Positions 1 to 64,000 of a DNA stretch of 64,000 nt are shown here, in pieces. The DNA comes from Acidobacteria bacterium SCN 69-37 (GTDB lineage Bacteria > Acidobacteriota > Vicinamibacteria > Vicinamibacterales > SCN-69-37), in contig MEDJ01000001.1 of the NCBI GenBank assembly GCA_001724025.1, forward strand, positions 248,001 to 312,000, given 5' to 3'. Position numbers and translations under genes: made by a program. The notes beneath the pieces were generated by a model. It was not told the origin of the DNA. It saw only the letters and a program-made list of their open reading frames with translations, and ran no database searches. Position 1 is the stretch's first letter, and each line of letters opens with the position of its first letter.

Positions 1-355
1 CGAGCGTGCCGTAGTACGGGTACCCGCGCTCGACGCCGCGGAGTTCGACGAGCCGCACGCCGCCGGTCTCGCCCGTCGTCGACGCCATCGTCTGGGTGTC
101 GACGAGTTGCATCGAGGCCGTAGCGCCGGCCGCGTCGGCCGCGCGCGCAATGCGCGCCAGCACCTCCTCCGTGAACGGTCGTGTCGACTGCACGACCACG
201 TCGGCGGTCACCAGCGCGCGCGCCTCGCTCGTCAGCGTCCATCGCACCTGCTGCACGACGCTGCGCAGGACGACGATGGCGGCCACACCGAGACCGACGC
301 AGAGGAAGAAGAACGTCAGCCGCAGCCACGTGGCGCGCGTCTCGCGCCAGGCCAT
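1..355 (-). CDS. FtsX-type ABC transporter permease, YbbP-like (partial)
   Basis: Only the N-terminus is inside the window; the gene runs off the left edge. Translating the minus strand from the ATG at 355 gives [13 protein letters not shown], a hydrophobic segment ([16 protein letters not shown]) and a soluble periplasmic stretch rich in V, D and T. This is the usual start of a large MacB/FtsX-like permease: one membrane helix followed by a periplasmic domain. It lies 32 nt downstream of the ATPase stop and follows a TesA-like esterase, so the order matches the ybbP-ybbA-tesA neighbourhood of proteobacteria. The start is chosen by analogy (the family begins MxxWxxRE). No upstream ATG is in frame, but a CTG overlapping the ATPase stop cannot be excluded. 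Confidence 0.75.
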
Positions 356-387
356 CCGGCAGACGAACGCGAGGGCGTGCCCGGAGG

Positions 388-1065
388 TCAGGCCGCGCGC
401 TCCCGTCGTTCGACCAGCCGGCCGTCGCGCATCAGCATGATCTCGTCGGCCATGTCGGCCAGCCCCGCGTCGTGCGTGACGAGCACCAGCGTGCGCCCGT
501 GCGCGCGCCGCATCGTCACCAGCAGGTCGATGATGTGCTGGCCCGTCGTCGTGTCGAGGTTCCCTGTTGGCTCGTCGGCCAGCAGGATGGGCGGATCGTT
601 GGCGATGGCGCGGGCGATCGCCACGCGCTGCTGTTCGCCGCCCGACAACTGGGAAGGATAGTGATGGCCGCGATCGGCAAGGCCGACGTCGGCGAGCAGG
701 TCGCGGGCACGCGCGGCCGCTCCCGTCACGCCGGCAATCTCCATCGGCACGAGGACGTTCTCGTACGCCGTCAGCGACGGCAGCAGGTGGAAGAACTGGA
801 AGACGATGCCGACGCGCTCGCCGCGCAGGCGCGCCAGCGGCTCTTCACCGAGCGCCGTGATCTCGACGCCGTCGAGCCGGATGCGGCCGGTGGTCGGCGC
901 GTCGAGCCCGGCCATCAACCCGAGCAGCGTCGATTTGCCGCTGCCCGAGGGCCCGGTAATCGCGACGATGCGGCCGGCAGGGATGACGAACGAGGTCGGG
1001 TGCAGGATGGTCAGCGGCCCGGTCCCGCTCGTCACGGTCCGCGACACCTCGTGGAACTCGATCAT
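388..1065 (-). CDS. ABC transporter ATP-binding protein, YbbA/LolD type
   Basis: This 225-residue ABC ATPase energises the adjacent permease at the inner membrane. Walker A is GPSGSGKST at residues 38-46, the signature is [15 protein letters not shown], and Walker B is [12 protein letters not shown], the glutamate and TGNLD tail being typical of the MacB/LolD/YbbA group. An H-loop histidine follows in LVLVTHDAG. The start ATG overlaps the stop of the upstream esterase by 4 bp, so the two are translationally coupled. By analogy with ybbA the complex probably works on lipids or the cell envelope rather than importing a solute; the substrate cannot be read from sequence. Confidence 0.93.
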
Positions 1066-1793
1066 CGCGTGATCGGCCCCACGGGGAGTTCGTCGACCAG
1101 GTCGCGCACGGTCGGATAGATCGTGTCGGCGATCTTCTGCGCGCCTTCCGGGTTCGGGTGGATACCGTCAGCCTGATTGAGCGCCGGTACGCCGGCCACG
1201 CCCTCGAGCAGGAACGGCACGAACCGGATCCGGCCGGCATAGGACGCCGCCAGACCGCTGTACACCTCACGGAAGCTGGTGCGGTAGTCCTGGCCGAGAT
1301 TGGTCGGCCCTTCCATGCCGGTCAGCAGCACCGAAACCCCCGCGTCGAGGCACGTGTCGATGATGCCCGTGAGATTGCGGCGCGTATCGTCGACCGACAG
1401 GCCGCGCAACGCGTCGTTGGCGCCGAGTGCGACGACGACGACGCGCACCTCCGGGGTCAGCAGCGCGGCGATGCGGCGCAGGCCGCCGGCGGTGGTGTCG
1501 CCGCTGACACCGGCGTTCATGATCTCGACCTCGTGGTACCCCTCGTCCACGAAGAGCGTCTGGAGCCAGCTCGGAAACGATTCCTCGACGAGGACGCCGA
1601 GGCCCGCCGTCAGGCTGTCGCCGAGCACCACCACGCCGATCATGTCGGCGGCCAGCGGCGCCAGCGGATCGGCACTGGCGGCCGTGCCCGCGGCGGGCGG
1701 CGGCGATGACGAGGCGCCGCCACAGGCGGTCGCCAGCAGGGAGAGGACCACGATGACGGGCGCCCAGCGCCCGGGAACGACCCGCTGAAGCAT
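1062..1793 (-). CDS. SGNH/GDSL arylesterase, TesA-like lipoprotein
   Basis: This 243-residue exported esterase has a lipobox-like N-terminus ending ATAC, with the probable lipidated cysteine at residue 24, so it is likely an envelope lipoprotein. All SGNH blocks are visible: VLGDSLTAG (nucleophile Ser60), the glycine block GVSGDT, GANDAL (Asn of block III) and DGIHP (catalytic Asp-His of block V). It is close in length and motifs to TesA, the multifunctional acyl-CoA thioesterase, arylesterase and lysophospholipase. It is first in an overlapping operon with the YbbA-like ATPase and YbbP-like permease, the same partners as tesA in enterobacteria. A TAAGAT hexamer ends 6 nt before the ATG, so the transcript may be leaderless. 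Confidence 0.9.
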   Translation of the reverse strand: MLQRVVPGRWAPVIVVLSLLATACGGASSSPPPAAGTAASADPLAPLAADMIGVVVLGDSLTAGLGVLVEESFPSWLQTLFVDEGYHEVEIMNAGVSGDTTAGGLRRIAALLTPEVRVVVVALGANDALRGLSVDDTRRNLTGIIDTCLDAGVSVLLTGMEGPTNLGQDYRTSFREVYSGLAASYAGRIRFVPFLLEGVAGVPALNQADGIHPNPEGAQKIADTIYPTVRDLVDELPVGPITR

Positions 1794-1799
1794 CCCTCT

Positions 1800-1805
1800 A
1801 TCTTA
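1800..1805 (-). promoter_or_regulatory. Putative -10 box of the TesA-like operon
   Basis: TAAGAT on the minus strand, 6 nt upstream of the ATG. It fits the TANNNT pattern at a distance that would place the transcription start at or next to the start codon. No -35 match is seen and there is no Shine-Dalgarno sequence between the box and the ATG. Confidence 0.4.
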
Positions 1806-1844
1806 CGCCCCGGACGCGCGGCCGTTCCGCACTCGGGCGTCGGG

Positions 1845-2768
1845 TCAGCCGCGCTTCTCGGTCTCGAACACGCGCATGGCCGTGGCAATCATGCCCGCCA
1901 CGTCGCCCACGTTCGCCGGCAGGATGACGGTGTTGGCCTGTTTGGCGAGGTGGCCGAACTGAGTCACGTAGTTCTCGGCCACCCGCAGTTGCGTGGCCTC
2001 GCGGCCGCCGGGCTGCTGGATCGCATCCGCGACGAGCCGGAGTCCCTGCGCCGTGGCCGTGGCCACGGCCAGGATGGCCTGCGCCTCGCCCTCGGCTTCG
2101 TTGATCCGCTGCTGACGCCTGGCCTCGGAGGCCTTGATGACCTGCTGCTTCTCGCCTTCCGCATTGTTGATGTTCGCGTCGCGCGCCCCCTCGGACGTGA
2201 GGACGACGGCGCGCTTTTCACGTTCGGCGCGCATCTGCTTTTCCATCGCGGCGAGGACGTCCTGCGGCGGCGTGATGTTCCTGATCTCGTAGCGCAGCAC
2301 CTTCACGCCCCAGGGTTCGGTCGCCTTGTCGATCTCGGTGACGACCGACTGGTTGATGTTCATGCGCTCCTCGAACGTGCGATCGAGGTCGATCTTCCCG
2401 ATCTCGCTGCGCAGCGTGGTCTGCGCGAGCTGCGAGATGGCGAACACGTAGTCCGAGATGCCGTAGGACGCGCGCTCCGGGCTCATGACCTTGAGGTACA
2501 GCACGCCGTCGACGCCCACCTGCACGTTGTCGCGCGTGATGCAGACCTGGGCCGGGATGTCGATGGCGACTTCCTTCAGCGTGTGCTTGTACCGCACGAC
2601 GTCGACGAACGGCAGGAGCAGGTGGAAGCCCGCGCCGCGCACGCCCGAGAAACGCCCCAGGCGCTCGACAACGTAGGCGCTCTGCTGCGGCACGACTACC
2701 GCGGTCCTGGCGACGATGGTCAGTACCAGGCCGGCGAGAATCAGCAGGACGATCATCGATCCGGTCAC
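1845..2768 (-). CDS. SPFH/stomatin-family membrane protein (paraslipin, QmcA-like)
   Basis: About 307 residues. An N-terminal membrane helix (MIVLLILAGLVLTIVART) is followed by the SPFH/Band-7 domain: QQSAYVVERLGRF, FHLLLPFVDVVRYKHTL, and the family hallmark RNITPP before a charged region. Residues about 200-250 form an alanine/glutamate-rich coiled coil containing NNAEGEKQQ and INEAEGEAQAI. These proteins oligomerise into membrane microdomain scaffolds. The GTG start overlaps the nfeD stop (GTGA) and has a GGAGG six bases upstream, which is better than the internal ATG at 2756. Pairing with NfeD is the classical arrangement for this family and supports a membrane-quality-control role. Confidence 0.92.
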   Translation of the reverse strand: MTGSMIVLLILAGLVLTIVARTAVVVPQQSAYVVERLGRFSGVRGAGFHLLLPFVDVVRYKHTLKEVAIDIPAQVCITRDNVQVGVDGVLYLKVMSPERASYGISDYVFAISQLAQTTLRSEIGKIDLDRTFEERMNINQSVVTEIDKATEPWGVKVLRYEIRNITPPQDVLAAMEKQMRAEREKRAVVLTSEGARDANINNAEGEKQQVIKASEARRQQRINEAEGEAQAILAVATATAQGLRLVADAIQQPGGREATQLRVAENYVTQFGHLAKQANTVILPANVGDVAGMIATAMRVFETEKRG

Positions 2769-3211
2769 GAATGGCCTCCTTCGGGTTCGACGAGCAGCAG
2801 CAGCCCGTCCACGGCGACAACGCGACAGCGCGCCCCCGCGGCGAGCGCCAGGTCCGAGACGTTGCGCGCCGACCAGGTGGCCCCGTGCAGTTCGACGCGC
2901 CCCACGCTGCCGGCCGTGAGCGCCACGCCCGTCACGGCCGTCTCCCCTACCAGCGCATCGACGGCCGGGGCCTGCGGATCCGGCTGGACCTGCCGCAGCA
3001 GACGGGATCGGAAAAACAGCAGACCGGTGACCGACAGCACGATGAACAGGAAGACCTGCACCGAGACGTCGGCAACGCCCATCAGGGCCAACAGTCCCGT
3101 CAGGACGGCCCCGACCCCGAAGAAGATGATGTAGAAGCCGCCCGGCGTGGCCAGCTCCCCCACCATCAGCAGCAGCCCGACGACGAGCCAGTGCCACCAG
3201 AGTATGGTCAT
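2765..3211 (-). CDS. NfeD-like membrane protein
   Basis: This 148-residue protein has an N-terminal helix, then paired hydrophobic segments (FYIIFFGVGAVLTGLLALMG and VFLFIVLSVTGLLFF), and a C-terminal soluble OB-fold-like domain of about 60 residues (LVGETAVTGVALTAGSVGRV, ending LLLLVEPEG). This matches the short NfeD1b class, which lacks the ClpP-like protease domain of long NfeD proteins. The gene overlaps the downstream stomatin by 4 bp; the two products are expected to interact in the inner membrane. A perfect TATAAT lies 9 nt before the ATG with no Shine-Dalgarno in between. Confidence 0.9.
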   Translation of the reverse strand: MTILWWHWLVVGLLLMVGELATPGGFYIIFFGVGAVLTGLLALMGVADVSVQVFLFIVLSVTGLLFFRSRLLRQVQPDPQAPAVDALVGETAVTGVALTAGSVGRVELHGATWSARNVSDLALAAGARCRVVAVDGLLLLVEPEGGHS

Positions 3212-3220
3212 GGTGGGCGG

Positions 3221-3226
3221 ATTATA
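3221..3226 (-). promoter_or_regulatory. Putative -10 box upstream of nfeD
   Basis: Perfect TATAAT on the minus strand, 9 nt before the nfeD ATG. It would start a transcript with a leader of 0-3 nt. A -35 element is not recognisable in the GC-rich upstream sequence. Confidence 0.5.
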
Positions 3227-3248
3227 GGCGAAATCCGGGGGATCCCGC

Positions 3249-3758
3249 TTACCGGGCGCCGATCAGCTTGACCGTGCTGATGAACTGGCCGGAGTGACGC
3301 GTGCTGTGCTCGGCCCCGTGCGAGAGCAGGCCCAGGACCGTCGACGGCAGTCCCGCGCGGCCGACCTTGCGCGCATCGAAGACCGTGTCGGCCGGCGTCG
3401 CGCGCAGCTGCGCGAGGGCCCGCTCGACAGCGGCGTCGACGACGGCGACGAGCGCCGCGCCGTCGAGATCCGGATGCGGCATGGCCTCGGCGCGCGCCGC
3501 GGTCTTCTGGGCGTCGCTCAGCATTTCGCCGCGCGCGTAGGTGTAGAGACGGTCGAGCGCCCCGGCCAGGTGCAGGGCATGAAACCCCGCGGTGGCGGCC
3601 CCGGCCTGTTGCCAGAGCACCTCGACGGGCACCGTGGGCGCGAGCGTGGCGATATCCTCGCGGGCCATCAGCAGGGCGTGCGCCGCCGGTTGCAGCACGG
3701 GTGCAATCCCTTCGACAGGACCACGAAGCCACGGTTCGGGCAGATGCGTGTCGGACAT
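3249..3758 (-). CDS. DinB-like putative metal-dependent protein
   Basis: This 169-residue protein is predicted to be all helical. Histidines are spaced as in the DinB/YfiT four-helix-bundle family: FHALHLAGALDRL in the second helix and LLSHGAEHSTRHSGQF near the C-terminus. In that family three histidines bind a divalent metal. Members include thiol-dependent transferases and many uncharacterised stress proteins, so the reaction here is unknown. The chosen ATG gives the usual family length. A TATAAT hexamer 10 nt upstream provides its own promoter, so it is probably monocistronic. Confidence 0.75.
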   Translation of the reverse strand: MSDTHLPEPWLRGPVEGIAPVLQPAAHALLMAREDIATLAPTVPVEVLWQQAGAATAGFHALHLAGALDRLYTYARGEMLSDAQKTAARAEAMPHPDLDGAALVAVVDAAVERALAQLRATPADTVFDARKVGRAGLPSTVLGLLSHGAEHSTRHSGQFISTVKLIGAR

Positions 3759-3768
3759 GACGAGGCCG

Positions 3769-3774
3769 ATTATA
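3769..3774 (-). promoter_or_regulatory. Putative -10 box of the DinB-like gene
   Basis: Perfect TATAAT on the minus strand, 10 nt before the start codon. The predicted transcript would have a leader of only a few nucleotides. Confidence 0.5.
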
Positions 3775-4000
3775 GAACCGCCGACTCCCGCTCGTCCTAC
3801 TTCCCCGGAGCTCCCAAATCGTGGTGCGGTGACCGGTCGGGGCGTCTGAATCGCGTCAGCTTGCGATAGGATGGCCCGTCCGGATCGCTGGAGGGCCGCT
3901 CGCAGAGCCCCCGGAGCCGGCCACTCGGGTGGCGAGTGCCTGGCACGGCGGACCAATCATCCGCTTGTCGACCAGGCCTGTCCGAACGTACGGAGACTGC

Positions 4001-5152
4001 ATGCGGATTGTGGTACCGAAGGAAACGGTTCCCGGAGAGCGGCGTGTCGCGCTCGTCCCGGAATCGTGCAAGAAGTTGATTCAGACTGGTTACACGGTCG
4101 GCGTCGAGTCGGGCGCGGGCGTGGCCTCGGATTTCGATGACGAGAGCTACCGCGCGGCGGGCGCGGAGATCGCGTCCGACGCGGCCGCGCTCATCGGCGG
4201 GGCCGATCTCGTGCTGAAGGTGAACGCCCCGACGATCGGCACGCGCGACGAGGTCGGCTGGATGCGCCCGGGCGCGATTTACCTGGGGTCGCTCATGCCG
4301 CTGCGTCACCTGGACGCGGTGCGCGCCCTGGCCGCGCGCGGTGTCACCGCCTTTGCGACCGACGCCATCCCGCGGACCACGCGCGCGCAGGCCATGGACA
4401 CGCTGTCGTCGCAGGCCAACATCGCCGGGTACAAGGGCGTGCTTCTGGCCGCGGCCGATCTGAACCGGTATTTCCCGATGCTGATGACCGCGGCCGGCAT
4501 GGTCAAGCCCGCGCAGGTCTTCGTCATCGGCGCCGGCGTGGCCGGCCTCCAGGCGATTGCCACGGCCAAGCGGCTCGGAGCGCACGTGTCAGCCACGGAC
4601 GTCCGGCCCGAGGTCAAGGAACAGATCGAGAGCGTGGGCGCCAAGTACGTCGGGATCGAACTGGCGGCCAGCGCCGCGGCCGGCGGCGGGTACGCCAAGG
4701 AACTCTCGGCCGAAGATCGTGCCCGGCAGGCACAGCTCCTGGCCGACCAGTGTGCCGTCTCGGACGTGGTCATCACGACCGCGCTCATCGGCGGCGTCTT
4801 CGCGCCCCGACTCATCTCGGCCGCGATTGTCGACCGCATGAAGCGCGGTGCGATGATCGTCGACCTCGCGGCCGACGGCGGCGGCAACTGCGAGCTGTCA
4901 CAGCCCGGCGAGCGCTCGGTCACGGCGGGCGGCGTCGTGATCCTGGCGCCGCTCAACGTGCCGGCGTCGATGCCCTACCACGCGAGCCTGCTCTTTTCGC
5001 GCAACCTCACGACCTTCGTGCAGACGTTCACGAAAGACCAGGCCTTCACCCTCGACCTCGAGGACGACATCCAGCAGGGTGCCGTCATCACGCACAACGG
5101 CCAGGTCCTGCACGCCCGGACGGCCACGGCCCTGGAGAAGGGGACGGAATGA
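4001..5152 (+). CDS. pntAA: NAD(P) transhydrogenase subunit alpha, NAD(H)-binding part
   Basis: 383 residues forming the soluble domain I of the proton-translocating transhydrogenase, which binds NAD(H) and transfers hydride to NADP bound on PntB. The start MRIVVPKETVPGERRVALVP is diagnostic of the AlaDH/PNT N-terminal domain. The Rossmann loop is VIGAGVAGLQAIATAKRLGA followed by TDVRPEVKEQIES. The insert AKELSAEDRARQ and VDLAADGGGN are also typical. As in Rhodospirillum, the alpha subunit is split into PntAA and PntAB. The ATG at 4001 has a GGAG nearby and matches the conserved start. The gene overlaps pntAB by 4 bp. Confidence 0.97.
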   Translation: MRIVVPKETVPGERRVALVPESCKKLIQTGYTVGVESGAGVASDFDDESYRAAGAEIASDAAALIGGADLVLKVNAPTIGTRDEVGWMRPGAIYLGSLMPLRHLDAVRALAARGVTAFATDAIPRTTRAQAMDTLSSQANIAGYKGVLLAAADLNRYFPMLMTAAGMVKPAQVFVIGAGVAGLQAIATAKRLGAHVSATDVRPEVKEQIESVGAKYVGIELAASAAAGGGYAKELSAEDRARQAQLLADQCAVSDVVITTALIGGVFAPRLISAAIVDRMKRGAMIVDLAADGGGNCELSQPGERSVTAGGVVILAPLNVPASMPYHASLLFSRNLTTFVQTFTKDQAFTLDLEDDIQQGAVITHNGQVLHARTATALEKGTE

Positions 5153-5453
5153 CTGAAGAATTCTGGCCAACACTGTTTGTCTTTGTCCTGGCCTCGTTCA
5201 TCGGGCTGGGCGTGGTCCGCCGTGTCTCGCGGCTGCTGCACACCCCGCTCATGTCGCTCACCAACGCCATCTCGGCCATTGCCGTGGTGGGAGCGATTGC
5301 CGTGGCGGGCCGCGACTATCCCGTGGAACTCCGCGTCATGGGCGTGGTGGCCCTGTTCGCGTCCATGACGAACATCATCAGCGGGTTCCTGCTCACGGAC
5401 CGGATGCTGCGCATGTTCAAGACCGGGAAGAAGACCGACCGAGGCGAGGCGTG

Positions 5454-5454
<1 letters not shown>
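5149..5454 (+). CDS. pntAB: NAD(P) transhydrogenase subunit alpha, membrane part
   Basis: 101 residues with three hydrophobic helices (FWPTLFVFVLASFIGLG, a second containing AISAIAVVGAIAVAG, and VMGVVALFASMTNIISGFLL). This is the short membrane subunit of the split transhydrogenase, which with PntB forms the proton channel. It ends in a basic tail (MFKTGKKTDRGEA). The ATGA overlap with pntAA and TGATG junction with pntB show tight translational coupling of the three genes. Confidence 0.95.
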
Positions 5455-6860
<1,406 letters not shown>

Positions 6861-6876
6861 GTGAATCGGACATGGG

Positions 6877-6912
6877 CTCCCCGGGGACCGACCGACATCA
6901 GGCCCCGGGGAG
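6877..6912 (+). terminator. Terminator-like hairpin after pntB
   Basis: Inverted repeat CTCCCCGGGG / CCCCGGGGAG with perfect 10-bp arms and a 16-nt loop, 17 nt after the pntB stop. There is no U-tract, so termination by this hairpin alone is uncertain. It separates pntB from the tRNA-Leu gene. Confidence 0.5.
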
Positions 6913-6944
6913 ACCCACCGGTATGATGCAACGTCGTCGCCTGC

Positions 6945-7030
6945 GCCGGGGTGGCGAAACTGGCAGACGCACGGGACTTAAAATCCCGAGTCGCGCAAGC
7001 GACGTGTGGGTTCGATTCCCACCCCCGGCA
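6945..7030 (+). tRNA. tRNA-Leu (UAA anticodon)
   Basis: An 86-nt cloverleaf with acceptor arms GCCGGGG and CCCCGGC, a D-arm with GGCAGACGCACGGG, anticodon stem CGGGA-CTTAAAA-TCCCG with anticodon TAA, a long class-II variable arm (GTCGCGCAAGCGAC) and T-loop GGTTCGATTCC. The long variable arm fits leucine. The discriminator is A, and CCA is not encoded. A TATGAT hexamer at 6922-6927 may be its -10 box. Confidence 0.97.
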
Positions 7031-7042
7031 CGCCCGCTGCCA

Positions 7043-7063
7043 GGGCCGACACAGGGTCGGCCC
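7043..7063 (+). terminator. Hairpin terminator after tRNA-Leu
   Basis: GGGCCGAC / GTCGGCCC with perfect 8-bp arms and a 5-nt loop, 12 nt after the mature tRNA end and followed by a pyrimidine-rich stretch (CCTCCCC). It is probably the 3' end of the tRNA transcript. Confidence 0.5.
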
Positions 7064-7110
7064 CTCCCCGCCCTCTCGTCGCGCACGGGCGAGTCGACAT
7101 CCAGACGCGT

Positions 7111-7140
7111 CGGAGCCCTGAGGGCTTCAGCCCCAGGGGG
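7111..7140. repeat. REP-like palindrome, degenerate copy
   Basis: A variant of the window-wide palindrome: CGGAGCCC, then TGAGGGCTTCAGCCCCA and GGGGG. One stem position is altered. It lies between tRNA-Leu and the end of the nitroreductase gene. Confidence 0.8.
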
Positions 7141-7187
7141 CGATCGTGTGATTTTCCCCTTCCCGCACCGAGTCGCCTGAAGGGCGC

Positions 7188-7754
7188 TCAGGACAGACGA
7201 CGAATCTTGGCGGCCACGGCGATACGCGGTTTGGGCTCGGGTACGACCTCGGGGATGCCCATGGCCACAATCCCGGCCACACATTGGTCTGGTCCGATCT
7301 CGAGACACTCCCGGATGGCCGGGTTGACAGCCAGCGACAACCAGATGCCACCGACGTGCCGCGCCCAGGCGGCCAGCAGGATATTCTGGATGGCGGCAGC
7401 GCAGGCCAGCGGAAAGTCGTAGCGGTCGAGATCGCTCGTCGCAGCCTGGCCGACCACGGCCAACAGCACGGGCGCCCCGCCGAAGTCGGTCGCGAAGGCG
7501 CGGATGGCGGCCTTGCGGGCCTCGGGCAGATCCGGCTTCTTGAGCGATCCGGCCTCGAGGGCGGCAAGGTACCGCGCGGCCACATCGGCCCTGGTTTTCG
7601 GCCCCAGAATCACGAATTCCCAGGGTTGACGATTCCCGTGCGACGGAGCCCAGGTGCCGGCCTCGAAGATAGCGGCGAGTGTCTCGTCGCTGATGGGATC
7701 GGGTTTGAAATGCCGGATCGATCGGCGCTCACGGATGGCGGTGTGTAGCTCCAC
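7188..7754 (-). CDS. Nitroreductase-family FMN oxidoreductase
   Basis: 188 residues of the short nitroreductase class (YdjA-like length). RERRSIRHFKPDPI at the N-terminus is the FMN-phosphate binding arginine/serine motif, and APSHGNRQPWEFVIL is the second conserved block. The C-terminal part has NILLAAWARHVGGIWLS and VAMGIPE. These enzymes use NAD(P)H to reduce nitro, quinone or enone groups; the physiological substrate is unknown. A GTG start is selected because AAGGAG lies nine bases upstream. Extending to an upstream ATG would add a cysteine-containing stretch foreign to the family. Confidence 0.9.
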   Translation of the reverse strand: MELHTAIRERRSIRHFKPDPISDETLAAIFEAGTWAPSHGNRQPWEFVILGPKTRADVAARYLAALEAGSLKKPDLPEARKAAIRAFATDFGGAPVLLAVVGQAATSDLDRYDFPLACAAAIQNILLAAWARHVGGIWLSLAVNPAIRECLEIGPDQCVAGIVAMGIPEVVPEPKPRIAVAAKIRRLS

Positions 7755-7925
7755 GAAATCGTTCTCCTTGCAACCATACCCGGGCACAACCGCGCAACTG
7801 CACGACAGATCGCCCGGGATCATCCCGACCGTTCCGACCTCCCAGCGATGGCGTGAGCGGCAGGGATGTTCGCGAGCATAGCCTCCCGTGCCTCGCGCTT
7901 CAAGCGCGCCGCCGGCGCATCCGCC

Positions 7926-8288
7926 TCAGTGGATGGTGTCCGGAGCGAGACGCTGCCGGTCGGCGCGAATCACGCGCCCCACGACCGCGTCGAGATCGGC
8001 CTGCTCGACGTCGAACGGCCCGGCCACCGCGGCCCCCATCGGCATCTCGATGGCCAGGACGACGCGGCCGTCCATCGGCTCGACGATCCAGCTGAATCCG
8101 TGCAGGAACACGGGCCGATCGGCGGCGACCTCCGGGTTCTCGACGCGGCCGATGGCGCGCAGGATCTCCACCAGCATCTGGTGGACCAGCGCGTCGTTCC
8201 AGGCCGGCGCGTCGCCCGACGGCACCACGATCGATTCGGTCACGGCGTAGTCGCGGCCCTTGAGTACGATTTCCACGGGAAAGGTCAT
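7926..8288 (-). CDS. Conserved hypothetical protein
   Basis: 120 residues, acidic, soluble, without signal peptide or recognisable catalytic motif. It begins MTFPVEIVLKGRDYAVTESI and has a central PVFLHGFSWIVEPMDGRVVLAIEMPMGA that looks like a beta-strand pair. I do not recognise the family. Codon use matches the neighbours, and a TATACT hexamer lies about 15 nt upstream on the same strand, so the gene is likely real. It diverges from the DJ-1 remnant and shares its short promoter region. Confidence 0.6.
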   Translation of the reverse strand: MTFPVEIVLKGRDYAVTESIVVPSGDAPAWNDALVHQMLVEILRAIGRVENPEVAADRPVFLHGFSWIVEPMDGRVVLAIEMPMGAAVAGPFDVEQADLDAVVGRVIRADRQRLAPDTIH

Positions 8289-8314
8289 GGCACCGAGCAG
8301 TATAATCCGCGCCG

Positions 8315-8518
8315 GTGATCGCGACCGACGCGCTCCCGGCGATCACCGGCGGGCCATCGATTGCCGTGGACGTGGCCAACGCCGGGGGTCTCTACGCCGA
8401 CCGTCCGGCGATGCGCGACGGCCCGTTGATCACCGCACGCAAGAGCGACGACCTGTCCGCGTGGCTCGCCCTGTTCGCGCAGGCGCTCAGCGATCGGCCG
8501 GCGAATCCAGACCGCTGA
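8315..8518 (+). pseudogene. C-terminal remnant of a DJ-1/PfpI-family protein
   Basis: 67 codons that resemble only the last third of DJ-1/PfpI class I glutamine-amidotransferase-like proteins: a NAGGLYADRP segment followed by DGPLITARKSDDLSAW matches the family pattern of NAGGxYxDxP and DGxLITSRKPDDLPAF. The nucleophile-elbow cysteine and the Rossmann-like first half are absent. The reading frame is open, preceded by TATAAT at about 8302, and its end overlaps the convergent yihY-like gene by 32 bp. It could be a decayed remnant or a short expressed domain; I favour a remnant. Confidence 0.6.
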
Positions 8519-9434
8519 CCGTGGTCAGATACCGGCGCCGGTTCTCGAGACGCAGGCGTGCCCACGCGGCCGTCACCTCGACGCCGTACAGCAGGATCAC
8601 GGCCGACAGATAGATCCACACCAGGAACACCACCACGGCGGCCACCGACCCGTGCACGGTGAACCGCGAGAGATCGCGCACGTAGAACGCGAACCCCGAG
8701 AACGCCAGCCGCCACAGCACGCCGGCCACGATCGCGCCGAACCAGACGTCGCGCAGCCGTACGTGCGTGTTCGGGACGAAGTAGTAGATCAGCCCCACCA
8801 CGACGATGAAGGCCGGCGTGATCGCGTTCGAGACGATGACGCCCGACAGCCAGGCCAGGTCCGGGTACCGTGCCAGCACGTCCGCGAACCAGCCGGCTTC
8901 GACCACGTGCGCCGCGCTGGCGACGAGCATCGCGACAACGGCCAGCAGTCCGGCCGTGAGCATCATGACGAACGCCACCAGCTTGTGTTTCAGGAAGCTG
9001 TAGTTCCGTTCGACGCCCCACGCGTGGTTGATGGCCGACGTGATCGCGCCGAACACACCCATCGACGCCCACAACGTCACGACCGTCCCGGCCACGCTCA
9101 GGTTCAGCGGCGCCCGCGCGAGCTCGGTGAACTGGCGCGAGAGGAACTCGAAACGACTCGGCAGCGCCTGGCCGATCAGATCGAGGAGCGTTGGCGCGTC
9201 GGCGCCATCGTTGGTGGCAATGCGCGCCAGGACCGAGAGGACCAGCAGCAGGAACGGGAAGATCGAGAGCAGGGCGTAATAGGCGATCGAGGAGGCGAAC
9301 GTCAGGTTGCTGCTGCGGTAGAACTCGACGAGACCGAGTCGCAGCGCCCGCACGGCCAGCAGGCAGCCTTTGCGACACGTCACCAGCAGCGGCGGCCACG
9401 ACCCGGCCAGGTCCGCGGATCGCGGCTCAGCCAT
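8487..9434 (-). CDS. YihY/BrkB-family inner-membrane protein
   Basis: 315 residues with six predicted helices. The family signature at the first helix is LTFASSIAYYALLSIFPFLLLVL. Conserved later segments are ASMGVFGAITSAINHAWGVE, YYFVPNTHVRLRDVWFGAIVAGVLW and VFLVWIYLSAVILLYGVEVTAAW. The family was once called ribonuclease BN, but that activity belongs to RNase Z; the true function is unknown (possible efflux or envelope role). Length and topology are complete. The C-terminus overlaps the convergent DJ-1 remnant. Confidence 0.92.
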   Translation of the reverse strand: MAEPRSADLAGSWPPLLVTCRKGCLLAVRALRLGLVEFYRSSNLTFASSIAYYALLSIFPFLLLVLSVLARIATNDGADAPTLLDLIGQALPSRFEFLSRQFTELARAPLNLSVAGTVVTLWASMGVFGAITSAINHAWGVERNYSFLKHKLVAFVMMLTAGLLAVVAMLVASAAHVVEAGWFADVLARYPDLAWLSGVIVSNAITPAFIVVVGLIYYFVPNTHVRLRDVWFGAIVAGVLWRLAFSGFAFYVRDLSRFTVHGSVAAVVVFLVWIYLSAVILLYGVEVTAAWARLRLENRRRYLTTVSGLDSPADR

Positions 9435-9536
9435 GCACGCCTCGACGAGGGGTCCGCACGACTCCGCATTCTACAGGGGCCGCGCACGGGCGCGGCGTCC
9501 AGGACGGTCGGGCCCGAACCGCCGGCGCCCCGCCGC

Positions 9537-9542
9537 TATAAT
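9537..9542 (+). promoter_or_regulatory. Putative -10 box giving a leaderless zinc-ribbon mRNA
   Basis: Perfect TATAAT exactly 6 nt before the ATG of the zinc-ribbon gene. The expected transcription start coincides with the A of the start codon. Confidence 0.55.
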
Positions 9543-9548
9543 TCGGCC

Positions 9549-9737
9549 ATGAGCGCGCGAGACGACGAGCCCACGGCGGCACGCCCGGTCCCCATTCGAC
9601 GCGCGCCCTCCGCACCCGAGGCCACGGCCTGCGACGCGCCGGTCCTCTGCGAACGCTGCCGCACGCCGATGTTCCGCATGCACGCGGTGTGGCGCTGCCC
9701 GTCCTGCGGCTTCAAGACGGACTGCTGCGGGTGGTAG
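9549..9737 (+). CDS. Small zinc-ribbon protein
   Basis: 62 residues: a disordered N-terminus rich in A, P and R, then a compact zinc ribbon CERCRTPMFRMHAVWRCPSC, with CxxC knuckles 14 residues apart, and a terminal FKTDCCGW. The two CxxC pairs can bind one structural zinc. Proteins of this layout are usually nucleic-acid or protein binding adaptors; no specific function can be assigned. The stop codon overlaps the probable GTG start of the methyltransferase, and the gene heads a three-gene overlapping unit. Confidence 0.7.
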   Translation: MSARDDEPTAARPVPIRRAPSAPEATACDAPVLCERCRTPMFRMHAVWRCPSCGFKTDCCGW

Positions 9738-10528
9738 TCGATCACGCGCGCTCCGGATTCGCCGGGGACGCCGACTGGATCGACGCGGTCATCGCGCGAC
9801 ACACGATGCCCTTTTCCCGTCCGGAGTTCCTGAAGGCCGTTCGTGCGCTGTCGGCCCGGTACGTCGAGCATCGGAGCGCCCTGCCCTCGCGCTCGCCGCT
9901 CGACTCGGCCGGCAAGCGGGCGGCGTTTGCCGGCTTCTATGCGCCACTCCACTACCTGACGATCCGCGGCCTGCTGCGCGCCCTGCCGCTCGGCCCCCAA
10001 TCGCGCGTGCTCGATCTGGGCTGCGGCACGGGCGTGGGCGGCCTGGCCTGGGCGGCGTCCCTGCCCACCGCCGTGCCGGTGACCGGCGTCGATCTCAACA
10101 CCTGGGCACTCGAGGAACTGCGGTGGAACAGCCGACACCTGGCGATCCCGTGTCGCACGCAGCGTGGCTCGATGGTGGACGTGCTCGACAAGACGCTGTC
10201 GGGCCGGCGGCGCCAGGACCTGGCAGGCACGGGCATCGTCTGCGCCTGGAGCGCGAACGAATTACCCGGCCCGCTGCGCGATCGCCTGCTGACACACCTG
10301 CTCGACGCCCACCGGGCCGGCGCGTCGGTCCTGATCGTCGAACCGCTGGCGCTGTCGGCCGTGCCGTGGTGGGCGTTATGGCAGGCGGCCGTCACGTCGG
10401 CGGGCGGCAGTGCGGACGAGTGGCGCCTGGCACCCGACCTGCCGCCCGCGCTCGCCGAACTCGACGAGGCCGCGGGCTTCAGGCGCGACGCGCTCACGGC
10501 CCGATCCTTCTGGTTGGAGGCTGCATGA
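9731..10528 (+). CDS. Class I SAM-dependent methyltransferase
   Basis: About 265 residues. The SAM-binding motif I is VLDLGCGTGVGGLAWA near residue 90, followed by the acidic motif II in VTGVDLNTWALEELRWN and motif IV at CAWSANELPGP. A helical N-terminal region of about 85 residues precedes the Rossmann domain. The substrate is unknown; the N-terminal helices and the ANELPG block resemble Rsm22-like or small-molecule methyltransferases only weakly. The GTG at 9731 overlaps the zinc-ribbon stop. The gene overlaps the downstream outer-membrane protein by 4 bp (ATGA). Confidence 0.8.
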   Translation: MVVDHARSGFAGDADWIDAVIARHTMPFSRPEFLKAVRALSARYVEHRSALPSRSPLDSAGKRAAFAGFYAPLHYLTIRGLLRALPLGPQSRVLDLGCGTGVGGLAWAASLPTAVPVTGVDLNTWALEELRWNSRHLAIPCRTQRGSMVDVLDKTLSGRRRQDLAGTGIVCAWSANELPGPLRDRLLTHLLDAHRAGASVLIVEPLALSAVPWWALWQAAVTSAGGSADEWRLAPDLPPALAELDEAAGFRRDALTARSFWLEAA

Positions 10529-11880
10529 TCCTGCCGCGCCGCACACCCGCCGCGATGCGGCTCGTCCTCGCGGTCGCCGTGGCCCTCGCCACGGCGACCG
10601 CCGCCACCGTCGTCCGCGCCGCCCAAGACGGCGCGGACGTGCCGCCCGCATCCGCCGGCGCGGCGGATCCGGCAGGCACGACAGCCACGGCTGTCGTGCC
10701 GCCGGGTGCGCCGCTGATCATCAACAGCGTCACCGTCGAGCGGCTGCGGCGCACGCCGGAGCCGCTCGTTCGCGCCCTGGCCGGCGTCGAGGCAGGCCGC
10801 GCGTCATCGGCGCGCGGCCTGCGGCGCGCCGCGCGGCGGCTCGGCGAACTGCCGACCGCCGCGCGCACGTCACTGGCCGTGCGCCCGGCCGGGCCCGGTC
10901 GCGCGGCCCTGCGCCTCGTCGCCGACGAGAAGCCGATCGTGCCGGCCGGCACGATCGGCTGGAGCAGCGTGGCGCTCGACGCCGTGCTCAGCCGCACGGT
11001 GCGCTTCGACGTCGCCGCGCCGTTCGCGCAGGCCGATCTCTGGCAGCCCTCTTTCCTCTGGCCGCGCGCCCGTCGTCGGCTCGGCCTTCACGTGGCGCTG
11101 CCCCTGCCCGGATCCCGGCGCGGTGTCCTGCACGTCGACGCGTTCGGGGAACGCCAGACGTACGCGCGTCCGCTGGCCGGCCTGCCCATGTTCGAGGAGC
11201 AGCGACGACGCGTGGGCCTGCGGTATGCCGACTGGATTCACGATCAGGTGCGGCTCGAGGGCGGCCTGGCCGCCGATCGCCTGGCCGGTCGCGACTATCT
11301 CGCCTTCCAGGGGATTGCCACCGTGACGCTGTTCGCCGATCACGTGGCCGCCCACCTGCGGACCGAGCGCTGGCTGCCGCGCGCGTCGGACGATGTGGCC
11401 CACGCCACGGTCCACGCGTCGCTCGACTGGCGCTCGACGACCGACGAGGACGCGACGCGGTGGATCGGCCACGTCGGGCTGATCCGTGCCTCGGACCAGG
11501 CACCGCTCGCGCTCTGGGCCGCGGCCGCCTCGGGCGGCGATCGCCAGATCCTCCTGCGCGGTCACGTGCTGCACCATCAGCACGTGCTCGCGAGCGAGGT
11601 CTTTGGCCGTCGGCTCGCATACGGCACGGTGGAGCACATCACGCCCGTCTGGCGCTCGCGCTACGCGGCCGTGGGCGTGGCCGGATTCGTGGACGTCGCC
11701 CGCGCGTTCGATCGCCTCGACGGCGCGGCCCCCACGCGCCTGCACATCGACGTCGGCGCGGGCCTCCGGCTGTCGCGTCCGACCGACGCGAGTCAACTCC
11801 GTCTCGATTGGGGCGTCGGCCTGCGCGACGGACGCATGCGCGTGTCGGCCGGGTACCTCACGGCGTGGGGACGTCCCTGA
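10525..11880 (+). CDS. Omp85-like outer-membrane protein with one POTRA-like domain
   Basis: 451 residues. An N-terminal signal sequence (LVLAVAVALATATAATVVRA) is followed by a POTRA-like module around residues 65-135 (APLIINSVTVERLRRTPEPL to ALRLVADEKP). From about residue 145 alternating strands with many R and L residues suggest a beta-barrel, ending QLRLDWGVGLRDGRMRVSAG. This resembles BamA/TamA/ShlB-type surface antigens but is shorter and lacks a clear barrel RGF motif, so membership is tentative. Coupling to a methyltransferase is unusual for the family. It is followed by a REP pair. Confidence 0.55.
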   Translation: MILPRRTPAAMRLVLAVAVALATATAATVVRAAQDGADVPPASAGAADPAGTTATAVVPPGAPLIINSVTVERLRRTPEPLVRALAGVEAGRASSARGLRRAARRLGELPTAARTSLAVRPAGPGRAALRLVADEKPIVPAGTIGWSSVALDAVLSRTVRFDVAAPFAQADLWQPSFLWPRARRRLGLHVALPLPGSRRGVLHVDAFGERQTYARPLAGLPMFEEQRRRVGLRYADWIHDQVRLEGGLAADRLAGRDYLAFQGIATVTLFADHVAAHLRTERWLPRASDDVAHATVHASLDWRSTTDEDATRWIGHVGLIRASDQAPLALWAAAASGGDRQILLRGHVLHHQHVLASEVFGRRLAYGTVEHITPVWRSRYAAVGVAGFVDVARAFDRLDGAAPTRLHIDVGAGLRLSRPTDASQLRLDWGVGLRDGRMRVSAGYLTAWGRP

Positions 11881-11905
11881 TCGCCGCACCCGCCGCGCGC
11901 AGGAT

Positions 11906-11962
11906 GGAGGCCAGGGGCTTCAGCCCCTGGCGCAGCCGCACGGGCTGAAGCCCGTGCGCTCC
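11906..11962. repeat. Inverted pair of REP-like palindromes
   Basis: Two palindromes with different stem sequences in head-to-head order: GGAG with CCAGGGGCTTCAGCCCCTGG, then GCACGGGCTGAAGCCCGTGC with CTCC. The GGAG foot and CTTCAG loop are shared with the other REPs in the window. The pair lies between convergent genes (outer-membrane protein and FAD oxidoreductase), a typical REP/BIME location. Confidence 0.85.
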
Positions 11963-12054
11963 ATTCGGACAAACCCGGCCGCTCGAGGTCGACACCGAAC
12001 TGGAAACCGCTCCAGTCGCCGCACCCGCTCGCGCGCAGGCGACCGGCACGTCCA

Positions 12055-13308
12055 TCAACACACAGCGCGCGCGTCAGGCGCGCGCTCCCACGGGCCCGGC
12101 AGTCCGCCCTGTCGCCGCACGTCGAACAGGTCGGCCCAGGGACTGGTCACGCCGCGGGCCGCATCGACGGCCATCATCCCGGCCAGCGTGCCGTAGGTCA
12201 TGCCGTTGCCACCGAACCCCGTGGCCACGAACACGCCGGGCCGCACCTCGCCGATGAGCGGCCGGCCATCGATCGAGTCGACGATCGTGCCGGACCAGCG
12301 GCGCTCGATGCGCACGCCCGGCAGCCGCTGGGCCAGGCGGCGCTCGAGCCGCGCGAACCGCTCGGCCGGCGCCGCCGGCTCGTCGCCGGCGTGATCGACG
12401 CCCCCGAAGATGACGAGATCCGGCGCCCCATCCCGATCGGTCCGATCGATGCGCAGGTACTCGTACGCGGCATCACGGTGTTCCCAGTAGATGCCCTCGT
12501 CCACAGGTCCGGCAGGGGCCGTACCGCTGATCACGTAGCTCGTCGACACGTTCACCAGCGGCTGTGGTCCGTCATCCTCGAACCGCGCGAACGGCAGCGG
12601 CACGTGCGTGGCCACGACCAGGTAGCGCGCGGTCACGCGGTGCCCTGCCGCCGAGACGATCACGGTGTCGTCCACCTGATCGATGGCGTCGACGTGCGTC
12701 GACTCGTACACCCCGCTGCCGTCGCCGTCGATGCGATCGAGCAGCACGCTCACGTATCGGAGCGGGTGCAGCCGCGCCTGCCCGTCGAACCACACGCCCG
12801 GTCCGCCAAGCCCCGGGACCGCGTCGACGTACGCCGCGTCGATCCCGAGCGTGTGCGCCGCGGCCGCTTCCTGCGCCAGCGCGGCCCTGGCCTGCACACC
12901 CGGCACGCCGTGCGGCGCGTGCAGGCAGCCACGGACCCAGGCGAAGTCGCAATGGATGCGCGCGTCGCGGATCTCGGCCCTGATGCGCGTGATCGCGGCG
13001 AAGCCGGCCTCCCAGATCGCCCGTGCCCTGGCCGCGCCGATCCGCTCGATCAGGCGCGTCAGCGGCACGTCGGTGACGGCCGTCAGGTGCGCCGTCGACC
13101 GGCCCGTCTGCCCCGATCCGCAGCGATCGGCTTCGAGCAGCGCCACGCGCAGCCCGGCCTGCTTGGCCAGGTGCGCGGTGGTGATGCCCGTCACCCCCGA
13201 TCCAATGACGATGAGATCCACGTCCAGGGACCGATCGAGCCGCCCGAACGTCGGCAACTGCGCGGTCGACGCCCAGCACGACTCCCCCACATTGACCCGA
13301 TCGAACAT
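12055..13308 (-). CDS. FAD-dependent oxidoreductase, DAO superfamily (YhfW/PuuB-like)
   Basis: 417 residues. The dinucleotide-binding motif is VDLIVIGSGVTGITTAHLAKQ at about residue 30, and the conserved GRSTAHLTAVTD helix follows. The C-terminal FAD motif is DGRPLIGEV with VATGFGGNGMTYG. This architecture (CWASTAQLPTF start, SYVISG block) is that of YhfW-like oxidases and gamma-glutamylputrescine oxidase relatives. YhfW-type proteins usually carry a C-terminal Rieske 2Fe-2S domain; no CxH...CxxH pair is present and the protein ends about 90 residues early. The substrate is probably an amine or amino acid, but this is not shown by the sequence. Confidence 0.85.
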   Translation of the reverse strand: MFDRVNVGESCWASTAQLPTFGRLDRSLDVDLIVIGSGVTGITTAHLAKQAGLRVALLEADRCGSGQTGRSTAHLTAVTDVPLTRLIERIGAARARAIWEAGFAAITRIRAEIRDARIHCDFAWVRGCLHAPHGVPGVQARAALAQEAAAAHTLGIDAAYVDAVPGLGGPGVWFDGQARLHPLRYVSVLLDRIDGDGSGVYESTHVDAIDQVDDTVIVSAAGHRVTARYLVVATHVPLPFARFEDDGPQPLVNVSTSYVISGTAPAGPVDEGIYWEHRDAAYEYLRIDRTDRDGAPDLVIFGGVDHAGDEPAAPAERFARLERRLAQRLPGVRIERRWSGTIVDSIDGRPLIGEVRPGVFVATGFGGNGMTYGTLAGMMAVDAARGVTSPWADLFDVRRQGGLPGPWERAPDARAVC

Positions 13309-13458
13309 CTCACCCCGCTTCGTTCATGCCTTGCGTGACGGGAGCCTCTGGGCGCAGTGCAAGTGACAGGCCATCGCCGCGTGCGGACGACGACGACAGC
13401 CGACGCACACTTCGGCGCGCGGCTGCACGCTCTCGCGCACGAAAGAGGGGATGCGATT

Positions 13459-14799
13459 TCAGGTCCGTCGCGCGGGCGCGGGGGCCTCGACGCGACGCGG
13501 GACGCGAATCGTGAACCGCGTGGGTCCGCCGGCGGGATGGTCGAGCGCGTACGCGAACCCGTGGGCCGAGAGGATCTCGCCCACGAGCGTGAGGCCGATG
13601 CCCTGCCCGAGCGGCTTCGTGCTGAAGAACGGCGTGAAGAGATGCGCGCGCGCTTCCTCCCCGGGGCCGGGGCCGGAGTCGTCAATCGAGACGACGACCT
13701 CGTCGTCGTCCCCGGCGAGATCGATGGTGACGAGTCCACCGGTGCCGGCAGCCTCGACCGCGTTCCTGAGGATATTGAGGCACGCCTGCTCGAGTTGATC
13801 GCGGTCGGCGTCCACGCACACGGCCGGCGCGTCGGACGGCCAGGCGCAACGGACCTCGACGTCGCGGACGTGCGCCCGGGTCAGCGTGGCCACCTGCTGC
13901 AGCAGCGTTCGCAGATCGACGGGCCGACGCACCGGGGACGGCAGGCGGAACACATCGGCGAACCGGCGCATGAACTGGTTCAGCCGGGTCGATCGATCGA
14001 TGGCAATCCGCAGCGCGTACTCGACGTCCGTGCGGCTGTCGGGCGTGAGCTCGGCCGTGTAGGCGAGCGACGATTCGAGCAGCGAATTGGTGGCCGTGAC
14101 GCTGTTGTTGACCTCGTGCGACATCACGCGCACCAGCTTCTCGTACGCGGCACGCTCGATCCGCCGGGCCTCGTCGGTCAGTTCCTCCAGCACGTAGAAC
14201 GTCCGCGCGAAGCCGCGATCGACGAACCCGCCGCGATGACATCGCACCCGGCGTGTGCCGCCCGCACCGGAGACCTCCACCGCACCCGGCTCGAGCCCGC
14301 CGAGCACCGCACCAAGCGACGAGGGCAGATCCGTCACGGCGCGGCCGACGACCGCGTCCCTGCCGAGATCGAGCAGGCGCAACGCCGCCGGATTCGCCTC
14401 CGCAATCCGGTCGTCGAAATCGAGGATCAGCATGCCGGAGGGCGAGGCCGTGATTACCTGGTCGAGGAAGTGGTGCTGCTCCTGGATCCGTGCGCGTTCG
14501 GCCCTCAGCGTATCAGCCATCCGGTTGTAGACCTGGACCAGCTGGTTCACGCGCGCGTCGGCCACCGGCCGCAGGCGCGCGGTGAACTCCTCTTCGCGGA
14601 TCAGCCGCTCCGCATCGTCGCCGAGATCGACGACCTTGAGCACGCGCCTCGCCAGCGTCAGGCCCGTGGCCAGCAACAGCAGCGTCGCCGCCTCTACCGC
14701 GACCAGCCAGTACGATCCGTTCGCCACGACGAACAGGACCGCGGCAAACCCCACGTGAACGACGACGAGGTAGAGCGGGATCGCGCGGCGGAGCGTCAC
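13459..14799 (-). CDS. Membrane sensor histidine kinase, NtrY-like
   Basis: 446 residues. Two N-terminal helices (LYLVVVHVGFAAVLFVVANG, YWLVAVEAATLLLLATGLTL) give a very short periplasmic loop. Then come a HAMP-like linker, a PAS domain (FLDQVITASPSGMLILDFDD), the phosphoacceptor SHEVNNS and the ATPase domain: N-box CLNILRNAVEAA, G1 DDSGPGPG, F-box FTPFFSTKP, G2 GQGIGLTLV. Its GTG start overlaps the response-regulator stop by 4 bp. It should phosphorylate that sigma-54 activator, and together they close the six-gene ABC transporter operon, so the pair likely senses an envelope signal linked to that transporter. Confidence 0.93.
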   Translation of the reverse strand: MTLRRAIPLYLVVVHVGFAAVLFVVANGSYWLVAVEAATLLLLATGLTLARRVLKVVDLGDDAERLIREEEFTARLRPVADARVNQLVQVYNRMADTLRAERARIQEQHHFLDQVITASPSGMLILDFDDRIAEANPAALRLLDLGRDAVVGRAVTDLPSSLGAVLGGLEPGAVEVSGAGGTRRVRCHRGGFVDRGFARTFYVLEELTDEARRIERAAYEKLVRVMSHEVNNSVTATNSLLESSLAYTAELTPDSRTDVEYALRIAIDRSTRLNQFMRRFADVFRLPSPVRRPVDLRTLLQQVATLTRAHVRDVEVRCAWPSDAPAVCVDADRDQLEQACLNILRNAVEAAGTGGLVTIDLAGDDDEVVVSIDDSGPGPGEEARAHLFTPFFSTKPLGQGIGLTLVGEILSAHGFAYALDHPAGGPTRFTIRVPRRVEAPAPARRT

Positions 14800-16169
14800 A
14801 CGTCGATCCCGTATTTCTCCAGGCGACGATAGAGCGCCGCGCGGCTCAGGCCGAGCACCTCGGCCACGCGACTCATGTTCCCGCCGCAGTGCCCGAGGGC
14901 CTTGACGATCATCGCGCGCTCCATCTCGTCGACGGTCATCGTGCCGACCGGCGGCAGCGGATCGGATGGTGGCCGCGCGTGGCCGCCCTCCTGGCTCTTC
15001 GTGAATTCGTCGACATCGAGCACGGGGGATCCGCTGACGAGCACGGCACGCTCCACCGTCTGCCGCAACTGCCGGATGTTGCCCGGCCAGGGCTGCGCCT
15101 GGAGCCAGCGTCGCGCCGCGTCGGTCAGGGTCAGCGGGCCGAGACCGTAGACCTGCGCCACGCCCTGCAGGATGCTGGCGGTCAGCCGCGGAATGTCGTC
15201 GCGACGTTCGCGCAGCGGCGGCAGGTGCACGCCGATCAGGTTGATGCGATACAGCAGGTCCTCGCGGAACGCGCCGTGAGCCACGATCTCGGCAAGCGGC
15301 CTGTTCGTGGCCGACACGACGCGGACGTCGACCTCGCGCCGCACGCTCGATCCCAGGACCTCGAACGTGCGGTCCTGGAGCACCCGCAGCATCTTCACCT
15401 GCGAGGCCGCGTCAAGATCGCCGATCTCATCGAGGAAGATCGTGCCCGTGTGGGCGAGCTCGAAACGCCCCTTCCTGTCGGTCCTCGCATCCGTGAAGGC
15501 CCCGCGCACGTGGCCGAACATCTCGCTCTCGAACAGCGACGCCGCGATGCCGCCGAGATTCACCTTCACGAAGGGGCGGCCGGCCCGGCGACTGTTGGCG
15601 TGCAGCGCCTCGGCGATCAATTCCTTGCCGGTGCCGCTCTCGCCCGTGACCAGCACCGACGCATCGGTCGCCGCCACACGGCCGACGAGTTGCAGCACGC
15701 GGCGCAGCGCGAGGCTCTGCCCGACGATCCGACCGAAGTCGTAGCGCTCGTCCAGCGCCTCGCGCGTGGGGACGTCGTCGCCACGCCCAGCGGCGCGAGC
15801 CTGTTCGATGCCGAGGACCGTGTGCACGGTCTGCATCACCTGCTGGTTGCTCCAGGGCTTCGTGATGAAATCCGACGCCCCGGCCTTCATCCCGCGCACG
15901 GCGAGATCGATCGAGCCCCACGCGGTGATCAGGATGACCGGGAGGTCGGGATGCCGCGTCCGGATCTGTCCGAGCAGGGCCATCCCCTCGTCGCCCGACG
16001 TCCGGCGCGAGAAGTTCATGTCCTGGATCACGAGATCGCACCGCTCGCGCGCGAGCGCGTCGAGCGCCGCATCCGGCGTCGCCACGGCCGTCGCCCGGTG
16101 GCCGGCCTGCTTGAGCAGCAGCGCCAGGGAGGCCGTCACCGACGGTTCGTCATCGATCAGCAGGATCAT
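14796..16169 (-). CDS. Sigma-54-type response regulator (NtrC family) with GAFTDA loop
   Basis: 457 residues. The receiver domain (1-120) has phosphoacceptor Asp50 in VIQDMNF. The AAA+ domain follows: Walker A GESGTGKE, Walker B IFLDEIGDLD, sensor I SATNR, arginine finger region REDLLYRINL. The C-terminal Fis-type helix-turn-helix is NMSRVAEVLGLSRAALYRRL. The sigma-54 contact loop reads GAFTDA instead of canonical GAFTGA. The ATG at 16169 begins the receiver strand MILLIDDEPS directly. It is 11 bp downstream of the permease gene and overlaps the kinase gene. The likely target is its own ABC operon, but no sigma-54 promoter was recognised upstream of 20598. Confidence 0.93.
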   Translation of the reverse strand: MILLIDDEPSVTASLALLLKQAGHRATAVATPDAALDALARERCDLVIQDMNFSRRTSGDEGMALLGQIRTRHPDLPVILITAWGSIDLAVRGMKAGASDFITKPWSNQQVMQTVHTVLGIEQARAAGRGDDVPTREALDERYDFGRIVGQSLALRRVLQLVGRVAATDASVLVTGESGTGKELIAEALHANSRRAGRPFVKVNLGGIAASLFESEMFGHVRGAFTDARTDRKGRFELAHTGTIFLDEIGDLDAASQVKMLRVLQDRTFEVLGSSVRREVDVRVVSATNRPLAEIVAHGAFREDLLYRINLIGVHLPPLRERRDDIPRLTASILQGVAQVYGLGPLTLTDAARRWLQAQPWPGNIRQLRQTVERAVLVSGSPVLDVDEFTKSQEGGHARPPSDPLPPVGTMTVDEMERAMIVKALGHCGGNMSRVAEVLGLSRAALYRRLEKYGIDV

Positions 16170-16180
16170 CGAGGTTCGGC

Positions 16181-17434
16181 TCACTCGTCGCGCAGGGCCA
16201 GCGCCGGCGTGATCCGGGTGGCCAGCCGGCTCGGATACCAGGCGCAGAGAATCGTCACGGAGTATACGGCCACGATGGCGGCGATCACGCCGGAGACGAA
16301 CACCGGCCGAGGCACCACGGTCATCCAGGCCGGCAGCGGCAGCAGCGGAATCTGGATCAACAGCACGCAGCCGAGGACGATGGCAAACGAGACGGTCACG
16401 ACCAGTTCGACGATGACCTGCCGGCCCACGTTCCGCGCGGATGCGCCCTGCGCGCGCCGCAGGCCGAATTCCTTCGTCCGTGTGGTGACACTCTGCCAGA
16501 CCACCCCTGTCAGCCCCAGGGCCACCATCAGGAGCATGGCGGCAGCCACGGTCGTGATGATGGACAGCGGCACGATGTTGTCGCGCAGCATGCCCTCGCG
16601 CAGGACCTCGATCGGCCGCACCGTGAACGACCAGGTCGGCGCCAGCACACGGAAGCGCCCGAGCAGTGTCTCCTCGAATGCCGCCGTCGTGCCCGGACGC
16701 ACGCGGATCTGCAGCACGTCCGGCAACGACAGGTCCTCGAGCGGCGCGTCGAGCGACTGCCGCAGGAACAGCAGCGGCACGGCCATCGACAGTTCCCCCT
16801 GCCGCCGGAAGTCGTCGATGACGCCGACGACGCGCTTCGGTCTCGGCGCCGGCCCACCGGCGCTTCCCGGAAACGGCGCCTCGACGATCGTCTCGCCCGC
16901 GGCCTCGTCGCGGCCGAAGATCTCGCGCGCGAGGAGCCTGTTGATGACCACCGGTTCCCACCCACCGGTCCACGCGACGTCGTCTTCGCGCGAGAACCAT
17001 CGACCGTCGATCAGCTGGATCCCCAGGACGTCGGCGAAGGCGTCATCCGCGCGGTTCTTCGCGACCGAGATGGCGTCCCGTCCCTCGACGAGGAGCGCAT
17101 CGCTCCACGTGTACCACTGATAGGGTCCCATCGCGGTCCACGCCACGGCCTCGACAGCCGGCTGCGCCCGGAGTTCCGTGAGGATCTGGCGGAGCGTCTG
17201 GCGTGCCAGGTCCTTCGCCTCATCCTCCGTGCCCGCGGTCCCCGCGGGACGCCGCACCTCCACCGACCACACATCCTGATACGAGAACCCCAGCGGCCGC
17301 AGCGCGTTCGTACCGAAGTGCGCGGCGAGCACGGCCACCGCGACCACCAGGAGGAACGTCACGAACATCTCGGCGACGAGCAGGCCGTTCTGCCGCTTGC
17401 GGTTCCACATCAATCGGATCAGATGACGCATCAT
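16181..17434 (-). CDS. MacB-type ABC permease (second of pair)
   Basis: 417 residues. One N-terminal helix (LLVAEMFVTFLLVVAVAVLA) is followed by a large periplasmic domain, then three C-terminal helices (IITTVAAAMLLMVALGLTGVV, a second with VELVVTVSFAIVLGCVLL, and a third with VSGVIAAIVAVYSVTILCAW). The cytoplasmic coupling motif TKEFGLRRAQGAS contacts the ATPase. It ends ATRITPALALRDE, the usual MacB/FtsX tail. The ATG overlaps the stop of the first permease and has GGAGG at ideal spacing. It probably forms a heterodimer with the neighbour to drive mechanotransmission across the envelope. Confidence 0.9.
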   Translation of the reverse strand: MMRHLIRLMWNRKRQNGLLVAEMFVTFLLVVAVAVLAAHFGTNALRPLGFSYQDVWSVEVRRPAGTAGTEDEAKDLARQTLRQILTELRAQPAVEAVAWTAMGPYQWYTWSDALLVEGRDAISVAKNRADDAFADVLGIQLIDGRWFSREDDVAWTGGWEPVVINRLLAREIFGRDEAAGETIVEAPFPGSAGGPAPRPKRVVGVIDDFRRQGELSMAVPLLFLRQSLDAPLEDLSLPDVLQIRVRPGTTAAFEETLLGRFRVLAPTWSFTVRPIEVLREGMLRDNIVPLSIITTVAAAMLLMVALGLTGVVWQSVTTRTKEFGLRRAQGASARNVGRQVIVELVVTVSFAIVLGCVLLIQIPLLPLPAWMTVVPRPVFVSGVIAAIVAVYSVTILCAWYPSRLATRITPALALRDE

Positions 17435-18666
17435 CGCGCGCCTCCCTTCAACGCCGCCACCGGGTGCAGCCGCGACATGCGCCACGCGGGATAGACGCCC
17501 GACACGACGCCGAACACCAGGGCCAGGCCGAGCCCGATCAGGAAGATGCGGACGTTCACCGCCAGCTGCGCGTGGGCGATCAGGCCGCTCCTGTTGATCA
17601 CGCCGAGCAGCGCGGCCGAGACCACCAGCGCCAGGACCGCCCCCACCATCGTGAGCAGGACGTTCTCGACCACGAACTGCGCCACGAGCGCGCGCGACGA
17701 GGCGCCGAAGGCCTTGCGCACCCCGATCTCCGACGATCGCTCCATGATCCGGCTGATGTTCAGGTTCACGAGGTTCACCGCCGGCAGCAGGGCGATCAGC
17801 CCCCCGAGCACGGCCAGCAGCGCGATCAGCCGCGGCGCCTTGCTGCGCGGATCGTCGTCGGGGAACATCTGACGCGCCCATCCCTCGAACGGTGTCTCGA
17901 ACGGCGCCACGAGACGATGCATGCCGGCCGGCAATTCCAGGCGCGACACGCGTTCGTCGAAGGTCTCGCGAATCAGCGCGATCGAGGCCCCGGGACCGGC
18001 CACGAGCGCGGCCTGGTAGCCGCCGAGGATTCCCTCCTGATCGAGCGGGGTCCGCTCCGTCGTCAGCGGCACCCAGACGTCGGCGTACGGCAGGTTCCGC
18101 ATCTCCGACACGTCGGGCACGACACCGACAATGGTGAACCGCTGTCCGCCGATCTCGATCGGTCGCCCGACGGCCGGTCCGTCGCCGAGGAGCCGATCGC
18201 GTGCCGAGGCCGTCACGACCGCCACGAAATCCGCGCGCTGCACGTCAGCCTCGGTGAACGGTCGTCCCTCGAGGAACGCGAACGAGAACACGCGCCAGAA
18301 GCCGCCGTCGGTGCGCTTCATCGCCAGCGTCTGTTTCCGTCCATCCACGAACGCGTCCGCCGCGATCGGCGACGAGAAGATGGCCAGGTTCTCGGCGCCC
18401 GGCAGGTGCCGTGCCTGGCGATCGAACAGCGCGTAGGTGCCCTGCGCACTCATCATGCGGCCACCGTCGCCGAACAGGCTGACGCGCATCACGGCCAGCA
18501 CGCGTCCCCGCCCCGTATCGGGTCCCGGGCCGAACCCGTGATCGAGCATCGCGGCAATGAGGACCAGGATCACGAGCGTCGCGACGATGCCGAAGAGACT
18601 GACGAGCGTGAAGATCTTCCGGCGCAGGAGCACCTTCACGGCCACGGCGAGATGATGACGCCACAT
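17431..18666 (-). CDS. MacB-type ABC permease (first of pair)
   Basis: 411 residues with the MacB fold: N-terminal helix (IFTLVSLFGIVATLVILVLIA), a periplasmic MacB_PCD domain containing FAFLEGRPFTEADVQ and FTIVGVVPDVSEMRN, and three C-terminal helices. The cytoplasmic loop RSSEIGVRKAFGASSRALV is the coupling helix seen in the family, and the tail is VHPVAALKG-like (LHPVAALKGGAR). An AGGAGC lies just before the ATG, and the gene is 8 bp downstream of the ATPase. Sequence differs clearly from the second permease, supporting a heterodimer. Confidence 0.92.
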   Translation of the reverse strand: MWRHHLAVAVKVLLRRKIFTLVSLFGIVATLVILVLIAAMLDHGFGPGPDTGRGRVLAVMRVSLFGDGGRMMSAQGTYALFDRQARHLPGAENLAIFSSPIAADAFVDGRKQTLAMKRTDGGFWRVFSFAFLEGRPFTEADVQRADFVAVVTASARDRLLGDGPAVGRPIEIGGQRFTIVGVVPDVSEMRNLPYADVWVPLTTERTPLDQEGILGGYQAALVAGPGASIALIRETFDERVSRLELPAGMHRLVAPFETPFEGWARQMFPDDDPRSKAPRLIALLAVLGGLIALLPAVNLVNLNISRIMERSSEIGVRKAFGASSRALVAQFVVENVLLTMVGAVLALVVSAALLGVINRSGLIAHAQLAVNVRIFLIGLGLALVFGVVSGVYPAWRMSRLHPVAALKGGAR

Positions 18667-18674
18667 GATCGCTC

Positions 18675-19340
<666 letters not shown>

Positions 19341-19353
19341 CACCCGTTCCTCG

Positions 19354-20598
19354 TTACCGGATCCGGACCTCGGCGAGGTGCTCGTAGTCGCGCATGTCCG
19401 ACAGAATCACGTCGTCTCCCGCCTCGAGGCCGGAGAGGATTTCCACGTCATCGAAGCTCGTCACGCCCAGCTGCACGGTGCGGCGCTCGGCCAGGCCGCC
19501 ACGTCGCACGAAGACAGGCCGGCGGCTGCCCCCGTCGGCAAACGCCCCGCGGCTGACCGTCAGGACGTTCGTCCGTCGCGCGGTGATCACCTGTACGTCG
19601 GCCCGGAGATTGGGACGCAGCGCCACGTCGTCGCCGCCGGTGATGGCCACCATGAACCGCACGGCGCCGTTCTCGACGGCTGGATAGACCTCCTGCACCA
19701 GGCCATCGATCCGGTGTTCGTCGATGCGGATCGCGACGGGCAGGCCTGTGCGGATGGCGTCGGCGTGCAGATCGGACGCCGTCGCGTCGATGCGGAACGC
19801 GGACAGATCGGCAATCCGCGCGAGGATCTCGCCGCGCCTGACGAGCGCGCCCTCGTCGGACACCACCCACGTGAGCACACCGTCGCGATCCGACTTCGTT
19901 GTCGCCAGATCGAGCAGCCGCCGACGCTCGGTCACGTCGCGCGCGAGTGTCGCGCGCTCGAGCGCCAGTCCCTCGAGCTGGACCGCCGTGGTCCGCTCCG
20001 CGCTGCTGCGCTCGTTGCGCACCTGGTCGAGTTCCACTTCCGCCTGCCGCAGCGCCAGCGCCGTGCGCCGCAGTTCCTCCTGCGAGAGCAGGCCGCTGTC
20101 GGCCAGTTGCCTGTGCATGGCCAGGGTGGCGCGCCGCGTCTCGATCTCCAGCGTCCTGATCTCGATCTGCCCGTCGAGATCGCGCAACGACTTCTCGTAC
20201 CCCAGGCGCGTCTGCAGCTGCTGGTTGTCCTTCATCTGCAGATCGTTCTCGGACCGCGCCAGCGCCTGCGTCGATTCGCTGACGTCGAGTTCGAGCACCG
20301 CGTCCCCGGGCGCCAGTACCGCGCCGGGCCGCTTCAACACGCGCAGCACACGGGCATCGAGTGGACTCGAGATGACGCGCTCGAAGGCCGGGACCACGAG
20401 CCCCGACGCGCTGATGCTCGCGTCGATGGCGCCCCTGGTCACCGTGGCCGTCCTGATCCGCGAGGCGCTGATCGACGGACGCAGCCACGCCGGCAGCCAC
20501 ACGAGCGCCGCTGCGCAGACGACGAACAGCAGGACGAGCGTGGCGACGCGCTTCCGCGTCTGACGACGTGTGACGTCGGGGGCAAGGGCACGATCCAC
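19354..20598 (-). CDS. Periplasmic adaptor (HlyD/MacA-like membrane fusion protein)
   Basis: 414 residues. One N-terminal anchor helix (VATLVLLFVVCAAALVWLPAW), a lipoyl/barrel-sandwich half (VISSPLDARVLRVLKRPGAVL), a long coiled-coil hairpin at about 105-230 (charged, with repeated LE/LA/R heptads), the second sandwich half (GVLTWVVSDEGALVRRGEIL) and beta-barrel and membrane-proximal domains ending DDVILSDMRDYEHLAEVRI. It bridges the permeases to an outer-membrane channel, which is not encoded nearby. It is the first gene of the ABC/two-component operon; its start is a GTG. Confidence 0.92.
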   Translation of the reverse strand: MDRALAPDVTRRQTRKRVATLVLLFVVCAAALVWLPAWLRPSISASRIRTATVTRGAIDASISASGLVVPAFERVISSPLDARVLRVLKRPGAVLAPGDAVLELDVSESTQALARSENDLQMKDNQQLQTRLGYEKSLRDLDGQIEIRTLEIETRRATLAMHRQLADSGLLSQEELRRTALALRQAEVELDQVRNERSSAERTTAVQLEGLALERATLARDVTERRRLLDLATTKSDRDGVLTWVVSDEGALVRRGEILARIADLSAFRIDATASDLHADAIRTGLPVAIRIDEHRIDGLVQEVYPAVENGAVRFMVAITGGDDVALRPNLRADVQVITARRTNVLTVSRGAFADGGSRRPVFVRRGGLAERRTVQLGVTSFDDVEILSGLEAGDDVILSDMRDYEHLAEVRIR

Positions 20599-20717
20599 GC
20601 CCCGGGCTATATCAAGCGGCGTGCCGGCCCTGAACCAGGCCTGTTCAACGACTTACAGGGAAAACAACGAAGGGACTGTGCGGATGCGGACGGTGGGGTG
20701 TGCGGAAACGGACAGAG

Positions 20718-20763
20718 GAGGCTGGGAGGCGGGGAGGCTGCAGGCTGGAAGAGGCTGGGAGGC
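20718..20763. repeat. Purine-rich direct repeat
   Basis: GAGGCTGGGAGGC occurs twice exactly 33 bp apart (20718 and 20751), and pyrimidine-rich relatives of the same words follow up to about 20800. It sits between the stop of the secreted protein at 20802 and the start of the ABC operon at 20598, so it may lie in a terminator or promoter zone. No simple hairpin accounts for it. Confidence 0.5.
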
Positions 20764-20801
20764 CTTCCTGTCTCCTCCCAGCCCGTCGCCTCCCCGTCTT
20801 C

Positions 20802-21509
20802 CTAGTTCTTCGTCACCGCCAGCCCCGTGACGGTGGCTTCGGTGTTGTGGGCGAAGCGGATGCCGTAGACGCCGTCTGTCGACTTCAACTTGCCGGCGGT
20901 CACGACTTCGGTCTTCGGGTACGTAGCCACGACCTCGCCATTGATCGCGCACGAGACGTTGTTCGCGTCGACCGTGACGGCAATCTCCTGCGTGACCGGC
21001 GATCCCGGTCCGGCCGCGCGGTTCACCGACGGGGCCGATCCGCCGCGACGGCCGTTCATCTGGAACGGCTCGGGGCCGAAGCCGCGGACGATGAAGTTCC
21101 CGTTGCCATAGGCGGCGCAGTAGAGATACGTGCCCTGCGCCGTGCCCATGTCATTGCCCGCCACGACGATGCCGTACGGGTGCGGGTGATCGTTCAGGTT
21201 CATGTACTGCGGTTCGTTGAACGTGGCCTTCACCGTGTAGTTGCCCGTCGCGGTGTTGGCGGGGTTCCAGTAGGTGATGGCCGGTCCGGTGGTGACGTGC
21301 AGGACGTTGCCCTTCTGCTCCATCCGGGCGTTGTTCACCGTCTGCCCCTGCTTCTCGGCACCGGCGTCCACCTTGCCCTGCCATCCCTGCGCGAAGATGC
21401 CGCCGTTGCTGACGGCCCTGTCGGCATCCTGCGGCGCCGCGGCGCCGAACGGAACCGTGGCGAACGTGACGAACGTCAGCGCGAGCGCCGATCCAAACAA
21501 GATCCGCAT
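20802..21509 (-). CDS. Secreted protein, lectin/glucanase-like beta-sandwich (hypothetical)
   Basis: 235 residues with a clear signal peptide (MRILFGSALALTFVTFATVPFGAAAPQ region). The body is strand-rich, with HVTTGPAITYWNPANTATGN, YTVKATFNEPQYMNLNDHPH, and a terminal TDGVYGIRFAHNTEATVTGL. The end pattern recalls the concanavalin-like fold of DUF1080/3-keto-disaccharide hydrolase proteins, but the catalytic pattern is not recognisable, so no reaction is assigned. GGAGATT before the ATG is a good ribosome site. It follows the DUF4399 gene by 42 bp, suggesting one transcript. Confidence 0.7.
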   Translation of the reverse strand: MRILFGSALALTFVTFATVPFGAAAPQDADRAVSNGGIFAQGWQGKVDAGAEKQGQTVNNARMEQKGNVLHVTTGPAITYWNPANTATGNYTVKATFNEPQYMNLNDHPHPYGIVVAGNDMGTAQGTYLYCAAYGNGNFIVRGFGPEPFQMNGRRGGSAPSVNRAAGPGSPVTQEIAVTVDANNVSCAINGEVVATYPKTEVVTAGKLKSTDGVYGIRFAHNTEATVTGLAVTKN

Positions 21510-21551
21510 GGGAATCTCCTGCGAAAATACGTGACGAGCCGATGCCGGGGG

Positions 21552-21977
21552 TTACTTGACGGTGATCGTGATCTTGTCCGACACGACGGGCTTGTCGTGC
21601 GGGATGTGCAGGTAGTCGGCGAACACCAGCTGCAGCGTGTGCTGTCCGGGCGGCAGCGTGAGTTCGGTTTCGGTCTGTCCGGCACCGAAGTGCTTGATGT
21701 GATCGGTCGCCGGCAGGGCTGCGCTGAAGTTCGGCAGTTCTGCGACGTCGATCAGCAGGTGGTGGTGTCCGGTATTGGCGTGGTCGACACCGGCCGGGGC
21801 GATCCCCATGCCCTTGAGCCCGAACTGCACCGTGAAGGGCGACGACACGGTGGCCCCGTTGGCGGGGCTGATGAAGTAGACGCGGGCACCGTCGGGCGAA
21901 GGCTTCTTCGCCAACTGCGCCGCGGCCACGCCGGCGACGAGAACGAGAGCGAGACCCAGGAACAGGAACTTCTTCAT
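21552..21977 (-). CDS. DUF4399 exported protein
   Basis: 141 residues: a signal peptide (FLFLGLALVLVAGVAAAQ) and a single small domain with VYFISPANGATVSSPFTVQF, a histidine patch VDHANTGHHHLLID, and LPPGQHTLQLVFADYLHIPH. These blocks define DUF4399, an Ig-like periplasmic domain of unknown function. The histidines suggest a metal-binding possibility, which is not established. A TAGAAT box lies 6 nt before the ATG. Confidence 0.85.
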   Translation of the reverse strand: MKKFLFLGLALVLVAGVAAAQLAKKPSPDGARVYFISPANGATVSSPFTVQFGLKGMGIAPAGVDHANTGHHHLLIDVAELPNFSAALPATDHIKHFGAGQTETELTLPPGQHTLQLVFADYLHIPHDKPVVSDKITITVK

Positions 21978-21983
21978 CGTCGC

Positions 21984-21989
21984 ATTCTA
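21984..21989 (-). promoter_or_regulatory. Putative -10 box of the DUF4399 gene
   Basis: TAGAAT on the minus strand, 6 nt before the ATG, consistent with a leaderless transcript. There is no Shine-Dalgarno in the 6-nt gap. Confidence 0.5.
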
Positions 21990-23468
21990 CACCACCGATC
22001 CGACAGGTTCGGGCTCGTACTCCGGGGCCAGTAACGCCTGCACGACGTCGGCGGCGTGGTAGTGGGTGGCGCCGGGCGGCAGGAACTGGCGGATGCCCTC
22101 GAGCGCATCACCGGACGTCACGACGCCCGGTTCGACGTGGCGCCTGGCCCGTACCTGCGGGTGACCGCCGCTCGCCATCAGCGCATTGCACAGGCACTTG
22201 CGGCCCACCGTCGCGGCCAGATCCCCGCCCTTCGCCACGTAGACATTGACCGGCTCGGCCGCGCAGCGGTAATCCACCGTGCCGTCGGCACGCTTGTAGC
22301 TTTCGCGCAGATACCCGAGGTCGCAGACGCGCGGCCGCGCCTCGTACACCGCCGGGTCGGCAATCGTCTCGTCGACGGCCACGACCTTGAACGGGAATCC
22401 CGTCGGCGACGCCAGGGCATCCGTGTACACCGACGCCTCCCCCGCCATCACCGACGCGATGACCGAGGCCTTGAGGTCGCGCCGCAGGCCGGATTCGTCA
22501 CAGTAGGCGAACGCGGTCCCGACCTGCACGCCGGCCGCCCCGGCGGCCACCGCCGCCTGCAGCCCCTCGCGCCCCCCGTAGCCGCCCGCGAGCCAGAACG
22601 GCACGCCGAGCGCGTGCAGCGCCTGCAGATCCACCACGTCACGCTCGCCGTAGATCGGCTGGCCGCTCTCGTCGAACGTCGGCTTGCCGCGTGGCGGGGC
22701 GTTGTGCCCGCCGGCCGTCGGCCCCTCCACGATGAACCCGTCCACGCGGCCGTTGGCGCGCTTCAGCATCGTGGTCGCCAGGGTGTTCGACGCGATGATG
22801 GCGAGGAACCGCGGCCGCGTCGGCGCCGGCACGGGCGATTCCAGGAACTCCTGCGGCGCGAACGTCATCAGCGTGTCGTCGCCGGGACCCGCGCCCACGA
22901 CGTGCAGTGGATAGGTCGCCGGGTCGAACCGCGCGTAGGCATCGAGCACGCCGGGAATCTTCAGCGGAATCCCGGCGCCCATCAGCACGTAGTCGACGCC
23001 GGCCAGCATCGCGCCGAAGATCGACGTCAGGTGCGGCCACTGGATCTTTTCCAGATAGTTGATGCCGACCGGGTTCCCGTGCCCCTCCCTGGCCAGCCAC
23101 ACCTCGGCGAAATTCGCGACGAGGCACAGCTCCTGGAGATCGCGCGCGGGCCGCAGCGCCCACATCGGGATCGTCTGGTAGGCCGCTGTCGCCGCCTTGC
23201 CGCCCGGGACGAAGAAGCGATCGAGCACGCGCTGCGCCATCGCGCGGAACGGGAACGCGGCGATGGCCCGCCGTACGTGGCCACCCTCGTCGCCATCCTG
23301 CAGCCGCCGCGCCACGACCTGATCGAGCGCCGTCCCCGACACCACACCGAGTTGCCCGGCCGCCGAGACCGCATTGGCGAGACGCCAGCTCGACACCCCG
23401 ACGCCCATGCCGCCCTGGATGATGGTGGGGAGTCCGCGTGCCGCGCTCGCGATGGTCATGCACGACAT
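21987..23468 (-). CDS. Nitronate monooxygenase-family FMN enzyme
   Basis: 493 residues. The TIM-barrel starts with LPTIIQGGMGVGVSSWRLA, the FMN-binding N-terminus of 2-nitropropane dioxygenases. The conserved catalytic block reads VEGPTAGGHNAP, and the phosphate-binding glycine motifs are WLAGGYGGREGLQAAVAAGA and GVQVGTAFAYC. It is longer than class I enzymes: about 150 extra C-terminal residues with cysteines (RVCDLGYLRESYK, GRKCLCNALMASGG). This long form resembles PfaD-like and other broad NPD relatives, so an enoyl-reductase-type activity cannot be excluded. An internal ATG at 23459 is an alternative start. Confidence 0.88.
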   Translation of the reverse strand: MSCMTIASAARGLPTIIQGGMGVGVSSWRLANAVSAAGQLGVVSGTALDQVVARRLQDGDEGGHVRRAIAAFPFRAMAQRVLDRFFVPGGKAATAAYQTIPMWALRPARDLQELCLVANFAEVWLAREGHGNPVGINYLEKIQWPHLTSIFGAMLAGVDYVLMGAGIPLKIPGVLDAYARFDPATYPLHVVGAGPGDDTLMTFAPQEFLESPVPAPTRPRFLAIIASNTLATTMLKRANGRVDGFIVEGPTAGGHNAPPRGKPTFDESGQPIYGERDVVDLQALHALGVPFWLAGGYGGREGLQAAVAAGAAGVQVGTAFAYCDESGLRRDLKASVIASVMAGEASVYTDALASPTGFPFKVVAVDETIADPAVYEARPRVCDLGYLRESYKRADGTVDYRCAAEPVNVYVAKGGDLAATVGRKCLCNALMASGGHPQVRARRHVEPGVVTSGDALEGIRQFLPPGATHYHAADVVQALLAPEYEPEPVGSVV

Positions 23469-23513
23469 GACATCACGAGCGCGACCGCGCGATTGTAAGA
23501 GTCCTGTAAGACC

Positions 23514-25523
23514 TTATTGCGGCAGCGCAAACGCCAGCACGGCGTCGCTGGTCGTCGGGTTGCCGAAGAATCCGCCGCCCGTGGCCGTGATGACAACGTA
23601 TTGACGGCCGTCGCGGCCCTCGTAGCTCATCGGCGTGGCCTGCGCGGCTCCCGGCAGCGTGAAGGTCCAGACCTCTCTACCCGTCCGCGCCTCGAACGCC
23701 CGGAACCGGCCGTCGTCGGTCGCGCCCACGAAGACGAGCCCGCCGGCCGTGGCGATGCTGCCGCCGTTGCCGGGACGCCCGGTCCGCTGCCTGTCCGCCG
23801 GCAGGCTCTCGGTGATGCCGAGCGGCACCTGCCAGGCGACCTCTCCCGTGTTGACGTCGACAGCCGCGAGCTGTCCCCATGGCGGCTGCTGACACGGGTA
23901 CTGCTGGTGCGTCGGGCCGGGGACGCTGAATCGCCCGCCGCCCGGCACGCTGTCGTACGGACCATCGGGGTGCACCCGATTGCCGACACCCTCTGCCGTC
24001 GCACTCGCCGCGTCCGGCGCGCGATCGCGCAGGCCCGACACCTGCCCGAGCTCGTTCGTGTTGACGAACAGGTACCCGAGCTGCGGATTGAACGACGTGC
24101 CGCCCCAGTTGACGCCGCCGTGGTTCCCCGGGAACTGCACGCGCAGACGGTTGTAGGAGACCGGCAGGTACGGCCCGCCCAGCTGCAGGCCTTCCATGAA
24201 CGCGCGGCAGGCAGCCTCGATTTCAGGCGTCACCGTCGCCACGTCCGCCATCGACATCGTCATGCGCGAGAGCGGACGCGGCTTGAGCGGGAACGGCTGC
24301 GTGGGCGCGGCGCGTTCGGTCGGCACCTCGCTTGCCGGCACCGGACGCTGCTCCACGCCATAGATCGGCTCCCCCGTCACGCGATCGAGCAGGAACAGCA
24401 GCCCGACCTTGTTGATGACGGCCACCGCGGGAATCGTGCGATCGCCCTGTTTCACGTCGACGAGCGCCGGCGCGGCCGCCAGGTCCGCGTCCCAGATGTC
24501 GTGACGAACGACCTGGAAGTGCCAGAGATACCGGCCCGTGTTCGCGTCGGCCGCCACGAGGCTGCTGCTGAGCAGGTTGTCCCCGACGCGGTCGCCGCCA
24601 TACTGATCGACCGACGGCGCGCCGAACGGCATATAGACGATGCCGCGCTCGTCGTCGACGGTGATGAGGCCCCAGACGTTCACGCCGCTGCGATTCAGGC
24701 CGCTGTCGCCGGCCCACGTGTCGCGGAACGGCTCGCCGTCACGCGGCACGGAGTGGAACGTCCACACGAGCGTCCCGGTGCGCATGTCCCACGCGCGCAC
24801 GTCCCCGGCCGGGCCGAGCGGCGGGTTCTCCTGCGTGGTGCCCCCGGTGATGACCAGGTGGCGATAAACCTTCGGCGGCGAGCTCAGGGCGTTGCGTCCC
24901 GGCAGGCCGCGCAGGATCTCGGGCGTGGCCAGGTCGACCACGCCGTTGGCGCCGAAGTTCGGGTTGGGCTGGCCGGTCTTCGCGTCGAGCGAATAGAGCT
25001 TGCTGTCGCTCGTGCCGAAGACGATCTGCGGCGGCGTCGTGCCGTCGCCGGGCCAGTACTCGACGCCGCGCGTCGACGGATTACCCGAGGGCAGCCGAAA
25101 CGCCCAGATTTCGCGGCCAGTCGTCGGATCGAGCGCGACGACGCGGAAGTAGGGCGTCGACAGATACATGACGCCGTCGATCACGAGCGGCGTGGCCTGG
25201 CTGGCGGAAAAGCCGGTGCCGCCCCCGCGCCCTCCGCGCCCGGCGCGTCCGGTGGCGGCGGGCTGCGCGGGCGTGGGCCGCATGTGATAGGTCCAGGCCA
25301 CCTGCAGGCGATCGACGTTCTCCGGCGTGATCTGCGTCACCGGCGAGAACCGCATCGCCCCGTCGTCATGGCCGTACGTGCGCCACTCGCGCGCGGCGTC
25401 AGCAGCCGGCGGCGGCGTACCGGCCTGCTGCGCCTCGACGCGCGGGGCCGTCGTCTCCAGCGTCAGCGCCAGTGCGCCCACGGTCACGATCCCGATCAGT
25501 CCCGTCGCCATCCGTGCTGTCAT
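23514..25523 (-). CDS. PQQ-dependent dehydrogenase (membrane glucose dehydrogenase-like propeller)
   Basis: 669 residues: signal peptide (LIGIVTVGALALTLETTAP), then an eight-bladed quinoprotein propeller. WRTYGHDDGAMRFSPVTQI is the typical entry; tryptophan-docking repeats recur (VVALDPTTGREIWAFRLPSG, VRAWDMRTGTLVWTFHSVP, LAAVDVNTGEVAWQVPLG). The substrate-side block YPCQQPPWG and GGSIATAGGLVFVGATDDG match soluble-domain glucose/alcohol dehydrogenases. It has no fused cytochrome domain, so electrons must go to quinone or a separate carrier; the five-haem cytochrome just upstream is the obvious candidate. AGGAGA precedes the ATG at good spacing. A low-complexity GRAGRGGRGGG insert lies near residue 95. 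Confidence 0.93.
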   Translation of the reverse strand: MTARMATGLIGIVTVGALALTLETTAPRVEAQQAGTPPPAADAAREWRTYGHDDGAMRFSPVTQITPENVDRLQVAWTYHMRPTPAQPAATGRAGRGGRGGGTGFSASQATPLVIDGVMYLSTPYFRVVALDPTTGREIWAFRLPSGNPSTRGVEYWPGDGTTPPQIVFGTSDSKLYSLDAKTGQPNPNFGANGVVDLATPEILRGLPGRNALSSPPKVYRHLVITGGTTQENPPLGPAGDVRAWDMRTGTLVWTFHSVPRDGEPFRDTWAGDSGLNRSGVNVWGLITVDDERGIVYMPFGAPSVDQYGGDRVGDNLLSSSLVAADANTGRYLWHFQVVRHDIWDADLAAAPALVDVKQGDRTIPAVAVINKVGLLFLLDRVTGEPIYGVEQRPVPASEVPTERAAPTQPFPLKPRPLSRMTMSMADVATVTPEIEAACRAFMEGLQLGGPYLPVSYNRLRVQFPGNHGGVNWGGTSFNPQLGYLFVNTNELGQVSGLRDRAPDAASATAEGVGNRVHPDGPYDSVPGGGRFSVPGPTHQQYPCQQPPWGQLAAVDVNTGEVAWQVPLGITESLPADRQRTGRPGNGGSIATAGGLVFVGATDDGRFRAFEARTGREVWTFTLPGAAQATPMSYEGRDGRQYVVITATGGGFFGNPTTSDAVLAFALPQ

Positions 25524-25566
25524 GCGTCGTCTCCTGTGTTCACGTGTCTCCCCGGGGCCGCTTCTT

Positions 25567-25593
25567 CGGAGCCCTGGGGCTTCAGCCCCAGGG
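25567..25593. repeat. REP palindrome
   Basis: A single near-consensus copy (CGGAGCCCTGGGGCTTCAG, completed by the inverted half CCCCAGGG) between the cytochrome stop and the start of the PQQ dehydrogenase on the minus strand. It may separate expression of the two genes. Confidence 0.9.
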
Positions 25594-25606
25594 AAATCTT
25601 CCCCAC

Positions 25607-26152
25607 TCACTGCCGCGGCTCGTGACAATCGGCGCAATCGGTATAGACCTGCCGCGCCTCGTGACACGCGAGGCATCCGGTCATCGTGGTCACGTTCGTC
25701 TCCTGCCGCATGGCCTCGTTCTCGGCGACCGCGCCATGACAGTTGCCGCACGTGACGCCAGCCTCGAGGTGCGAAGCGTGACTCCAGTAGACGTACGACG
25801 GCATCCGGTACACGCGCACCCAGGGAATCGGCGTGCCCGACGCGGCCAATCCCGCCAGTTGCTTGAGCGCCGCGGTCGTGGCCGGCTGCGTCGCATGGCA
25901 CGACATGCACGTGTCCGTGGCCGGAAACGTCATCATCGGCCCGGCGTCCGGCTGCACGTGACAGTCGACGCACTCGACGAGCCCGAGTTCGAGATGCTGG
26001 CGATGACTGTATGGCAGCGGCTGTGTCGGGGCGGCCGGTGGCTTCGCGAGGACGGCCGGCAGGTCTGTCGGAGCCTGCGCGCGCGAGACGACCGAGAGCA
26101 GGCACACGAACGCCGCACACACGAGCCACGTCCACGGTCGCCTGATAAACAT
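25607..26152 (-). CDS. Periplasmic pentahaem cytochrome c (class III/c7-like)
   Basis: 181 residues with a signal peptide (WLVCAAFVCLLSVVSRAQA). Five CxxCH haem sites are visible: CVDCH, CMSCH, CGNCH, CLACH and CADCH. Distal histidines are available in YSHRQHLELG and WSHASHLEAG, the typical pattern of c7-type and cytochrome-complex subunits. It is a soluble electron carrier, matured by the c-type system in the periplasm. Adjacent position suggests it accepts electrons from the PQQ dehydrogenase, although a REP lies between them. TAGACT lies 9 nt before the ATG. Confidence 0.92.
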   Translation of the reverse strand: MFIRRPWTWLVCAAFVCLLSVVSRAQAPTDLPAVLAKPPAAPTQPLPYSHRQHLELGLVECVDCHVQPDAGPMMTFPATDTCMSCHATQPATTAALKQLAGLAASGTPIPWVRVYRMPSYVYWSHASHLEAGVTCGNCHGAVAENEAMRQETNVTTMTGCLACHEARQVYTDCADCHEPRQ

Positions 26153-26182
26153 GAATGCCGCAGTCTACACCCTGGAAGACGG

Positions 26183-26205
26183 CGCGACACGCGATGCGTG
26201 TCGCG
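26183..26205 (-). terminator. Terminator hairpin of the cupin operon
   Basis: Perfect 10-bp inverted repeat CGCGACACGC / GCGTGTCGCG with a 3-nt loop, 4 nt past the cupin stop on the minus strand. The following sequence is not U-rich. Confidence 0.6.
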
Positions 26206-26209
26206 TCCC

Positions 26210-27190
26210 CTACTGCACGTCAACCGTGTCGAGCCGGCCCTTCTCGGTCGCCACACCGATGATCATCAGTTCCAGGTCGGTCGTGCCGGTGCTGCTGACC
26301 GAGTGCGCCTGGCCCGGCGTGACAGGCACGGCGTCACCGGCGCTGATCTCGGCCGTCTCGCCGTCGACCTTGATCGTTCCCCAGCCGCCGAGTACGTAAT
26401 AGACCTCGCCGAGATACAGGTGCCGGTGCAGCCCTTCCGAGGATCCGGCGGGAACCAGCAGGTGATCGACGTACGCCCAGTTGCTGAGAAACACCGACGG
26501 AGCCAGCGCACGACGGATGCGTACCGTTCCCTGCCCACCGTGATACGCCTTGCGCGCCGTCCGTTCGGTCAACAGCGCGCGATCCAGACGCATTGTCATG
26601 AACACCGGCTTCGGATCCAGCGAGGCACCGACCCGCGAATCGTCGAGATCGAACGCGTCGTATTCGCCGCTGACGGTAGCGACGTTGATGTTCAGGAACT
26701 GGATGGGCGCGTCGGTCGCATTGACGATCGCATGCGAATGCCCGAGGCGCACCGGTGCGCCGACTGGGCCCTGGAGCCGTGAGGTGCGACCGTCGATGGT
26801 GAACTCCGCCTCGCCGTCGAGAATGATGAACATCTCCTCGTTGCGATTGTGGAAGTGATGGCCCACGCCGCCAAGCGGCGCCGTCATCTCGCACCGGTGC
26901 ACGAAGTTCAGCAGGGGAATCGCGTTGCGCGGCACGAGCGTCATGCACAACATGTCGCCCTCGCTGCCATGCGATCGCCCCCGCCCGAATCGACCGGGAT
27001 CGGTGTGCCCGATACGCGCGGCGAGCGGCCGGGTCGCGATGCTCGCGGGGGGCACCGGCGCCCCCGACGTCGTCTCGCGGCCTCCGCTTCCCCCTCGACC
27101 GCCTTGTGCGGCGTTCTGCGCTGCCGGCATCTGCGCAGCGGCGACGACCATCACGACTGCGGCGAGGGCGGCTGAACCCAGGCGTCTCAT
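26210..27190 (-). CDS. Exported bicupin protein
   Basis: 326 residues with a signal peptide ([20 protein letters not shown]) and a G/R-rich linker, then two cupin barrels. The first has [20 protein letters not shown] with the metal histidines and glutamate and ends [12 protein letters not shown]. The second has [19 protein letters not shown] and [11 protein letters not shown]. Both carry a plausible His/Glu metal site, so it may be a dioxygenase, isomerase or sugar-binding protein; no specific activity can be read. It starts at the MFS stop (TGATG), so it is translated with the transporter, and a hairpin terminator follows directly. Confidence 0.85.
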
Positions 27191-28440
27191 CAGTGACCTC
27201 CGTCCGCTCTCGCCCGGACGGCGCGGTATCCGCCCTTCGCCTCGAAGTACAACCCGATCGCGCCAAACACTGCGACAAGCACCAGTCCCAGAACGGCCAT
27301 CGTCTGCAGTGTGGCACCGGGGCCGAGCGCGTCCGCCCTGGCGCCCATCAACAGGACGGCGAGCGACGCCGCAGCCATGCCCGCCGCTCCGATGAGCGCA
27401 AGCAGCAGGGCCCCACCGCGCGGGAACAGTTCCGCCGTCACACCGAGCATGGTCGGCCACAGGAACGCCTTACCGACGCCGAAGACGGTCGCCGCCGTGA
27501 GGGCGACGACAGCACCCGTCTCCGGACCGAGGCCACCGAGCCAGTAGAGTCCGACGGCGACCAGCCCCGAACTGATAATGAGCGTGGCTATGGGTGCGCG
27601 ATGTGTCAGTGACGCGCCCCAGAATCGCAACACGAACATCAGGCCGGCGGTGTAGACGAGAAACACCACACCACTGCCGGCGTCGGGACTGAGCTGCGGC
27701 ACGAGCGCGCCCATCACCGACGGGAACCACTGGTCCGGCCCCAGCTCGACGGCGGCCGACAGCCACATACACCCGAAGAACAGCAGAAACAGGGGCCGGC
27801 AGGCTTCTTTCCACATCTCGCCCGTCGACACCCGCATCTCCACACGTTCGGTGGGTGGATAGGCCGTCGAGACCGACATGACGAGGTAGATCGCCGCCGG
27901 TACGACGATCACGCTGAGACGGAGCTCCCAGCCGACCTGCAGGTGCGCCATTCCCAGCGCCACGAGGCCGCCGGCGATCAGGCCGGCCGGCCAGTACGCG
28001 TGCACGGTGGTGATGTATCGCGTCTTCTCCTTTGGGTAGAGTGACGCGATCAAGGGATTGATCACGCCTTCGATCAATCCATGCGAGAACCCGAACAGAA
28101 AGAAGCCGCCATAGAGCATGGCGGTGCCGGCGTGACCAAAGACCGATGGAATCGGCGCGTCGGGCCGAGGCGCGAAGAGGATCAGCGCCACGCCGCCCAG
28201 ATAGGACACCGCCGACCCGGCGTGCAGAATCCGCATGCCGATGACATCGACGAGCGTCCCGCTGATGACGATCGCCACCGTGAAGGCCCAGAATGCCGGG
28301 CTGAAAATCACCCCCATCTGCTCGTTCGTGAGGTGGAACGCGTCGGTCATCTGGCCCGCGATATCGCCGCGGATGGCGAACGCCACCGAGGCCGTCGCAA
28401 TGGAGAGACAACTCGTGACGAACAATCGTCGCCGATTCAT
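27190..28440 (-). CDS. MFS transporter
   Basis: 416 residues, about twelve helices. Recognisable family features are [20 protein letters not shown] with the helix 2-3 loop [26 protein letters not shown] with conserved acidic and asparagine residues as in the fucose/glucose FHS group, and [24 protein letters not shown] in the C-terminal half. This points to sugar or sugar-acid import across the inner membrane. It lies between a lactonase and a cupin in one operon and near a TonB receptor, so the four together look like an uptake and first-step catabolism route. Confidence 0.9.
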
Positions 28441-28465
28441 GGACCACTCCCCGGAAGCCCCTCGT

Positions 28466-29416
28466 TCAAGGGCGAATGCCCGGAATGTTCAACTCGACGC
28501 GATAGACGCTCGTCTCCGCCGTGATATAGAGCGTCGCGGCGTCTTCGCCGGGACGGAGCGCCGCATCGTCAGCGTCCGTTGCCCACTTCCCCCAGTGAGC
28601 GTTCGCGGGAATCTCGGGTGTGCGGATCGTACCGAGATGCGTGCCGTCTGGTGAAAAGATCCAGATGCCTCCCGGACCGGTCCCGTACACGTTGCCGGCT
28701 ACGTCCAGCTTCAGACCATCCGGATTGCCCGGCGCCTTCTCGTCCGTGACATCGGCAAACACTCTTCCGTCACACAGGCCGCCGTCGCTGGTGATCGCGA
28801 AGCGCTTCCACATGCGGCAACTGTCGTCGGAATTCGAGACGTACAGGTATTCCTCGCTCGGCGAAAACGCGAGGCCGTTCGGCCGCGTCATGCTCGCGTC
28901 GAGAAGCGTCAGCGTCCCGTCGACATCGAGTTTGAAGATGCCATTGAACGGGAGTTCCTTCGCCCGATCACCATCCTGGTCGACGAGACCATACGGCGGA
29001 TCGGTGAAATACAGCGCCCCGTTCGACTTGTAGACAACGTCGTTGGGACTGTTGAGGCGCTTGCCCTGATAGCGATCGGCGAGCACCGTCAGACCGCCGT
29101 CACGCTCGAGCCGGGTGACGCGCCGATTGCCGTGCTCGCAGATCGTGAGTCGGCCCTCGCAATCGAGCGTCAGGCCATTCGAGCCGATGAACGCCCCGGG
29201 CGGTGCCGCATCTCCGTCGTAGCCGCCCGGTCGCCGGAATTCCACAACGCCCTCGGACGGGGTCCACCGGTGGATGACGTTGCCAGGAATGTCGCTGAAG
29301 AGCAGGTAGCCGTCGCGAACGTAGACAGGCCCTTCGGTGAAGCCGAAGCCTGTGGCGATCCGTTCGAGACGCGCGCAACGGGACACGATGGCGTCGAATG
29401 CGGCGTCGCACGACAT
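28466..29416 (-). CDS. SMP-30/gluconolactonase-family protein
   Basis: 316 residues forming a six-bladed propeller. The metal-site blocks are FTEGPVYVRDGYLLFSDIPG (Glu), GSNGLTLD (Asn region), RLNSPNDVVYKSNGALYFTD (Asn) and SMTRPNGLAFSPSEEYLYVS with GNPDGLKLDVAGN (Asp). These are the calcium ligands of sugar lactonases, which open aldonolactones. No signal peptide is evident, so it is probably cytosolic. A GGGAG ribosome site precedes the ATG. It is the first gene of the lactonase-MFS-cupin operon. Confidence 0.92.
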   Translation of the reverse strand: MSCDAAFDAIVSRCARLERIATGFGFTEGPVYVRDGYLLFSDIPGNVIHRWTPSEGVVEFRRPGGYDGDAAPPGAFIGSNGLTLDCEGRLTICEHGNRRVTRLERDGGLTVLADRYQGKRLNSPNDVVYKSNGALYFTDPPYGLVDQDGDRAKELPFNGIFKLDVDGTLTLLDASMTRPNGLAFSPSEEYLYVSNSDDSCRMWKRFAITSDGGLCDGRVFADVTDEKAPGNPDGLKLDVAGNVYGTGPGGIWIFSPDGTHLGTIRTPEIPANAHWGKWATDADDAALRPGEDAATLYITAETSVYRVELNIPGIRP

Positions 29417-29575
29417 GATGCTCCCGCCTGTAATATCCGCACTATTCGGCACCGGCTGTTCCTCGGACATTCCACATCTGGCGCCAGCCCCTTGTCGTTC
29501 CCGGACCGCGGATGTCGATCGACGGTTCCAGGTCCCGCCCCGGCCGCAGGGCTCGATCCTGCTGGCAGGCGCCAT

Positions 29576-29597
29576 GCAGCGGGCGCACGCCCGCTGC
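29576..29597 (-). terminator. Hairpin after the TonB-dependent receptor
   Basis: GCAGCGGGC / GCCCGCTGC with perfect 9-bp arms and a 4-nt loop, about 30 nt past the receptor stop on the minus strand. No U-tract follows. Between here and 29416 no gene is seen; this stretch should hold the promoter of the lactonase operon. Confidence 0.5.
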
Positions 29598-29628
29598 ACG
29601 GTCCGTCGCCGGCCTCTTCCGCACCTCG

Positions 29629-32600
29629 TCAGAAGCCGAACCGCAGGGTCAGCCGCACCGAGCGCATGTTGGCCGCAGACGTCACGGCCCCGAAGCCTGC
29701 GTTCTGCGGCCGCGTGCGTCCAGGGTCCATCGACCCGTCGGCCAGGTACTGCGAGTTGATGACCGTCTTCTGCACGGGGTTGTTCATCTGGATCTGCCCC
29801 TGTCGGTTCGTGTACGTGACGATGTTGAACGCGTTGAAGGCGTCCATTCGCAACTGAATATTGCGCCCACCGCCAAGGCGGATATTGCGAGCCAGCGAAA
29901 TGTCGACGTCCCGCTGCACGCACCCGCGCATGGCATTCCGGCCTGAGTCGAGCCCCACGCTGTAGAAGCTGGGGCCGGTGACCGCCATCGCGTTGAACTG
30001 CCGGTACTGATCGCCTGAGCACCCCGAGCCGGGATCGCCGAGGAAGACCACGCGAGCCCCCGTCGTGTTGTTCGCGAAGTCCGGTGAACCCGTCAGGTTC
30101 ACGGCGCTGCCGTTGTTCTGGTACGAGAACGACAGATCGTAGTTCGGCCCGGAACTCAGGTTGAAGATGCTCGACAACTGCCAGTCGTTGACGAGATACC
30201 CGAGGACCCGCTTCACGCCGTTGTCGGCCAGGAGGTCCGGCAGGTCCCACACGACGTTGCCACGCAGCACGTGCGGCTGTACCGACAAGTTCTTGTTCAG
30301 CTCCTCGTAGCGCGCCTGATCGCTGCGCACCGTGAACGAGCCGTCCGGCGCGTGTTGCAGGCGCCACGTCAGGCCTGTGTTGCCCACGAGCGAGATGCTG
30401 TAGGTGTAGTTCAGGCCAAACGAGATCCCGCTGCGGAAGCGGCGATTGAACGACGTCTGAATCGAATGATACGTGTCGGAGAACTCGGTCGTGTGCTGCC
30501 CGATGCTGCCGAAACCGCGGAACGGCCGCAGGAGATTGGTCGGCAATGCCGAGCCGCCAGGCGTCGCGCTCGGCGCCTGCGTCGTGTCCTGGTTCTCGGG
30601 CAGATAGGCCGCACCGAGATTGACCTGGTTCAGGTTGACCTGCGCGCCGCCCTGAAACGCTCCCAGCATGTTGTAGCCATGGTTGCCGACATAGGACACG
30701 TCGATGGTCGAGGCCCAGGGCAGGGCCATCTGCACGCCCAGGTTCCACTGGACCGACGAAGGGATCTTGGCCTCGTACTGGAAGACCACCAGGTTCGACG
30801 CGCCGCTGGTGCGGAAGCCCTCGTCGAGCGTCTGAAGCCGGGCGTTGGTCAGCACGGCCGATTCGGCAATCGGCGGATTGGACGGGATCGAGAACGTGGT
30901 GTTGCCGTCAGGCCTGTCGTAGAACAGGCCCGCGCCGCCGCGGACAACGATGCCCTGGGTACCGGTCAGGTCGTAGGCGAAGCCGAAGCGTGGACCAAAG
31001 ACGAGAGCCGGCCACACATACGACTCCTTCGCAATGCCCTGACCGGCCTGGCGAATGCCGTTGATCGGATCGCCCGAGCCAGGAATCACCGTGGCCACGG
31101 CCGACGATGTGCTGAGCACGTTCGGGTTGTCCAGTATCTGCCCGGTCACCGGATTCATCGCCATGCGGTTGTTGCCCGAGCAGATCGCCGCGTTGTTGCG
31201 GCAGCCCGGCACATACAGCAGCGGCGCCGCGCTGACGTTCCACAGGTTCGGGAAGAAGTTCGTCATCTGCTCGAACGTATCGTAGGTCGGCTGCTGCCGC
31301 GTGAACCGCATGCCGTAATCGATGGTCAGGCGGTTGGTCATGCGCCAGTTGTCCTGCGCGTAGAACTCGGTGTTGTTGTAGATCGTGTTGGCCTCGATCA
31401 ATCGCGACGCCTGCGAGAAGGTCGTGAACACGCCGGTCGCGGCATTGGCGAACCCGAAGCCCGTATCGAGCGGGTTGTTCGTGTTGTTGCCGAAGTTGAT
31501 CGTGCCGTGGAAGGCGCTGCCGCCCCCGCCGCCGCCCTGTCCGGTATTCTGCGGCTTGTACGCGTAGTTGTTATAGAAGCCCGCCTTGAAGGTATGGCGG
31601 CCAGCGACCTTGGTCAACGACACCGACACGTCACGCGTCAGGTTCAGCGTGACCCAGCCGGGGTAGGTCAGGTCCGGCGGTGCACTGCCGATGAGCCCGC
31701 CCCACTGCAGCACCGGAATCAGATTGACGCTCGTGCCGTCGAAGTACGCCGCGCCACCAGCGGCCTTTGCGCGGGTCAGTGCGTCGTGCTGGTAGTAGCG
31801 CGGATCGACCCACCCGGCATCCGGATAGATCATCGGCAGATCCGGGAACATCGCAAGCCGGTCGGACGCGGAGTTCGACAGGAAGCCGCCGGCGTTGCCG
31901 CCAGCCAGTTCGTTCTTCGTTTCGCCGTAGGTCGCCTCGAGGAACGTCGTGGCGTTGATCGTCCAGTTGGCCGTGGCGCCCCACACGTGACGATATGGAT
32001 ACGGCACCAGGATGTCGTTGTACCCGGGCATGGTGCCCTCGACGATGCGCTCGCGCGCGCGCTGTCCGGCCCATCGGGCGTTGAATCGCAACCCGGGTGT
32101 GAGCTGATAGTCCACGCGCACCGACGGCTGGTGCGTCAGGTTCTTGTCGATCGGCCGTGCCAACTCCAGGTTCCAGGCGTTGGGCACCGTCTGGGCCACG
32201 TTCGGTTCCGGGTAGGAGTTCAGGATCCGGAGACCGGTCTCGTAGAGGTTCTCGCGCGGAATGATGTTGTCGGGGTACGGCTCACGCGTCAGCGGATCGC
32301 GCAGTTGCGGAATCGGCCGTCCCTGGTTGTCGAGCGACTCCGAGAAGTTCCCCATCCGCTCGAGCGCCGTGGGCACGCGGAAGCGGTTGATGACTCCGCT
32401 CGTCTGCTGCGGGAAGTACTCGTGGCTGTAGAAGAAGAACAGTTTGTTGTCACCGCCCGGGCGGCCTACGGGGCCACCCAGCGAATAGCCCCATCGGCGG
32501 CTCTTACTCACGGGCTTTGCCACGCCGTTCTGTTGGTTCTGCCAGGAGTTCGTATTCCAGTCCGAATTGTCCTCGATGTCGTAGACCGACCCGCGGAACT

Positions 32601-33333
32601 GATTGGTGCCGCCCTTGGTGACGGCGGCGATCTGCAGACCGCTGGCGCGGCCGTACTCGGCCTGATAGCCCTGCGTGAGCACCTTGACCTCGGCAATCGC
32701 TTCGACGTTCAGGTTGAGCATCTGGGTGTTGCTGCCGGTGTCCATGGCCGAGACGCCGTCCATCGTGATGTTGTTCTGGCCGGCGCCGCCGATGCGCGTG
32801 CCACCCGCCGACGCGCCGCCCACCATGACGCCAGGCACGAGGCGCGTCAGATCCGTGAAGTTGCGGCCGCCACCGAGCGGCAGGCTCTCGACCTGGATGC
32901 TGGAGATCGTCTGCGACCGCTCACCACTCTGCGCCTGGATGAGGGGCGCCTCAGCGGTGACGTCGACGGTCTCACTCGCGCCGCCAGGTTCGATGACGAG
33001 AATGCCAACGGCCACGCGTTCGCCGCCGCTGACCGGCACACCCGTCCGGCGGGCCGTCCGGAACCCGGGCATCGTCACTTCGATGCTGTAGGTGTCGGGC
33101 GTGATGTTCGGGAGCACATAGTCTCCCGTCGCGTTCGTGATCGCAGGAACGCCTCGCGTGCCGCGCGTCTCACTGATCAACACGACGACCGCACCGGGGA
33201 TGACGCCCCCGGAGCTGTCCTGAATGGTTCCTGCGACCGTCCCCGTCGCCTGTCCCACGGCCGTCGACGGCGCCAGACAGAGCACCAGGACGACCGCGAA
33301 GAACAGCCCCCTGACTCTCCAATTACCTGACAT
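29629..33333 (-). CDS. TonB-dependent receptor, Oar-like, with carboxypeptidase-regulatory domain
   Basis: 1234 residues. Signal peptide (GLFFAVVLVLCLAPSTAVGQ), an N-terminal CarboxypepD_reg/Ig-like domain (VAGTIQDSSGGVIPGAVVVL to ITNATGDYVLPNITPDTYSI), a plug domain (ISSIQVESLPLGGGRNFTDL, VPGVMVGGASAGGTRIGG, NNITMDGVSAMDTGSN) and a large barrel with many aromatic strands ending VRLTLRFGF, whose final Phe is the outer-membrane targeting residue. This Oar-like layout is greatly expanded in Acidobacteriota; the substrates are usually oligosaccharides or peptides. The ATG at 33333 has GGAGG just upstream. It diverges from the PAS-AraC regulator and is followed by the lactonase-MFS-cupin operon on the same strand. 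Confidence 0.94.
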   Translation of the reverse strand: MSGNWRVRGLFFAVVLVLCLAPSTAVGQATGTVAGTIQDSSGGVIPGAVVVLISETRGTRGVPAITNATGDYVLPNITPDTYSIEVTMPGFRTARRTGVPVSGGERVAVGILVIEPGGASETVDVTAEAPLIQAQSGERSQTISSIQVESLPLGGGRNFTDLTRLVPGVMVGGASAGGTRIGGAGQNNITMDGVSAMDTGSNTQMLNLNVEAIAEVKVLTQGYQAEYGRASGLQIAAVTKGGTNQFRGSVYDIEDNSDWNTNSWQNQQNGVAKPVSKSRRWGYSLGGPVGRPGGDNKLFFFYSHEYFPQQTSGVINRFRVPTALERMGNFSESLDNQGRPIPQLRDPLTREPYPDNIIPRENLYETGLRILNSYPEPNVAQTVPNAWNLELARPIDKNLTHQPSVRVDYQLTPGLRFNARWAGQRARERIVEGTMPGYNDILVPYPYRHVWGATANWTINATTFLEATYGETKNELAGGNAGGFLSNSASDRLAMFPDLPMIYPDAGWVDPRYYQHDALTRAKAAGGAAYFDGTSVNLIPVLQWGGLIGSAPPDLTYPGWVTLNLTRDVSVSLTKVAGRHTFKAGFYNNYAYKPQNTGQGGGGGGSAFHGTINFGNNTNNPLDTGFGFANAATGVFTTFSQASRLIEANTIYNNTEFYAQDNWRMTNRLTIDYGMRFTRQQPTYDTFEQMTNFFPNLWNVSAAPLLYVPGCRNNAAICSGNNRMAMNPVTGQILDNPNVLSTSSAVATVIPGSGDPINGIRQAGQGIAKESYVWPALVFGPRFGFAYDLTGTQGIVVRGGAGLFYDRPDGNTTFSIPSNPPIAESAVLTNARLQTLDEGFRTSGASNLVVFQYEAKIPSSVQWNLGVQMALPWASTIDVSYVGNHGYNMLGAFQGGAQVNLNQVNLGAAYLPENQDTTQAPSATPGGSALPTNLLRPFRGFGSIGQHTTEFSDTYHSIQTSFNRRFRSGISFGLNYTYSISLVGNTGLTWRLQHAPDGSFTVRSDQARYEELNKNLSVQPHVLRGNVVWDLPDLLADNGVKRVLGYLVNDWQLSSIFNLSSGPNYDLSFSYQNNGSAVNLTGSPDFANNTTGARVVFLGDPGSGCSGDQYRQFNAMAVTGPSFYSVGLDSGRNAMRGCVQRDVDISLARNIRLGGGRNIQLRMDAFNAFNIVTYTNRQGQIQMNNPVQKTVINSQYLADGSMDPGRTRPQNAGFGAVTSAANMRSVRLTLRFGF

Positions 33334-33502
33334 CCACTCCTCCATGCTCCCGCACTGTGCTACCGCCGACCGCTCACTCGCAGCCTTCCGCATGCGGTGC
33401 GCCCGCGCGGACCGCCGGTCCAAACCGTCGGTCTCACCGAGCGGTCATCGCTTCTACCAGTGTCGAGGTAATGCATGCTAGGCCACGCCTTCGACAGGTG
33501 TC

Positions 33503-33531
33503 TTGTCGCTTTCTTCGGATAGGGCTAGAAT
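33503..33531 (+). promoter_or_regulatory. Sigma-70-like promoter of the PAS-AraC regulator
   Basis: TTGTCG (33503-33508), 17-bp spacer, TAGAAT (33526-33531). This is the best -35/-10 pair in the divergent region. It leaves a 21-nt gap to the ATG, enough for a short leader. Confidence 0.6.
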
Positions 33532-33552
33532 TCCGGCACAACGGGACTTCCC

Positions 33553-34302
33553 ATGACGCTCAACACCGCTCAACTCCAGGCTGAGTTGCTGTCGCAGCTT
33601 GCCGTTCCGTTCACGGGCGAGACGCTGTTCGACAGCGTCTCGGACGTCGTGTTCTTCATGAAGAACGAGCGCGGCGAGTATGTCGTGGTCAACCAGACGC
33701 TGGTCGAACGGTGCGGGTGTCGTGACAAGCGCGATCTGGTGGGACGTCGCGCAGACGACGTCTTTCCCAAGCCACTCGGGGACGCCTGTCGGGCCTCAGA
33801 CGAAAGCGTGCTGCACGATCGTACGGCCGTCCTTCACGAGCTCGAACTTCACTTTTATCCGTCGCGTGAGCGCGGCTGGTGCCTGACCACGAAGCTGCCG
33901 CTGCACGACTCGCGGGGGCGCGTCATCGGCCTGGTTGGCCTCTCCAAAGATCTCCCCTCGGGCGACGTCGAGGACTACTCGGTCGTGGCGCGTGCGGTCC
34001 GGCACATCCAGCACCACATCGATACGCCGCTGCGCGTCGGGGACCTGGCGATGCAGAGCGGCCTGTCGGCGTATCAGTTCGAGCAGCGCATCCAACAGGT
34101 ATTCCACCTCACGGCCGGCCAACTGATCCGGCGCGTCCGCATGGAGGCCGCGATGCAGCGCCTGCGCGACACTGCGGATTCGATCGCCACGATTGCCCTC
34201 GATTGTGGCTATTCCGATCAGAGTGCGTTCACACGGCAGTTCCGCCGAGCCATCGGCCAGTCGCCATCGGCCTACCGACTCGTCAGTCAGAGGCGCGACT
34301 GA
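33553..34302 (+). CDS. PAS-domain AraC-family transcriptional regulator
   Basis: 249 residues. The N-terminal PAS domain (about 25-135) has LFDSVSDVVFFMKNERGEYV and the closing strand GRVIGLVGLSKDL. The C-terminal double helix-turn-helix (about 150-247) has RVGDLAMQSGLSAYQFEQRI and the AraC signature IATIALDCGYSDQSAFTRQF. Such PAS-AraC proteins sense a small ligand or redox state directly. The gene is divergent from the TonB receptor, so it most likely controls the receptor and perhaps the lactonase-MFS-cupin operon behind it. Confidence 0.92.
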   Translation: MTLNTAQLQAELLSQLAVPFTGETLFDSVSDVVFFMKNERGEYVVVNQTLVERCGCRDKRDLVGRRADDVFPKPLGDACRASDESVLHDRTAVLHELELHFYPSRERGWCLTTKLPLHDSRGRVIGLVGLSKDLPSGDVEDYSVVARAVRHIQHHIDTPLRVGDLAMQSGLSAYQFEQRIQQVFHLTAGQLIRRVRMEAAMQRLRDTADSIATIALDCGYSDQSAFTRQFRRAIGQSPSAYRLVSQRRD

Positions 34303-34525
34303 CAGCGCGCGACGGGGACGCCCGGTCCAGATCCTCGCCTGTCGTCCTCCGAACCTGACGCGGTACCCCTGGACGAAGGGCGGGTCGGTTGTGCCGAAAA
34401 CCAAGCGGGCACCGCCCAGACCGCCAAGACATTCACGCCGCCGCATGCCAGAATGTCGACAAATTCCACACAGGGCGTTCCGCGGCACGGGGCACGACGC
34501 GGACCGCCGTATGAAAGGGCGAGGC

Positions 34526-35434
34526 ATGACTCCAACCACCAGGCGCTCCGCGCTCAAGGCGCTCACCGGCACGGCCGCCGTCACCGCTGTGGCATCGCAG
34601 CTCAGCGCCAGCCTGTCGGCCGCGGATCAGGCGCTGGGTCCGCTCAAGGGCCGCGTCAGACACTCGGTCTGCAAGTGGACCTTCCCCGACATCCCGCTCG
34701 ATCAGTTCGCCGGCATCTGCAAGGACCTCGGCATGTCGTCGATCGAACTGCTGCAGCCGACCGACATGGAGACGCTGGGCCGACACGGGCTCACCATTGC
34801 CATGTGCAGCGGCCGCGGCGCCAAGCACGCGAGCGGCGTGGCCGTCGGCGGCATTCCGCGCGCCTGGAACCGCGTCGAGTACCACGACGTGCTCCTCGAG
34901 GCCGCCGAGCAACAGATCGCGACGCTCGCCTCGCTCGGCCTCCCCAACATGATCTGCTTCTCTGGCAACCGCGACGGGCTCGACGATGAGCAGGGGCTGG
35001 AGAACTGCGCGATCGGCCTCAAACGGCTGATGCCCGCGGCGGAACGCCACAAGGTGGTCGTCTGCATGGAGCTGCTCAACAGCAAGGTCAACCATCCCGA
35101 CTACATGTGCGATCACTCGGCGTGGGGCGTGGAACTGTGCAAGCGCGTCGGATCGGATCACTTCAAGCTGCTGTACGACATCTACCACATGCAGATCATG
35201 GAAGGGGACGTCATCCGCACCATCCGCGATTCGCACCAGTACTTCGGCCACTACCACACGGGCGGCGTCCCGGGGCGCCACGAGATCGACGAATCGCAGG
35301 AGCTCTACTACCCGGCCGTCATCAAGGCGATCGTCGAGACCGGGTACACGGGACACATCGGCCAGGAGTTCCAGCCGGCGCGCGCGGACAAGATCGCGTC
35401 GCTCCGGCAGAGCATCGCCATCTGCGACGTCTGA
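34526..35434 (+). CDS. TAT-exported sugar-phosphate isomerase/epimerase, Hyi-like
   Basis: 302 residues. A twin-arginine type leader (TTRRSALKALTGTAAVTAVA) precedes an AP-endonuclease-2/xylose-isomerase TIM barrel. Conserved blocks: KWTFPDIPLDQFAGICKDLG, VVCMELLNSKVNHPDYM (Glu of the metal site), KLLYDIYHMQIMEGD (Asp-His), GHYHTGGVPGRHEID (His) and GHIGQEFQPA (final Glu). The whole pattern matches hydroxypyruvate-isomerase-like proteins, here predicted to be exported folded. The physiological sugar is unknown. An alternative ATG 15 nt upstream would add five residues. No gene is seen in the 34303-34525 gap. Confidence 0.88.
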   Translation: MTPTTRRSALKALTGTAAVTAVASQLSASLSAADQALGPLKGRVRHSVCKWTFPDIPLDQFAGICKDLGMSSIELLQPTDMETLGRHGLTIAMCSGRGAKHASGVAVGGIPRAWNRVEYHDVLLEAAEQQIATLASLGLPNMICFSGNRDGLDDEQGLENCAIGLKRLMPAAERHKVVVCMELLNSKVNHPDYMCDHSAWGVELCKRVGSDHFKLLYDIYHMQIMEGDVIRTIRDSHQYFGHYHTGGVPGRHEIDESQELYYPAVIKAIVETGYTGHIGQEFQPARADKIASLRQSIAICDV

Positions 35435-35533
35435 GCCGTGGGACACGAGGCCGCCGGCGTCGAGAACGATTCTCACGGCCAGGCGACTACGCTCACGAAC
35501 GCCGCTCCCGTCAGGAGATCGAAAGCCGACGCC

Positions 35534-38500
35534 ATGCCGACACGTCCATACCGTTCTGTCGTTCCCGAACCGATCGCGCCCCGCCGCGCCGGCCGTCACC
35601 TGGTTGCCGCCGTCCTCGGCCTGCTGCTCGCCTCGACCAGCGCCTCGCTCCAGACGCCGCCCCCGCAGCCGCCCGAGGTGGTCGGCCAGTCCGTCCGGCT
35701 CGATCCCGCGGCCGCAAGCCGCGTGACCACTGATGCCCGCGCCGCCATCCCGGCGCGACTCGCCGACGGGCTGATACTGTCCGTGTGGGCCACGGCCGAT
35801 CTGGCGCCAGCCTCGCTGGTGGCCGTGGACCTGGCGCCCGACGGCACGGCCTACATCACCGTGGCCCGTCGTTCCGGCGGCCCGCTCGACACGCGCCAGC
35901 ACCCGGACTGGGTGCCCGAGGTCCTGTCGCTCAGGACCACCGAAGCGCTGCGGCAGTTCTTCCAGCGCCGGATCGCCACGGCCGACAGCGACAGGAACCA
36001 GTGGCTGCCCGATCACAATCAGGACGGTGTCCACGACTATCGCGATCTGATGCACGTCCAGGATCGAGTCTATCGCCTCGCCGACACGAATGACGACGGC
36101 GTGGCGGATACTTCCACGCTGGTCTTCTCCGGCTTCAACGAGGACATGGCCGGCGACATCCTCGGCGGCATCCTGCGACACGAGAGCGGCGACCTGTACG
36201 TGACGATCGCTCCGGACCTGTGGCGCCTGCGCGACACCGATGGCGATGGGGTCTTCGACGAGAAGACGTCGATCAGCCACGGGTACTCCGTCCACCCGTC
36301 GTTCTCCGCTCACGGCCTCTCCGCACCGATGCAGGGCCCGGACGGCATGATCTACTGGAAGATCGGCGAGATCGGCATGCACGTCGTCGACAAGTCCGGA
36401 CGCGAGTGGGCCTACCCGCACACGGGCGCGGTCCTTCGCGCGAATCCCGATGGCACGGACTTCGAGGTCTATGCCTCGGGCGTCCGCAACCCGCACGAGA
36501 TCGCGTTCGACGAGCACGGCGATCTGTTCGCGGTCGACAACGACGGCGACTATCCGGGTGAACTCGAGCGGCTCATCTACATCGCCCAGGGAAGCGACAC
36601 CGGCTGGCGCTCGACGTGGCAGTACGGCAAATACACCGACCCGGCCAACAACCGCTATAACCCGTGGCTCGACGAGGGCATGTCGAAGGTGTGGTTCGAG
36701 GGACAGCCGGCGCACATCACGCCGCCGCTCGCGCCCTACTACACCGGCCCGTCGGGGTTTGCCTACAACCCGGGCACGGCCCTCGGTCCACGCTGGGCCC
36801 GCCACTTCTTCGGCACGAGCTACAACTACAACGCCGCCACCGCCGTCGTCTATGGCTTCACCCTGGACCCGAAGGGCGCTGGATTCGAGCTTGCCGAGAA
36901 CACGCACGTGGCCGACGGCGTGCTGAGCCAGGGTCTGCGGGTCGGTCCCGACGGTGCGCTCTATCTCACCGTCCGGTCGACGGCCGACACGCGCATCGTG
37001 AAGATCGACACGACCGATCCCACCAATCGCGCGATTCGTGCGGAGGTCCAGGCGCTGCTCATCGCGTCGTTCGGCGATCGCTCCGTGGCGGACCTGCGTG
37101 CGCTGCTGGCGCACGCCGACATGCGCGTGCGGCAGAAGGCCCAGTTCGAACTGGTGCGGCGGGCCGATGACGACGCGCTGTTGGCCACGGCCACCGATCG
37201 CGGTCACCAGCTGGCGCGCATCCACGCGATCTGGGGACTGGGCCAGCTGTTGCGGAGCCACACGATTGCGGCGCCTGCGATCACGCCGTTCCTGACCGAC
37301 GCGGACTCGGAGATCCGCGCCCAGGCCGCGAAGGTGCTCGGTCACGCGCGCGCGGCGTCGGCGGCCGGCGCACTGCGGCCGCTCGTGCAGGACCAGGACG
37401 CTCGCGTCCGCGCGCAGGCCACGATTGCGGTCGGCCGGATCGGCGATCAGGCGGCGCTGCCGGTCGTCGCCGCGATGCTGGCGACCGATGCCGAGCACGA
37501 CCTGTACCTGCGCAGCGCCGGTGTCGTCGCGTTCACCGCGATCGGCGATCGTGCCGGCCTCGCGGCCCTCGCGGATCACCCGTCGCGCGGGGTCCGCATG
37601 GCCGCCGTTGCCGCGCTGCGGCGGCTCCATGACGCCGGCGTGGCGCGGTTCCTCGACGACACGGATCCGCTGGTCCTGGCCGAGGCCGCCAGCGCGATCA
37701 ACGACGAGGGCGGCATCCTGCCCGCGGTGCCCGCGCTGGCGCAGCTGCTCGATCGCGAGCATCTCTCGGGCGAACGGATCGTCAGGCGGGCCATCAGCGC
37801 CAACCTGCGCGTCGGCGATCCGGCGGCCGTCGCCCGCGTGCTCGCCTTTGCCCGGCGTTCTGCGCAACCCGAGGCGTTGCGCGTCGAGGCCATCGGCACG
37901 CTGGGCGCCTGGGCCGCACCCTCGAACATGGACCGCGTCGACGGCGCATGGATCGCCCCACTCCCCGCGCGCCAGGCATCGGACGCGCAACAGGCGCTGA
38001 CGGCGCTCGTCGGGACGCTCGACGCCCCTGACAGCACGCCGGCCCTGAAGGTCGCGTGGCTCGATGCTGCTGGACGGATCGGCCTCACGTCGATGGGCCC
38101 GCAGATTCTGGCGCGCCTGCGTGCGGACACCGACGCCACGGTGCGCGTGGCGGCGCTGCGCGCGCTCGTGGCGCTCGGCGTCCCCGAGGTATCCCAGGGC
38201 ATCGACGTCGCCGTCGTCGACAGCGATGCGACGGTCCGCACGGAGGCCATCAGCGCCATGCCGGCGCTCTCGATTCCGGACGACACCAAGGTGCGGAACC
38301 TGCTGCGCGTGATCGACAAGGGCGTGCCGCGCGAACAGCAGAGCGCACTCGGCGCCATCGGCCGCATTGGCGGCGCCGAGGCTGTCGGGGGGCTCGGACG
38401 ACTGGCCGACGCCCTGACGGCCGGCTCGCTGGCCCCGGACGTCCAGCTCGATCTGCTCGACGCGATGCGCGAGACAGGCGCCGCGCCGCTCCAGGCTCGA

Positions 38501-38989
38501 CTCGAGCAACTCCGCGTCGGGCGTGATCTCTCGACTGTCGGCACCGCCTTCCCCGCCGCGCTCGCCAACGGTGGCAATCCGCAGCGCGGACGCCAGCTGG
38601 TCCTGCAGCATCCAGCCGCGCAGTGCGCGCGGTGTCACACGGTCGGCAACGCGAAGTCGGACGTCGGGCCCGCATTGACAGGTGTCGGTGCCCGGCTCAG
38701 CCGCACGCAGCTGCTGGAATCGCTGCTCGATCCGAGCGCGCGCCTGGCGCCCGGCTTCGGCCAGGTGACGGTCACGCTGAAGAACGGCCGGAAGATCGAA
38801 GGACTGCTGCGCGAGGAAAGTGCCACGCGCCTGGTCGTGGAGGATGCCGCGGGCACGCCACAGACCATCGCGCTGACGGAGGTGGCCACGCGCACGAATC
38901 TGCCGTCCCCCATGCCGCCGATGGGGACGCTCCTGACGCCCCGCGAGATTCGCGACGTCGTCGAGTTCCTCGCGACCCAGCAGCAGTAA
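35534..38989 (+). CDS. PVC-type dehydrogenase with HEAT repeats and C-terminal cytochrome c domain
   Basis: 1151 residues. Signal sequence (LVAAVLGLLLASTSASLQ), then a six-bladed propeller of the membrane-bound-dehydrogenase type (about 50-500). This contains three acidic Ca-binding-like segments (DSDRNQWLPDHNQDGVHD, DTNDDGVADT, DTDGDGVFDE). HEAT/Armadillo repeats at about 510-1000 are alanine-rich helices with repeated VRxxAxxALxRL. A final c-type haem domain contains CARCH and GPALTGVGARLS, followed by the GLLREESATRLVVED beta-hairpin. This is the Planctomycete/Verrucomicrobium-type architecture, proposed to oxidise sugars or alcohols outside the cytoplasm. The start at 35534 is chosen for the signal peptide. 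Confidence 0.9.
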   Translation: MPTRPYRSVVPEPIAPRRAGRHLVAAVLGLLLASTSASLQTPPPQPPEVVGQSVRLDPAAASRVTTDARAAIPARLADGLILSVWATADLAPASLVAVDLAPDGTAYITVARRSGGPLDTRQHPDWVPEVLSLRTTEALRQFFQRRIATADSDRNQWLPDHNQDGVHDYRDLMHVQDRVYRLADTNDDGVADTSTLVFSGFNEDMAGDILGGILRHESGDLYVTIAPDLWRLRDTDGDGVFDEKTSISHGYSVHPSFSAHGLSAPMQGPDGMIYWKIGEIGMHVVDKSGREWAYPHTGAVLRANPDGTDFEVYASGVRNPHEIAFDEHGDLFAVDNDGDYPGELERLIYIAQGSDTGWRSTWQYGKYTDPANNRYNPWLDEGMSKVWFEGQPAHITPPLAPYYTGPSGFAYNPGTALGPRWARHFFGTSYNYNAATAVVYGFTLDPKGAGFELAENTHVADGVLSQGLRVGPDGALYLTVRSTADTRIVKIDTTDPTNRAIRAEVQALLIASFGDRSVADLRALLAHADMRVRQKAQFELVRRADDDALLATATDRGHQLARIHAIWGLGQLLRSHTIAAPAITPFLTDADSEIRAQAAKVLGHARAASAAGALRPLVQDQDARVRAQATIAVGRIGDQAALPVVAAMLATDAEHDLYLRSAGVVAFTAIGDRAGLAALADHPSRGVRMAAVAALRRLHDAGVARFLDDTDPLVLAEAASAINDEGGILPAVPALAQLLDREHLSGERIVRRAISANLRVGDPAAVARVLAFARRSAQPEALRVEAIGTLGAWAAPSNMDRVDGAWIAPLPARQASDAQQALTALVGTLDAPDSTPALKVAWLDAAGRIGLTSMGPQILARLRADTDATVRVAALRALVALGVPEVSQGIDVAVVDSDATVRTEAISAMPALSIPDDTKVRNLLRVIDKGVPREQQSALGAIGRIGGAEAVGGLGRLADALTAGSLAPDVQLDLLDAMRETGAAPLQARLEQLRVGRDLSTVGTAFPAALANGGNPQRGRQLVLQHPAAQCARCHTVGNAKSDVGPALTGVGARLSRTQLLESLLDPSARLAPGFGQVTVTLKNGRKIEGLLREESATRLVVEDAAGTPQTIALTEVATRTNLPSPMPPMGTLLTPREIRDVVEFLATQQQ

Positions 38990-39036
38990 CGCGTCGCCGA
39001 CCGCGCGCGCTTCCTTTTCGGAGCCCATCTCTTCTT

Positions 39037-39097
39037 CGGAGCCCCGAGGCTTCAGCCTCGGGGACGTCTCCCTGGGCCTGAAGCCCCAGGGCTCCGA
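39037..39097. repeat. REP pair in head-to-head order
   Basis: First copy with the CCGAGG stem (GGAGCCCCGAGGCTTCAG, completed by CCTCGGGG), then an inverted copy with the CCCTGGG stem ending GGGCTCCG. Six bases separate them. They lie after the HEAT/cytochrome gene and before the TPR lipoprotein. Confidence 0.92.
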
Positions 39098-39134
39098 CGG
39101 GCTCCGACGGTCTGCCCCCGGTGTCCAATAGGAC

Positions 39135-40694
39135 ATGCGACGCTGGCTGGTGGGACTGCTGCTGGTGACCGGGTGTGCGTCGGCGCCGCTCCGCCATGTA
39201 GACGAGCAACGCCTGGCCGACGCGGACGCCGCTGTACGTGCCGGGTGCCACGACTGCCTCGTCGGCGCGCGCGACACGTATGCCCTCGTCGCGTCCACGC
39301 GCGCCCGGCCGCTCGTGCTCACCCGCCTCTTCGAAACCGAGGTGCTGATCGGGCTGCGCGACGCGGAACTCGCGCTGTCACCCGATGACGCGTTCGCGCG
39401 GGCCGACGCGCTCCTGCCGGAGTTGCCGCCCGATGTCGACGCCGCGTTCCTGCTGGCACTGGCGCGGGCGATGCCGCCGGATCGCCAGGGCACGCCGCGT
39501 CTGCGGATGCGGCAGGGCCAGCGCGACAGGCAGACCTTCGCTGCCGATCATCTCGACGAAGTGTTCACGCGCCTCGATGCGTCGACGGCCGGCCTCCCCT
39601 TCCGCAACTATCTCTCGGCGGGTGTCGCGTGCCTCGCGCCGACGGTCGGCGTGCGATCGGCCACGTCGACCGTCATCGAAATTCCACCCGACACGCCGCC
39701 GCTGGTGCGCTATCGCCTGGCAACGTGCCCGAACGCCCGGGTCGAGCTGCTCGAGGCCGTGCGCACCGCCGTGCCGGACTTCGTCGAAGCGGCCTTCTTT
39801 CAGGCGCGTGTCCCCACACCCACGATGACCGTGGCGCGCGTGGCCGACCAGCGGACCGCGTACACCGCCGCGGCCGATCGTTTTCCGCGATCGCCCGCCG
39901 TGCTCTACAGCGTCGCGGCGCTGCACCAGACGCTCGGCGACTGCCGTCGCGCGCTCGAGGCGTACGACGCGCTGTTGGCCGTCGAGCCCGATCACGAGGA
40001 CGGCTCGTTGCAGCGCATCGTCTGCCTCGGCTATCTCGGCCAGCATGACGAGGCGATTGCAGCAGCGACGCGACTGATCGACGATCGTTTCGACAACATC
40101 GGCGACGCCTACTACTGGCGCGCGTGGAACCATCACAAGCGCGAGCGGCTGCCCGCAGCCCGCGCGGACATCGATCGGGCGATGGCGCTGCGCGTGAATT
40201 CCGCCGTGCTGTCGCTGTCGGGAATGATCAAGTACGAGCAGGACGCTTTCGACGAGGCGCAGCGCGATCTGCGGGGGGCCGTGGCCATGGATCCGGCGCA
40301 GTGCATCGCGCAGTGGTATCTCGGACTCGTCGCGTTCGCGCGCGAGGACTGGCCCGCCACGGGTGCGGAGTTCGAGGCCGCCTCGTCCTGCTACAACGGC
40401 ACGGCCGAGCAGAACAGCCGGGAGCTGGCCCGGATCCGTGACGCCGACCTCGACGCCGATTTCAAGGCCAGTCAGATCGCCGGCTTCGAAGCGGTCATCG
40501 CCGAGGATCGCGATCAGGAGCAGGCCTCCTACCTCAACGCTGCCAACGGCTACATCCGGGCGGCCTATACGGACAAGGCCCGCGTGATGCTCGCCCGCAT
40601 CGTCGACACGTCGCCGCACGCTGCGGCGGCACGCGAACTGTCGGGCTATCTCGACGCGATCGTCGGGCCCGTCGAGCCGGTGGCCACGCCGTAG
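39135..40694 (+). CDS. TPR-repeat lipoprotein
   Basis: 519 residues. The lipobox is LVTGC with Cys at residue 14, so the protein is anchored to a membrane. Tetratricopeptide-like helix pairs fill the C-terminal half: AVLYSVAALHQTLGDCRRAL with AYDALLAVEPDHEDGSLQRI, YYWRAWNHHKRERLPAARAD, and AQWYLGLVAFAREDWPATGA. Four cysteine-containing repeats are unusual but no metal motif is apparent. It probably acts as a periplasmic scaffold; no partner is obvious because the next gene is a cytosolic glycosyltransferase with its own putative promoter. Confidence 0.8.
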   Translation: MRRWLVGLLLVTGCASAPLRHVDEQRLADADAAVRAGCHDCLVGARDTYALVASTRARPLVLTRLFETEVLIGLRDAELALSPDDAFARADALLPELPPDVDAAFLLALARAMPPDRQGTPRLRMRQGQRDRQTFAADHLDEVFTRLDASTAGLPFRNYLSAGVACLAPTVGVRSATSTVIEIPPDTPPLVRYRLATCPNARVELLEAVRTAVPDFVEAAFFQARVPTPTMTVARVADQRTAYTAAADRFPRSPAVLYSVAALHQTLGDCRRALEAYDALLAVEPDHEDGSLQRIVCLGYLGQHDEAIAAATRLIDDRFDNIGDAYYWRAWNHHKRERLPAARADIDRAMALRVNSAVLSLSGMIKYEQDAFDEAQRDLRGAVAMDPAQCIAQWYLGLVAFAREDWPATGAEFEAASSCYNGTAEQNSRELARIRDADLDADFKASQIAGFEAVIAEDRDQEQASYLNAANGYIRAAYTDKARVMLARIVDTSPHAAAARELSGYLDAIVGPVEPVATP

Positions 40695-40734
40695 CGCGGT
40701 CCGGGGCCGGCGATCTGCGGTATCGTTGCGCGAC

Positions 40735-41970
40735 ATGCGCATCACGCTGTTGACCAACGAATATCCGCCGCACGTCTACGGCGGGGCGGGCGTCCACGTC
40801 GAGTACCTGACCCGGGAACTGGCGGCCCTCGACGACCATCGTCACCAGATCGACGTGCGCTGCTTCGGCGATCAGTACGAACGGCACGGCAATCTCTCGG
40901 TCACCGGCATCGCGGCCCCGCCGGCACTCGGCGCGCGCGATCCGCGGCACGCCAAGTTCTTCGACACGGCGCAACGCAACCTGGCCATGGCCGCCGCGGC
41001 CGTCGACCTCGATATCGTGCACTGTCACACCTGGTACGCGCACCTGGCCGGCTGCCTGGTGAAGCAGCTCGCCGGCGTGCCGCTGGTGTTGACGACGCAC
41101 TCGCTCGAACCGCACCGGCCCTGGAAAGCCGAGCAGCTCGGCACGGCGTATCAGGCGTCGACCTGGGTCGAGCGGACGGCGTACCAGAACGCCGACGGCG
41201 TCGTGGCCGTGTCGCAGTCCATGCGACGCGACGTGCACGATCTCTACGGCGTGCCGTTCGATCGCATCCGCGTGATTCACAACGGGATCGATCTCGACGA
41301 GTACCGTCCCACCCTGTCGCCGGAGACGCTGGAAGCGCTCGACATCGATCCCGCCATCCCGTACGTGCTGTTCGTCGGCCGGATCACGAGGCAGAAGGGC
41401 ATCATCCACCTCGTGCACGCCCTTCGTCACCTGACGCCGGGTATGCAGGTCGTGCTCTGTGCAGGGGCACCAGATACGCCGGAGATTGCCGCCGAAATGA
41501 CCGAAGCTGTCGAGCGTGCGCGGGCCGCGACGACGAGCCGCGTGGTCTGGATCAGCGACATGCTGCCCAAGCCGAAGGTGATTGCCCTCTACACGCACGC
41601 GGCGGTGTTCGTGTGCCCGTCGGTCTACGAGCCGTTCGGCATCATCAACCTCGAGGCGATGGCGTGCGAAACGCCGGTCGTGGCCTCGGCCGTTGGCGGG
41701 ATTCCCGAAGTCGTCGATGACGGCCGGACGGGCCTGCTGGTGCCGATCGACGCCCGCAGCAGCACGGACGTCGAGCCGCGCGATCCCGAGCGCTTCGCGC
41801 GCGATCTGGCGACAGCAATCAATACGCTGATGGCCGATCCGGCTCGCCGCGCCGACATGGCCGCGCGTGCGCGCGATCGCGTCGAGCGCGAGTTCAGCTG
41901 GCGCAGCATCGCGCGCAAGACGCTCGACTTCTACGACGATCTCGCAGGTAACGGCCGGAACTCACGCTGA
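40735..41970 (+). CDS. GT4 glycogen synthase-like glycosyltransferase (GlgA/GlgM type)
   Basis: 411 residues. The N-terminal loop ITLLTNEYPPHVYGGAGVHV is the sugar-nucleotide binding motif of this synthase group, and VHCHTWYAHLAG is typical. The C-terminal domain has LFVGRITRQKGI and the catalytic E-x7-E motif in YEPFGIINLEAMA. It matches the actinobacterial-type ADP-glucose glycogen synthase, some of which make maltose-1-phosphate (GlgM), so glycogen/alpha-glucan metabolism is likely. TATCGT lies 8 nt before the ATG. REP elements begin 5 nt after its stop. Confidence 0.92.
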   Translation: MRITLLTNEYPPHVYGGAGVHVEYLTRELAALDDHRHQIDVRCFGDQYERHGNLSVTGIAAPPALGARDPRHAKFFDTAQRNLAMAAAAVDLDIVHCHTWYAHLAGCLVKQLAGVPLVLTTHSLEPHRPWKAEQLGTAYQASTWVERTAYQNADGVVAVSQSMRRDVHDLYGVPFDRIRVIHNGIDLDEYRPTLSPETLEALDIDPAIPYVLFVGRITRQKGIIHLVHALRHLTPGMQVVLCAGAPDTPEIAAEMTEAVERARAATTSRVVWISDMLPKPKVIALYTHAAVFVCPSVYEPFGIINLEAMACETPVVASAVGGIPEVVDDGRTGLLVPIDARSSTDVEPRDPERFARDLATAINTLMADPARRADMAARARDRVEREFSWRSIARKTLDFYDDLAGNGRNSR

Positions 41971-41975
41971 CCGCC

Positions 41976-42130
41976 CGGAGCCCTGGGGCTGGCGAGTCCG
42001 GATCCCTGGGGCCTCAGCCCCAGGGGAACGCCCCCCGAGGCTGAAGCCTCGGGGCTCCGACGAGCGACCGGCCGGAACCCAGAACCCCGGCGAGCGGACG
42101 GCCGGAGCCCTGGGGCTTCAGCCCCAGGGG
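41976..42130. repeat. REP/BIME cluster on the downstream side of the transposase
   Basis: One partial palindrome (41976-41990), a full copy (41999-42026), an inverted copy with CGAGG stem (42031-42059) and another full copy (42103-42130). The last ends 15 bp from the transposase stop codon. Spacer words such as CGACGAGCGACCGGCC recur in the cluster on the other side. Confidence 0.93.
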
Positions 42131-42144
42131 AACTCGATTCCCGC

Positions 42145-42660
42145 CTACGTCTTCCATCCTGGCGTCCAGACGGTGTGTCGTTCCCGCTCGAAGAACTCGA
42201 GTATGTCGGAACGACTGTAGAGGGTCGATCCCCAGTACGGATAATCGTCTGGCGAGTCCACGAGCCCTGCTCTCACGGGATTCGCCACGATGTAGCGGAC
42301 GACAGCGATGCGATCCTCGTCGCCGCGCAGCGTGCGATCAAAGAAGCTCGTCTGCCAGAGCCGTTCGCCTGTCCGCCGCCTGTGCGCATATCCCGTCACC
42401 TGCTTCAGCGACCTGACGAGCGTGCCAAGCTCCACGGTTGTCGCCTCGCTGGTCACGAGCGCGTGAACGTGATCGGGCATGAAGCAATACGCCGGCAGAT
42501 GGAACCCGTGGCCGAGACAGACGCGCCGCATCTGCGTCTCCACCGTGCGAACCACGTCGGCAGCAACGAACGTCCGGCGTCGAGAGACCGTGCAGCATGT
42601 GAGAAACACGGCCTGCGCTCCGATGTACTGCGTCGGCTCCAGTCGATGCGGATGCCCCAC
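42145..42660 (-). CDS. REP-associated tyrosine transposase (RAYT, Y1/HUH)
   Basis: About 171 residues. The HUH motif is MPDHVHALV (His-x-His), and the catalytic tyrosine is in KQVTGYAHRRR. The family end blocks GERLWQTSFFDRTLRGDEDR, VRYIVANPVRAGLVDSPDDY and YPYWGSTLYSRSDILEF are intact, so the enzyme should be active. RAYTs are single-copy IS200-like proteins that bind, nick and presumably spread REP palindromes. REP clusters flank the gene on both sides. The start is uncertain: GTG at 42660 (before HRLEPTQYIGAQAVFLT) or TTG at 42678; neither has a strong ribosome site. Confidence 0.92.
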   Translation of the reverse strand: MGHPHRLEPTQYIGAQAVFLTCCTVSRRRTFVAADVVRTVETQMRRVCLGHGFHLPAYCFMPDHVHALVTSEATTVELGTLVRSLKQVTGYAHRRRTGERLWQTSFFDRTLRGDEDRIAVVRYIVANPVRAGLVDSPDDYPYWGSTLYSRSDILEFFERERHTVWTPGWKT

Positions 42661-42694
42661 ACCAACCAGCGGACGCAAGCGACATGCCAGGTCG

Positions 42695-42907
42695 CTCGGA
42701 GCCCCAAGCTGACGCCCGGAGCCCTGGGGCCTCAGCCCCAGGCCCCCCCCCGAGGCTGAAGCCTCGGGGCTCCGACAAACGACGGCCGAGAGCCTCGGGG
42801 CTCCGACGAACAGTCGCCCGGAGCCCTGGGGCTTCAGCCCCAGGGAAACGCCCCGAGGCTGAAGCCTCGGGGCTCCGACGAACGACGGCCAGAGCCTCGG
42901 GGCTCCG
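42695..42907. repeat. REP/BIME cluster upstream of the transposase, about 100-bp tandem units
   Basis: Two consecutive units, each made of a CCCTGGGG-stem REP, an inverted CGAGG-stem REP and a half-element (AGCCTCGGGGCTCCGAC). Full palindromes start near 42717, 42743, 42818 and 42851; half copies lie at 42695, 42788 and 42891. A run of C residues at 42743 joins the first pair. The tandem structure indicates amplification by unequal exchange or transposase activity. The cluster occupies the intergenic space before the POTRA gene. Confidence 0.93.
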
Positions 42908-42961
42908 ACAAGTGAACGCCGCGTCGAGATCGACCGCGCCCCTGCGATACCCTGAGTTCCA

Positions 42962-44239
42962 ATGATTCGTCCCCGCCCCTGGCTCCTCGCCTTCGCGCTC
43001 GTCGTCTCCGCCACGTGGCCCGCGCTCGCGCAACAGGCATCGCCGCAGGGGCCGTGGCCGCTGGCCGAAGTGCACATCGAGGGGCTGCAGCGCTATACGG
43101 CGGACCAGGTGATTCGCCTGAGCGGCCTGACCATCGGCCAGGCCGTGAGGCTCGACCAACTCCAGCAGACGGTAAACCACATGGCCGGCACGGGCCTCTT
43201 CGCCCGCGTAGGCTTCGGCTACGAATCGCGGCCCGGCGGCCTGGTCGTGACGATGCAGATCGAGGAGCCCGTGTGGTCTGTGCCACTTGTATTTGACAAC
43301 AACATCTGGCTCACAGACGATGAGTTCGCGCGGGCGATGGCTGAGCAGGTGCCCGGCTTCGACGGGACGGCCGTCGAGGGCGGCGCGGCCAACGACTTCA
43401 TTCTCGCGGCGGCGCAGCGCATCCTCGACGCGCGCGGCATCAGGGGCCGCCTGGAGATCCTGCCGCGATTCGACATGGCGACGCAGACGATGCTCTTCAC
43501 CATGCTCGCGCGCGACACGACCGAACGCCTGCGCGTCTGCACCGTATCGTTTCCCGGCGCATCGATCCTGCCCGCCCGCACGCTCACCGAACTGGCCGAT
43601 CCGCTCTCACGTCAGGACTATTCGAAGACGACGACCGCGGCCGTCAGGGACGCGGTCGTCCAGGCCTACCGCCAGCGCGGCCACTGGCGGGCCGTCGTCG
43701 ACGCACCTGTCGCATCGCCGAGCTCCGGCGCCTGCACGGGCCTGTCGATCGCGCTCGCGGTCACGGAAGGTGCGGCGTACGATGTGGGCGGCACGCGCTG
43801 GACCGGGACGACGGCAGTCGCGACAGCGGACCTCGATCGCGCACTCGATCTCCGCATCGGATCGACGGCCGACAGCCGGCGGCTCTCCGCGGGACTCGCG
43901 GCGGTCGAGCGGCTGTACCACGCGCAGGGGTATGTGACGATGGCCACGGGCGTGACGGCCGACTTCGACGAAAACGCGCGGCGCGTGACGTTCGTCATCG
44001 AGGTGCGCGAGGGCCCGCAGTTCCGCATGGGGACGCTGTCGACCATCGGGCTCTCCGATCGACAGACCAGCGACCTCACGCGCCGCTGGCGCCTGGCCGC
44101 CGGTGACGTCTTCGATGGTCCCTACTACCAGCAGTTCCTGCGCGCCCAGAGCGAGCGCATCGGCGGTGGCCTGCGGGGCGAGGCCAGGCTCAATCCCGAG
44201 ACCGCCATCGTCGACGTGACGTTCTCTGTCGGGGGCTAG
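42962..44239 (+). CDS. Periplasmic multi-POTRA protein without barrel
   Basis: 425 residues with a signal peptide (LLAFALVVSATWPALAQQ). POTRA-like modules follow one another: PLAEVHIEGLQRYTADQVIR ... MQIEEP (about 32-101), a second to about 180, a third with YRQRGHWRAVVDAPVAS, a fourth with YHAQGYVTMATGVTADFDEN ... IEVREGP, and a fifth reaching the C-terminus. It ends after the last POTRA with no barrel strands. It resembles the periplasmic half of BamA/TamA and may act as an assembly chaperone or partner. TACCCT lies 8 nt before the ATG. Confidence 0.8.
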   Translation: MIRPRPWLLAFALVVSATWPALAQQASPQGPWPLAEVHIEGLQRYTADQVIRLSGLTIGQAVRLDQLQQTVNHMAGTGLFARVGFGYESRPGGLVVTMQIEEPVWSVPLVFDNNIWLTDDEFARAMAEQVPGFDGTAVEGGAANDFILAAAQRILDARGIRGRLEILPRFDMATQTMLFTMLARDTTERLRVCTVSFPGASILPARTLTELADPLSRQDYSKTTTAAVRDAVVQAYRQRGHWRAVVDAPVASPSSGACTGLSIALAVTEGAAYDVGGTRWTGTTAVATADLDRALDLRIGSTADSRRLSAGLAAVERLYHAQGYVTMATGVTADFDENARRVTFVIEVREGPQFRMGTLSTIGLSDRQTSDLTRRWRLAAGDVFDGPYYQQFLRAQSERIGGGLRGEARLNPETAIVDVTFSVGG

Positions 44240-44296
44240 ATTCTTCGGCGACTGATTGCCGACGACGGACGACCGAAGCGCCCGCAAGCAATCTGC

Positions 44297-44354
44297 CGGA
44301 GCCCTGGGGCTTCAGCCCCAGGGGACGCCCGAGAGGCCAAGCCTCGGGGCTCCG
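44297..44354. repeat. REP plus degenerate inverted REP, overlapping a coding end
   Basis: A consensus copy (44297-44324) followed by an inverted copy with a damaged stem (GAGAGGCCAAGCCTC). The pair overlaps the 3' end of the minus-strand methyltransferase, whose stop codon at 44312 lies inside the first palindrome. Confidence 0.9.
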
Positions 44355-45124
44355 CTACCGTTTCCGTCCTTCTCCAGCAAGAAAAACAACGTCCCGAGTC
44401 TCGTCCCTTCCTCGATCACGTCGAACCCCGCGGCCGCGACTTCACTCCGCCACCAGTCCGAACCGCGCAGTCCGCCGTGCGACAGCAGCGGACCGAACGC
44501 GATCGTGGTCCAGACGTCGTTGTGCACGAGCATCAGCAGAAACTCGCCGCCGGGTTCGAGCACGCGGTACGCCTCGACCAGAGCCCGACGTGCCCCGTCG
44601 GCTCCGATGTGGTCCATCGCGTACGCGCTGACGATGGCATCGAAGCTGGCATCGTCGAACGGCAACGCACGCATGTCGCCGGACTCGATGATCGTGCGGC
44701 CGGCAACGCCCGCGGTGCGGAGATTCGCCAGTAGCCGATCCTCCGGCCGCCCGGCCGAATCGAAGTGATGCGCGAACGACTCGCCGAACTCATCGAACGC
44801 AACGAGCGTCGCCCCCGGTCGCTCACGCAGCACCATGATCGACGACCGACCCGTGCCGGCGCCGATGTCCAGCACGCGCGCCCCTGCACCGTGGCGCAGA
44901 TAGTTCGCAGTTGGCAGCGCCGGGACACCACGGGCATTGAACTGCAGCATGACGACACTGCCGGCCACCGCCCAGAGCGTCAGGCCCACGAGCACGCCAC
45001 GCAGCCACGGCCGCCACGACCAGTAGACGGCCGCCGCGAGCACGACGCCGAACGCCAGCGCCAGAACGACATGGCCATAACTGAGCCACCACGGATACGC
45101 AAAATCGAGGGACGCGTGCACCAT
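44312..45124 (-). CDS. Membrane-anchored SAM-dependent methyltransferase
   Basis: 270 residues. Two N-terminal helices (YGHVVLALAFGVVLAAAVYW, GVLVGLTLWAVAGSVVML) precede a class I methyltransferase domain: motif I GAGARVLDIGAGTGRSS, acidic motif II LVAFDEFGES, motif IV YAMDHIGADG and LEPGGEFLLML. Substrates could be lipid or quinone; unknown. The last 14 residues (GAPRLGLSGVPWG and neighbours) are encoded by the REP elements, so the original stop was probably upstream. It diverges from the OmpR-type regulator. Confidence 0.85.
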   Translation of the reverse strand: MVHASLDFAYPWWLSYGHVVLALAFGVVLAAAVYWSWRPWLRGVLVGLTLWAVAGSVVMLQFNARGVPALPTANYLRHGAGARVLDIGAGTGRSSIMVLRERPGATLVAFDEFGESFAHHFDSAGRPEDRLLANLRTAGVAGRTIIESGDMRALPFDDASFDAIVSAYAMDHIGADGARRALVEAYRVLEPGGEFLLMLVHNDVWTTIAFGPLLSHGGLRGSDWWRSEVAAAGFDVIEEGTRLGTLFFLLEKDGNGSGAPRLGLSGVPWG

Positions 45125-45198
45125 ACGACGAGTCTGCGCGTCACGTCGTGAACCCGGGCTGAATCCTCCGTTCAAGAATCGTTCATCACGCCTGGCGT

Positions 45199-45204
45199 TA
45201 TAAC
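45199..45204 (+). promoter_or_regulatory. Putative -10 box of the two-component operon
   Basis: TATAAC, 7 nt before the GTG start of the response regulator. It suggests a leaderless mRNA for the two-gene unit; no consensus -35 is seen at 16-18 bp. Confidence 0.45.
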
Positions 45205-45211
45205 TGTATCC

Positions 45212-45883
45212 GTGCGGATCCTCGTGGTCGACGACGAGCAGCAACTCGCGGAACAACTGGCCGCCGCGGCACGGGTCGCGGGGTATGCGGTCGACAGCGC
45301 GCACGATGATCCGCGGGCGGATTTTCTCGCTCGGACGGAAGCCTACGACGCCGTCGTTCTCGACCTGGGACTGCCCGGCGTCGATGGCTTGTCGCTGCTG
45401 CGCGGCTGGCGAGTCGGCGGCCTGACGCTGCCCGTCCTGATCCTCACGGCGCGCGGCAGCTGGCACGAGAAGGTGCTCGGCATCGACAGCGGCGCTGACG
45501 ACTACGTGGCCAAGCCCTTCCAGGTCGAGGAAGTCCTTGCACGCCTGCGTGCGCTCATCCGGCGCGCCAGCGGGCATGCCCAGGCGGAACTGACCGCCGG
45601 CGCCCTCACGCTCGATCCCCGGAGTGCCCGCGCCACGCTGGTAGGATCGCCTATCAGGCTCAGCAGCCATGAATTCCGCGTGCTCTCGTATCTGATGCAC
45701 CACCAGGCGCGTGTCGTCACGCGCACGGAACTGTCCGACCATATCTACGAACGCAATCTCGACCGCGACTCGAATACGGTCGAGGTCTTCGTCGCGCGTC
45801 TGCGCCGCAAACTCGGCAGCGACGCGATCGAGACCATTCGCGGCGTCGGATACCGCATGGGCAGGCCAGGGACGCGCACCTGA
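45212..45883 (+). CDS. OmpR/PhoP-family response regulator
   Basis: 223 residues. Receiver: MRILVVDDEQQ acidic pocket, phosphoacceptor Asp in AVVLDLGLPGVDG, switch Thr in LTARGSW, Lys in DDYVAKPFQ. Winged-helix DNA-binding domain: LSSHEFRVLSYLMHHQARVV, recognition region SDHIYERNLDRDSNTVEVFV and LRRKLGSDAIETIRGVGYRM. It is coupled by 1 nt spacing to the downstream kinase. This is the PhoP/QseB branch, usually responding to envelope or cation signals. Confidence 0.95.
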   Translation: MRILVVDDEQQLAEQLAAAARVAGYAVDSAHDDPRADFLARTEAYDAVVLDLGLPGVDGLSLLRGWRVGGLTLPVLILTARGSWHEKVLGIDSGADDYVAKPFQVEEVLARLRALIRRASGHAQAELTAGALTLDPRSARATLVGSPIRLSSHEFRVLSYLMHHQARVVTRTELSDHIYERNLDRDSNTVEVFVARLRRKLGSDAIETIRGVGYRMGRPGTRT

Positions 45884-45884
45884 C

Positions 45885-46874
45885 ATGGCGTCGTCGCTCC
45901 GTTCCCGGGTGATCCTCGCGTCCGTGCTCTGGACGGGCGGCCTGCTCGCGTTGATGCACCTGCTCTCGCTGCTCTTCATTCACGCGCTGCCGGGATCGCA
46001 AGGCGGCCACGCGGCCATCATCGGCACCATTGTCGGCACGACGCTGATGATCGCCGGCGCCGTGGTGGCGTGGCGAAGCCTGGTGCCGCTGCGTGGGCTC
46101 GACGATCAGGTCCTCTCGGTGACGACCGGGCGATCGGCGCGAATCGCGGGCGCATATCCGGCCGAGGTGCAACCGGTCATCGATCGCCTCAATCTCATGC
46201 TCGACGATCGCGAGCGCGCGATCCGGCGTGCGCACGCAGCGGCCGGCGATCTCGCGCACGCACTCAAGACGCCGCTCGCGCTGCTGCTGCGCGAGGCCGA
46301 CGAGGCCCGCACGGCCGGCCAGGCCGATCTGGCCGATGCCATCACCTCGCACGTGCGCCGAATGACGGCGCACGTCGACCGCCAGCTCAACCGTGCACGC
46401 ATCGCCGCGTCCGGACCGATTGGCGCCGACCGCTGCCGCGTTGTACCGTGCGTCGACAGCCTCGTGCACACGATGCGGCGCCTGCACGCCGACCGTGACC
46501 TCGACATTGCCGCCCTGGCGGCGCCTGACGTCGTGGCCTCCGTGCGCCAGGAAGATCTCGAGGAACTGCTCGGCAACCTCCTCGATAACGCCTGCAAATG
46601 GGCAAGATCCCGCGTCGTCGTCACCGTCGGCGCGCGCGGTGACGCCGTGGTGTTCGTCGTCGACGACGACGGGCCGGGGTTGCCGGCCGAGGCACGCGAG
46701 GCGGTGATGCGACGTGGCGTGCGCCTCGACGAAACCGCGCCCGGTTCGGGCCTCGGACTGGCCATCGTGCGCGATCTCGTCGAGCACTACCGCGGCACGA
46801 TTGAACTTGGTCCGTCGACGATGGGTGGACTCGGCGTGAAGGTGACGGTGGGAACAGGCACGCCAGATACGTGA
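45885..46874 (+). CDS. Sensor histidine kinase, PhoQ-like
   Basis: 329 residues with two helices (ASVLWTGGLLALMHLLSLLF and IGTIVGTTLMIAGAVVAW) and a tiny periplasmic loop (HALPGSQGGH). A HAMP-like linker leads to the phosphoacceptor DLAHALKTPLALLL, the PhoQ-type H-box with ALKTPL. The ATPase domain has N-box GNLLDNACKWA, G1 DDDGPGLP, G2 GSGLGLAIV. The almost absent sensor domain suggests detection in or near the membrane. It partners the preceding response regulator. Confidence 0.94.
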   Translation: MASSLRSRVILASVLWTGGLLALMHLLSLLFIHALPGSQGGHAAIIGTIVGTTLMIAGAVVAWRSLVPLRGLDDQVLSVTTGRSARIAGAYPAEVQPVIDRLNLMLDDRERAIRRAHAAAGDLAHALKTPLALLLREADEARTAGQADLADAITSHVRRMTAHVDRQLNRARIAASGPIGADRCRVVPCVDSLVHTMRRLHADRDLDIAALAAPDVVASVRQEDLEELLGNLLDNACKWARSRVVVTVGARGDAVVFVVDDDGPGLPAEAREAVMRRGVRLDETAPGSGLGLAIVRDLVEHYRGTIELGPSTMGGLGVKVTVGTGTPDT

Positions 46875-47246
46875 GCGCGGTACAAGAAGACAGGGCCATC
46901 TCCTGCAGAAGACGACCCTGTCGATTCTGGAGCATCGGCCATCGCGCCCGCGATTCAGCCACGTCCATGCGCGGCGTGCCTATGGGCACTCGTGTCAGGC
47001 GGACGGACCGTGCTCCCTGCAAACGAACAACGGACAACGAACGTTCAACGCGAAATCATGCGGCCCTCCTGGCCGCGCTTGCGGTCAGATCCGGTGGAGT
47101 AGCATCTATCAATCGAGCGACCTCCTTCCGAAACTGGGGTCTGCATCGCAGGCGGATTCATCCGACCCCGGACACCACACGGTGTGTGATGAATCTACCC
47201 GCAAATTACGCCCACTTCGCGGCGTCGTCAAGTGTGAAAAATCGTG
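46875..47246. other. Intergenic region between convergent genes
   Basis: 372 bp without a credible gene. I see a weak hairpin around ACACCACACGGTGTGTGA near 47190, which could serve either convergent gene as terminator. GC content drops locally (AAATTACGCC, GAAAAATCG). No REP copy is present here. Confidence 0.4.
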
Positions 47247-48422
47247 CTATTGGCGACCGAAGTAGCCGGTCCGGCTCCGCACGGTCAGGCCCCGGCGATC
47301 CACGCGTACGCGGACCGCGCGCACCTTCCGCGGGTCCACGGCCGCGTCCCGCTCGATGCCGATCACGTAGTACGATGACGTTTCGGCCAGCACGTCCGGC
47401 ACGGCGGCTTCTGGCGTGCTGGTGTTGAGCACGGTCCTGCCGCCGGTGAAGTCCGGCAGGACCGCGAGATTGCCGTGTCGCTCGAGATTCCGGGACATCG
47501 CCGGACGACCGAGATTGCCGCCGGGCAGCGCATCGGCCGCGGACGTCTGCGCTCCCGATGCCAGCGATTGAATACCCAGCGTGTCGAACGCGTGCACCGT
47601 CAGGTTCGCCTCGTCGAGGGCCCGGAGCATTCGCGTGCGTCCATCGCGAATCGCGGGTTGGCACTGCGTCGGATCCGACGGCCGCTCCTGCACGACGATG
47701 TCGGAGCCGATGAAGAACAGCATCTTCTTCCGGCTTTCGTGTTCCACCGCTCTCGCCACGTGCTCCAGCGCATCGAACACGCAGACACCGCACAGGCAGT
47801 CGCCTGTCAGGAACAAATCCGGTGGCCTGGCCTGAAGTCCAGAGGACGACATCTGGGCCACCGCCACGATGCCCGTGAACGGCGCGTCAATCTCGGCGAG
47901 CAGCGCCTGCCTGTCGCGCGTCGGCTCGACGCTCGCGCCCTCGCCGCTGAATCCGCTGCTCCTGACGATGGCGATGTGATCGTCGGCGCCGGCCGATTCG
48001 ACGACGGCCCGCGCGATCGATCTGGCACGCGTGGTCGGCTCGCCCGCGGGAATCGATCGATCGAACAGCAGGATGAGGACGCGGCCGCTGTCGCCGGCCG
48101 CATCAGCAGACGCCGCGGGAACGGCGCCAGGCCCCGCGTTCGGCCGGGGTGTGCCCGCGTCGTCGACAGCCGTCGCGCCGGTGACCGCGGCAAACGAGGC
48201 GATCGGCACGTCGCGACCGTCGACCGTCACGCGGAAATCGGCCGCTGCGAGCCCCGTGACTGGCCGTCGCCGGGAGTCGAGCACCGTCACGTCGAGCGCC
48301 ACCAGTTCGACACCCGCGCGAAACGGCGCCTGCTGCGCCAGCAGCCCGACGCACGTCGTCAGCGACGCAAGACCAAGCGCCAGGCACGTCCACGCCAGTC
48401 GTCCAGTACGTCGATTCGTCAT
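47247..48422 (-). CDS. VWA-domain protein of the acidobacterial VWFA-related type
   Basis: 391 residues. Signal peptide (LAWTCLALGLASLTTCVGLL), an N-terminal beta domain (AGVELVALDVTVLDSRRRPV, FRVTVDGRDV) and a von Willebrand A domain with the MIDAS-like start VLILLFDRSIPAGEPT. The tail VRAVRVRVDRRGLTVRSRTG with YFGRQ is diagnostic of the family common in Acidobacteriota. The MIDAS reads DRSIP rather than DxSxS, so metal binding may be impaired. It is the last gene of the PadR-led operon, 52 bp after the TlpA-like gene. Confidence 0.88.
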   Translation of the reverse strand: MTNRRTGRLAWTCLALGLASLTTCVGLLAQQAPFRAGVELVALDVTVLDSRRRPVTGLAAADFRVTVDGRDVPIASFAAVTGATAVDDAGTPRPNAGPGAVPAASADAAGDSGRVLILLFDRSIPAGEPTTRARSIARAVVESAGADDHIAIVRSSGFSGEGASVEPTRDRQALLAEIDAPFTGIVAVAQMSSSGLQARPPDLFLTGDCLCGVCVFDALEHVARAVEHESRKKMLFFIGSDIVVQERPSDPTQCQPAIRDGRTRMLRALDEANLTVHAFDTLGIQSLASGAQTSAADALPGGNLGRPAMSRNLERHGNLAVLPDFTGGRTVLNTSTPEAAVPDVLAETSSYYVIGIERDAAVDPRKVRAVRVRVDRRGLTVRSRTGYFGRQ

Positions 48423-48474
48423 CGCCTGTAAAGCGGACAGTAACACGAGGGGACCTGGCTCTTTCAGCAACCGC

Positions 48475-49002
48475 TCAGAGATCCAGCACCCGCTGAATCT
48501 CAGTCGCCCATGCCTCACGATCGATGACGCCGAGGTGCGCGGCTCTCACCTTCCCCTCCCGATCGATGAGCATCGTCAACGGCAGTCCAACCACATCATA
48601 TCGATCTGCCAGCGCCCAGTCGCCGACGACGACGTGATATCCGACAGGATGTGTTGCGAGAAACGGCTTCACAACCGACCAGCCTTCATCATCGAGCGCG
48701 ACGCCAATGGAGACCAGCCCCCGGTGCTCGTACTCCTCCTGAAGGGCCGTCAGCCACGGCAGTTCGAGCTTGCAGCCAGTGCACCAGGTCGCCCAGAAGT
48801 TCAGCATGACGACCTGGCCGCGATAGTCACCGAGGCGGATCGCGACGCCGTCCGCATCCTCGAGTGCGAACTCGGGCGCTGGCGTCCCGATGCGCATATC
48901 GACCGCTGGAGATGTCTGGCGTTCAGGCCAGGCCGTGACGATCCACACGGTCATCAGGAGCAATATCGCTGCGACCGTCATTCGCGAACTCAATCGCCAC
49001 AT
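48475..49002 (-). CDS. TlpA/ResA-type thiol-disulfide oxidoreductase
   Basis: 175 residues. An N-terminal anchor helix (VAAILLLMTVWIVTAW), then a thioredoxin fold with GTPAPEFALEDADGVAIRLG, active site FWATWCTGCKLELPW (CxxC), and cis-proline region VVGLPLTMLIDREGKV. It is a periplasmic reductant or oxidase, perhaps for cytochrome maturation or for the cysteine-rich VWA protein encoded next (CLCGVC). The gene is 12 bp after the membrane-protein gene. Confidence 0.93.
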   Translation of the reverse strand: MWRLSSRMTVAAILLLMTVWIVTAWPERQTSPAVDMRIGTPAPEFALEDADGVAIRLGDYRGQVVMLNFWATWCTGCKLELPWLTALQEEYEHRGLVSIGVALDDEGWSVVKPFLATHPVGYHVVVGDWALADRYDVVGLPLTMLIDREGKVRAAHLGVIDREAWATEIQRVLDL

Positions 49003-49014
49003 AGGTCCTCCACA

Positions 49015-49896
49015 TCACGGCCCGGCGCGGCGCGCCATGACTCGCTGGCGGGTCACAGACGCCAGCATGGCGAGTCCTGGCCACATCAGCACGAAGACCA
49101 CCCACGACACAGGATGACCATCGTCGACGGTGCCGAAGATCCCGTCGAGCCCGGCGTCTGGCGCGACAAGCGCTCCGTTCGAACCAAACGTCAGCGCCGC
49201 TCCGACAGCGGCATTCATTCGGATCAGCAGCAGCGACGCGCCCACGCAGACCGCCGCCGCCTGCGGCCATGGCAGCGGTGCCGCTCGTTGACGCCTGACG
49301 GCAAACCAGGCCGGAAGCACAACGAACGTTGCACGCAGAAGCGCCGGCCAGACAGTGCCGTAGAACGCGGTTGCCAGCACCATTGCGTTGTGAGGCGCAC
49401 GCGCGGACGTCGTCGTGCCGACTGTCGCCGAGAAGACCACGAAGCCGAACACGATGAACGTGGACCACTGTGCGCGGCGCGATGCGGACGCCAGTGCTGC
49501 ACCGGTCGTCCATGACCATGCGGCCAGGACGGCGCACAGGACGCATGCCCGCATGCCCGCGGCAATCAGATCGCCGCGCGCACCGGGACTCGCGAGGTAC
49601 CAACCCGTCCAGTTCTCGACGTAAAGGAACACGTCGATCGCCACCTGGTCCGCCCACCACCGCGACGCGAAGCTGAGCAGAAACCCTGCCGGTACGGCCA
49701 CACTCGCGAGCGCCAGCCAGGGACTCCAGTGGAGCCAGCCCTGCGCCAGCCGGCGACACGCCAGCCCGACGATCGCCCGACACGCGTCGAAGCCGTTGGC
49801 ACCCGCCTCTTCGAGGTCACCGACTACGGCTTCGCGCTCCTCGGGATCAAGGCACCCGGCGACGAAATGCGCGACGGCCCACCAGGCGCCCGACAT
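49015..49896 (-). CDS. Membrane protein of the PadR operon (hypothetical)
   Basis: 293 residues. The N-terminal soluble part (about 1-60) contains LDPEEREAVVGDLEEA, similar to the permease-prefix helix found at the start of acidobacterial ABC permeases, but no permease domain follows. Instead there are about six hydrophobic segments (WLALASVAVPAGFLLSFA, IVFGFVVFSATVG, VGASLLLIRMNAAVGAALTF, VSWVVFVLMWPGLAMLASV). A GLDGIFGTVDDGHP loop is unusual. Function unknown. It starts 11 bp after padR, the position where such operons often carry the regulated transporter. Confidence 0.7.
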   Translation of the reverse strand: MSGAWWAVAHFVAGCLDPEEREAVVGDLEEAGANGFDACRAIVGLACRRLAQGWLHWSPWLALASVAVPAGFLLSFASRWWADQVAIDVFLYVENWTGWYLASPGARGDLIAAGMRACVLCAVLAAWSWTTGAALASASRRAQWSTFIVFGFVVFSATVGTTTSARAPHNAMVLATAFYGTVWPALLRATFVVLPAWFAVRRQRAAPLPWPQAAAVCVGASLLLIRMNAAVGAALTFGSNGALVAPDAGLDGIFGTVDDGHPVSWVVFVLMWPGLAMLASVTRQRVMARRAGP

Positions 49897-49907
49897 CGCC
49901 CGATCCG

Positions 49908-50222
49908 CTACTTCGACGCCCACGCCACGCCCCGGCTGAAGCGAATCACCGTGTCGTAAAACGACGACGCAGCACGCGCACCCTTTGCTGTGACGCGCAC
50001 CATCCGTTTGGCGCGCCCTCCCCGCTGCGGCGTGGCCTCGCCCATCCACGTCTTGATCAGCGCCTTCTTCTCGAGGCGATCCAAGGTCGTATACAGCGCT
50101 CCGAGCGAACACGCCCTGCCGGTGACCTGTTCGATCTCCTGCCGAATCGCGGCGCCGTACGCGTCGTCTCCGAGCCGCGCGGCGGCCGTCAGCATCAGAT
50201 ATTCGAATTCGCCGAGCGCCAT
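49908..50222 (-). CDS. PadR-family transcriptional regulator
   Basis: 104 residues: LGEFEYLMLTAAARLGDDAY is the first winged-helix segment; GAAIRQEIEQVTGRACSLGA and LYTTLDRLEKKALIKTW are the recognition helix and wing, and RAKRMVRVTAKGARA is the typical wing 2. The C-terminal dimer helix is short, as in subfamily 2. The gene starts inside its own palindromic operator (see next entry), so it is autoregulated. Starts at GTG 50231 or ATG 50222 are possible; the ATG gives the usual protein start. Confidence 0.93.
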   Translation of the reverse strand: MALGEFEYLMLTAAARLGDDAYGAAIRQEIEQVTGRACSLGALYTTLDRLEKKALIKTWMGEATPQRGGRAKRMVRVTAKGARAASSFYDTVIRFSRGVAWASK

Positions 50223-50260
50223 TAGAATCACATTGTGATTCTAATTGACGCGGGCGTCAA
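50220..50260 (-). promoter_or_regulatory. padR promoter embedded in two palindromes (operator)
   Basis: ATTAGAATCAC-ATT-GTGATTCTAAT (50221-50245) is a perfect 11-bp inverted repeat. On the minus strand TTGACG (50260-50255), 17-bp spacer and CACAAT (50237-50232) form a promoter; the first palindrome covers the -10 and the start codon, and TTGACG-N4-CGTCAA (50245-50260) covers the -35. A dimeric PadR bound here would block RNA polymerase. The predicted transcription start falls close to the ATG. Confidence 0.75.
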
Positions 50261-50466
50261 CGATCCGGGCGTCGCACGGTGCGCCACGGATCGACGATGA
50301 GGACGCCGAGCCCCTTGAAAGTGCGAGGTATTGCAATGAAACGACCTGTTCGCTGTCGTTCGGCAGCCAGGTCGGCGGAGACATTCGCGGCCGCGCGATC
50401 GAGCGTGAGGACGCGGCTCGACAGGTCTTCAGTGCGCACGCGATCGAATGCGCGTTCGAGGGCTGG
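50257..50466 (-). pseudogene. vapC (PIN-domain toxin) remnant
   Basis: About 69 codons that match the C-terminal half of VapC toxins: AFDRVRTEDLSSRVLTLDRA, then an abrupt jump from GRFIAIP to TFKGLGVLIVDPWR. The usual segment between, holding the third catalytic acidic residue and TRN, is deleted. The N-terminal half and the antitoxin are missing; upstream sequence is REP. It is a decayed toxin-antitoxin locus whose 3' end forms the -35 region of padR. Confidence 0.7.
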
Positions 50467-50535
50467 TGGCGCTTCCCCTTCGGCAGAAGCACCAGCCCAA
50501 GTCGCGCTTCGAACACCGTGATGCGCGTCCGCTGT

Positions 50536-50694
50536 CCCCTGAGGCTGAAGCCTCAGGGCTCCGAGCCCCAACGGGCCCCCAATCGGCGTGCGAGCGAGCG
50601 AAGGCGACGACGGAAGGCGCCTGGAGCCCCGGGGCTTCAGCCCCAGGGGGCACGCGTGCCAACTGTTCCCTGAGGCCGAAGCCTCAGGGCTCCG
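50536..50694. repeat. Three REP elements behind the vapC remnant
   Basis: Inverted copy (50536-50563, CCTGAGGCTGAAGCCTCAGG), direct copy (50622-50649) and inverted copy (50668-50694). The stems here use TGAGG rather than CGAGG, with matching changes on both sides, so the palindrome is preserved. No gene is seen from 50467 to 50837. Confidence 0.9.
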
Positions 50695-50808
50695 AAAACC
50701 CCTCGTCAGAGATCTGGATGTCCCCAACCGGATCGCGAGCGAGCGAAGCGAGTGAGCCCGCCGGAGCGGAGTGGGGCGATGGGGCCCCACGAGCGACGGC
50801 GCTGGGGG

Positions 50809-50829
50809 TCTGGGGGCGAAGCCCCCAGA
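50809..50829 (-). terminator. Hairpin after tRNA-Cys
   Basis: TCTGGGGGC-GAA-GCCCCCAGA, perfect 9-bp arms with a GAA loop, 8 nt past the tRNA end on the minus strand. It is the probable terminator of the tRNA-Gly/tRNA-Cys transcript. Confidence 0.6.
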
Positions 50830-50837
50830 TCAGGAAA

Positions 50838-50911
<74 letters not shown>

Positions 50912-51042
50912 TTAAAGGACGGCTCCTGGAGATCCTCGCGAACGAACGAGCCAGGCGAGTGAGCCACGCGAACGGAGCGGGGCGTTGGCCCCCCGCGAGT
51001 GAGCGTGTCAGGGGGCCGCGGACGACGTCCCCGGATGAAGTT

Positions 51043-51117
51043 TGGAGCGGGAAACGGGATTCGAACCCGCGACTTCGACCTTGGCAAGGTCGCACTCTAC
51101 CACTGAGTTATTCCCGC
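51043..51117 (-). tRNA. tRNA-Gly (GCC anticodon)
   Basis: 75 nt including an encoded CCA. Acceptor GCGGGAA pairs with TTCCCGC; anticodon stem CGACC-TTGCCAA-GGTCG with GCC; T-arm GCGGGTTCGAATCCCGT. D-arm AACTCAGTGGTAGAGT. Confidence 0.97.
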
Positions 51118-51213
51118 TCGCGAGAACTCGATGAGTCTACACAAATGACGTCCGCTCGGCAACCACCTGCACGCGCCCGTCCGGCCGGCACCCGCCTTGC
51201 ACAGCGCCCCGCC

Positions 51214-51591
51214 ATGCCCACCCCCGACGCCCGCCAGGCCGCCGGCCTGCGCGGCGAAGACCTCGCGTGCGCCGAACTCCGACGCCGCGGCTACGCGATT
51301 ACCGCCAGACGCTATCGCTCCCGCTACGGCGAAATCGACATCATCGCCGAACGCGACGGCACCATCGTCTTCGTCGAGGTGAAGGCCCGCACCACCGCGC
51401 GACGCGGCACCGCGGCCGAAAGTGTGCCGGCCTGGAAGCGCCGCCGACTCGGCGCCATCGCCCTCGGCTGGCTCGCCGCCACACACCGCGCCCACGCCCG
51501 CTGCCGGTTCGATGTCGTCGCCATCGACGGGCTCGGCACGCCCGCCGAAACGATTGCCATCATCGAGAACGCCTTCCAGTGGGGCGGCTGA
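51214..51591 (+). CDS. YraN/UPF0102 nuclease-like protein
   Basis: 125 residues. The family hallmark is RYRSRYGEIDIIAERDGTIV followed by VFVEVKART, the restriction-endonuclease-like core (E, D, ExK). GEDLACAELRRRGYAI at the start and FDVVAIDG near the end are also conserved. These proteins are small predicted nucleases of unknown role, often near rnhB and dprA; those are not present here. The start MPTPDARQAAGLRGEDLA gives the usual length. Confidence 0.92.
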   Translation: MPTPDARQAAGLRGEDLACAELRRRGYAITARRYRSRYGEIDIIAERDGTIVFVEVKARTTARRGTAAESVPAWKRRRLGAIALGWLAATHRAHARCRFDVVAIDGLGTPAETIAIIENAFQWGG

Positions 51592-51712
51592 CGGCCGCGG
51601 TGACGGGAACGCCCTACTCGACGTGGCCACCAGGCCACCGGGCCCCAGGGAACGAAGTGCCCCACAGTCCTCGTCCCAGAACAGGATGCGCGCTCCGCGT
51701 CATGTCGATATC

Positions 51713-53389
51713 ATGAATCGAATGCCCGACCCTGGCCCCAGCCCGGCGGACCGGCTCCGGCCCGCCTCCGACGACGGGCCGTCCCACATCATCAGGCCGC
51801 GCACGCCGTCAGACACCGGATCCCGTCGTCCCAGTTCCATCAATCTGCCGCCGAAGTTCCTGGAACAGGCCGGCCGGCGGCTGTGCGGCATCTCGGCGTT
51901 CATCGCGGCCTCGACCGTCGCCCTCACGCTGTTCCTCGGGGTCATCGATCCGGACATCGGCGCCCTGCGCCGCGACGACCCGGCCACCCGCCTCACCCTG
52001 CTCGCCATGGTGCTGCTCTCGGCCGGCGTGGCGGCCGTGCAGTACTTCCGCGTCGCGCCGCCGCGCACGCTGCTGGTCATCGGCATGGTCTTCGAGGTGC
52101 TGATCGCCTTCGGCATCGGCCTGCTCGAGACCACTCTGCCCTTCGACGGCACCCAGCCCGTGCGCGGCGTGTCCACGGTGGCGGTCTGGATTCTGGCCGT
52201 GGGCCTGCTCGTACCGAAGCGGCCGAAGTGGACGGCCATCATCGCCCTGACGTCGGCGAGCATGTGGCCGCTCGCGTACGCCATCAACATTGCGGTCCGG
52301 GACCTGCCGTCCCTGCCCGCCGAACGCCTCACGGTCTGGCTCACCTACCTATATCTCGTCGCCCTGCTGACGGCGCTGGCCGGGCGACGGGTCTTCGGGA
52401 TGGAAGTGGCAGCGCAGCGCGCGCAGGATCTCGGCAGCTACCAGCTGCTGGCGCTGATCGGCCGCGGCGGCATGGGGGAAGTCTGGCGGGCGCGTCACAA
52501 GATGCTCGCGCGCGAGGCCGCCATCAAGATTGTCCGCGCAGACCTGATCGCCCAGTCCTCGGCGCACGACGCCGACCTGGCCGTGCGCCGCTTCGAACGA
52601 GAAGCCCGCGTCACCGCGAGCCTGCAGAGCCCGAACACCGTCTACCTCTACGACTTCGGCACGGCCCAGGACGGCAGGTTCTACTACGTGATGGAACTGC
52701 TCGACGGCCTCAGCCTCCAGAAGCTCGTCACCGCCTTCGGGCCCCAGCCGGCCAGCCGCGTGGTCCACATCCTGCGGCAGATATGCCGATCGCTCGACGA
52801 GGCGCATCGCCGCGCGCTCGTGCACCGCGATCTCAAGCCGTCGAACGTGATGATCTGCCAGGTGGCCCTCGAGCACGACGTCATCAAGGTGCTCGACTTC
52901 GGCCTCGTGAAGCCGATGAGCCGCGACAGCCGTGAACTCACGCTCGATGCGGCATCCGGCGGCACGCCCGCCTACATCGCGCCCGAGGTGGCCATGGGCG
53001 ACGCCAACGTCGACGGCCGTGCGGACATCTATGCCATGGGCTGCGTGGCCTACTTCCTGCTGACCGGCCAACTGGTCTTCGACGAGCCGACGCCCACGGC
53101 CACGTCCGTCGCGCACGTGCAGAAGACGCCCGTGCCGCCGTCCAGCCGCTCGGAACTGCCGATTCCCGGCGACCTCGAGCAGCTCGTGCTCCGGTGTCTC
53201 GCGAAGGCCCCGGCCGCCCGCCCGCAAAGTGCGCGGGCGCTCGACGAGGCGCTCGCCGCCCTCGCCGTGGATCCGTGGACACCCGAGCGCGCCGACGCCT
53301 GGTGGCAGGTCCACCTGCCCGCCACCTCCACGCTGCGCACCTGCGACAGGACCGACGCTCCGCCGCCGCCCGTCGTGCAGGTCGCCTGA
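51713..53389 (+). CDS. Hanks-type Ser/Thr protein kinase with N-terminal membrane domain
   Basis: 558 residues. Residues about 50-225 hold six hydrophobic helices (IAASTVALTLFLGVI, LTLLAMVLLSAGVAAVQYF, LLVIGMVFEVLIAFGIGLLE, VAVWILAVGLLVPK, and others). The kinase domain (about 242-520) has GRGGMGEVWRARH, the lysine in REAAIKIVR, catalytic HRDLKPSNVM, LDFGLVKP and GTPAYIAPEVA, all intact. The topology is reversed from PknB-like receptor kinases: membrane segments first, kinase at the C-terminal end, no extracellular sensor. The stop is 10 bp before the Npt-type carrier gene, so the two form a unit. Confidence 0.92.
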   Translation: MNRMPDPGPSPADRLRPASDDGPSHIIRPRTPSDTGSRRPSSINLPPKFLEQAGRRLCGISAFIAASTVALTLFLGVIDPDIGALRRDDPATRLTLLAMVLLSAGVAAVQYFRVAPPRTLLVIGMVFEVLIAFGIGLLETTLPFDGTQPVRGVSTVAVWILAVGLLVPKRPKWTAIIALTSASMWPLAYAINIAVRDLPSLPAERLTVWLTYLYLVALLTALAGRRVFGMEVAAQRAQDLGSYQLLALIGRGGMGEVWRARHKMLAREAAIKIVRADLIAQSSAHDADLAVRRFEREARVTASLQSPNTVYLYDFGTAQDGRFYYVMELLDGLSLQKLVTAFGPQPASRVVHILRQICRSLDEAHRRALVHRDLKPSNVMICQVALEHDVIKVLDFGLVKPMSRDSRELTLDAASGGTPAYIAPEVAMGDANVDGRADIYAMGCVAYFLLTGQLVFDEPTPTATSVAHVQKTPVPPSSRSELPIPGDLEQLVLRCLAKAPAARPQSARALDEALAALAVDPWTPERADAWWQVHLPATSTLRTCDRTDAPPPPVVQVA

Positions 53390-53399
53390 GGCGTCGCGG

Positions 53400-55526
53400 G
53401 TGCCGGTCACCTCGCCCCTGACGCGCTGGGCCGCGCTCGTCGCCGGCTTCATGCTGGCGCACCAGGTCGCGGCCAAGGCGGTGCGCGACTCGTTCTTCCT
53501 GACGGTCTTCCCCGCCACGAGCCTGCCGTCGATGGTGATGGCGGCCGCCGTGGTCTCGATTGCCGCGGTCCCGATCTATTCACGCCTGCTCGCCCGCTAC
53601 GGCCCGAACCGCCTGGTCCCGGCCGGCTTCCTGCTGAGCGCCGCCGCGCACGTCGTCGAATGGACGCAGCCGGCCCTGACGCCGGTGCTGACCATCGTCA
53701 TCTACCTACACCTGGCTGGATTGGGCGCGCTGCTGCTTTCGGGCTTCTGGTCGCTGGCCGCCGAAACGTTCGATCCGATCACCGCGCGCCGCCAGTACGG
53801 CCGGATTGCCGCCGCGGGGACGCTCGGCGGCATTGCGGGCGGCGCGGCCGCCGAACGCCTGGCCGCATGGCTGCCGCCCTCGTCGCTGCTCCTGTTCCTG
53901 GCCACGCTGCACGCGGTCTGCGGCGTGATCCTCGTGCTGCGCCGGGTCGACGCCGCGCGGCGCGGGGAAGAGGACGACGCGCCCGCCCCCACGCTGGGCC
54001 TGGGCGCCCTCCGCCTGGCGCCGCAGCTGAAGCCGCTCGCGCTGCTCGTCCTGCTCGGCACGGCCAGCGCCGCGGTGCTCGACTACATCTTCAAGGCGCA
54101 GGCCGCCGATCACTACGACGGCGGCGATCTGCTCCGCTACCTGGCGATGTTCTACGCCGTCACGCAGACGCTGACGTTTCTGGCGCAGACGTTCATCACC
54201 AACCGCGCGCTGACCCGGCGCGGGATCGGCGATACGGTCAGCACGCTGCCGCTGGGCGTCGGCCTCGGCAGCATCGCGGCGCTGTTCGTCCCGGCCCTGC
54301 CGCTGTTTGCCACGGCGCGCGGGCTCGAACTGGTCATCCGCGGCTCGCTGTTCCGCAGCAGCTACGAGTTGCTCTTCACGCCGATGGGGCCGGTGGCCAA
54401 GCGCCGCGCGAAGGCGTTCCTGGACGTGGCCTGCGACCGCGCGGGCGATGCGGTGGGCGCCGGCATGGTCCAGCTCGCGCTCGCGATCGCCCCAGCCTTC
54501 CTCGTCTCGAGCCTGCTCGGCGTCGTCCTCGGCATGGCGGCCGTGGCGTTGTGGGCGAGCCGCCGGCTCAATACGTTCTACGCGCGGCAGGTCGAACGGC
54601 GCCTCGTCGATCACGCGGAACACACGTTCGACGATGCAGACGTCACGGGGTGGGCGACACGCCCCCTCGTTCCGCCGATCTCCGGGCACGCACCCGAGGC
54701 CACGCCGCGACCTGCCGATCCGCCCATCCTCGATGCGTCCACGCGCCTGTTCCTCACCCTGCGATCGGGAAACCGCGCGGAGGTCATCCGCGCGCTCGCG
54801 GCCGGCGGCCCGTTCGAGGCCGCGCACGTGGCGCACATCATCACGCTCCTGGCCTGGGACGACGTCCGGGACGACGCACAGGCCGCGCTGATCAAGGCCG
54901 GCCCAACGCACACGGGCCTGCTCGTCGATCACCTGCTCGCCCCAGACGTCGCCTTTGCGGTGCGACGACGCCTGCCGCCCGTACTCGCACACCTGCCCTC
55001 GCCGCGCGCGCTCGACGGCCTGCTGGCCGGACTCGACGACGCCCGCTTCGAGGTCCGCTACCGGTGCAGCCGCGCCATCGACGCGATCGTCGCCGACCGT
55101 CCAGACCTGCCGATCGACCGCGCACGTGTCTTCGCCGCCATCGCCCGCGAACTGGCCGTGCCGCTGTCGGTCGCCACGAGCTACACCGTCATCGACGGGG
55201 ACGACCCTGCCGATTCGGCCGATCGCCACGGTTTCGTGGGGCCCAACGTGGATTACGTGTTCTCGCTGTTGGCGGCAGTGCTGCCGCGCGAGCCGTTGAA
55301 GGCCGCTCACCGCGCCGTGTCGTCCGACGATCGCCTGCTGCGCGGACTCGCGCTCGACTATCTCGACGGCGTCCTGCCCGACGATCTCCGTGGTCCCTTC
55401 CGCGCGATCCTCGACATCGACGCGGCACACGCGCGGCCGGCCCAGGCCGTCACTGCGTCTGACGACGATGCTCGCGGGCAATCCGACTCGCCACGACGAA
55501 CCACACCAGCGTCAGACCCACATTGA
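53400..55526 (+). CDS. Npt1/Npt2-type nucleotide-carrier homologue with C-terminal repeat domain
   Basis: 708 residues. The N-terminal 430 residues form about twelve helices (GFMLAHQVAAKAVRDSFFLT, LPSMVMAAAVVSIAAVPIYS, LVLLGTASAAVLDYIFKAQA) and RSSYELLFTPMGPVAKRRAK in the second half, the pattern of the ATP/ADP-translocase (TLC) relatives in free-living bacteria. A C-terminal region of about 250 residues looks HEAT-like (helical, VRRRLPPVLAHLPSPRALDG). It starts with GTG 10 bp after the kinase stop. The substrate is not known. Its 3' end overlaps the convergent carrier gene by 77 bp. Confidence 0.7.
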   Translation: MPVTSPLTRWAALVAGFMLAHQVAAKAVRDSFFLTVFPATSLPSMVMAAAVVSIAAVPIYSRLLARYGPNRLVPAGFLLSAAAHVVEWTQPALTPVLTIVIYLHLAGLGALLLSGFWSLAAETFDPITARRQYGRIAAAGTLGGIAGGAAAERLAAWLPPSSLLLFLATLHAVCGVILVLRRVDAARRGEEDDAPAPTLGLGALRLAPQLKPLALLVLLGTASAAVLDYIFKAQAADHYDGGDLLRYLAMFYAVTQTLTFLAQTFITNRALTRRGIGDTVSTLPLGVGLGSIAALFVPALPLFATARGLELVIRGSLFRSSYELLFTPMGPVAKRRAKAFLDVACDRAGDAVGAGMVQLALAIAPAFLVSSLLGVVLGMAAVALWASRRLNTFYARQVERRLVDHAEHTFDDADVTGWATRPLVPPISGHAPEATPRPADPPILDASTRLFLTLRSGNRAEVIRALAAGGPFEAAHVAHIITLLAWDDVRDDAQAALIKAGPTHTGLLVDHLLAPDVAFAVRRRLPPVLAHLPSPRALDGLLAGLDDARFEVRYRCSRAIDAIVADRPDLPIDRARVFAAIARELAVPLSVATSYTVIDGDDPADSADRHGFVGPNVDYVFSLLAAVLPREPLKAAHRAVSSDDRLLRGLALDYLDGVLPDDLRGPFRAILDIDAAHARPAQAVTASDDDARGQSDSPRRTTPASDPH

Positions 55527-56844
55527 GCCAGGCGAACGCCGTGACGCTGGCCCCGAACGCGGTCCCGACGCGTACGATGCCGGCCTGGAGCACATCGCCC
55601 AGTCTGGCGCCGAGCGTGTCGATCGCGGTCTTGGCCTTGTACTTCGCCTCGCGCGTGGTCGGCAGGAAGAGGGCTTCGCGGACGGTGTTCTGAATGGAAT
55701 AGTTCGATCCGTTCTCGAGCGTCTTCGTCACGCGCACAATGGCCAGGAGCGGTGCCACGGCAATGACCGCGTAGTTCACCAGCGCGATCACCGGCAGGAC
55801 GAACAGCGTGCCGCGCACGCCGATGATCCGGATCAATCGCGACGTCACGAACAGCTGCAGCAGCAGCCCGAGCAGGTTCACCCAGCCGTAGAACGCGCCG
55901 AAGAACACGCCGATGAACTGCTGCCGCGCGGCCATCGTCGAGTCCACGGTCCCGAACTGCGCGGCGGCCTGCTCCACCACGAGCTTGCTCAGGATGAACT
56001 CGCCGGACGTGTTGACCACGTTCAGCAGGATGACGAGCCCCGCGATCCAGGCCAGGTACGGCGTCCGCCTGATCAGCGAGAAGGCGCCCTCGCCGCCGAG
56101 CGGCTCGTCGGCGGCTATCGCGCCGATCGGGTCTGGCGTGCGGCGCTCGCGCGCATGCACCCAGGCGGTGATCCCCAGGCAGCCCACGAGCAGTCCAGCG
56201 GCCAGGATCATGATCACGTAGGGCGTGAGCGCCAGCCGCGCCACCAGCGCCACGGCGGCCTCGGCCCCGAGCCACGCGCCGAGCGAACTGCCCACGCCAA
56301 TCAGCGGGAACAACCGGCGACCCTGCCCTTCCGTGTAGACGTCGTTGGCAAACGCCCAGAACTGCGACACCACGAACATGTTGAAGATGCCGAGCCAGAT
56401 GTAGAACGCCACGCCCTCGCGCACGCCCGCCCGACCAAGCGCTGCGAAAATCACGAGATTCGCGGCGAAGAAGATCGTGGTCACGCCGATCAGCCGCAGT
56501 CGCGCCACCTTCGTCGACAGCCATCCATAGATCGGCACCACGCCGAGCAGCAGGACGGCCTGCGCGGCCGAGGCATAGACCTTCACCTCTGCCCCGCCTT
56601 CCGAGAGCACGAGCTGTTCGCGCACGGTCTTCAACAGGTAGTACGTGGCGAGCAGCAGGAACACGTTCGAGGCGAGCAGCAGCGCGCCCACGCCCTCGCC
56701 CGCGCGGACGTCGGCGAACAACGCCAGCAGCCGCTCGAGCGCATTGCGCGGACCGTCGCCGTCCGACTGAAACGTCGGGAACGACCGCTGCGACTGCAGT
56801 TCAGGGTGCGTGACGAGCGTCCGGGGCTCACTCGCGTGCGGCAT
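55450..56844 (-). CDS. Npt1/Npt2-type nucleotide-carrier homologue
   Basis: 464 residues with about twelve helices. The first helix region NVFLLLATYYLLKTVREQLV with LSEGGAEVKVYASAAQAVLL is highly characteristic of the NTP/NDP-exchange-transporter family, as are FWAFANDVYTEGQGRRLFPL and GVGSSLGAWLGAEAA. SIQNTVREALFLPTTREAKY and KAKTAIDTLGARLGDVLQAG define the second half. It lacks the C-terminal repeat domain of the other copy. The ATG lies inside the end of the upstream kinase-like gene (17-bp overlap), showing coupled translation. Direction and substrate of transport are unknown. Confidence 0.85.
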   Translation of the reverse strand: MPHASEPRTLVTHPELQSQRSFPTFQSDGDGPRNALERLLALFADVRAGEGVGALLLASNVFLLLATYYLLKTVREQLVLSEGGAEVKVYASAAQAVLLLGVVPIYGWLSTKVARLRLIGVTTIFFAANLVIFAALGRAGVREGVAFYIWLGIFNMFVVSQFWAFANDVYTEGQGRRLFPLIGVGSSLGAWLGAEAAVALVARLALTPYVIMILAAGLLVGCLGITAWVHARERRTPDPIGAIAADEPLGGEGAFSLIRRTPYLAWIAGLVILLNVVNTSGEFILSKLVVEQAAAQFGTVDSTMAARQQFIGVFFGAFYGWVNLLGLLLQLFVTSRLIRIIGVRGTLFVLPVIALVNYAVIAVAPLLAIVRVTKTLENGSNYSIQNTVREALFLPTTREAKYKAKTAIDTLGARLGDVLQAGIVRVGTAFGASVTAFAWLNVGLTLVWFVVASRIAREHRRQTQ

Positions 56845-58522
56845 CGGCAGGTTCCTCGCGCCGGACCAGGCCCACGGGCAGCCAGCCCTCGGCCGATCGG
56901 CGGAAATAGACATCCACGGGTGACGCCCAGTGCGGATACGCGGGATGCCGAGCCGTGACCGAGACGGCCACGTAGTCGGCACCCGCCAGGATCCCATCCG
57001 GTGCCACCCCACCCGTCGTCGTCACACGCTGGACGTCACCGATGGGCGTATGCGTGCCGGTCGCGTTGTCGAAGCGCGACCAGCGCAGGTCGTAGGACGC
57101 GGGTGGCGCGGCCACGCCTGACGCCACGGCGGCGTTGACGAAGTGCAGCGTGCCATCGGATCCGAGCGTGACATCGACGACGGGCGTCACGACCGTGAGC
57201 CACGTGCGGGCAATCGCGTCGCGCCTGGCGATGAGAGCCCGCACGATTTGATCGGTCGCGGCCGGATCCGTATAGCGCGCCTTGGCCACGACCGCGCGCA
57301 GCGCGTCGTCGCTGAACGCGGCCACGCGTCGTGCGGCCCAGAAGGCATCGGCCGGCTGCAGGTTCTCGAACGCCGGATTCGGATACTCGGCCTTCCATGC
57401 CGCGGGATCGAAATCGTCGCCCTGGAACGGCCCGGCAGCCGGGGCATACGATCGAGGCGCGCGACGCGCCCACACCGGCGGCGCCAGGCCGAACGTGGCC
57501 AGTGTCCGCAGATTCGGGCCGCGATCGACGAGATACTCGTGCCCGGACCTCGGCGGATTCGGTCCCGTCGTGCCGCTGCCCATGATCGATCCGAAATCGA
57601 ACATGTAGTGCCGCAGGTACTGCGCGCCCGGTTCGCCCTCGAGCATGTCGAGCGTGTTGTTCCCGCGCGAGTCGTCGTGTGCCAGCCAGGCGGCGAACAC
57701 GCGTGCCCCGCGCAGTTCGCGCCGGTGCTCGTGCGGATAGATGTCGTTCGGATCGTCGGGCCGCGTGCCGGCGTACCGGAACTGCCCGCGCGGCCTGCCG
57801 GGTGCGAACCGGCTCGCCAGCGCCCTGTACGTCCCGTCGGGCCGGCGGGCGGCGCGGTGCAGCACGGCCTCGAGGTCCGCACGCGTGTAGGGCCGCGTCC
57901 GACCGGACTCGTCGCGAATCCTCGCCGTGGGCGCGATGGCGATCCGCACCGGATCGATCGTCACGAGATAGTTCTCGACCACGTGGTAGCCGAGCGCGTG
58001 ATAGATCGCGGTGCCGATCAACTCCGCGCCGGTCGCCAGTTCCGGAAAGTCCGGGGGATCGAACTCCACCTGGTAGAGCTGTCGCGAGGCGTCGCCGGCG
58101 ACGATCGCGCGGAATCCCGGCTGTGCGCCGGTATTCTTCGCCTGCACCAGTTCCCACGCCGGCGCCTCGAGTGCCGCCACCCGATCGGGACCGCGTACGA
58201 TGGCCTCGGTCGTCATGCCGCCTCGCCCGATGCGATCGACGAACCACATCGAGTCCGGCACGTCGTCCATCGTGTTCACGTTGACGGCCGGGATGTCGCG
58301 GCGCTCGCCGGGACGGCCGAACGTATTGTCGAGGAAGTCCCAGTACTGACTCAGTTCCTGCTCCGCCACGCCACCTGCATCGGCGACCGTGTCAGGATCG
58401 ACGCGCAGCGGATCGTCGGCGCGGAACCGCGGTCCATGAGCTGCCCGCGCCCCGCTCCACGCGAGCGCGCTCGCCAGGATGATGACGACGACCGTGCGGA
58501 CGCTGTTCCGAGAGTCCCGCAC
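56828..58522 (-). CDS. Exported protein with kinase-like motifs
   Basis: 564 residues with a signal peptide (TVVVIILASALAWSGARAAH). The order of motifs recalls HipA/CotH/Fam20-type atypical kinases: LYQVEFDPPDFPELATGAEL (strand with a possible but mutated lysine position, then a helix with Glu), YHALGYHVVENYL, a catalytic-loop-like HDDSRGNNTLDML, and metal-binding YMFDFGSIMGSG. The C-terminal 100 residues look like an Ig-like domain. The family is known to me only as unannotated secreted proteins. The GTG start sits at the edge of the hairpin element, and the 3' end overlaps the carrier gene. Confidence 0.7.
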   Translation of the reverse strand: MRDSRNSVRTVVVIILASALAWSGARAAHGPRFRADDPLRVDPDTVADAGGVAEQELSQYWDFLDNTFGRPGERRDIPAVNVNTMDDVPDSMWFVDRIGRGGMTTEAIVRGPDRVAALEAPAWELVQAKNTGAQPGFRAIVAGDASRQLYQVEFDPPDFPELATGAELIGTAIYHALGYHVVENYLVTIDPVRIAIAPTARIRDESGRTRPYTRADLEAVLHRAARRPDGTYRALASRFAPGRPRGQFRYAGTRPDDPNDIYPHEHRRELRGARVFAAWLAHDDSRGNNTLDMLEGEPGAQYLRHYMFDFGSIMGSGTTGPNPPRSGHEYLVDRGPNLRTLATFGLAPPVWARRAPRSYAPAAGPFQGDDFDPAAWKAEYPNPAFENLQPADAFWAARRVAAFSDDALRAVVAKARYTDPAATDQIVRALIARRDAIARTWLTVVTPVVDVTLGSDGTLHFVNAAVASGVAAPPASYDLRWSRFDNATGTHTPIGDVQRVTTTGGVAPDGILAGADYVAVSVTARHPAYPHWASPVDVYFRRSAEGWLPVGLVRREEPADAARE

Positions 58523-58689
58523 TAGTGGCCTGTCCTCGCCGGATGTCCAGCGCCTTCCTCGCGGGGCATCCCGATCCGCGGCGTTGCTCCTCCCTTACGA
58601 ACAGGCCTGGTTCGTGCGGTCGTCGCGCCTTGCGCCTCGGGCGCCGCGCATCGGAAGCCGCTGCACATCCGGCGAGGACAGGCCACTAG
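58522..58689. mobile_element. MITE-like 168-bp hairpin element
   Basis: Perfect 25-bp terminal inverted repeats (58522-58546 and 58665-58689, outer bases CTAGTGGCCTGTCC). Complementarity continues inward imperfectly (CCAGCGCCTTCC against GGAAGCCGCTG) to a central palindrome ACGAAC-AGGCCTG-GTTCGT near 58607. No coding potential. The outer CTAG or TA may be a target duplication, as for IS630-type or similar transposons. It provides the stop codon of the D15-type gene and abuts the start of the kinase-like gene. Confidence 0.75.
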
Positions 58690-59975
58690 AAGACCCCGCT
58701 GAGCGCGATCACGAGTCGGGGGCCCTCGCCGCCGAACGCGACGTCGGACCTGACGGCCACCGTCCCTCCGTACCCGAACCGGATGCCGACGCCGTAGTCC
58801 CCGCGAAAACCGCGGACGCGCAACCGCGACCAGTCTGGCGCCACCTGGCCCGTCTCGACGAACAGCACCCCGGCAACGAACGGATTGATGTCGTAGCGAT
58901 ACTCGGCCTGCAGCACGAGGGCACTCGTATCACGAAACCGCTGGCGGTCGAAGCCGCGCAGGCGGCGACTGCCGCCGAGTGCCGGCTGCAGATAGAACGG
59001 CACCGCATGACCGCCGGCCGGCTCGACGCGCTCGGCCGCGACCGCCAGCGCCAGGGTGCGCGTGCCGTTCCAGAACGGCAGGAACTGCTGCACGTCGACC
59101 TGTGTGGACTGGAAGGTATGGCGCGTGGCGCCGACGTCGTGATGCCAGCCGTGACGCACGGCCACGCGCGCGCCGGCCGCCGTCAACAACGACCGCGTGT
59201 CGATGACGATCGAGGCTTCCACGTCGGCCAGCGTCGGCCGCGTGTCGAGCCCGGGAATCGCGCCGTCCAGGTACTGCCGCACCTGCGGATCGTCACGCCC
59301 CCTGTCGAAATCCAGTTCGTCGTCCTCGTCGTCGAAGTCGAACGACAGATCGTGCAGGCGGAACGCCGTGTAGCCGCCGGCCGCCCCCACGGTCATCCAC
59401 CGCGCCACGCGCACGTCGACCATCATCGTGGCGCGGCGCTCGTCGAGTTCGTAGTCCGAATCGAATCGCTGCGTGGCATGCGGGCCCAGACCGAAGAACT
59501 CCTGATCGGTGTGTCGCTCGATGGCGGTCTCGGCACCGAGACGGAAGCGGTCGTGTGCAAGCGGCGTCGATCGCCACCGCGCACCGGCGAGAAAGGCGCC
59601 GTTCCACGACACCAGTCCGCGCGCGTCCGCGGCGCCCGCACGGCCCACCCGGGTGCGATAGCCACCGCCCCCTGCCACGCCCGCACCCTCGCTCAGGCCG
59701 CCGACCTGCGCGAACCATCCCTCGACGGGATCGAACACGCGTCCAACCAGCCGCGTGTCTTCGACGTAGAGCAGGACGGATTCGGCCAGGACAGGCCTGT
59801 AAGGCTCGAGTGCCGCCGCCTTCGCCCGCCGCAGGGCCTCGGCCTCGGCCGCGCGCGACACCTCGGTCTCGTCGACCTCGCCGGGGGCCGCGGCCGTCTG
59901 GGCCCACGCCCGCGCCGGCGCCCAGGCCAATCCGAGGCACACGAGGACACTGCACACCACGCGCGTACGCGCCAT
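58686..59975 (-). CDS. D15/BamA-type outer-membrane protein
   Basis: 429 residues: signal peptide (VVCSVLVCLGLAWAPARAWA), a coiled alanine-rich segment, then a barrel. The bacterial surface antigen signature is LGGSRRLRGFDRQRFRDTSA followed by LVLQAEYRYDINPFVAGVLF; the C-terminal residue is Phe as required for BAM insertion. There is no POTRA domain, so it is a barrel-only member. It starts 2 nt after the PhoD-type stop, and its stop codon (TAG) lies in the terminal repeat of the hairpin element. Confidence 0.88.
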   Translation of the reverse strand: MARTRVVCSVLVCLGLAWAPARAWAQTAAAPGEVDETEVSRAAEAEALRRAKAAALEPYRPVLAESVLLYVEDTRLVGRVFDPVEGWFAQVGGLSEGAGVAGGGGYRTRVGRAGAADARGLVSWNGAFLAGARWRSTPLAHDRFRLGAETAIERHTDQEFFGLGPHATQRFDSDYELDERRATMMVDVRVARWMTVGAAGGYTAFRLHDLSFDFDDEDDELDFDRGRDDPQVRQYLDGAIPGLDTRPTLADVEASIVIDTRSLLTAAGARVAVRHGWHHDVGATRHTFQSTQVDVQQFLPFWNGTRTLALAVAAERVEPAGGHAVPFYLQPALGGSRRLRGFDRQRFRDTSALVLQAEYRYDINPFVAGVLFVETGQVAPDWSRLRVRGFRGDYGVGIRFGYGGTVAVRSDVAFGGEGPRLVIALSGVF

Positions 59976-59977
59976 GC

Positions 59978-61384
59978 TCAGGCTGCTCCCAGATGCTCGA
60001 AGAGCGGGGCCTGCGGCCCTGGCTGCGACACGGTACACGTGCCGTCCACACACGTGAGGCGGATGGAGAGCTTGTCGATCTGCCGGCCGCGCGCGTCGCG
60101 GCACGTCACCGTGGCCACGAGGCGCCGGCCGTCGTCCTGGATGCGCAGTTCGCCGAACTGGCCTCGTCCTGCGCGCCGCCCGAGGCTGTACGGTCCCCCC
60201 TTGTTGCGACGGAAGCGATCGAAGGCCGCCGCGTGCGCGACGACGAAGCCACGGCTGCCGGGCGCAGCCCCGGGGGCGTACTGACTGTTCGTCCCGTCGT
60301 CGATGGCGACCATGTGCGCGTCACCGCTGACCATGAGCAGTCGCGAGGTCAGTCCCACGCGTTCGATCTGCGCGGCGATGAGGGCGCGCTCCTCGTGATA
60401 CGGCGCCCACCCGTGATGCGTGCCTTCGTCGGCCTTCGTGATCCACGGGACGCCGTTCGCCCACACGACCAGCGCGGCACGCCGGCTCGCGGCCTCGAAC
60501 TCGTCGAGGAGCCACCGCAGCTGCGCCGCGCCAAGCATCGACGGCACGGATCCGTCGCGGCGATCCGGCATGTCGCGCGCCGACCGCACGTCCGTGACGA
60601 TCACGCGAACGCGCCCGATGTCGAATGCCTGCTGAATCGTGTCCCGCGGCCCGCCACGCAGCGGATAGTGCGGGACGCACTCGCGATACGCCGTGTGCGC
60701 CGCCTCGGCACTCGTCGCGTGCCGCGTGCTCTCGTCGCCGCCGAAGTCGTGGTCGTCCCAGACGTACGCGATCGGCACCGTCCGGTAGAACGCTCCCTGC
60801 CGCGGCGACGTCAGACAGCGATCGAACGCCGCACGGAAGCGGGCCGGATCGTTGCGGGTGATGTTCTGGTAGTGGAGGTCGCCCATGTGCACGAAGAGGT
60901 CGGGCGACAGGGCGCGCATGGTGTCCCAGATGGGCGCATTCGATCCCGTGCTGGCACAGGATCCGAACAGGATGAGCGTGTTGTGCGGACCGGCGGCCGG
61001 CGTGCGCACACGCCCACTCGGTCCAGCCGCGATGCCGGCCTGCACGACCTGATAGATATACGCCGTGGCGGGCCGAAGGCCGTCGATCCGAAAGCGGCAG
61101 ATCCCGGACGCGTCCAGGTCCGCCCGCTCCGCGTCGGCCGTGACGGCCGGGCCGCCGCCCGATGGGGTGAGGCGCACCTGCACGGGAGCGAGGCCATCGA
61201 CGATGCGGGTGACGATCGAGACCGACGTGCTCGTCAGGCCGCCCGTCCAGATCCAGCGGACGACGCCGCCGCGCCTGGCGGATGCGGGCTGGCTCGTGCC
61301 GGCCGCGTCCACTGCACGCCGCCACGGCCGTGCGAGCAGACCGAGGAATGTGGTGAACCAGACGAGCCACTGACGACGGTGCAT
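59978..61384 (-). CDS. PhoD-type metallophosphatase (alkaline phosphatase D family)
   Basis: 468 residues. N-terminal leader (RRQWLVWFTTFLGLLARPWR, possibly a TAT-like signal), a fibronectin-like domain (GGLTSTSVSIVTRIVDG), and the PhoD metallophosphatase core: LILFGSCAS, FVHMGDLHYQN, YVWDDHDFGGDES, and VSGDAHMVAIDD. The second-domain cysteine motif near the C-terminus (VTCRDARG, TCVDGTCTV) is intact. It should act outside the cytoplasm on phosphomonoesters, diesters or teichoic-like polymers. It heads an overlapping unit with the D15 protein. Confidence 0.92.
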   Translation of the reverse strand: MHRRQWLVWFTTFLGLLARPWRRAVDAAGTSQPASARRGGVVRWIWTGGLTSTSVSIVTRIVDGLAPVQVRLTPSGGGPAVTADAERADLDASGICRFRIDGLRPATAYIYQVVQAGIAAGPSGRVRTPAAGPHNTLILFGSCASTGSNAPIWDTMRALSPDLFVHMGDLHYQNITRNDPARFRAAFDRCLTSPRQGAFYRTVPIAYVWDDHDFGGDESTRHATSAEAAHTAYRECVPHYPLRGGPRDTIQQAFDIGRVRVIVTDVRSARDMPDRRDGSVPSMLGAAQLRWLLDEFEAASRRAALVVWANGVPWITKADEGTHHGWAPYHEERALIAAQIERVGLTSRLLMVSGDAHMVAIDDGTNSQYAPGAAPGSRGFVVAHAAAFDRFRRNKGGPYSLGRRAGRGQFGELRIQDDGRRLVATVTCRDARGRQIDKLSIRLTCVDGTCTVSQPGPQAPLFEHLGAA

Positions 61385-61504
61385 CGATGCGTGCGCCGAC
61401 GCGGGGGAAACAGCCGCGCCGGCGCTCACTCGAGTGTACCTTACCGATGCGTGACGGCCGCCGCGTCCCCGCCGCCAGCCGCATCGGTCGTGGCCGGGGG
61501 TGTC

Positions 61505-63160
61505 CTAGCGCTTCACGCTCTTGCGCGGCCGCGGCGTACGTCCCGCGGTGCTACGCGGTGCGCGCTCGCGCGTCGTGGCCGCGCCCTTGGCCGTCGACCG
61601 CCGGCCGGACGTGCCCGTCGAGGTCCGCGTCGAGGTGCGCGTCGACGTCCGTCGCCGTGTCGGCACCGCCGCGAGATCACCTTCATCACCGCCCGCGCCG
61701 GGACGGTTGAAGTTCGGCTCGTCCGGATCCTCGTCGGTCTCGACAGCGACCGCCGGTGCGGCCGCCAGCGGTTCCGCCTCGACATCGGCCGCCTCATCGC
61801 CAGACGCGATGCTGTCGGCCACGATTGCCACAGTACTGACCGTCACCGCTTCGGTCTCGACGATCGTCACCTCGACGACGTCGGCGTCATCACCGGCCGC
61901 CGGGACGGTGTGGGCCGCCGCGGCCGCGGCTTCGGCCGCCAGTTCGTCCTCGATGTCGAAGATCTTCCTGACGGGCGCCTCGGCCGTCGTGCCCGTGCTG
62001 CCCTGGAACACGCGAATCACGCCCTGGCGATCCCGGTCGACCCGCACGAGGTTCTCGCGCGCCGCAGCCCGCAGCAGATCGACGAGATTCGCAAAGCCAT
62101 ACGCGCGTTCGTCGAAGTCCGCGTTCACCTGGCGGATGAGCTGCTTGACGTTGCGCAGGTACATCGGCCAGCGACGCACTTCCCCATTGGCGAGGATGCG
62201 CTTGAATTCCGCGATCCCCTCGTCGTTGCTGCCGATCTGATCCGGCACGGGGCCGTTGAAGCGGCCCCGGCCCTCGCCGTGCGCCTCCTCGGCGTCGCGC
62301 GTCGACGGCGCGGGCGCACTGGTCTCGACCGGCGTTTCGGTGCCGGTCTCGGCGTCGTCTGCTGATGACGGGACGACGACGTCTGCCGCGAGCGCGGCGC
62401 CCTCGACAGGCGTCACGAGCAGGCTGCCCTTGATTTCCTGGAGCTTGAGCACGCCGGCCTTCTCGAGCTTCTCCACGAAGTCGCGGAACGATCCGGCACC
62501 GTAGCTCCGCTCCGAGAACGTCGAGTCGAGCTGCAGCAGCGTCGACTTCAGCAGCCCGAGCTGCGGCGACACCTCGCGATCGGCCAGGACCTTCAGGCCG
62601 CGCGTGACGAGCGGAATCGCCTGCTCGATCGGCGTCCGTTCCACGCGCACGGCGCCACGGTCGGCGTGCCGGCGTCCTCCGCCCGAGGTCGCGATGAGGT
62701 TCTCGTACGCGATGAACTCGTGGCAGTTGCGCTGCATGATGATGCTGGAGAACTGCCGCCCCCCGACGACGAAGACCTTCTTGTCGTACTGCTTGAGCTT
62801 CTCGACGAGGCTGATGAAATCGCTGTCACCACCGACGATGACGAAGGCGTTGATGTGGGGATGGGTGAAGGCCATCTCGAGGGCATCGAGGGCCAGGTTG
62901 ATGTCCGCGCCGTTCTTGTCGCCCCCGGGCGTCAGGTTGCGCTGGACCATCTTGATGGCGTGCTGCGTCAGGCTGCGGCTGTAGCCGCCGGCCCGCTGCC
63001 AGTCGCTGTACGCGGTCTTCGACACCACGTCGCCGCGCTCCTTCAGGGCCTCGAGGACGAGGCCCGCGTCGAAGGACGCGCCCAGCGTGTTCTTCACGCC
63101 AATCTCAATGTTGTCGAAGTCGATGAATACGGCAATCCGAAGACGGTCGTCCCGAGTCAC
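61505..63160 (-). CDS. NYN-domain nuclease-like protein with LOTUS/OST-HTH domains
   Basis: 551 residues. The NYN (PIN-like) domain is at 1-150 with acidic residues in VFIDFDNIEIG, GADINLALDAL and VGGDSDFISLV. Two OST-HTH/LOTUS-like domains follow: PLVTRGLKVLADREVSPQLG ... LRDFVEKL-type (about 190-250) and FKRILANGEVRRWPMYLRNV ... LVRVDRDRQGVIRV (about 310-385). The C-terminus is disordered, with a run of TSTRTSTRTSTGTS and basic residues. This LabA/limkain-like layout suggests RNA binding and degradation. The start is a GTG. Confidence 0.92.
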   Translation of the reverse strand: MTRDDRLRIAVFIDFDNIEIGVKNTLGASFDAGLVLEALKERGDVVSKTAYSDWQRAGGYSRSLTQHAIKMVQRNLTPGGDKNGADINLALDALEMAFTHPHINAFVIVGGDSDFISLVEKLKQYDKKVFVVGGRQFSSIIMQRNCHEFIAYENLIATSGGGRRHADRGAVRVERTPIEQAIPLVTRGLKVLADREVSPQLGLLKSTLLQLDSTFSERSYGAGSFRDFVEKLEKAGVLKLQEIKGSLLVTPVEGAALAADVVVPSSADDAETGTETPVETSAPAPSTRDAEEAHGEGRGRFNGPVPDQIGSNDEGIAEFKRILANGEVRRWPMYLRNVKQLIRQVNADFDERAYGFANLVDLLRAAARENLVRVDRDRQGVIRVFQGSTGTTAEAPVRKIFDIEDELAAEAAAAAAHTVPAAGDDADVVEVTIVETEAVTVSTVAIVADSIASGDEAADVEAEPLAAAPAVAVETDEDPDEPNFNRPGAGGDEGDLAAVPTRRRTSTRTSTRTSTGTSGRRSTAKGAATTRERAPRSTAGRTPRPRKSVKR

Positions 63161-63276
63161 GCGGTCCTTTCAGGCAGGCTGCAACGCCATCTGCCGGCAT
63201 CCGCGCGGAGTCTCTGTCCGCTCTGGTTCGCGACGCCGGCTGGCGTCTGTCGCCGTGTGCTCAATCTGAGCAGTGC

Positions 63277-63303
63277 CGCAGGGGCACACGGCCGGCCCCT
63301 GCG
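63277..63303 (-). terminator. Hairpin after the DEAD-box helicase
   Basis: CGCAGGGGC / GCCCCTGCG, perfect 9-bp arms with a 9-nt loop, about 60 nt past the helicase stop on the minus strand. No other feature is seen in 63161-63361. Confidence 0.5.
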
Positions 63304-63361
63304 CTGCGGAGAAACCCGACAAAGTGTAGTGCGGGCGAAGGCGGAAGGAAACAGGAATCGG

Positions 63362-64000
63362 TCAGCGCCCCTGGGCGCGGCCCCGGCCGCCGCCCTGAGG
63401 AGACCGTCCCGCCCCACGCGATCGCCACCGGCCGGCGGCGGGTCCACGGCCCTGCCCCGCACCGGCGCCCACGGGCGCGGGCCCGGCGCCGCGCCGCTCG
63501 CGCCTGGCTTCGGAGCGAGCACGATCCTCGGCCTTCCGCCGCCGGATCTCGGCGATCCGCTGCGCCAGCGGGATCTCGAGCTGCTCGCCGCGTGCGTGGT
63601 AGTCGAACCCGGGCACGGTGACCCGGGGCAGCGGCTTACCGATCGCGCGCTCGATGGCCTGCAGCGAGGCGCGCTCCTCGGGCGACGCGAGCGTGAACGC
63701 CTCGCCCGTCGCTTCGGCGCGGCCCGTGCGGCCGATGCGGTGGACGTAATCCTCGGCCACCACCGGCACGTCGAAGTTGACGACGTGCTCCAGCGCCTCG
63801 ACGTCGATGCCGCGCGCGACGATGTCGGTGGCCACGAGCACGGGGCACTTGCCGCTCTTGAACTCGTCGAGTGCGAGCGTGCGCTGGCCCTGCGACCGGT
63901 TGCCATGGATGCGGCCGCAGCGCACACCGCGCTGCTGCAGCAGTTCGGCCAGCCTGTTGGCGCGGTGCTTCGTGCGCGTGAATACCAGGGCCTGCCGGAT
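63362..64000 (-). CDS. DEAD-box RNA helicase, RhlE-like (C-terminal part)
   Basis: The N-terminal half lies beyond the right edge. The visible 212 codons begin [20 protein letters not shown] and contain motif [23 protein letters not shown], motif [22 protein letters not shown], then a basic, glycine/arginine-rich tail ([25 protein letters not shown]), as in RhlE. It unwinds RNA duplexes, probably in ribosome assembly or mRNA decay. The frame is open to the window end. Confidence 0.93.

Follow-up and report, generated by a model that had tools for sequence, protein, structure and literature searches.

Do the short palindromes crowded around a tyrosine transposase gene in this acidobacterial DNA belong to that transposase, and what would it read in them? 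We addressed this question in the window, that is, the whole stretch of 64,000 nucleotides that was analysed, and in the rest of the genome. In our best explanation, to which we give a probability of roughly 0.87, the locus is a REPtron in which a single chromosomal RAYT, of the group 3 / subclass 2.5 type, goes with about 330 cognate REPs and REPINs, in a Vicinamibacterales acidobacterium, with a changed guide.

The RAYT gene and the hairpins around it

The sequence-only reading had placed a complete RAYT on the minus strand at 42145-42660, and our results bear this out. The frame is intact and contains the HuH histidines H64 and H66 (MPDHVH), the WQ pair (W102 and Q103) and the catalytic Y123 (YIVANP), and the protein scores 108.9 bits against NF047646, the NCBIfam equivalog for REP-associated tyrosine transposases (cut-off 80). 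Its Pfam profile is PF01797 (Y1_Tnp), of which it is the single match in the genome (4,432,721 bases, 25 contigs). H64, H66, W102, Q103, R112, Y123, N127 and P128 are invariant among 31 relatives. An AlphaFold2 model, based on an alignment with 30 relatives, has a mean pLDDT of 91, and the top PDB match, alike in both fold and sequence, is 4er8 (E 1.6e-10, TM 0.69), which is the E. coli RAYT (TnpAREP) in complex with a REP hairpin. The protein thus has the catalytic residues and the fold of a RAYT.

According to the signatures of PMC6006769, the protein possesses the class-2 Y--NP motif, the conserved WQ and the guide-contact Arg, while the class 3 signatures Y----Q and W[TA] are absent from it (YIVANP and WQ are found instead). 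The assignment to group 3 / subclass 2.5 comes from YIVANP, WQ, D108 at the position of E100, a perfect 10-bp stem and a TTNA loop; the motif given as DH[LF]H in the group-3 table reads DHVH in this protein. The guide loop is WQTSFFDRTLR (102-112). An autonomous insertion sequence of the IS200/IS605 type, or a TIR-flanked tyrosine transposase (TIRYT), would have the HuH-Y1 superfamily in common with this protein, and TIRYTs have been recorded in Koribacter, Terriglobus and Acidobacterium (PMC3733652). We nevertheless find either one hardly credible here: the score against the IS200 equivalog NF033573 is 36.6, under the cut-off of 55, the signature is the class-2 YIVANP and not Y---Q, a single transposase copy stands against 328 hairpins in the genome, and the flanks hold clusters of 22-bp hairpins and no long TIR pair.

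These 22-bp palindromes occur in the window as stem types A (CCCTGGGGCTTCAGCCCCAGGG, read on the plus strand) and B (CCCCGAGGCTTCAGCCTCGGGG, read on the minus strand), together with half-copies. The hairpin is built of a 10-bp stem and a 2-nt loop (4 nt if folded as DNA), with the foot at the edge of the palindrome, and an unpaired GGAG stands at the 5' foot of every intact window copy except one. A lenient REP pattern matches the window 27 times over both strands, where shuffles predict 0.02 matches. The features of the locus are the following.

40726-41970: glgA-like glycosyltransferase gene, neighbour
41971-42961: whole RAYT/REP block, 991 bp
41977-41991, plus strand: partial REP of type A (foot GGAG and first arm)
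42004-42025, plus strand: REP, type A variant with foot GGAT, the sole exception in 32 sampled contexts
42033-42058, minus strand: REP of type B, GGAG foot
42104-42129, plus strand: REP of type A, GGAG foot, 15 bp off the RAYT stop
42145-42660, minus strand: RAYT / TnpAREP (HuH-Y1 tyrosine nuclease), 171 aa, GTG start
42707-42911: tandem pair of ~103-bp units, upstream cluster
42718-42743, plus strand: REP, type A variant, GGAG foot; upstream cluster, unit 1
42748-42773, minus strand: REP of type B, GGAG foot; upstream cluster, unit 1
42794-42806, minus strand: half REP of type B (foot and one arm)
42820-42845, plus strand: REP of type A, GGAG foot; REPIN partner of 42851-42876 (A-> 5 nt <-B)
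42851-42876, minus strand: REP of type B, GGAG foot; upstream cluster, unit 2
42962-44239: POTRA-domain protein gene, neighbour

Further REPs lie elsewhere in the window.

7117-7138, plus strand: solitary REP 3' of a nitroreductase gene
25568-25593, plus strand: solitary REP of type A, 14 nt 3' of a cytochrome c7 stop codon
39038-39095: REPIN B-> <-A, 5' of a TPR protein gene
44298-44323, plus strand: solitary type A REP, methyltransferase gene (3' end)
50537-50689: three-REP cluster (type C, CCCTGAGGCTTCAGCCTCAGGG, and variants) 5' of a UPF0102 gene

Next to the RAYT, the REPs form A-> <-B pairs with their feet pointing outward. Palindromes on both sides of the gene, as claimed earlier, are confirmed: the nearest ends 15 bp from the stop, and the RAYT start has its closest full copy at 61 bp and a half-copy at about 35 bp. 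The REPIN at 42820-42876 makes one 63-nt hairpin (DNA fold -27.1 kcal/mol, z -6.57). The upstream cluster had also been described as two tandem units of about 100 bp produced by recent amplification. Two units of about 103 bp are indeed present, but the word "recent" finds weak support, because they differ by about 10% (identity at 91 of 104 aligned columns). The linker shared by these units turned up at no sampled REP site other than the RAYT locus, so the duplication is local; the 103-bp unit, or the half REPs, as a genome-wide BIME unit was therefore rejected.

Within the 64-kb window, REP sites are intergenic or at the 3' end of a gene. The copy at 44298-44323 covers the stop codon (44312) and the last codons of the minus-strand methyltransferase gene, which means that REP sequence encodes the end of that protein.

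Copy number and foot across the genome

Counting the palindrome across the genome had been put forward as a check on the RAYT/REP reading. With the foot left free, the hairpin pattern gave 328 matches, compared to 1 in a reversed control. The foot is GGAG in 306 of them (93%) and GT[AG]G in none of the 328. We then read 32 distinct contexts sampled without any condition on the foot: 31 have GGAG and one has GGAT, the hairpin centre is TTCA, save for one copy in which a C stands for one of the Ts, position -5 holds 29 C and 3 T, and position -6 is a pyrimidine (T or C) in 30 contexts and never G. Among the matches listed (100 genome sites), at least 8 REP pairs are convergent and close, with gaps of 5-28 nt, and at least 4 are divergent B/A pairs with gaps of 51-54 nt. 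This spacing is REPIN/BIME geometry.

Published REP definitions demand a GT[AG]G foot (PMC3686654, PMC6006769), which the window hairpins do not have, whereas a short palindrome at the foot, more than 100 copies, inverted doublets and copies flanking a RAYT are all present. Other recorded feet are CGTC (PMC3733652) and CnGA (PMC6006769), and degeneracy of the second position to C is on record for some REP families (PMC3733652). In a literature search of limited range, we found no record of GGAG-tagged REPs in PMC2817692, PMC3686654, PMC3733652, PMC6006769 or PMC8266576. The core of the sequence-only reading, a RAYT with its own REP palindromes, therefore holds, but the departure of the foot from the published definition had gone unremarked. 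The REP definition applied in the surveys consulted demands GT[AG]G (or CGTC), so GGAG systems, with about 300 copies here, would escape them. REP/RAYT systems have already been recorded beyond enterobacteria and pseudomonads (PMC6006769, PMC3733652), so the mere occurrence of one in an acidobacterium is not new. What is new is the GGAG address of this REP/RAYT system; GT[AG]G was abandoned several times independently, and this is one of the cases.

We considered whether the foot could be unchanged, the real tag being either GTGG two bases farther out (GTGGAG) or the class-3 CnGA in another register. Some GTGGAG copies are found in the relatives L054 and L059, Pseudomonas REPs have GT[AG]GGAG ahead of the stem (PMC3686654), and most copies in the window have CGGAG and so include CGGA, a form of CnGA. 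However, the bases at -5 and -6 in the sampled contexts leave GTGG absent, and GGAG is the sole part of the foot common to all members of the window's own RAYT clade (clade I, below) and to the separate GGAG lineages, while CGGA is not shared by the relatives. The class-3 register is further opposed by the lack of Y----Q and W[TA] in the protein. An unchanged foot is accordingly quite improbable to us.

In another reading, the hairpins would be ordinary RNA elements, such as terminators or mRNA-stabilising structures, and their closeness to a transposase gene would be incidental. Their stems are rich in G+C, and several solitary REPs stand just 3' of stop codons (nitroreductase, cytochrome c7 and methyltransferase genes). 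A terminator has no need of the one-sided unpaired foot seen in 93% of the copies, though, and what is conserved downstream is not a run of Ts. In addition, the hairpins are paired as A-> <-B REPINs, an Rfam search with them gave no family match, and RAYT and hairpins co-occur among genomes. All this makes the RNA explanation very improbable.

Relatives, foot changes and residue 107

The REPs of homologous transposases had been named as a second check, and the closest homologues are indeed flanked by related palindromes. The four nearest RAYTs, all from other genera, also have GGAG-REPs on their flanks, with different stems. In the same GTDB family, the RAYTs of G011, G005 and G001 (three other genera) are 43-48% identical to that of the window and flanked by GGAG hairpins, and the farther RAYTs L036, L037 and L038 have GTAG hairpins on their flanks. 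When hairpins were collected with the foot left free, the share of GGAG was 155/173 in G001, 38/45 in G005, 33/34 in G011, 31/41 in G006 and 8/11 in G012, beside the 306/328 of the window's genome (G000). More than 30 GGAG-REPs occur in 4/4 family genomes with a clade-I RAYT versus 1/10 without (14 genomes; Fisher p ~0.005, calculated by hand). RAYT and hairpins are thus linked, but the linkage is not absolute, because G006 (same family, 93% complete) holds 31 GGAG-REPs among its 41 hairpins and no clade-I RAYT was found in it. Its REPs are possibly an orphan population left by gene loss, or its assembly is possibly incomplete. L135, from another family of the order, is the fifth clade-I member and has a GGAG hairpin.

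Other observations were made on these relatives. A RAYT locus common to clade-I members was not found in the short contigs compared. The hairpins at the RAYT loci L083 and L142 are identical. L159, L172 and L136, RAYT relatives of the order, each have one internal in-frame TGA, and a single internal TGA or TAG in several such relatives is consistent with decaying copies. Most of the family genomes G004-G013, but not the window's genome, also hold another RAYT-like group of greater length, with open frames of 216-320 aa and ~30-37% identity across residues 44-149.

The congener G003 (same genus, 99% complete) has neither RAYT nor REP hairpins in a genome search. It has the TPR gene, glgA and the POTRA gene in the order of the window, and its glgA protein is 77% identical to that of the window. 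There, the start codon of the POTRA gene lies inside the end of glgA (11-base overlap, ATGCCCGGTAG), and the 991-bp RAYT/REP block is absent. From this comparison, gain of the block in the window's lineage would be a simpler reading than its loss in G003. Gain and loss are not polarised, because this gene order is shared by G003 alone: no third genome has the glgA-POTRA order, G001 has its POTRA homologue at another place, and no match was obtained in the remaining family genomes.

The lack of the whole system in a congener could also mean that the RAYT is an inactive relic and the REPs are fossils of an earlier spread, and the divergence of the genome's REP stems into several types points the same way. 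Against this, the frame is intact, the catalytic and guide-contact residues are all in place, and exact copies of types A and B are still numerous. We judge a relic unlikely and continue with a RAYT that has its own GGAG-REPs.

We analysed foot type over a set of 158 RAYT loci representing 112 distinct proteins. The foot was called from hairpins at most 500 bp from the RAYT, oriented via the TTNA loop if present; at loci with 1-2 hairpins, the call comes from few copies. On a tree of 80 RAYTs (IQ-TREE; 66 with GT[AG]G and 14 with GGAG), the foot changed between GT[AG]G and GGAG four times, and three of these changes are forced by strong branches. Clade I groups the window's RAYT with L053, L054, L059 and L135 (branch support 100/91). 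A tree constrained to place all GGAG RAYTs in one clade was rejected (p-AU 0.011), and with it a single origin of the GGAG foot.

A scan of alignment columns showed that residue 107 separates the two foot types best. Tryptophan is found there in 9/14 GGAG RAYTs (9/9 proteins in three of the four GGAG lineages) versus 0/66 GT[AG]G RAYTs, in which the residue is Y, H or F; the five proteins of clade I, the window's own, have F107 and not W. In the AlphaFold2 model, residue 107 is predicted to open strand beta-4, and it aligns with W99 of E. coli TnpAREP, in the foot-contacting loop of that enzyme, where Q95 and E100 on either side are guide-contact residues (PMC6006769, PMC8266576). E. coli TnpAREP thus has W at this position, yet its foot is GTAG. 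With only three independent contrasts on strong branches, the link between residue 107 and the foot is not significant by itself. A search for the codon pattern WQEGYW[D/E] in 396 genomes of the phylum returned only loci already in the RAYT set, which gives no out-of-sample support. In these alignments, residue 107 is a lead as a possible foot determinant and not proof of one.

Some hairpins oriented by their loop have other feet: TGCGG (L122, nine copies), GTGAG (L144), GGTCAC (L113) and GTAAC (L125 and L128). Guide variants beyond GT[AG]G and GGAG thus appear to exist. At L065 (JAKFYH010000042.1), 13 GGAG-REPs in one orientation, mostly spaced by 37 bp, lie downstream of a clade-II RAYT, from 12 bp before its stop to about 500 bp past it. 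Six more REPs spaced by about 48 bp lie on the upstream side, and this tandem array is unusually regular.

We tentatively propose a broader reading, about which we are more doubtful than confident. The guide of acidobacterial REPs may have changed at least three or four times at its second base, from GT[AG]G to GGAG, with the CT-choosing bases kept, and the enzyme may have followed by an aromatic swap (W or F at 107) in the guide-contact loop, so that RAYTs would be re-addressable. If this is true, the REP address and its enzyme would form a natural, testable recognition code, with GCGG, GTGAG, GTAAC and GGTCAC as further addresses to read.

Proposed mechanism and known systems

Enzymes of the TnpAREP family cleave single-stranded REPs by HuH-Tyr chemistry (PMC8266576). 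In the mechanism that we propose, the HuH-Y1 nuclease of the window would bind REP hairpins extruded from single-stranded DNA and would read the TTNA loop together with four bases of the 5' foot. Y123 would then cut a dinucleotide beside the hairpin, strand transfer would follow, and REPINs (A-> <-B, feet outward) could in this way be copied or moved into other intergenic sites. We infer such cleavage, site choice and mobility for the window RAYT, as well as a role for its residue 107. The foot would act as the guide, with GGAG substituted for GT[AG]G.

In Marinomonas, the group-3 TnpAREP selects a T-T-N-A loop and the foot guides cleavage, positions 3 and 4 (A, G) directing it to CT and positions 2 and 4 (T, G) to CA (PMC8266576). 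GGAG keeps guide positions 3 and 4, so cleavage at CT is predicted and cleavage at CA is not; a GGAG guide might possibly gain CC. With the Stenotrophomonas TnpAREP, a change at position 2 (GCAG) nearly kills cleavage and leaves binding unaffected, which implies that GGAG RAYTs must have adapted. We propose the guide-contact loop around strand beta-4 as the candidate site of this adaptation.

These acidobacteria offer natural enzyme/guide pairs with a changed guide beside close relatives that keep GTAG, which makes direct swap experiments feasible. Such swaps would bear on how RAYTs read their hairpin and choose the cleavage site. G003, without the system, provides a clean comparison on the gain of REPINs by movement.

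The closest known systems are those of group 3 / subclass 2.5 in Pseudomonas, Xanthomonas, Stenotrophomonas and Marinomonas MWYL1 (PMC2817692, PMC3686654, PMC6006769, PMC8266576). The window system has in common with them the motifs YI[VI]ANP and WQ, a D where E. coli has E100, a short perfect stem, REPINs, one RAYT for hundreds of REPs, and a TTNA loop as in the Marinomonas REP. It differs by its GGAG foot, against their GT[AG]G, by V as the hydrophobic residue of the HuH motif (DHVH against DH[LF]H), and by its place in an acidobacterial clade with the motifs FFDRTLR and YPxWGS. With E. coli TnpAREP (RayT, 4er8; Y/Z REPs and BIMEs), it shares the fold, the inverted REP pairs around the gene and, as its residues suggest, HuH-Y1 catalysis. 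Unlike E. coli REPs, however, the window stem is perfect and bulge-free. The E. coli system cannot do without GTAG (PMC8266576), and its TnpAREP, unlike the window RAYT, has a C-terminal tail in which G160/E161 contact the final two bases of the guide. Class 3 TnpA proteins of Planctomycetes and Acidobacteria, e.g., Solibacter usitatus (PMC6006769), resemble the system by their acidobacterial hosts, high-copy hairpins and non-GTAG foot, but they have Y----Q, W[TA] and a CnGA foot where the window RAYT has Y--NP and WQ. Finally, the CGTC-tagged repeats (PMC3733652) are also short tagged palindromes of high copy number; they show no link to transposase genes, whereas the REPs of the window are linked to their RAYT.
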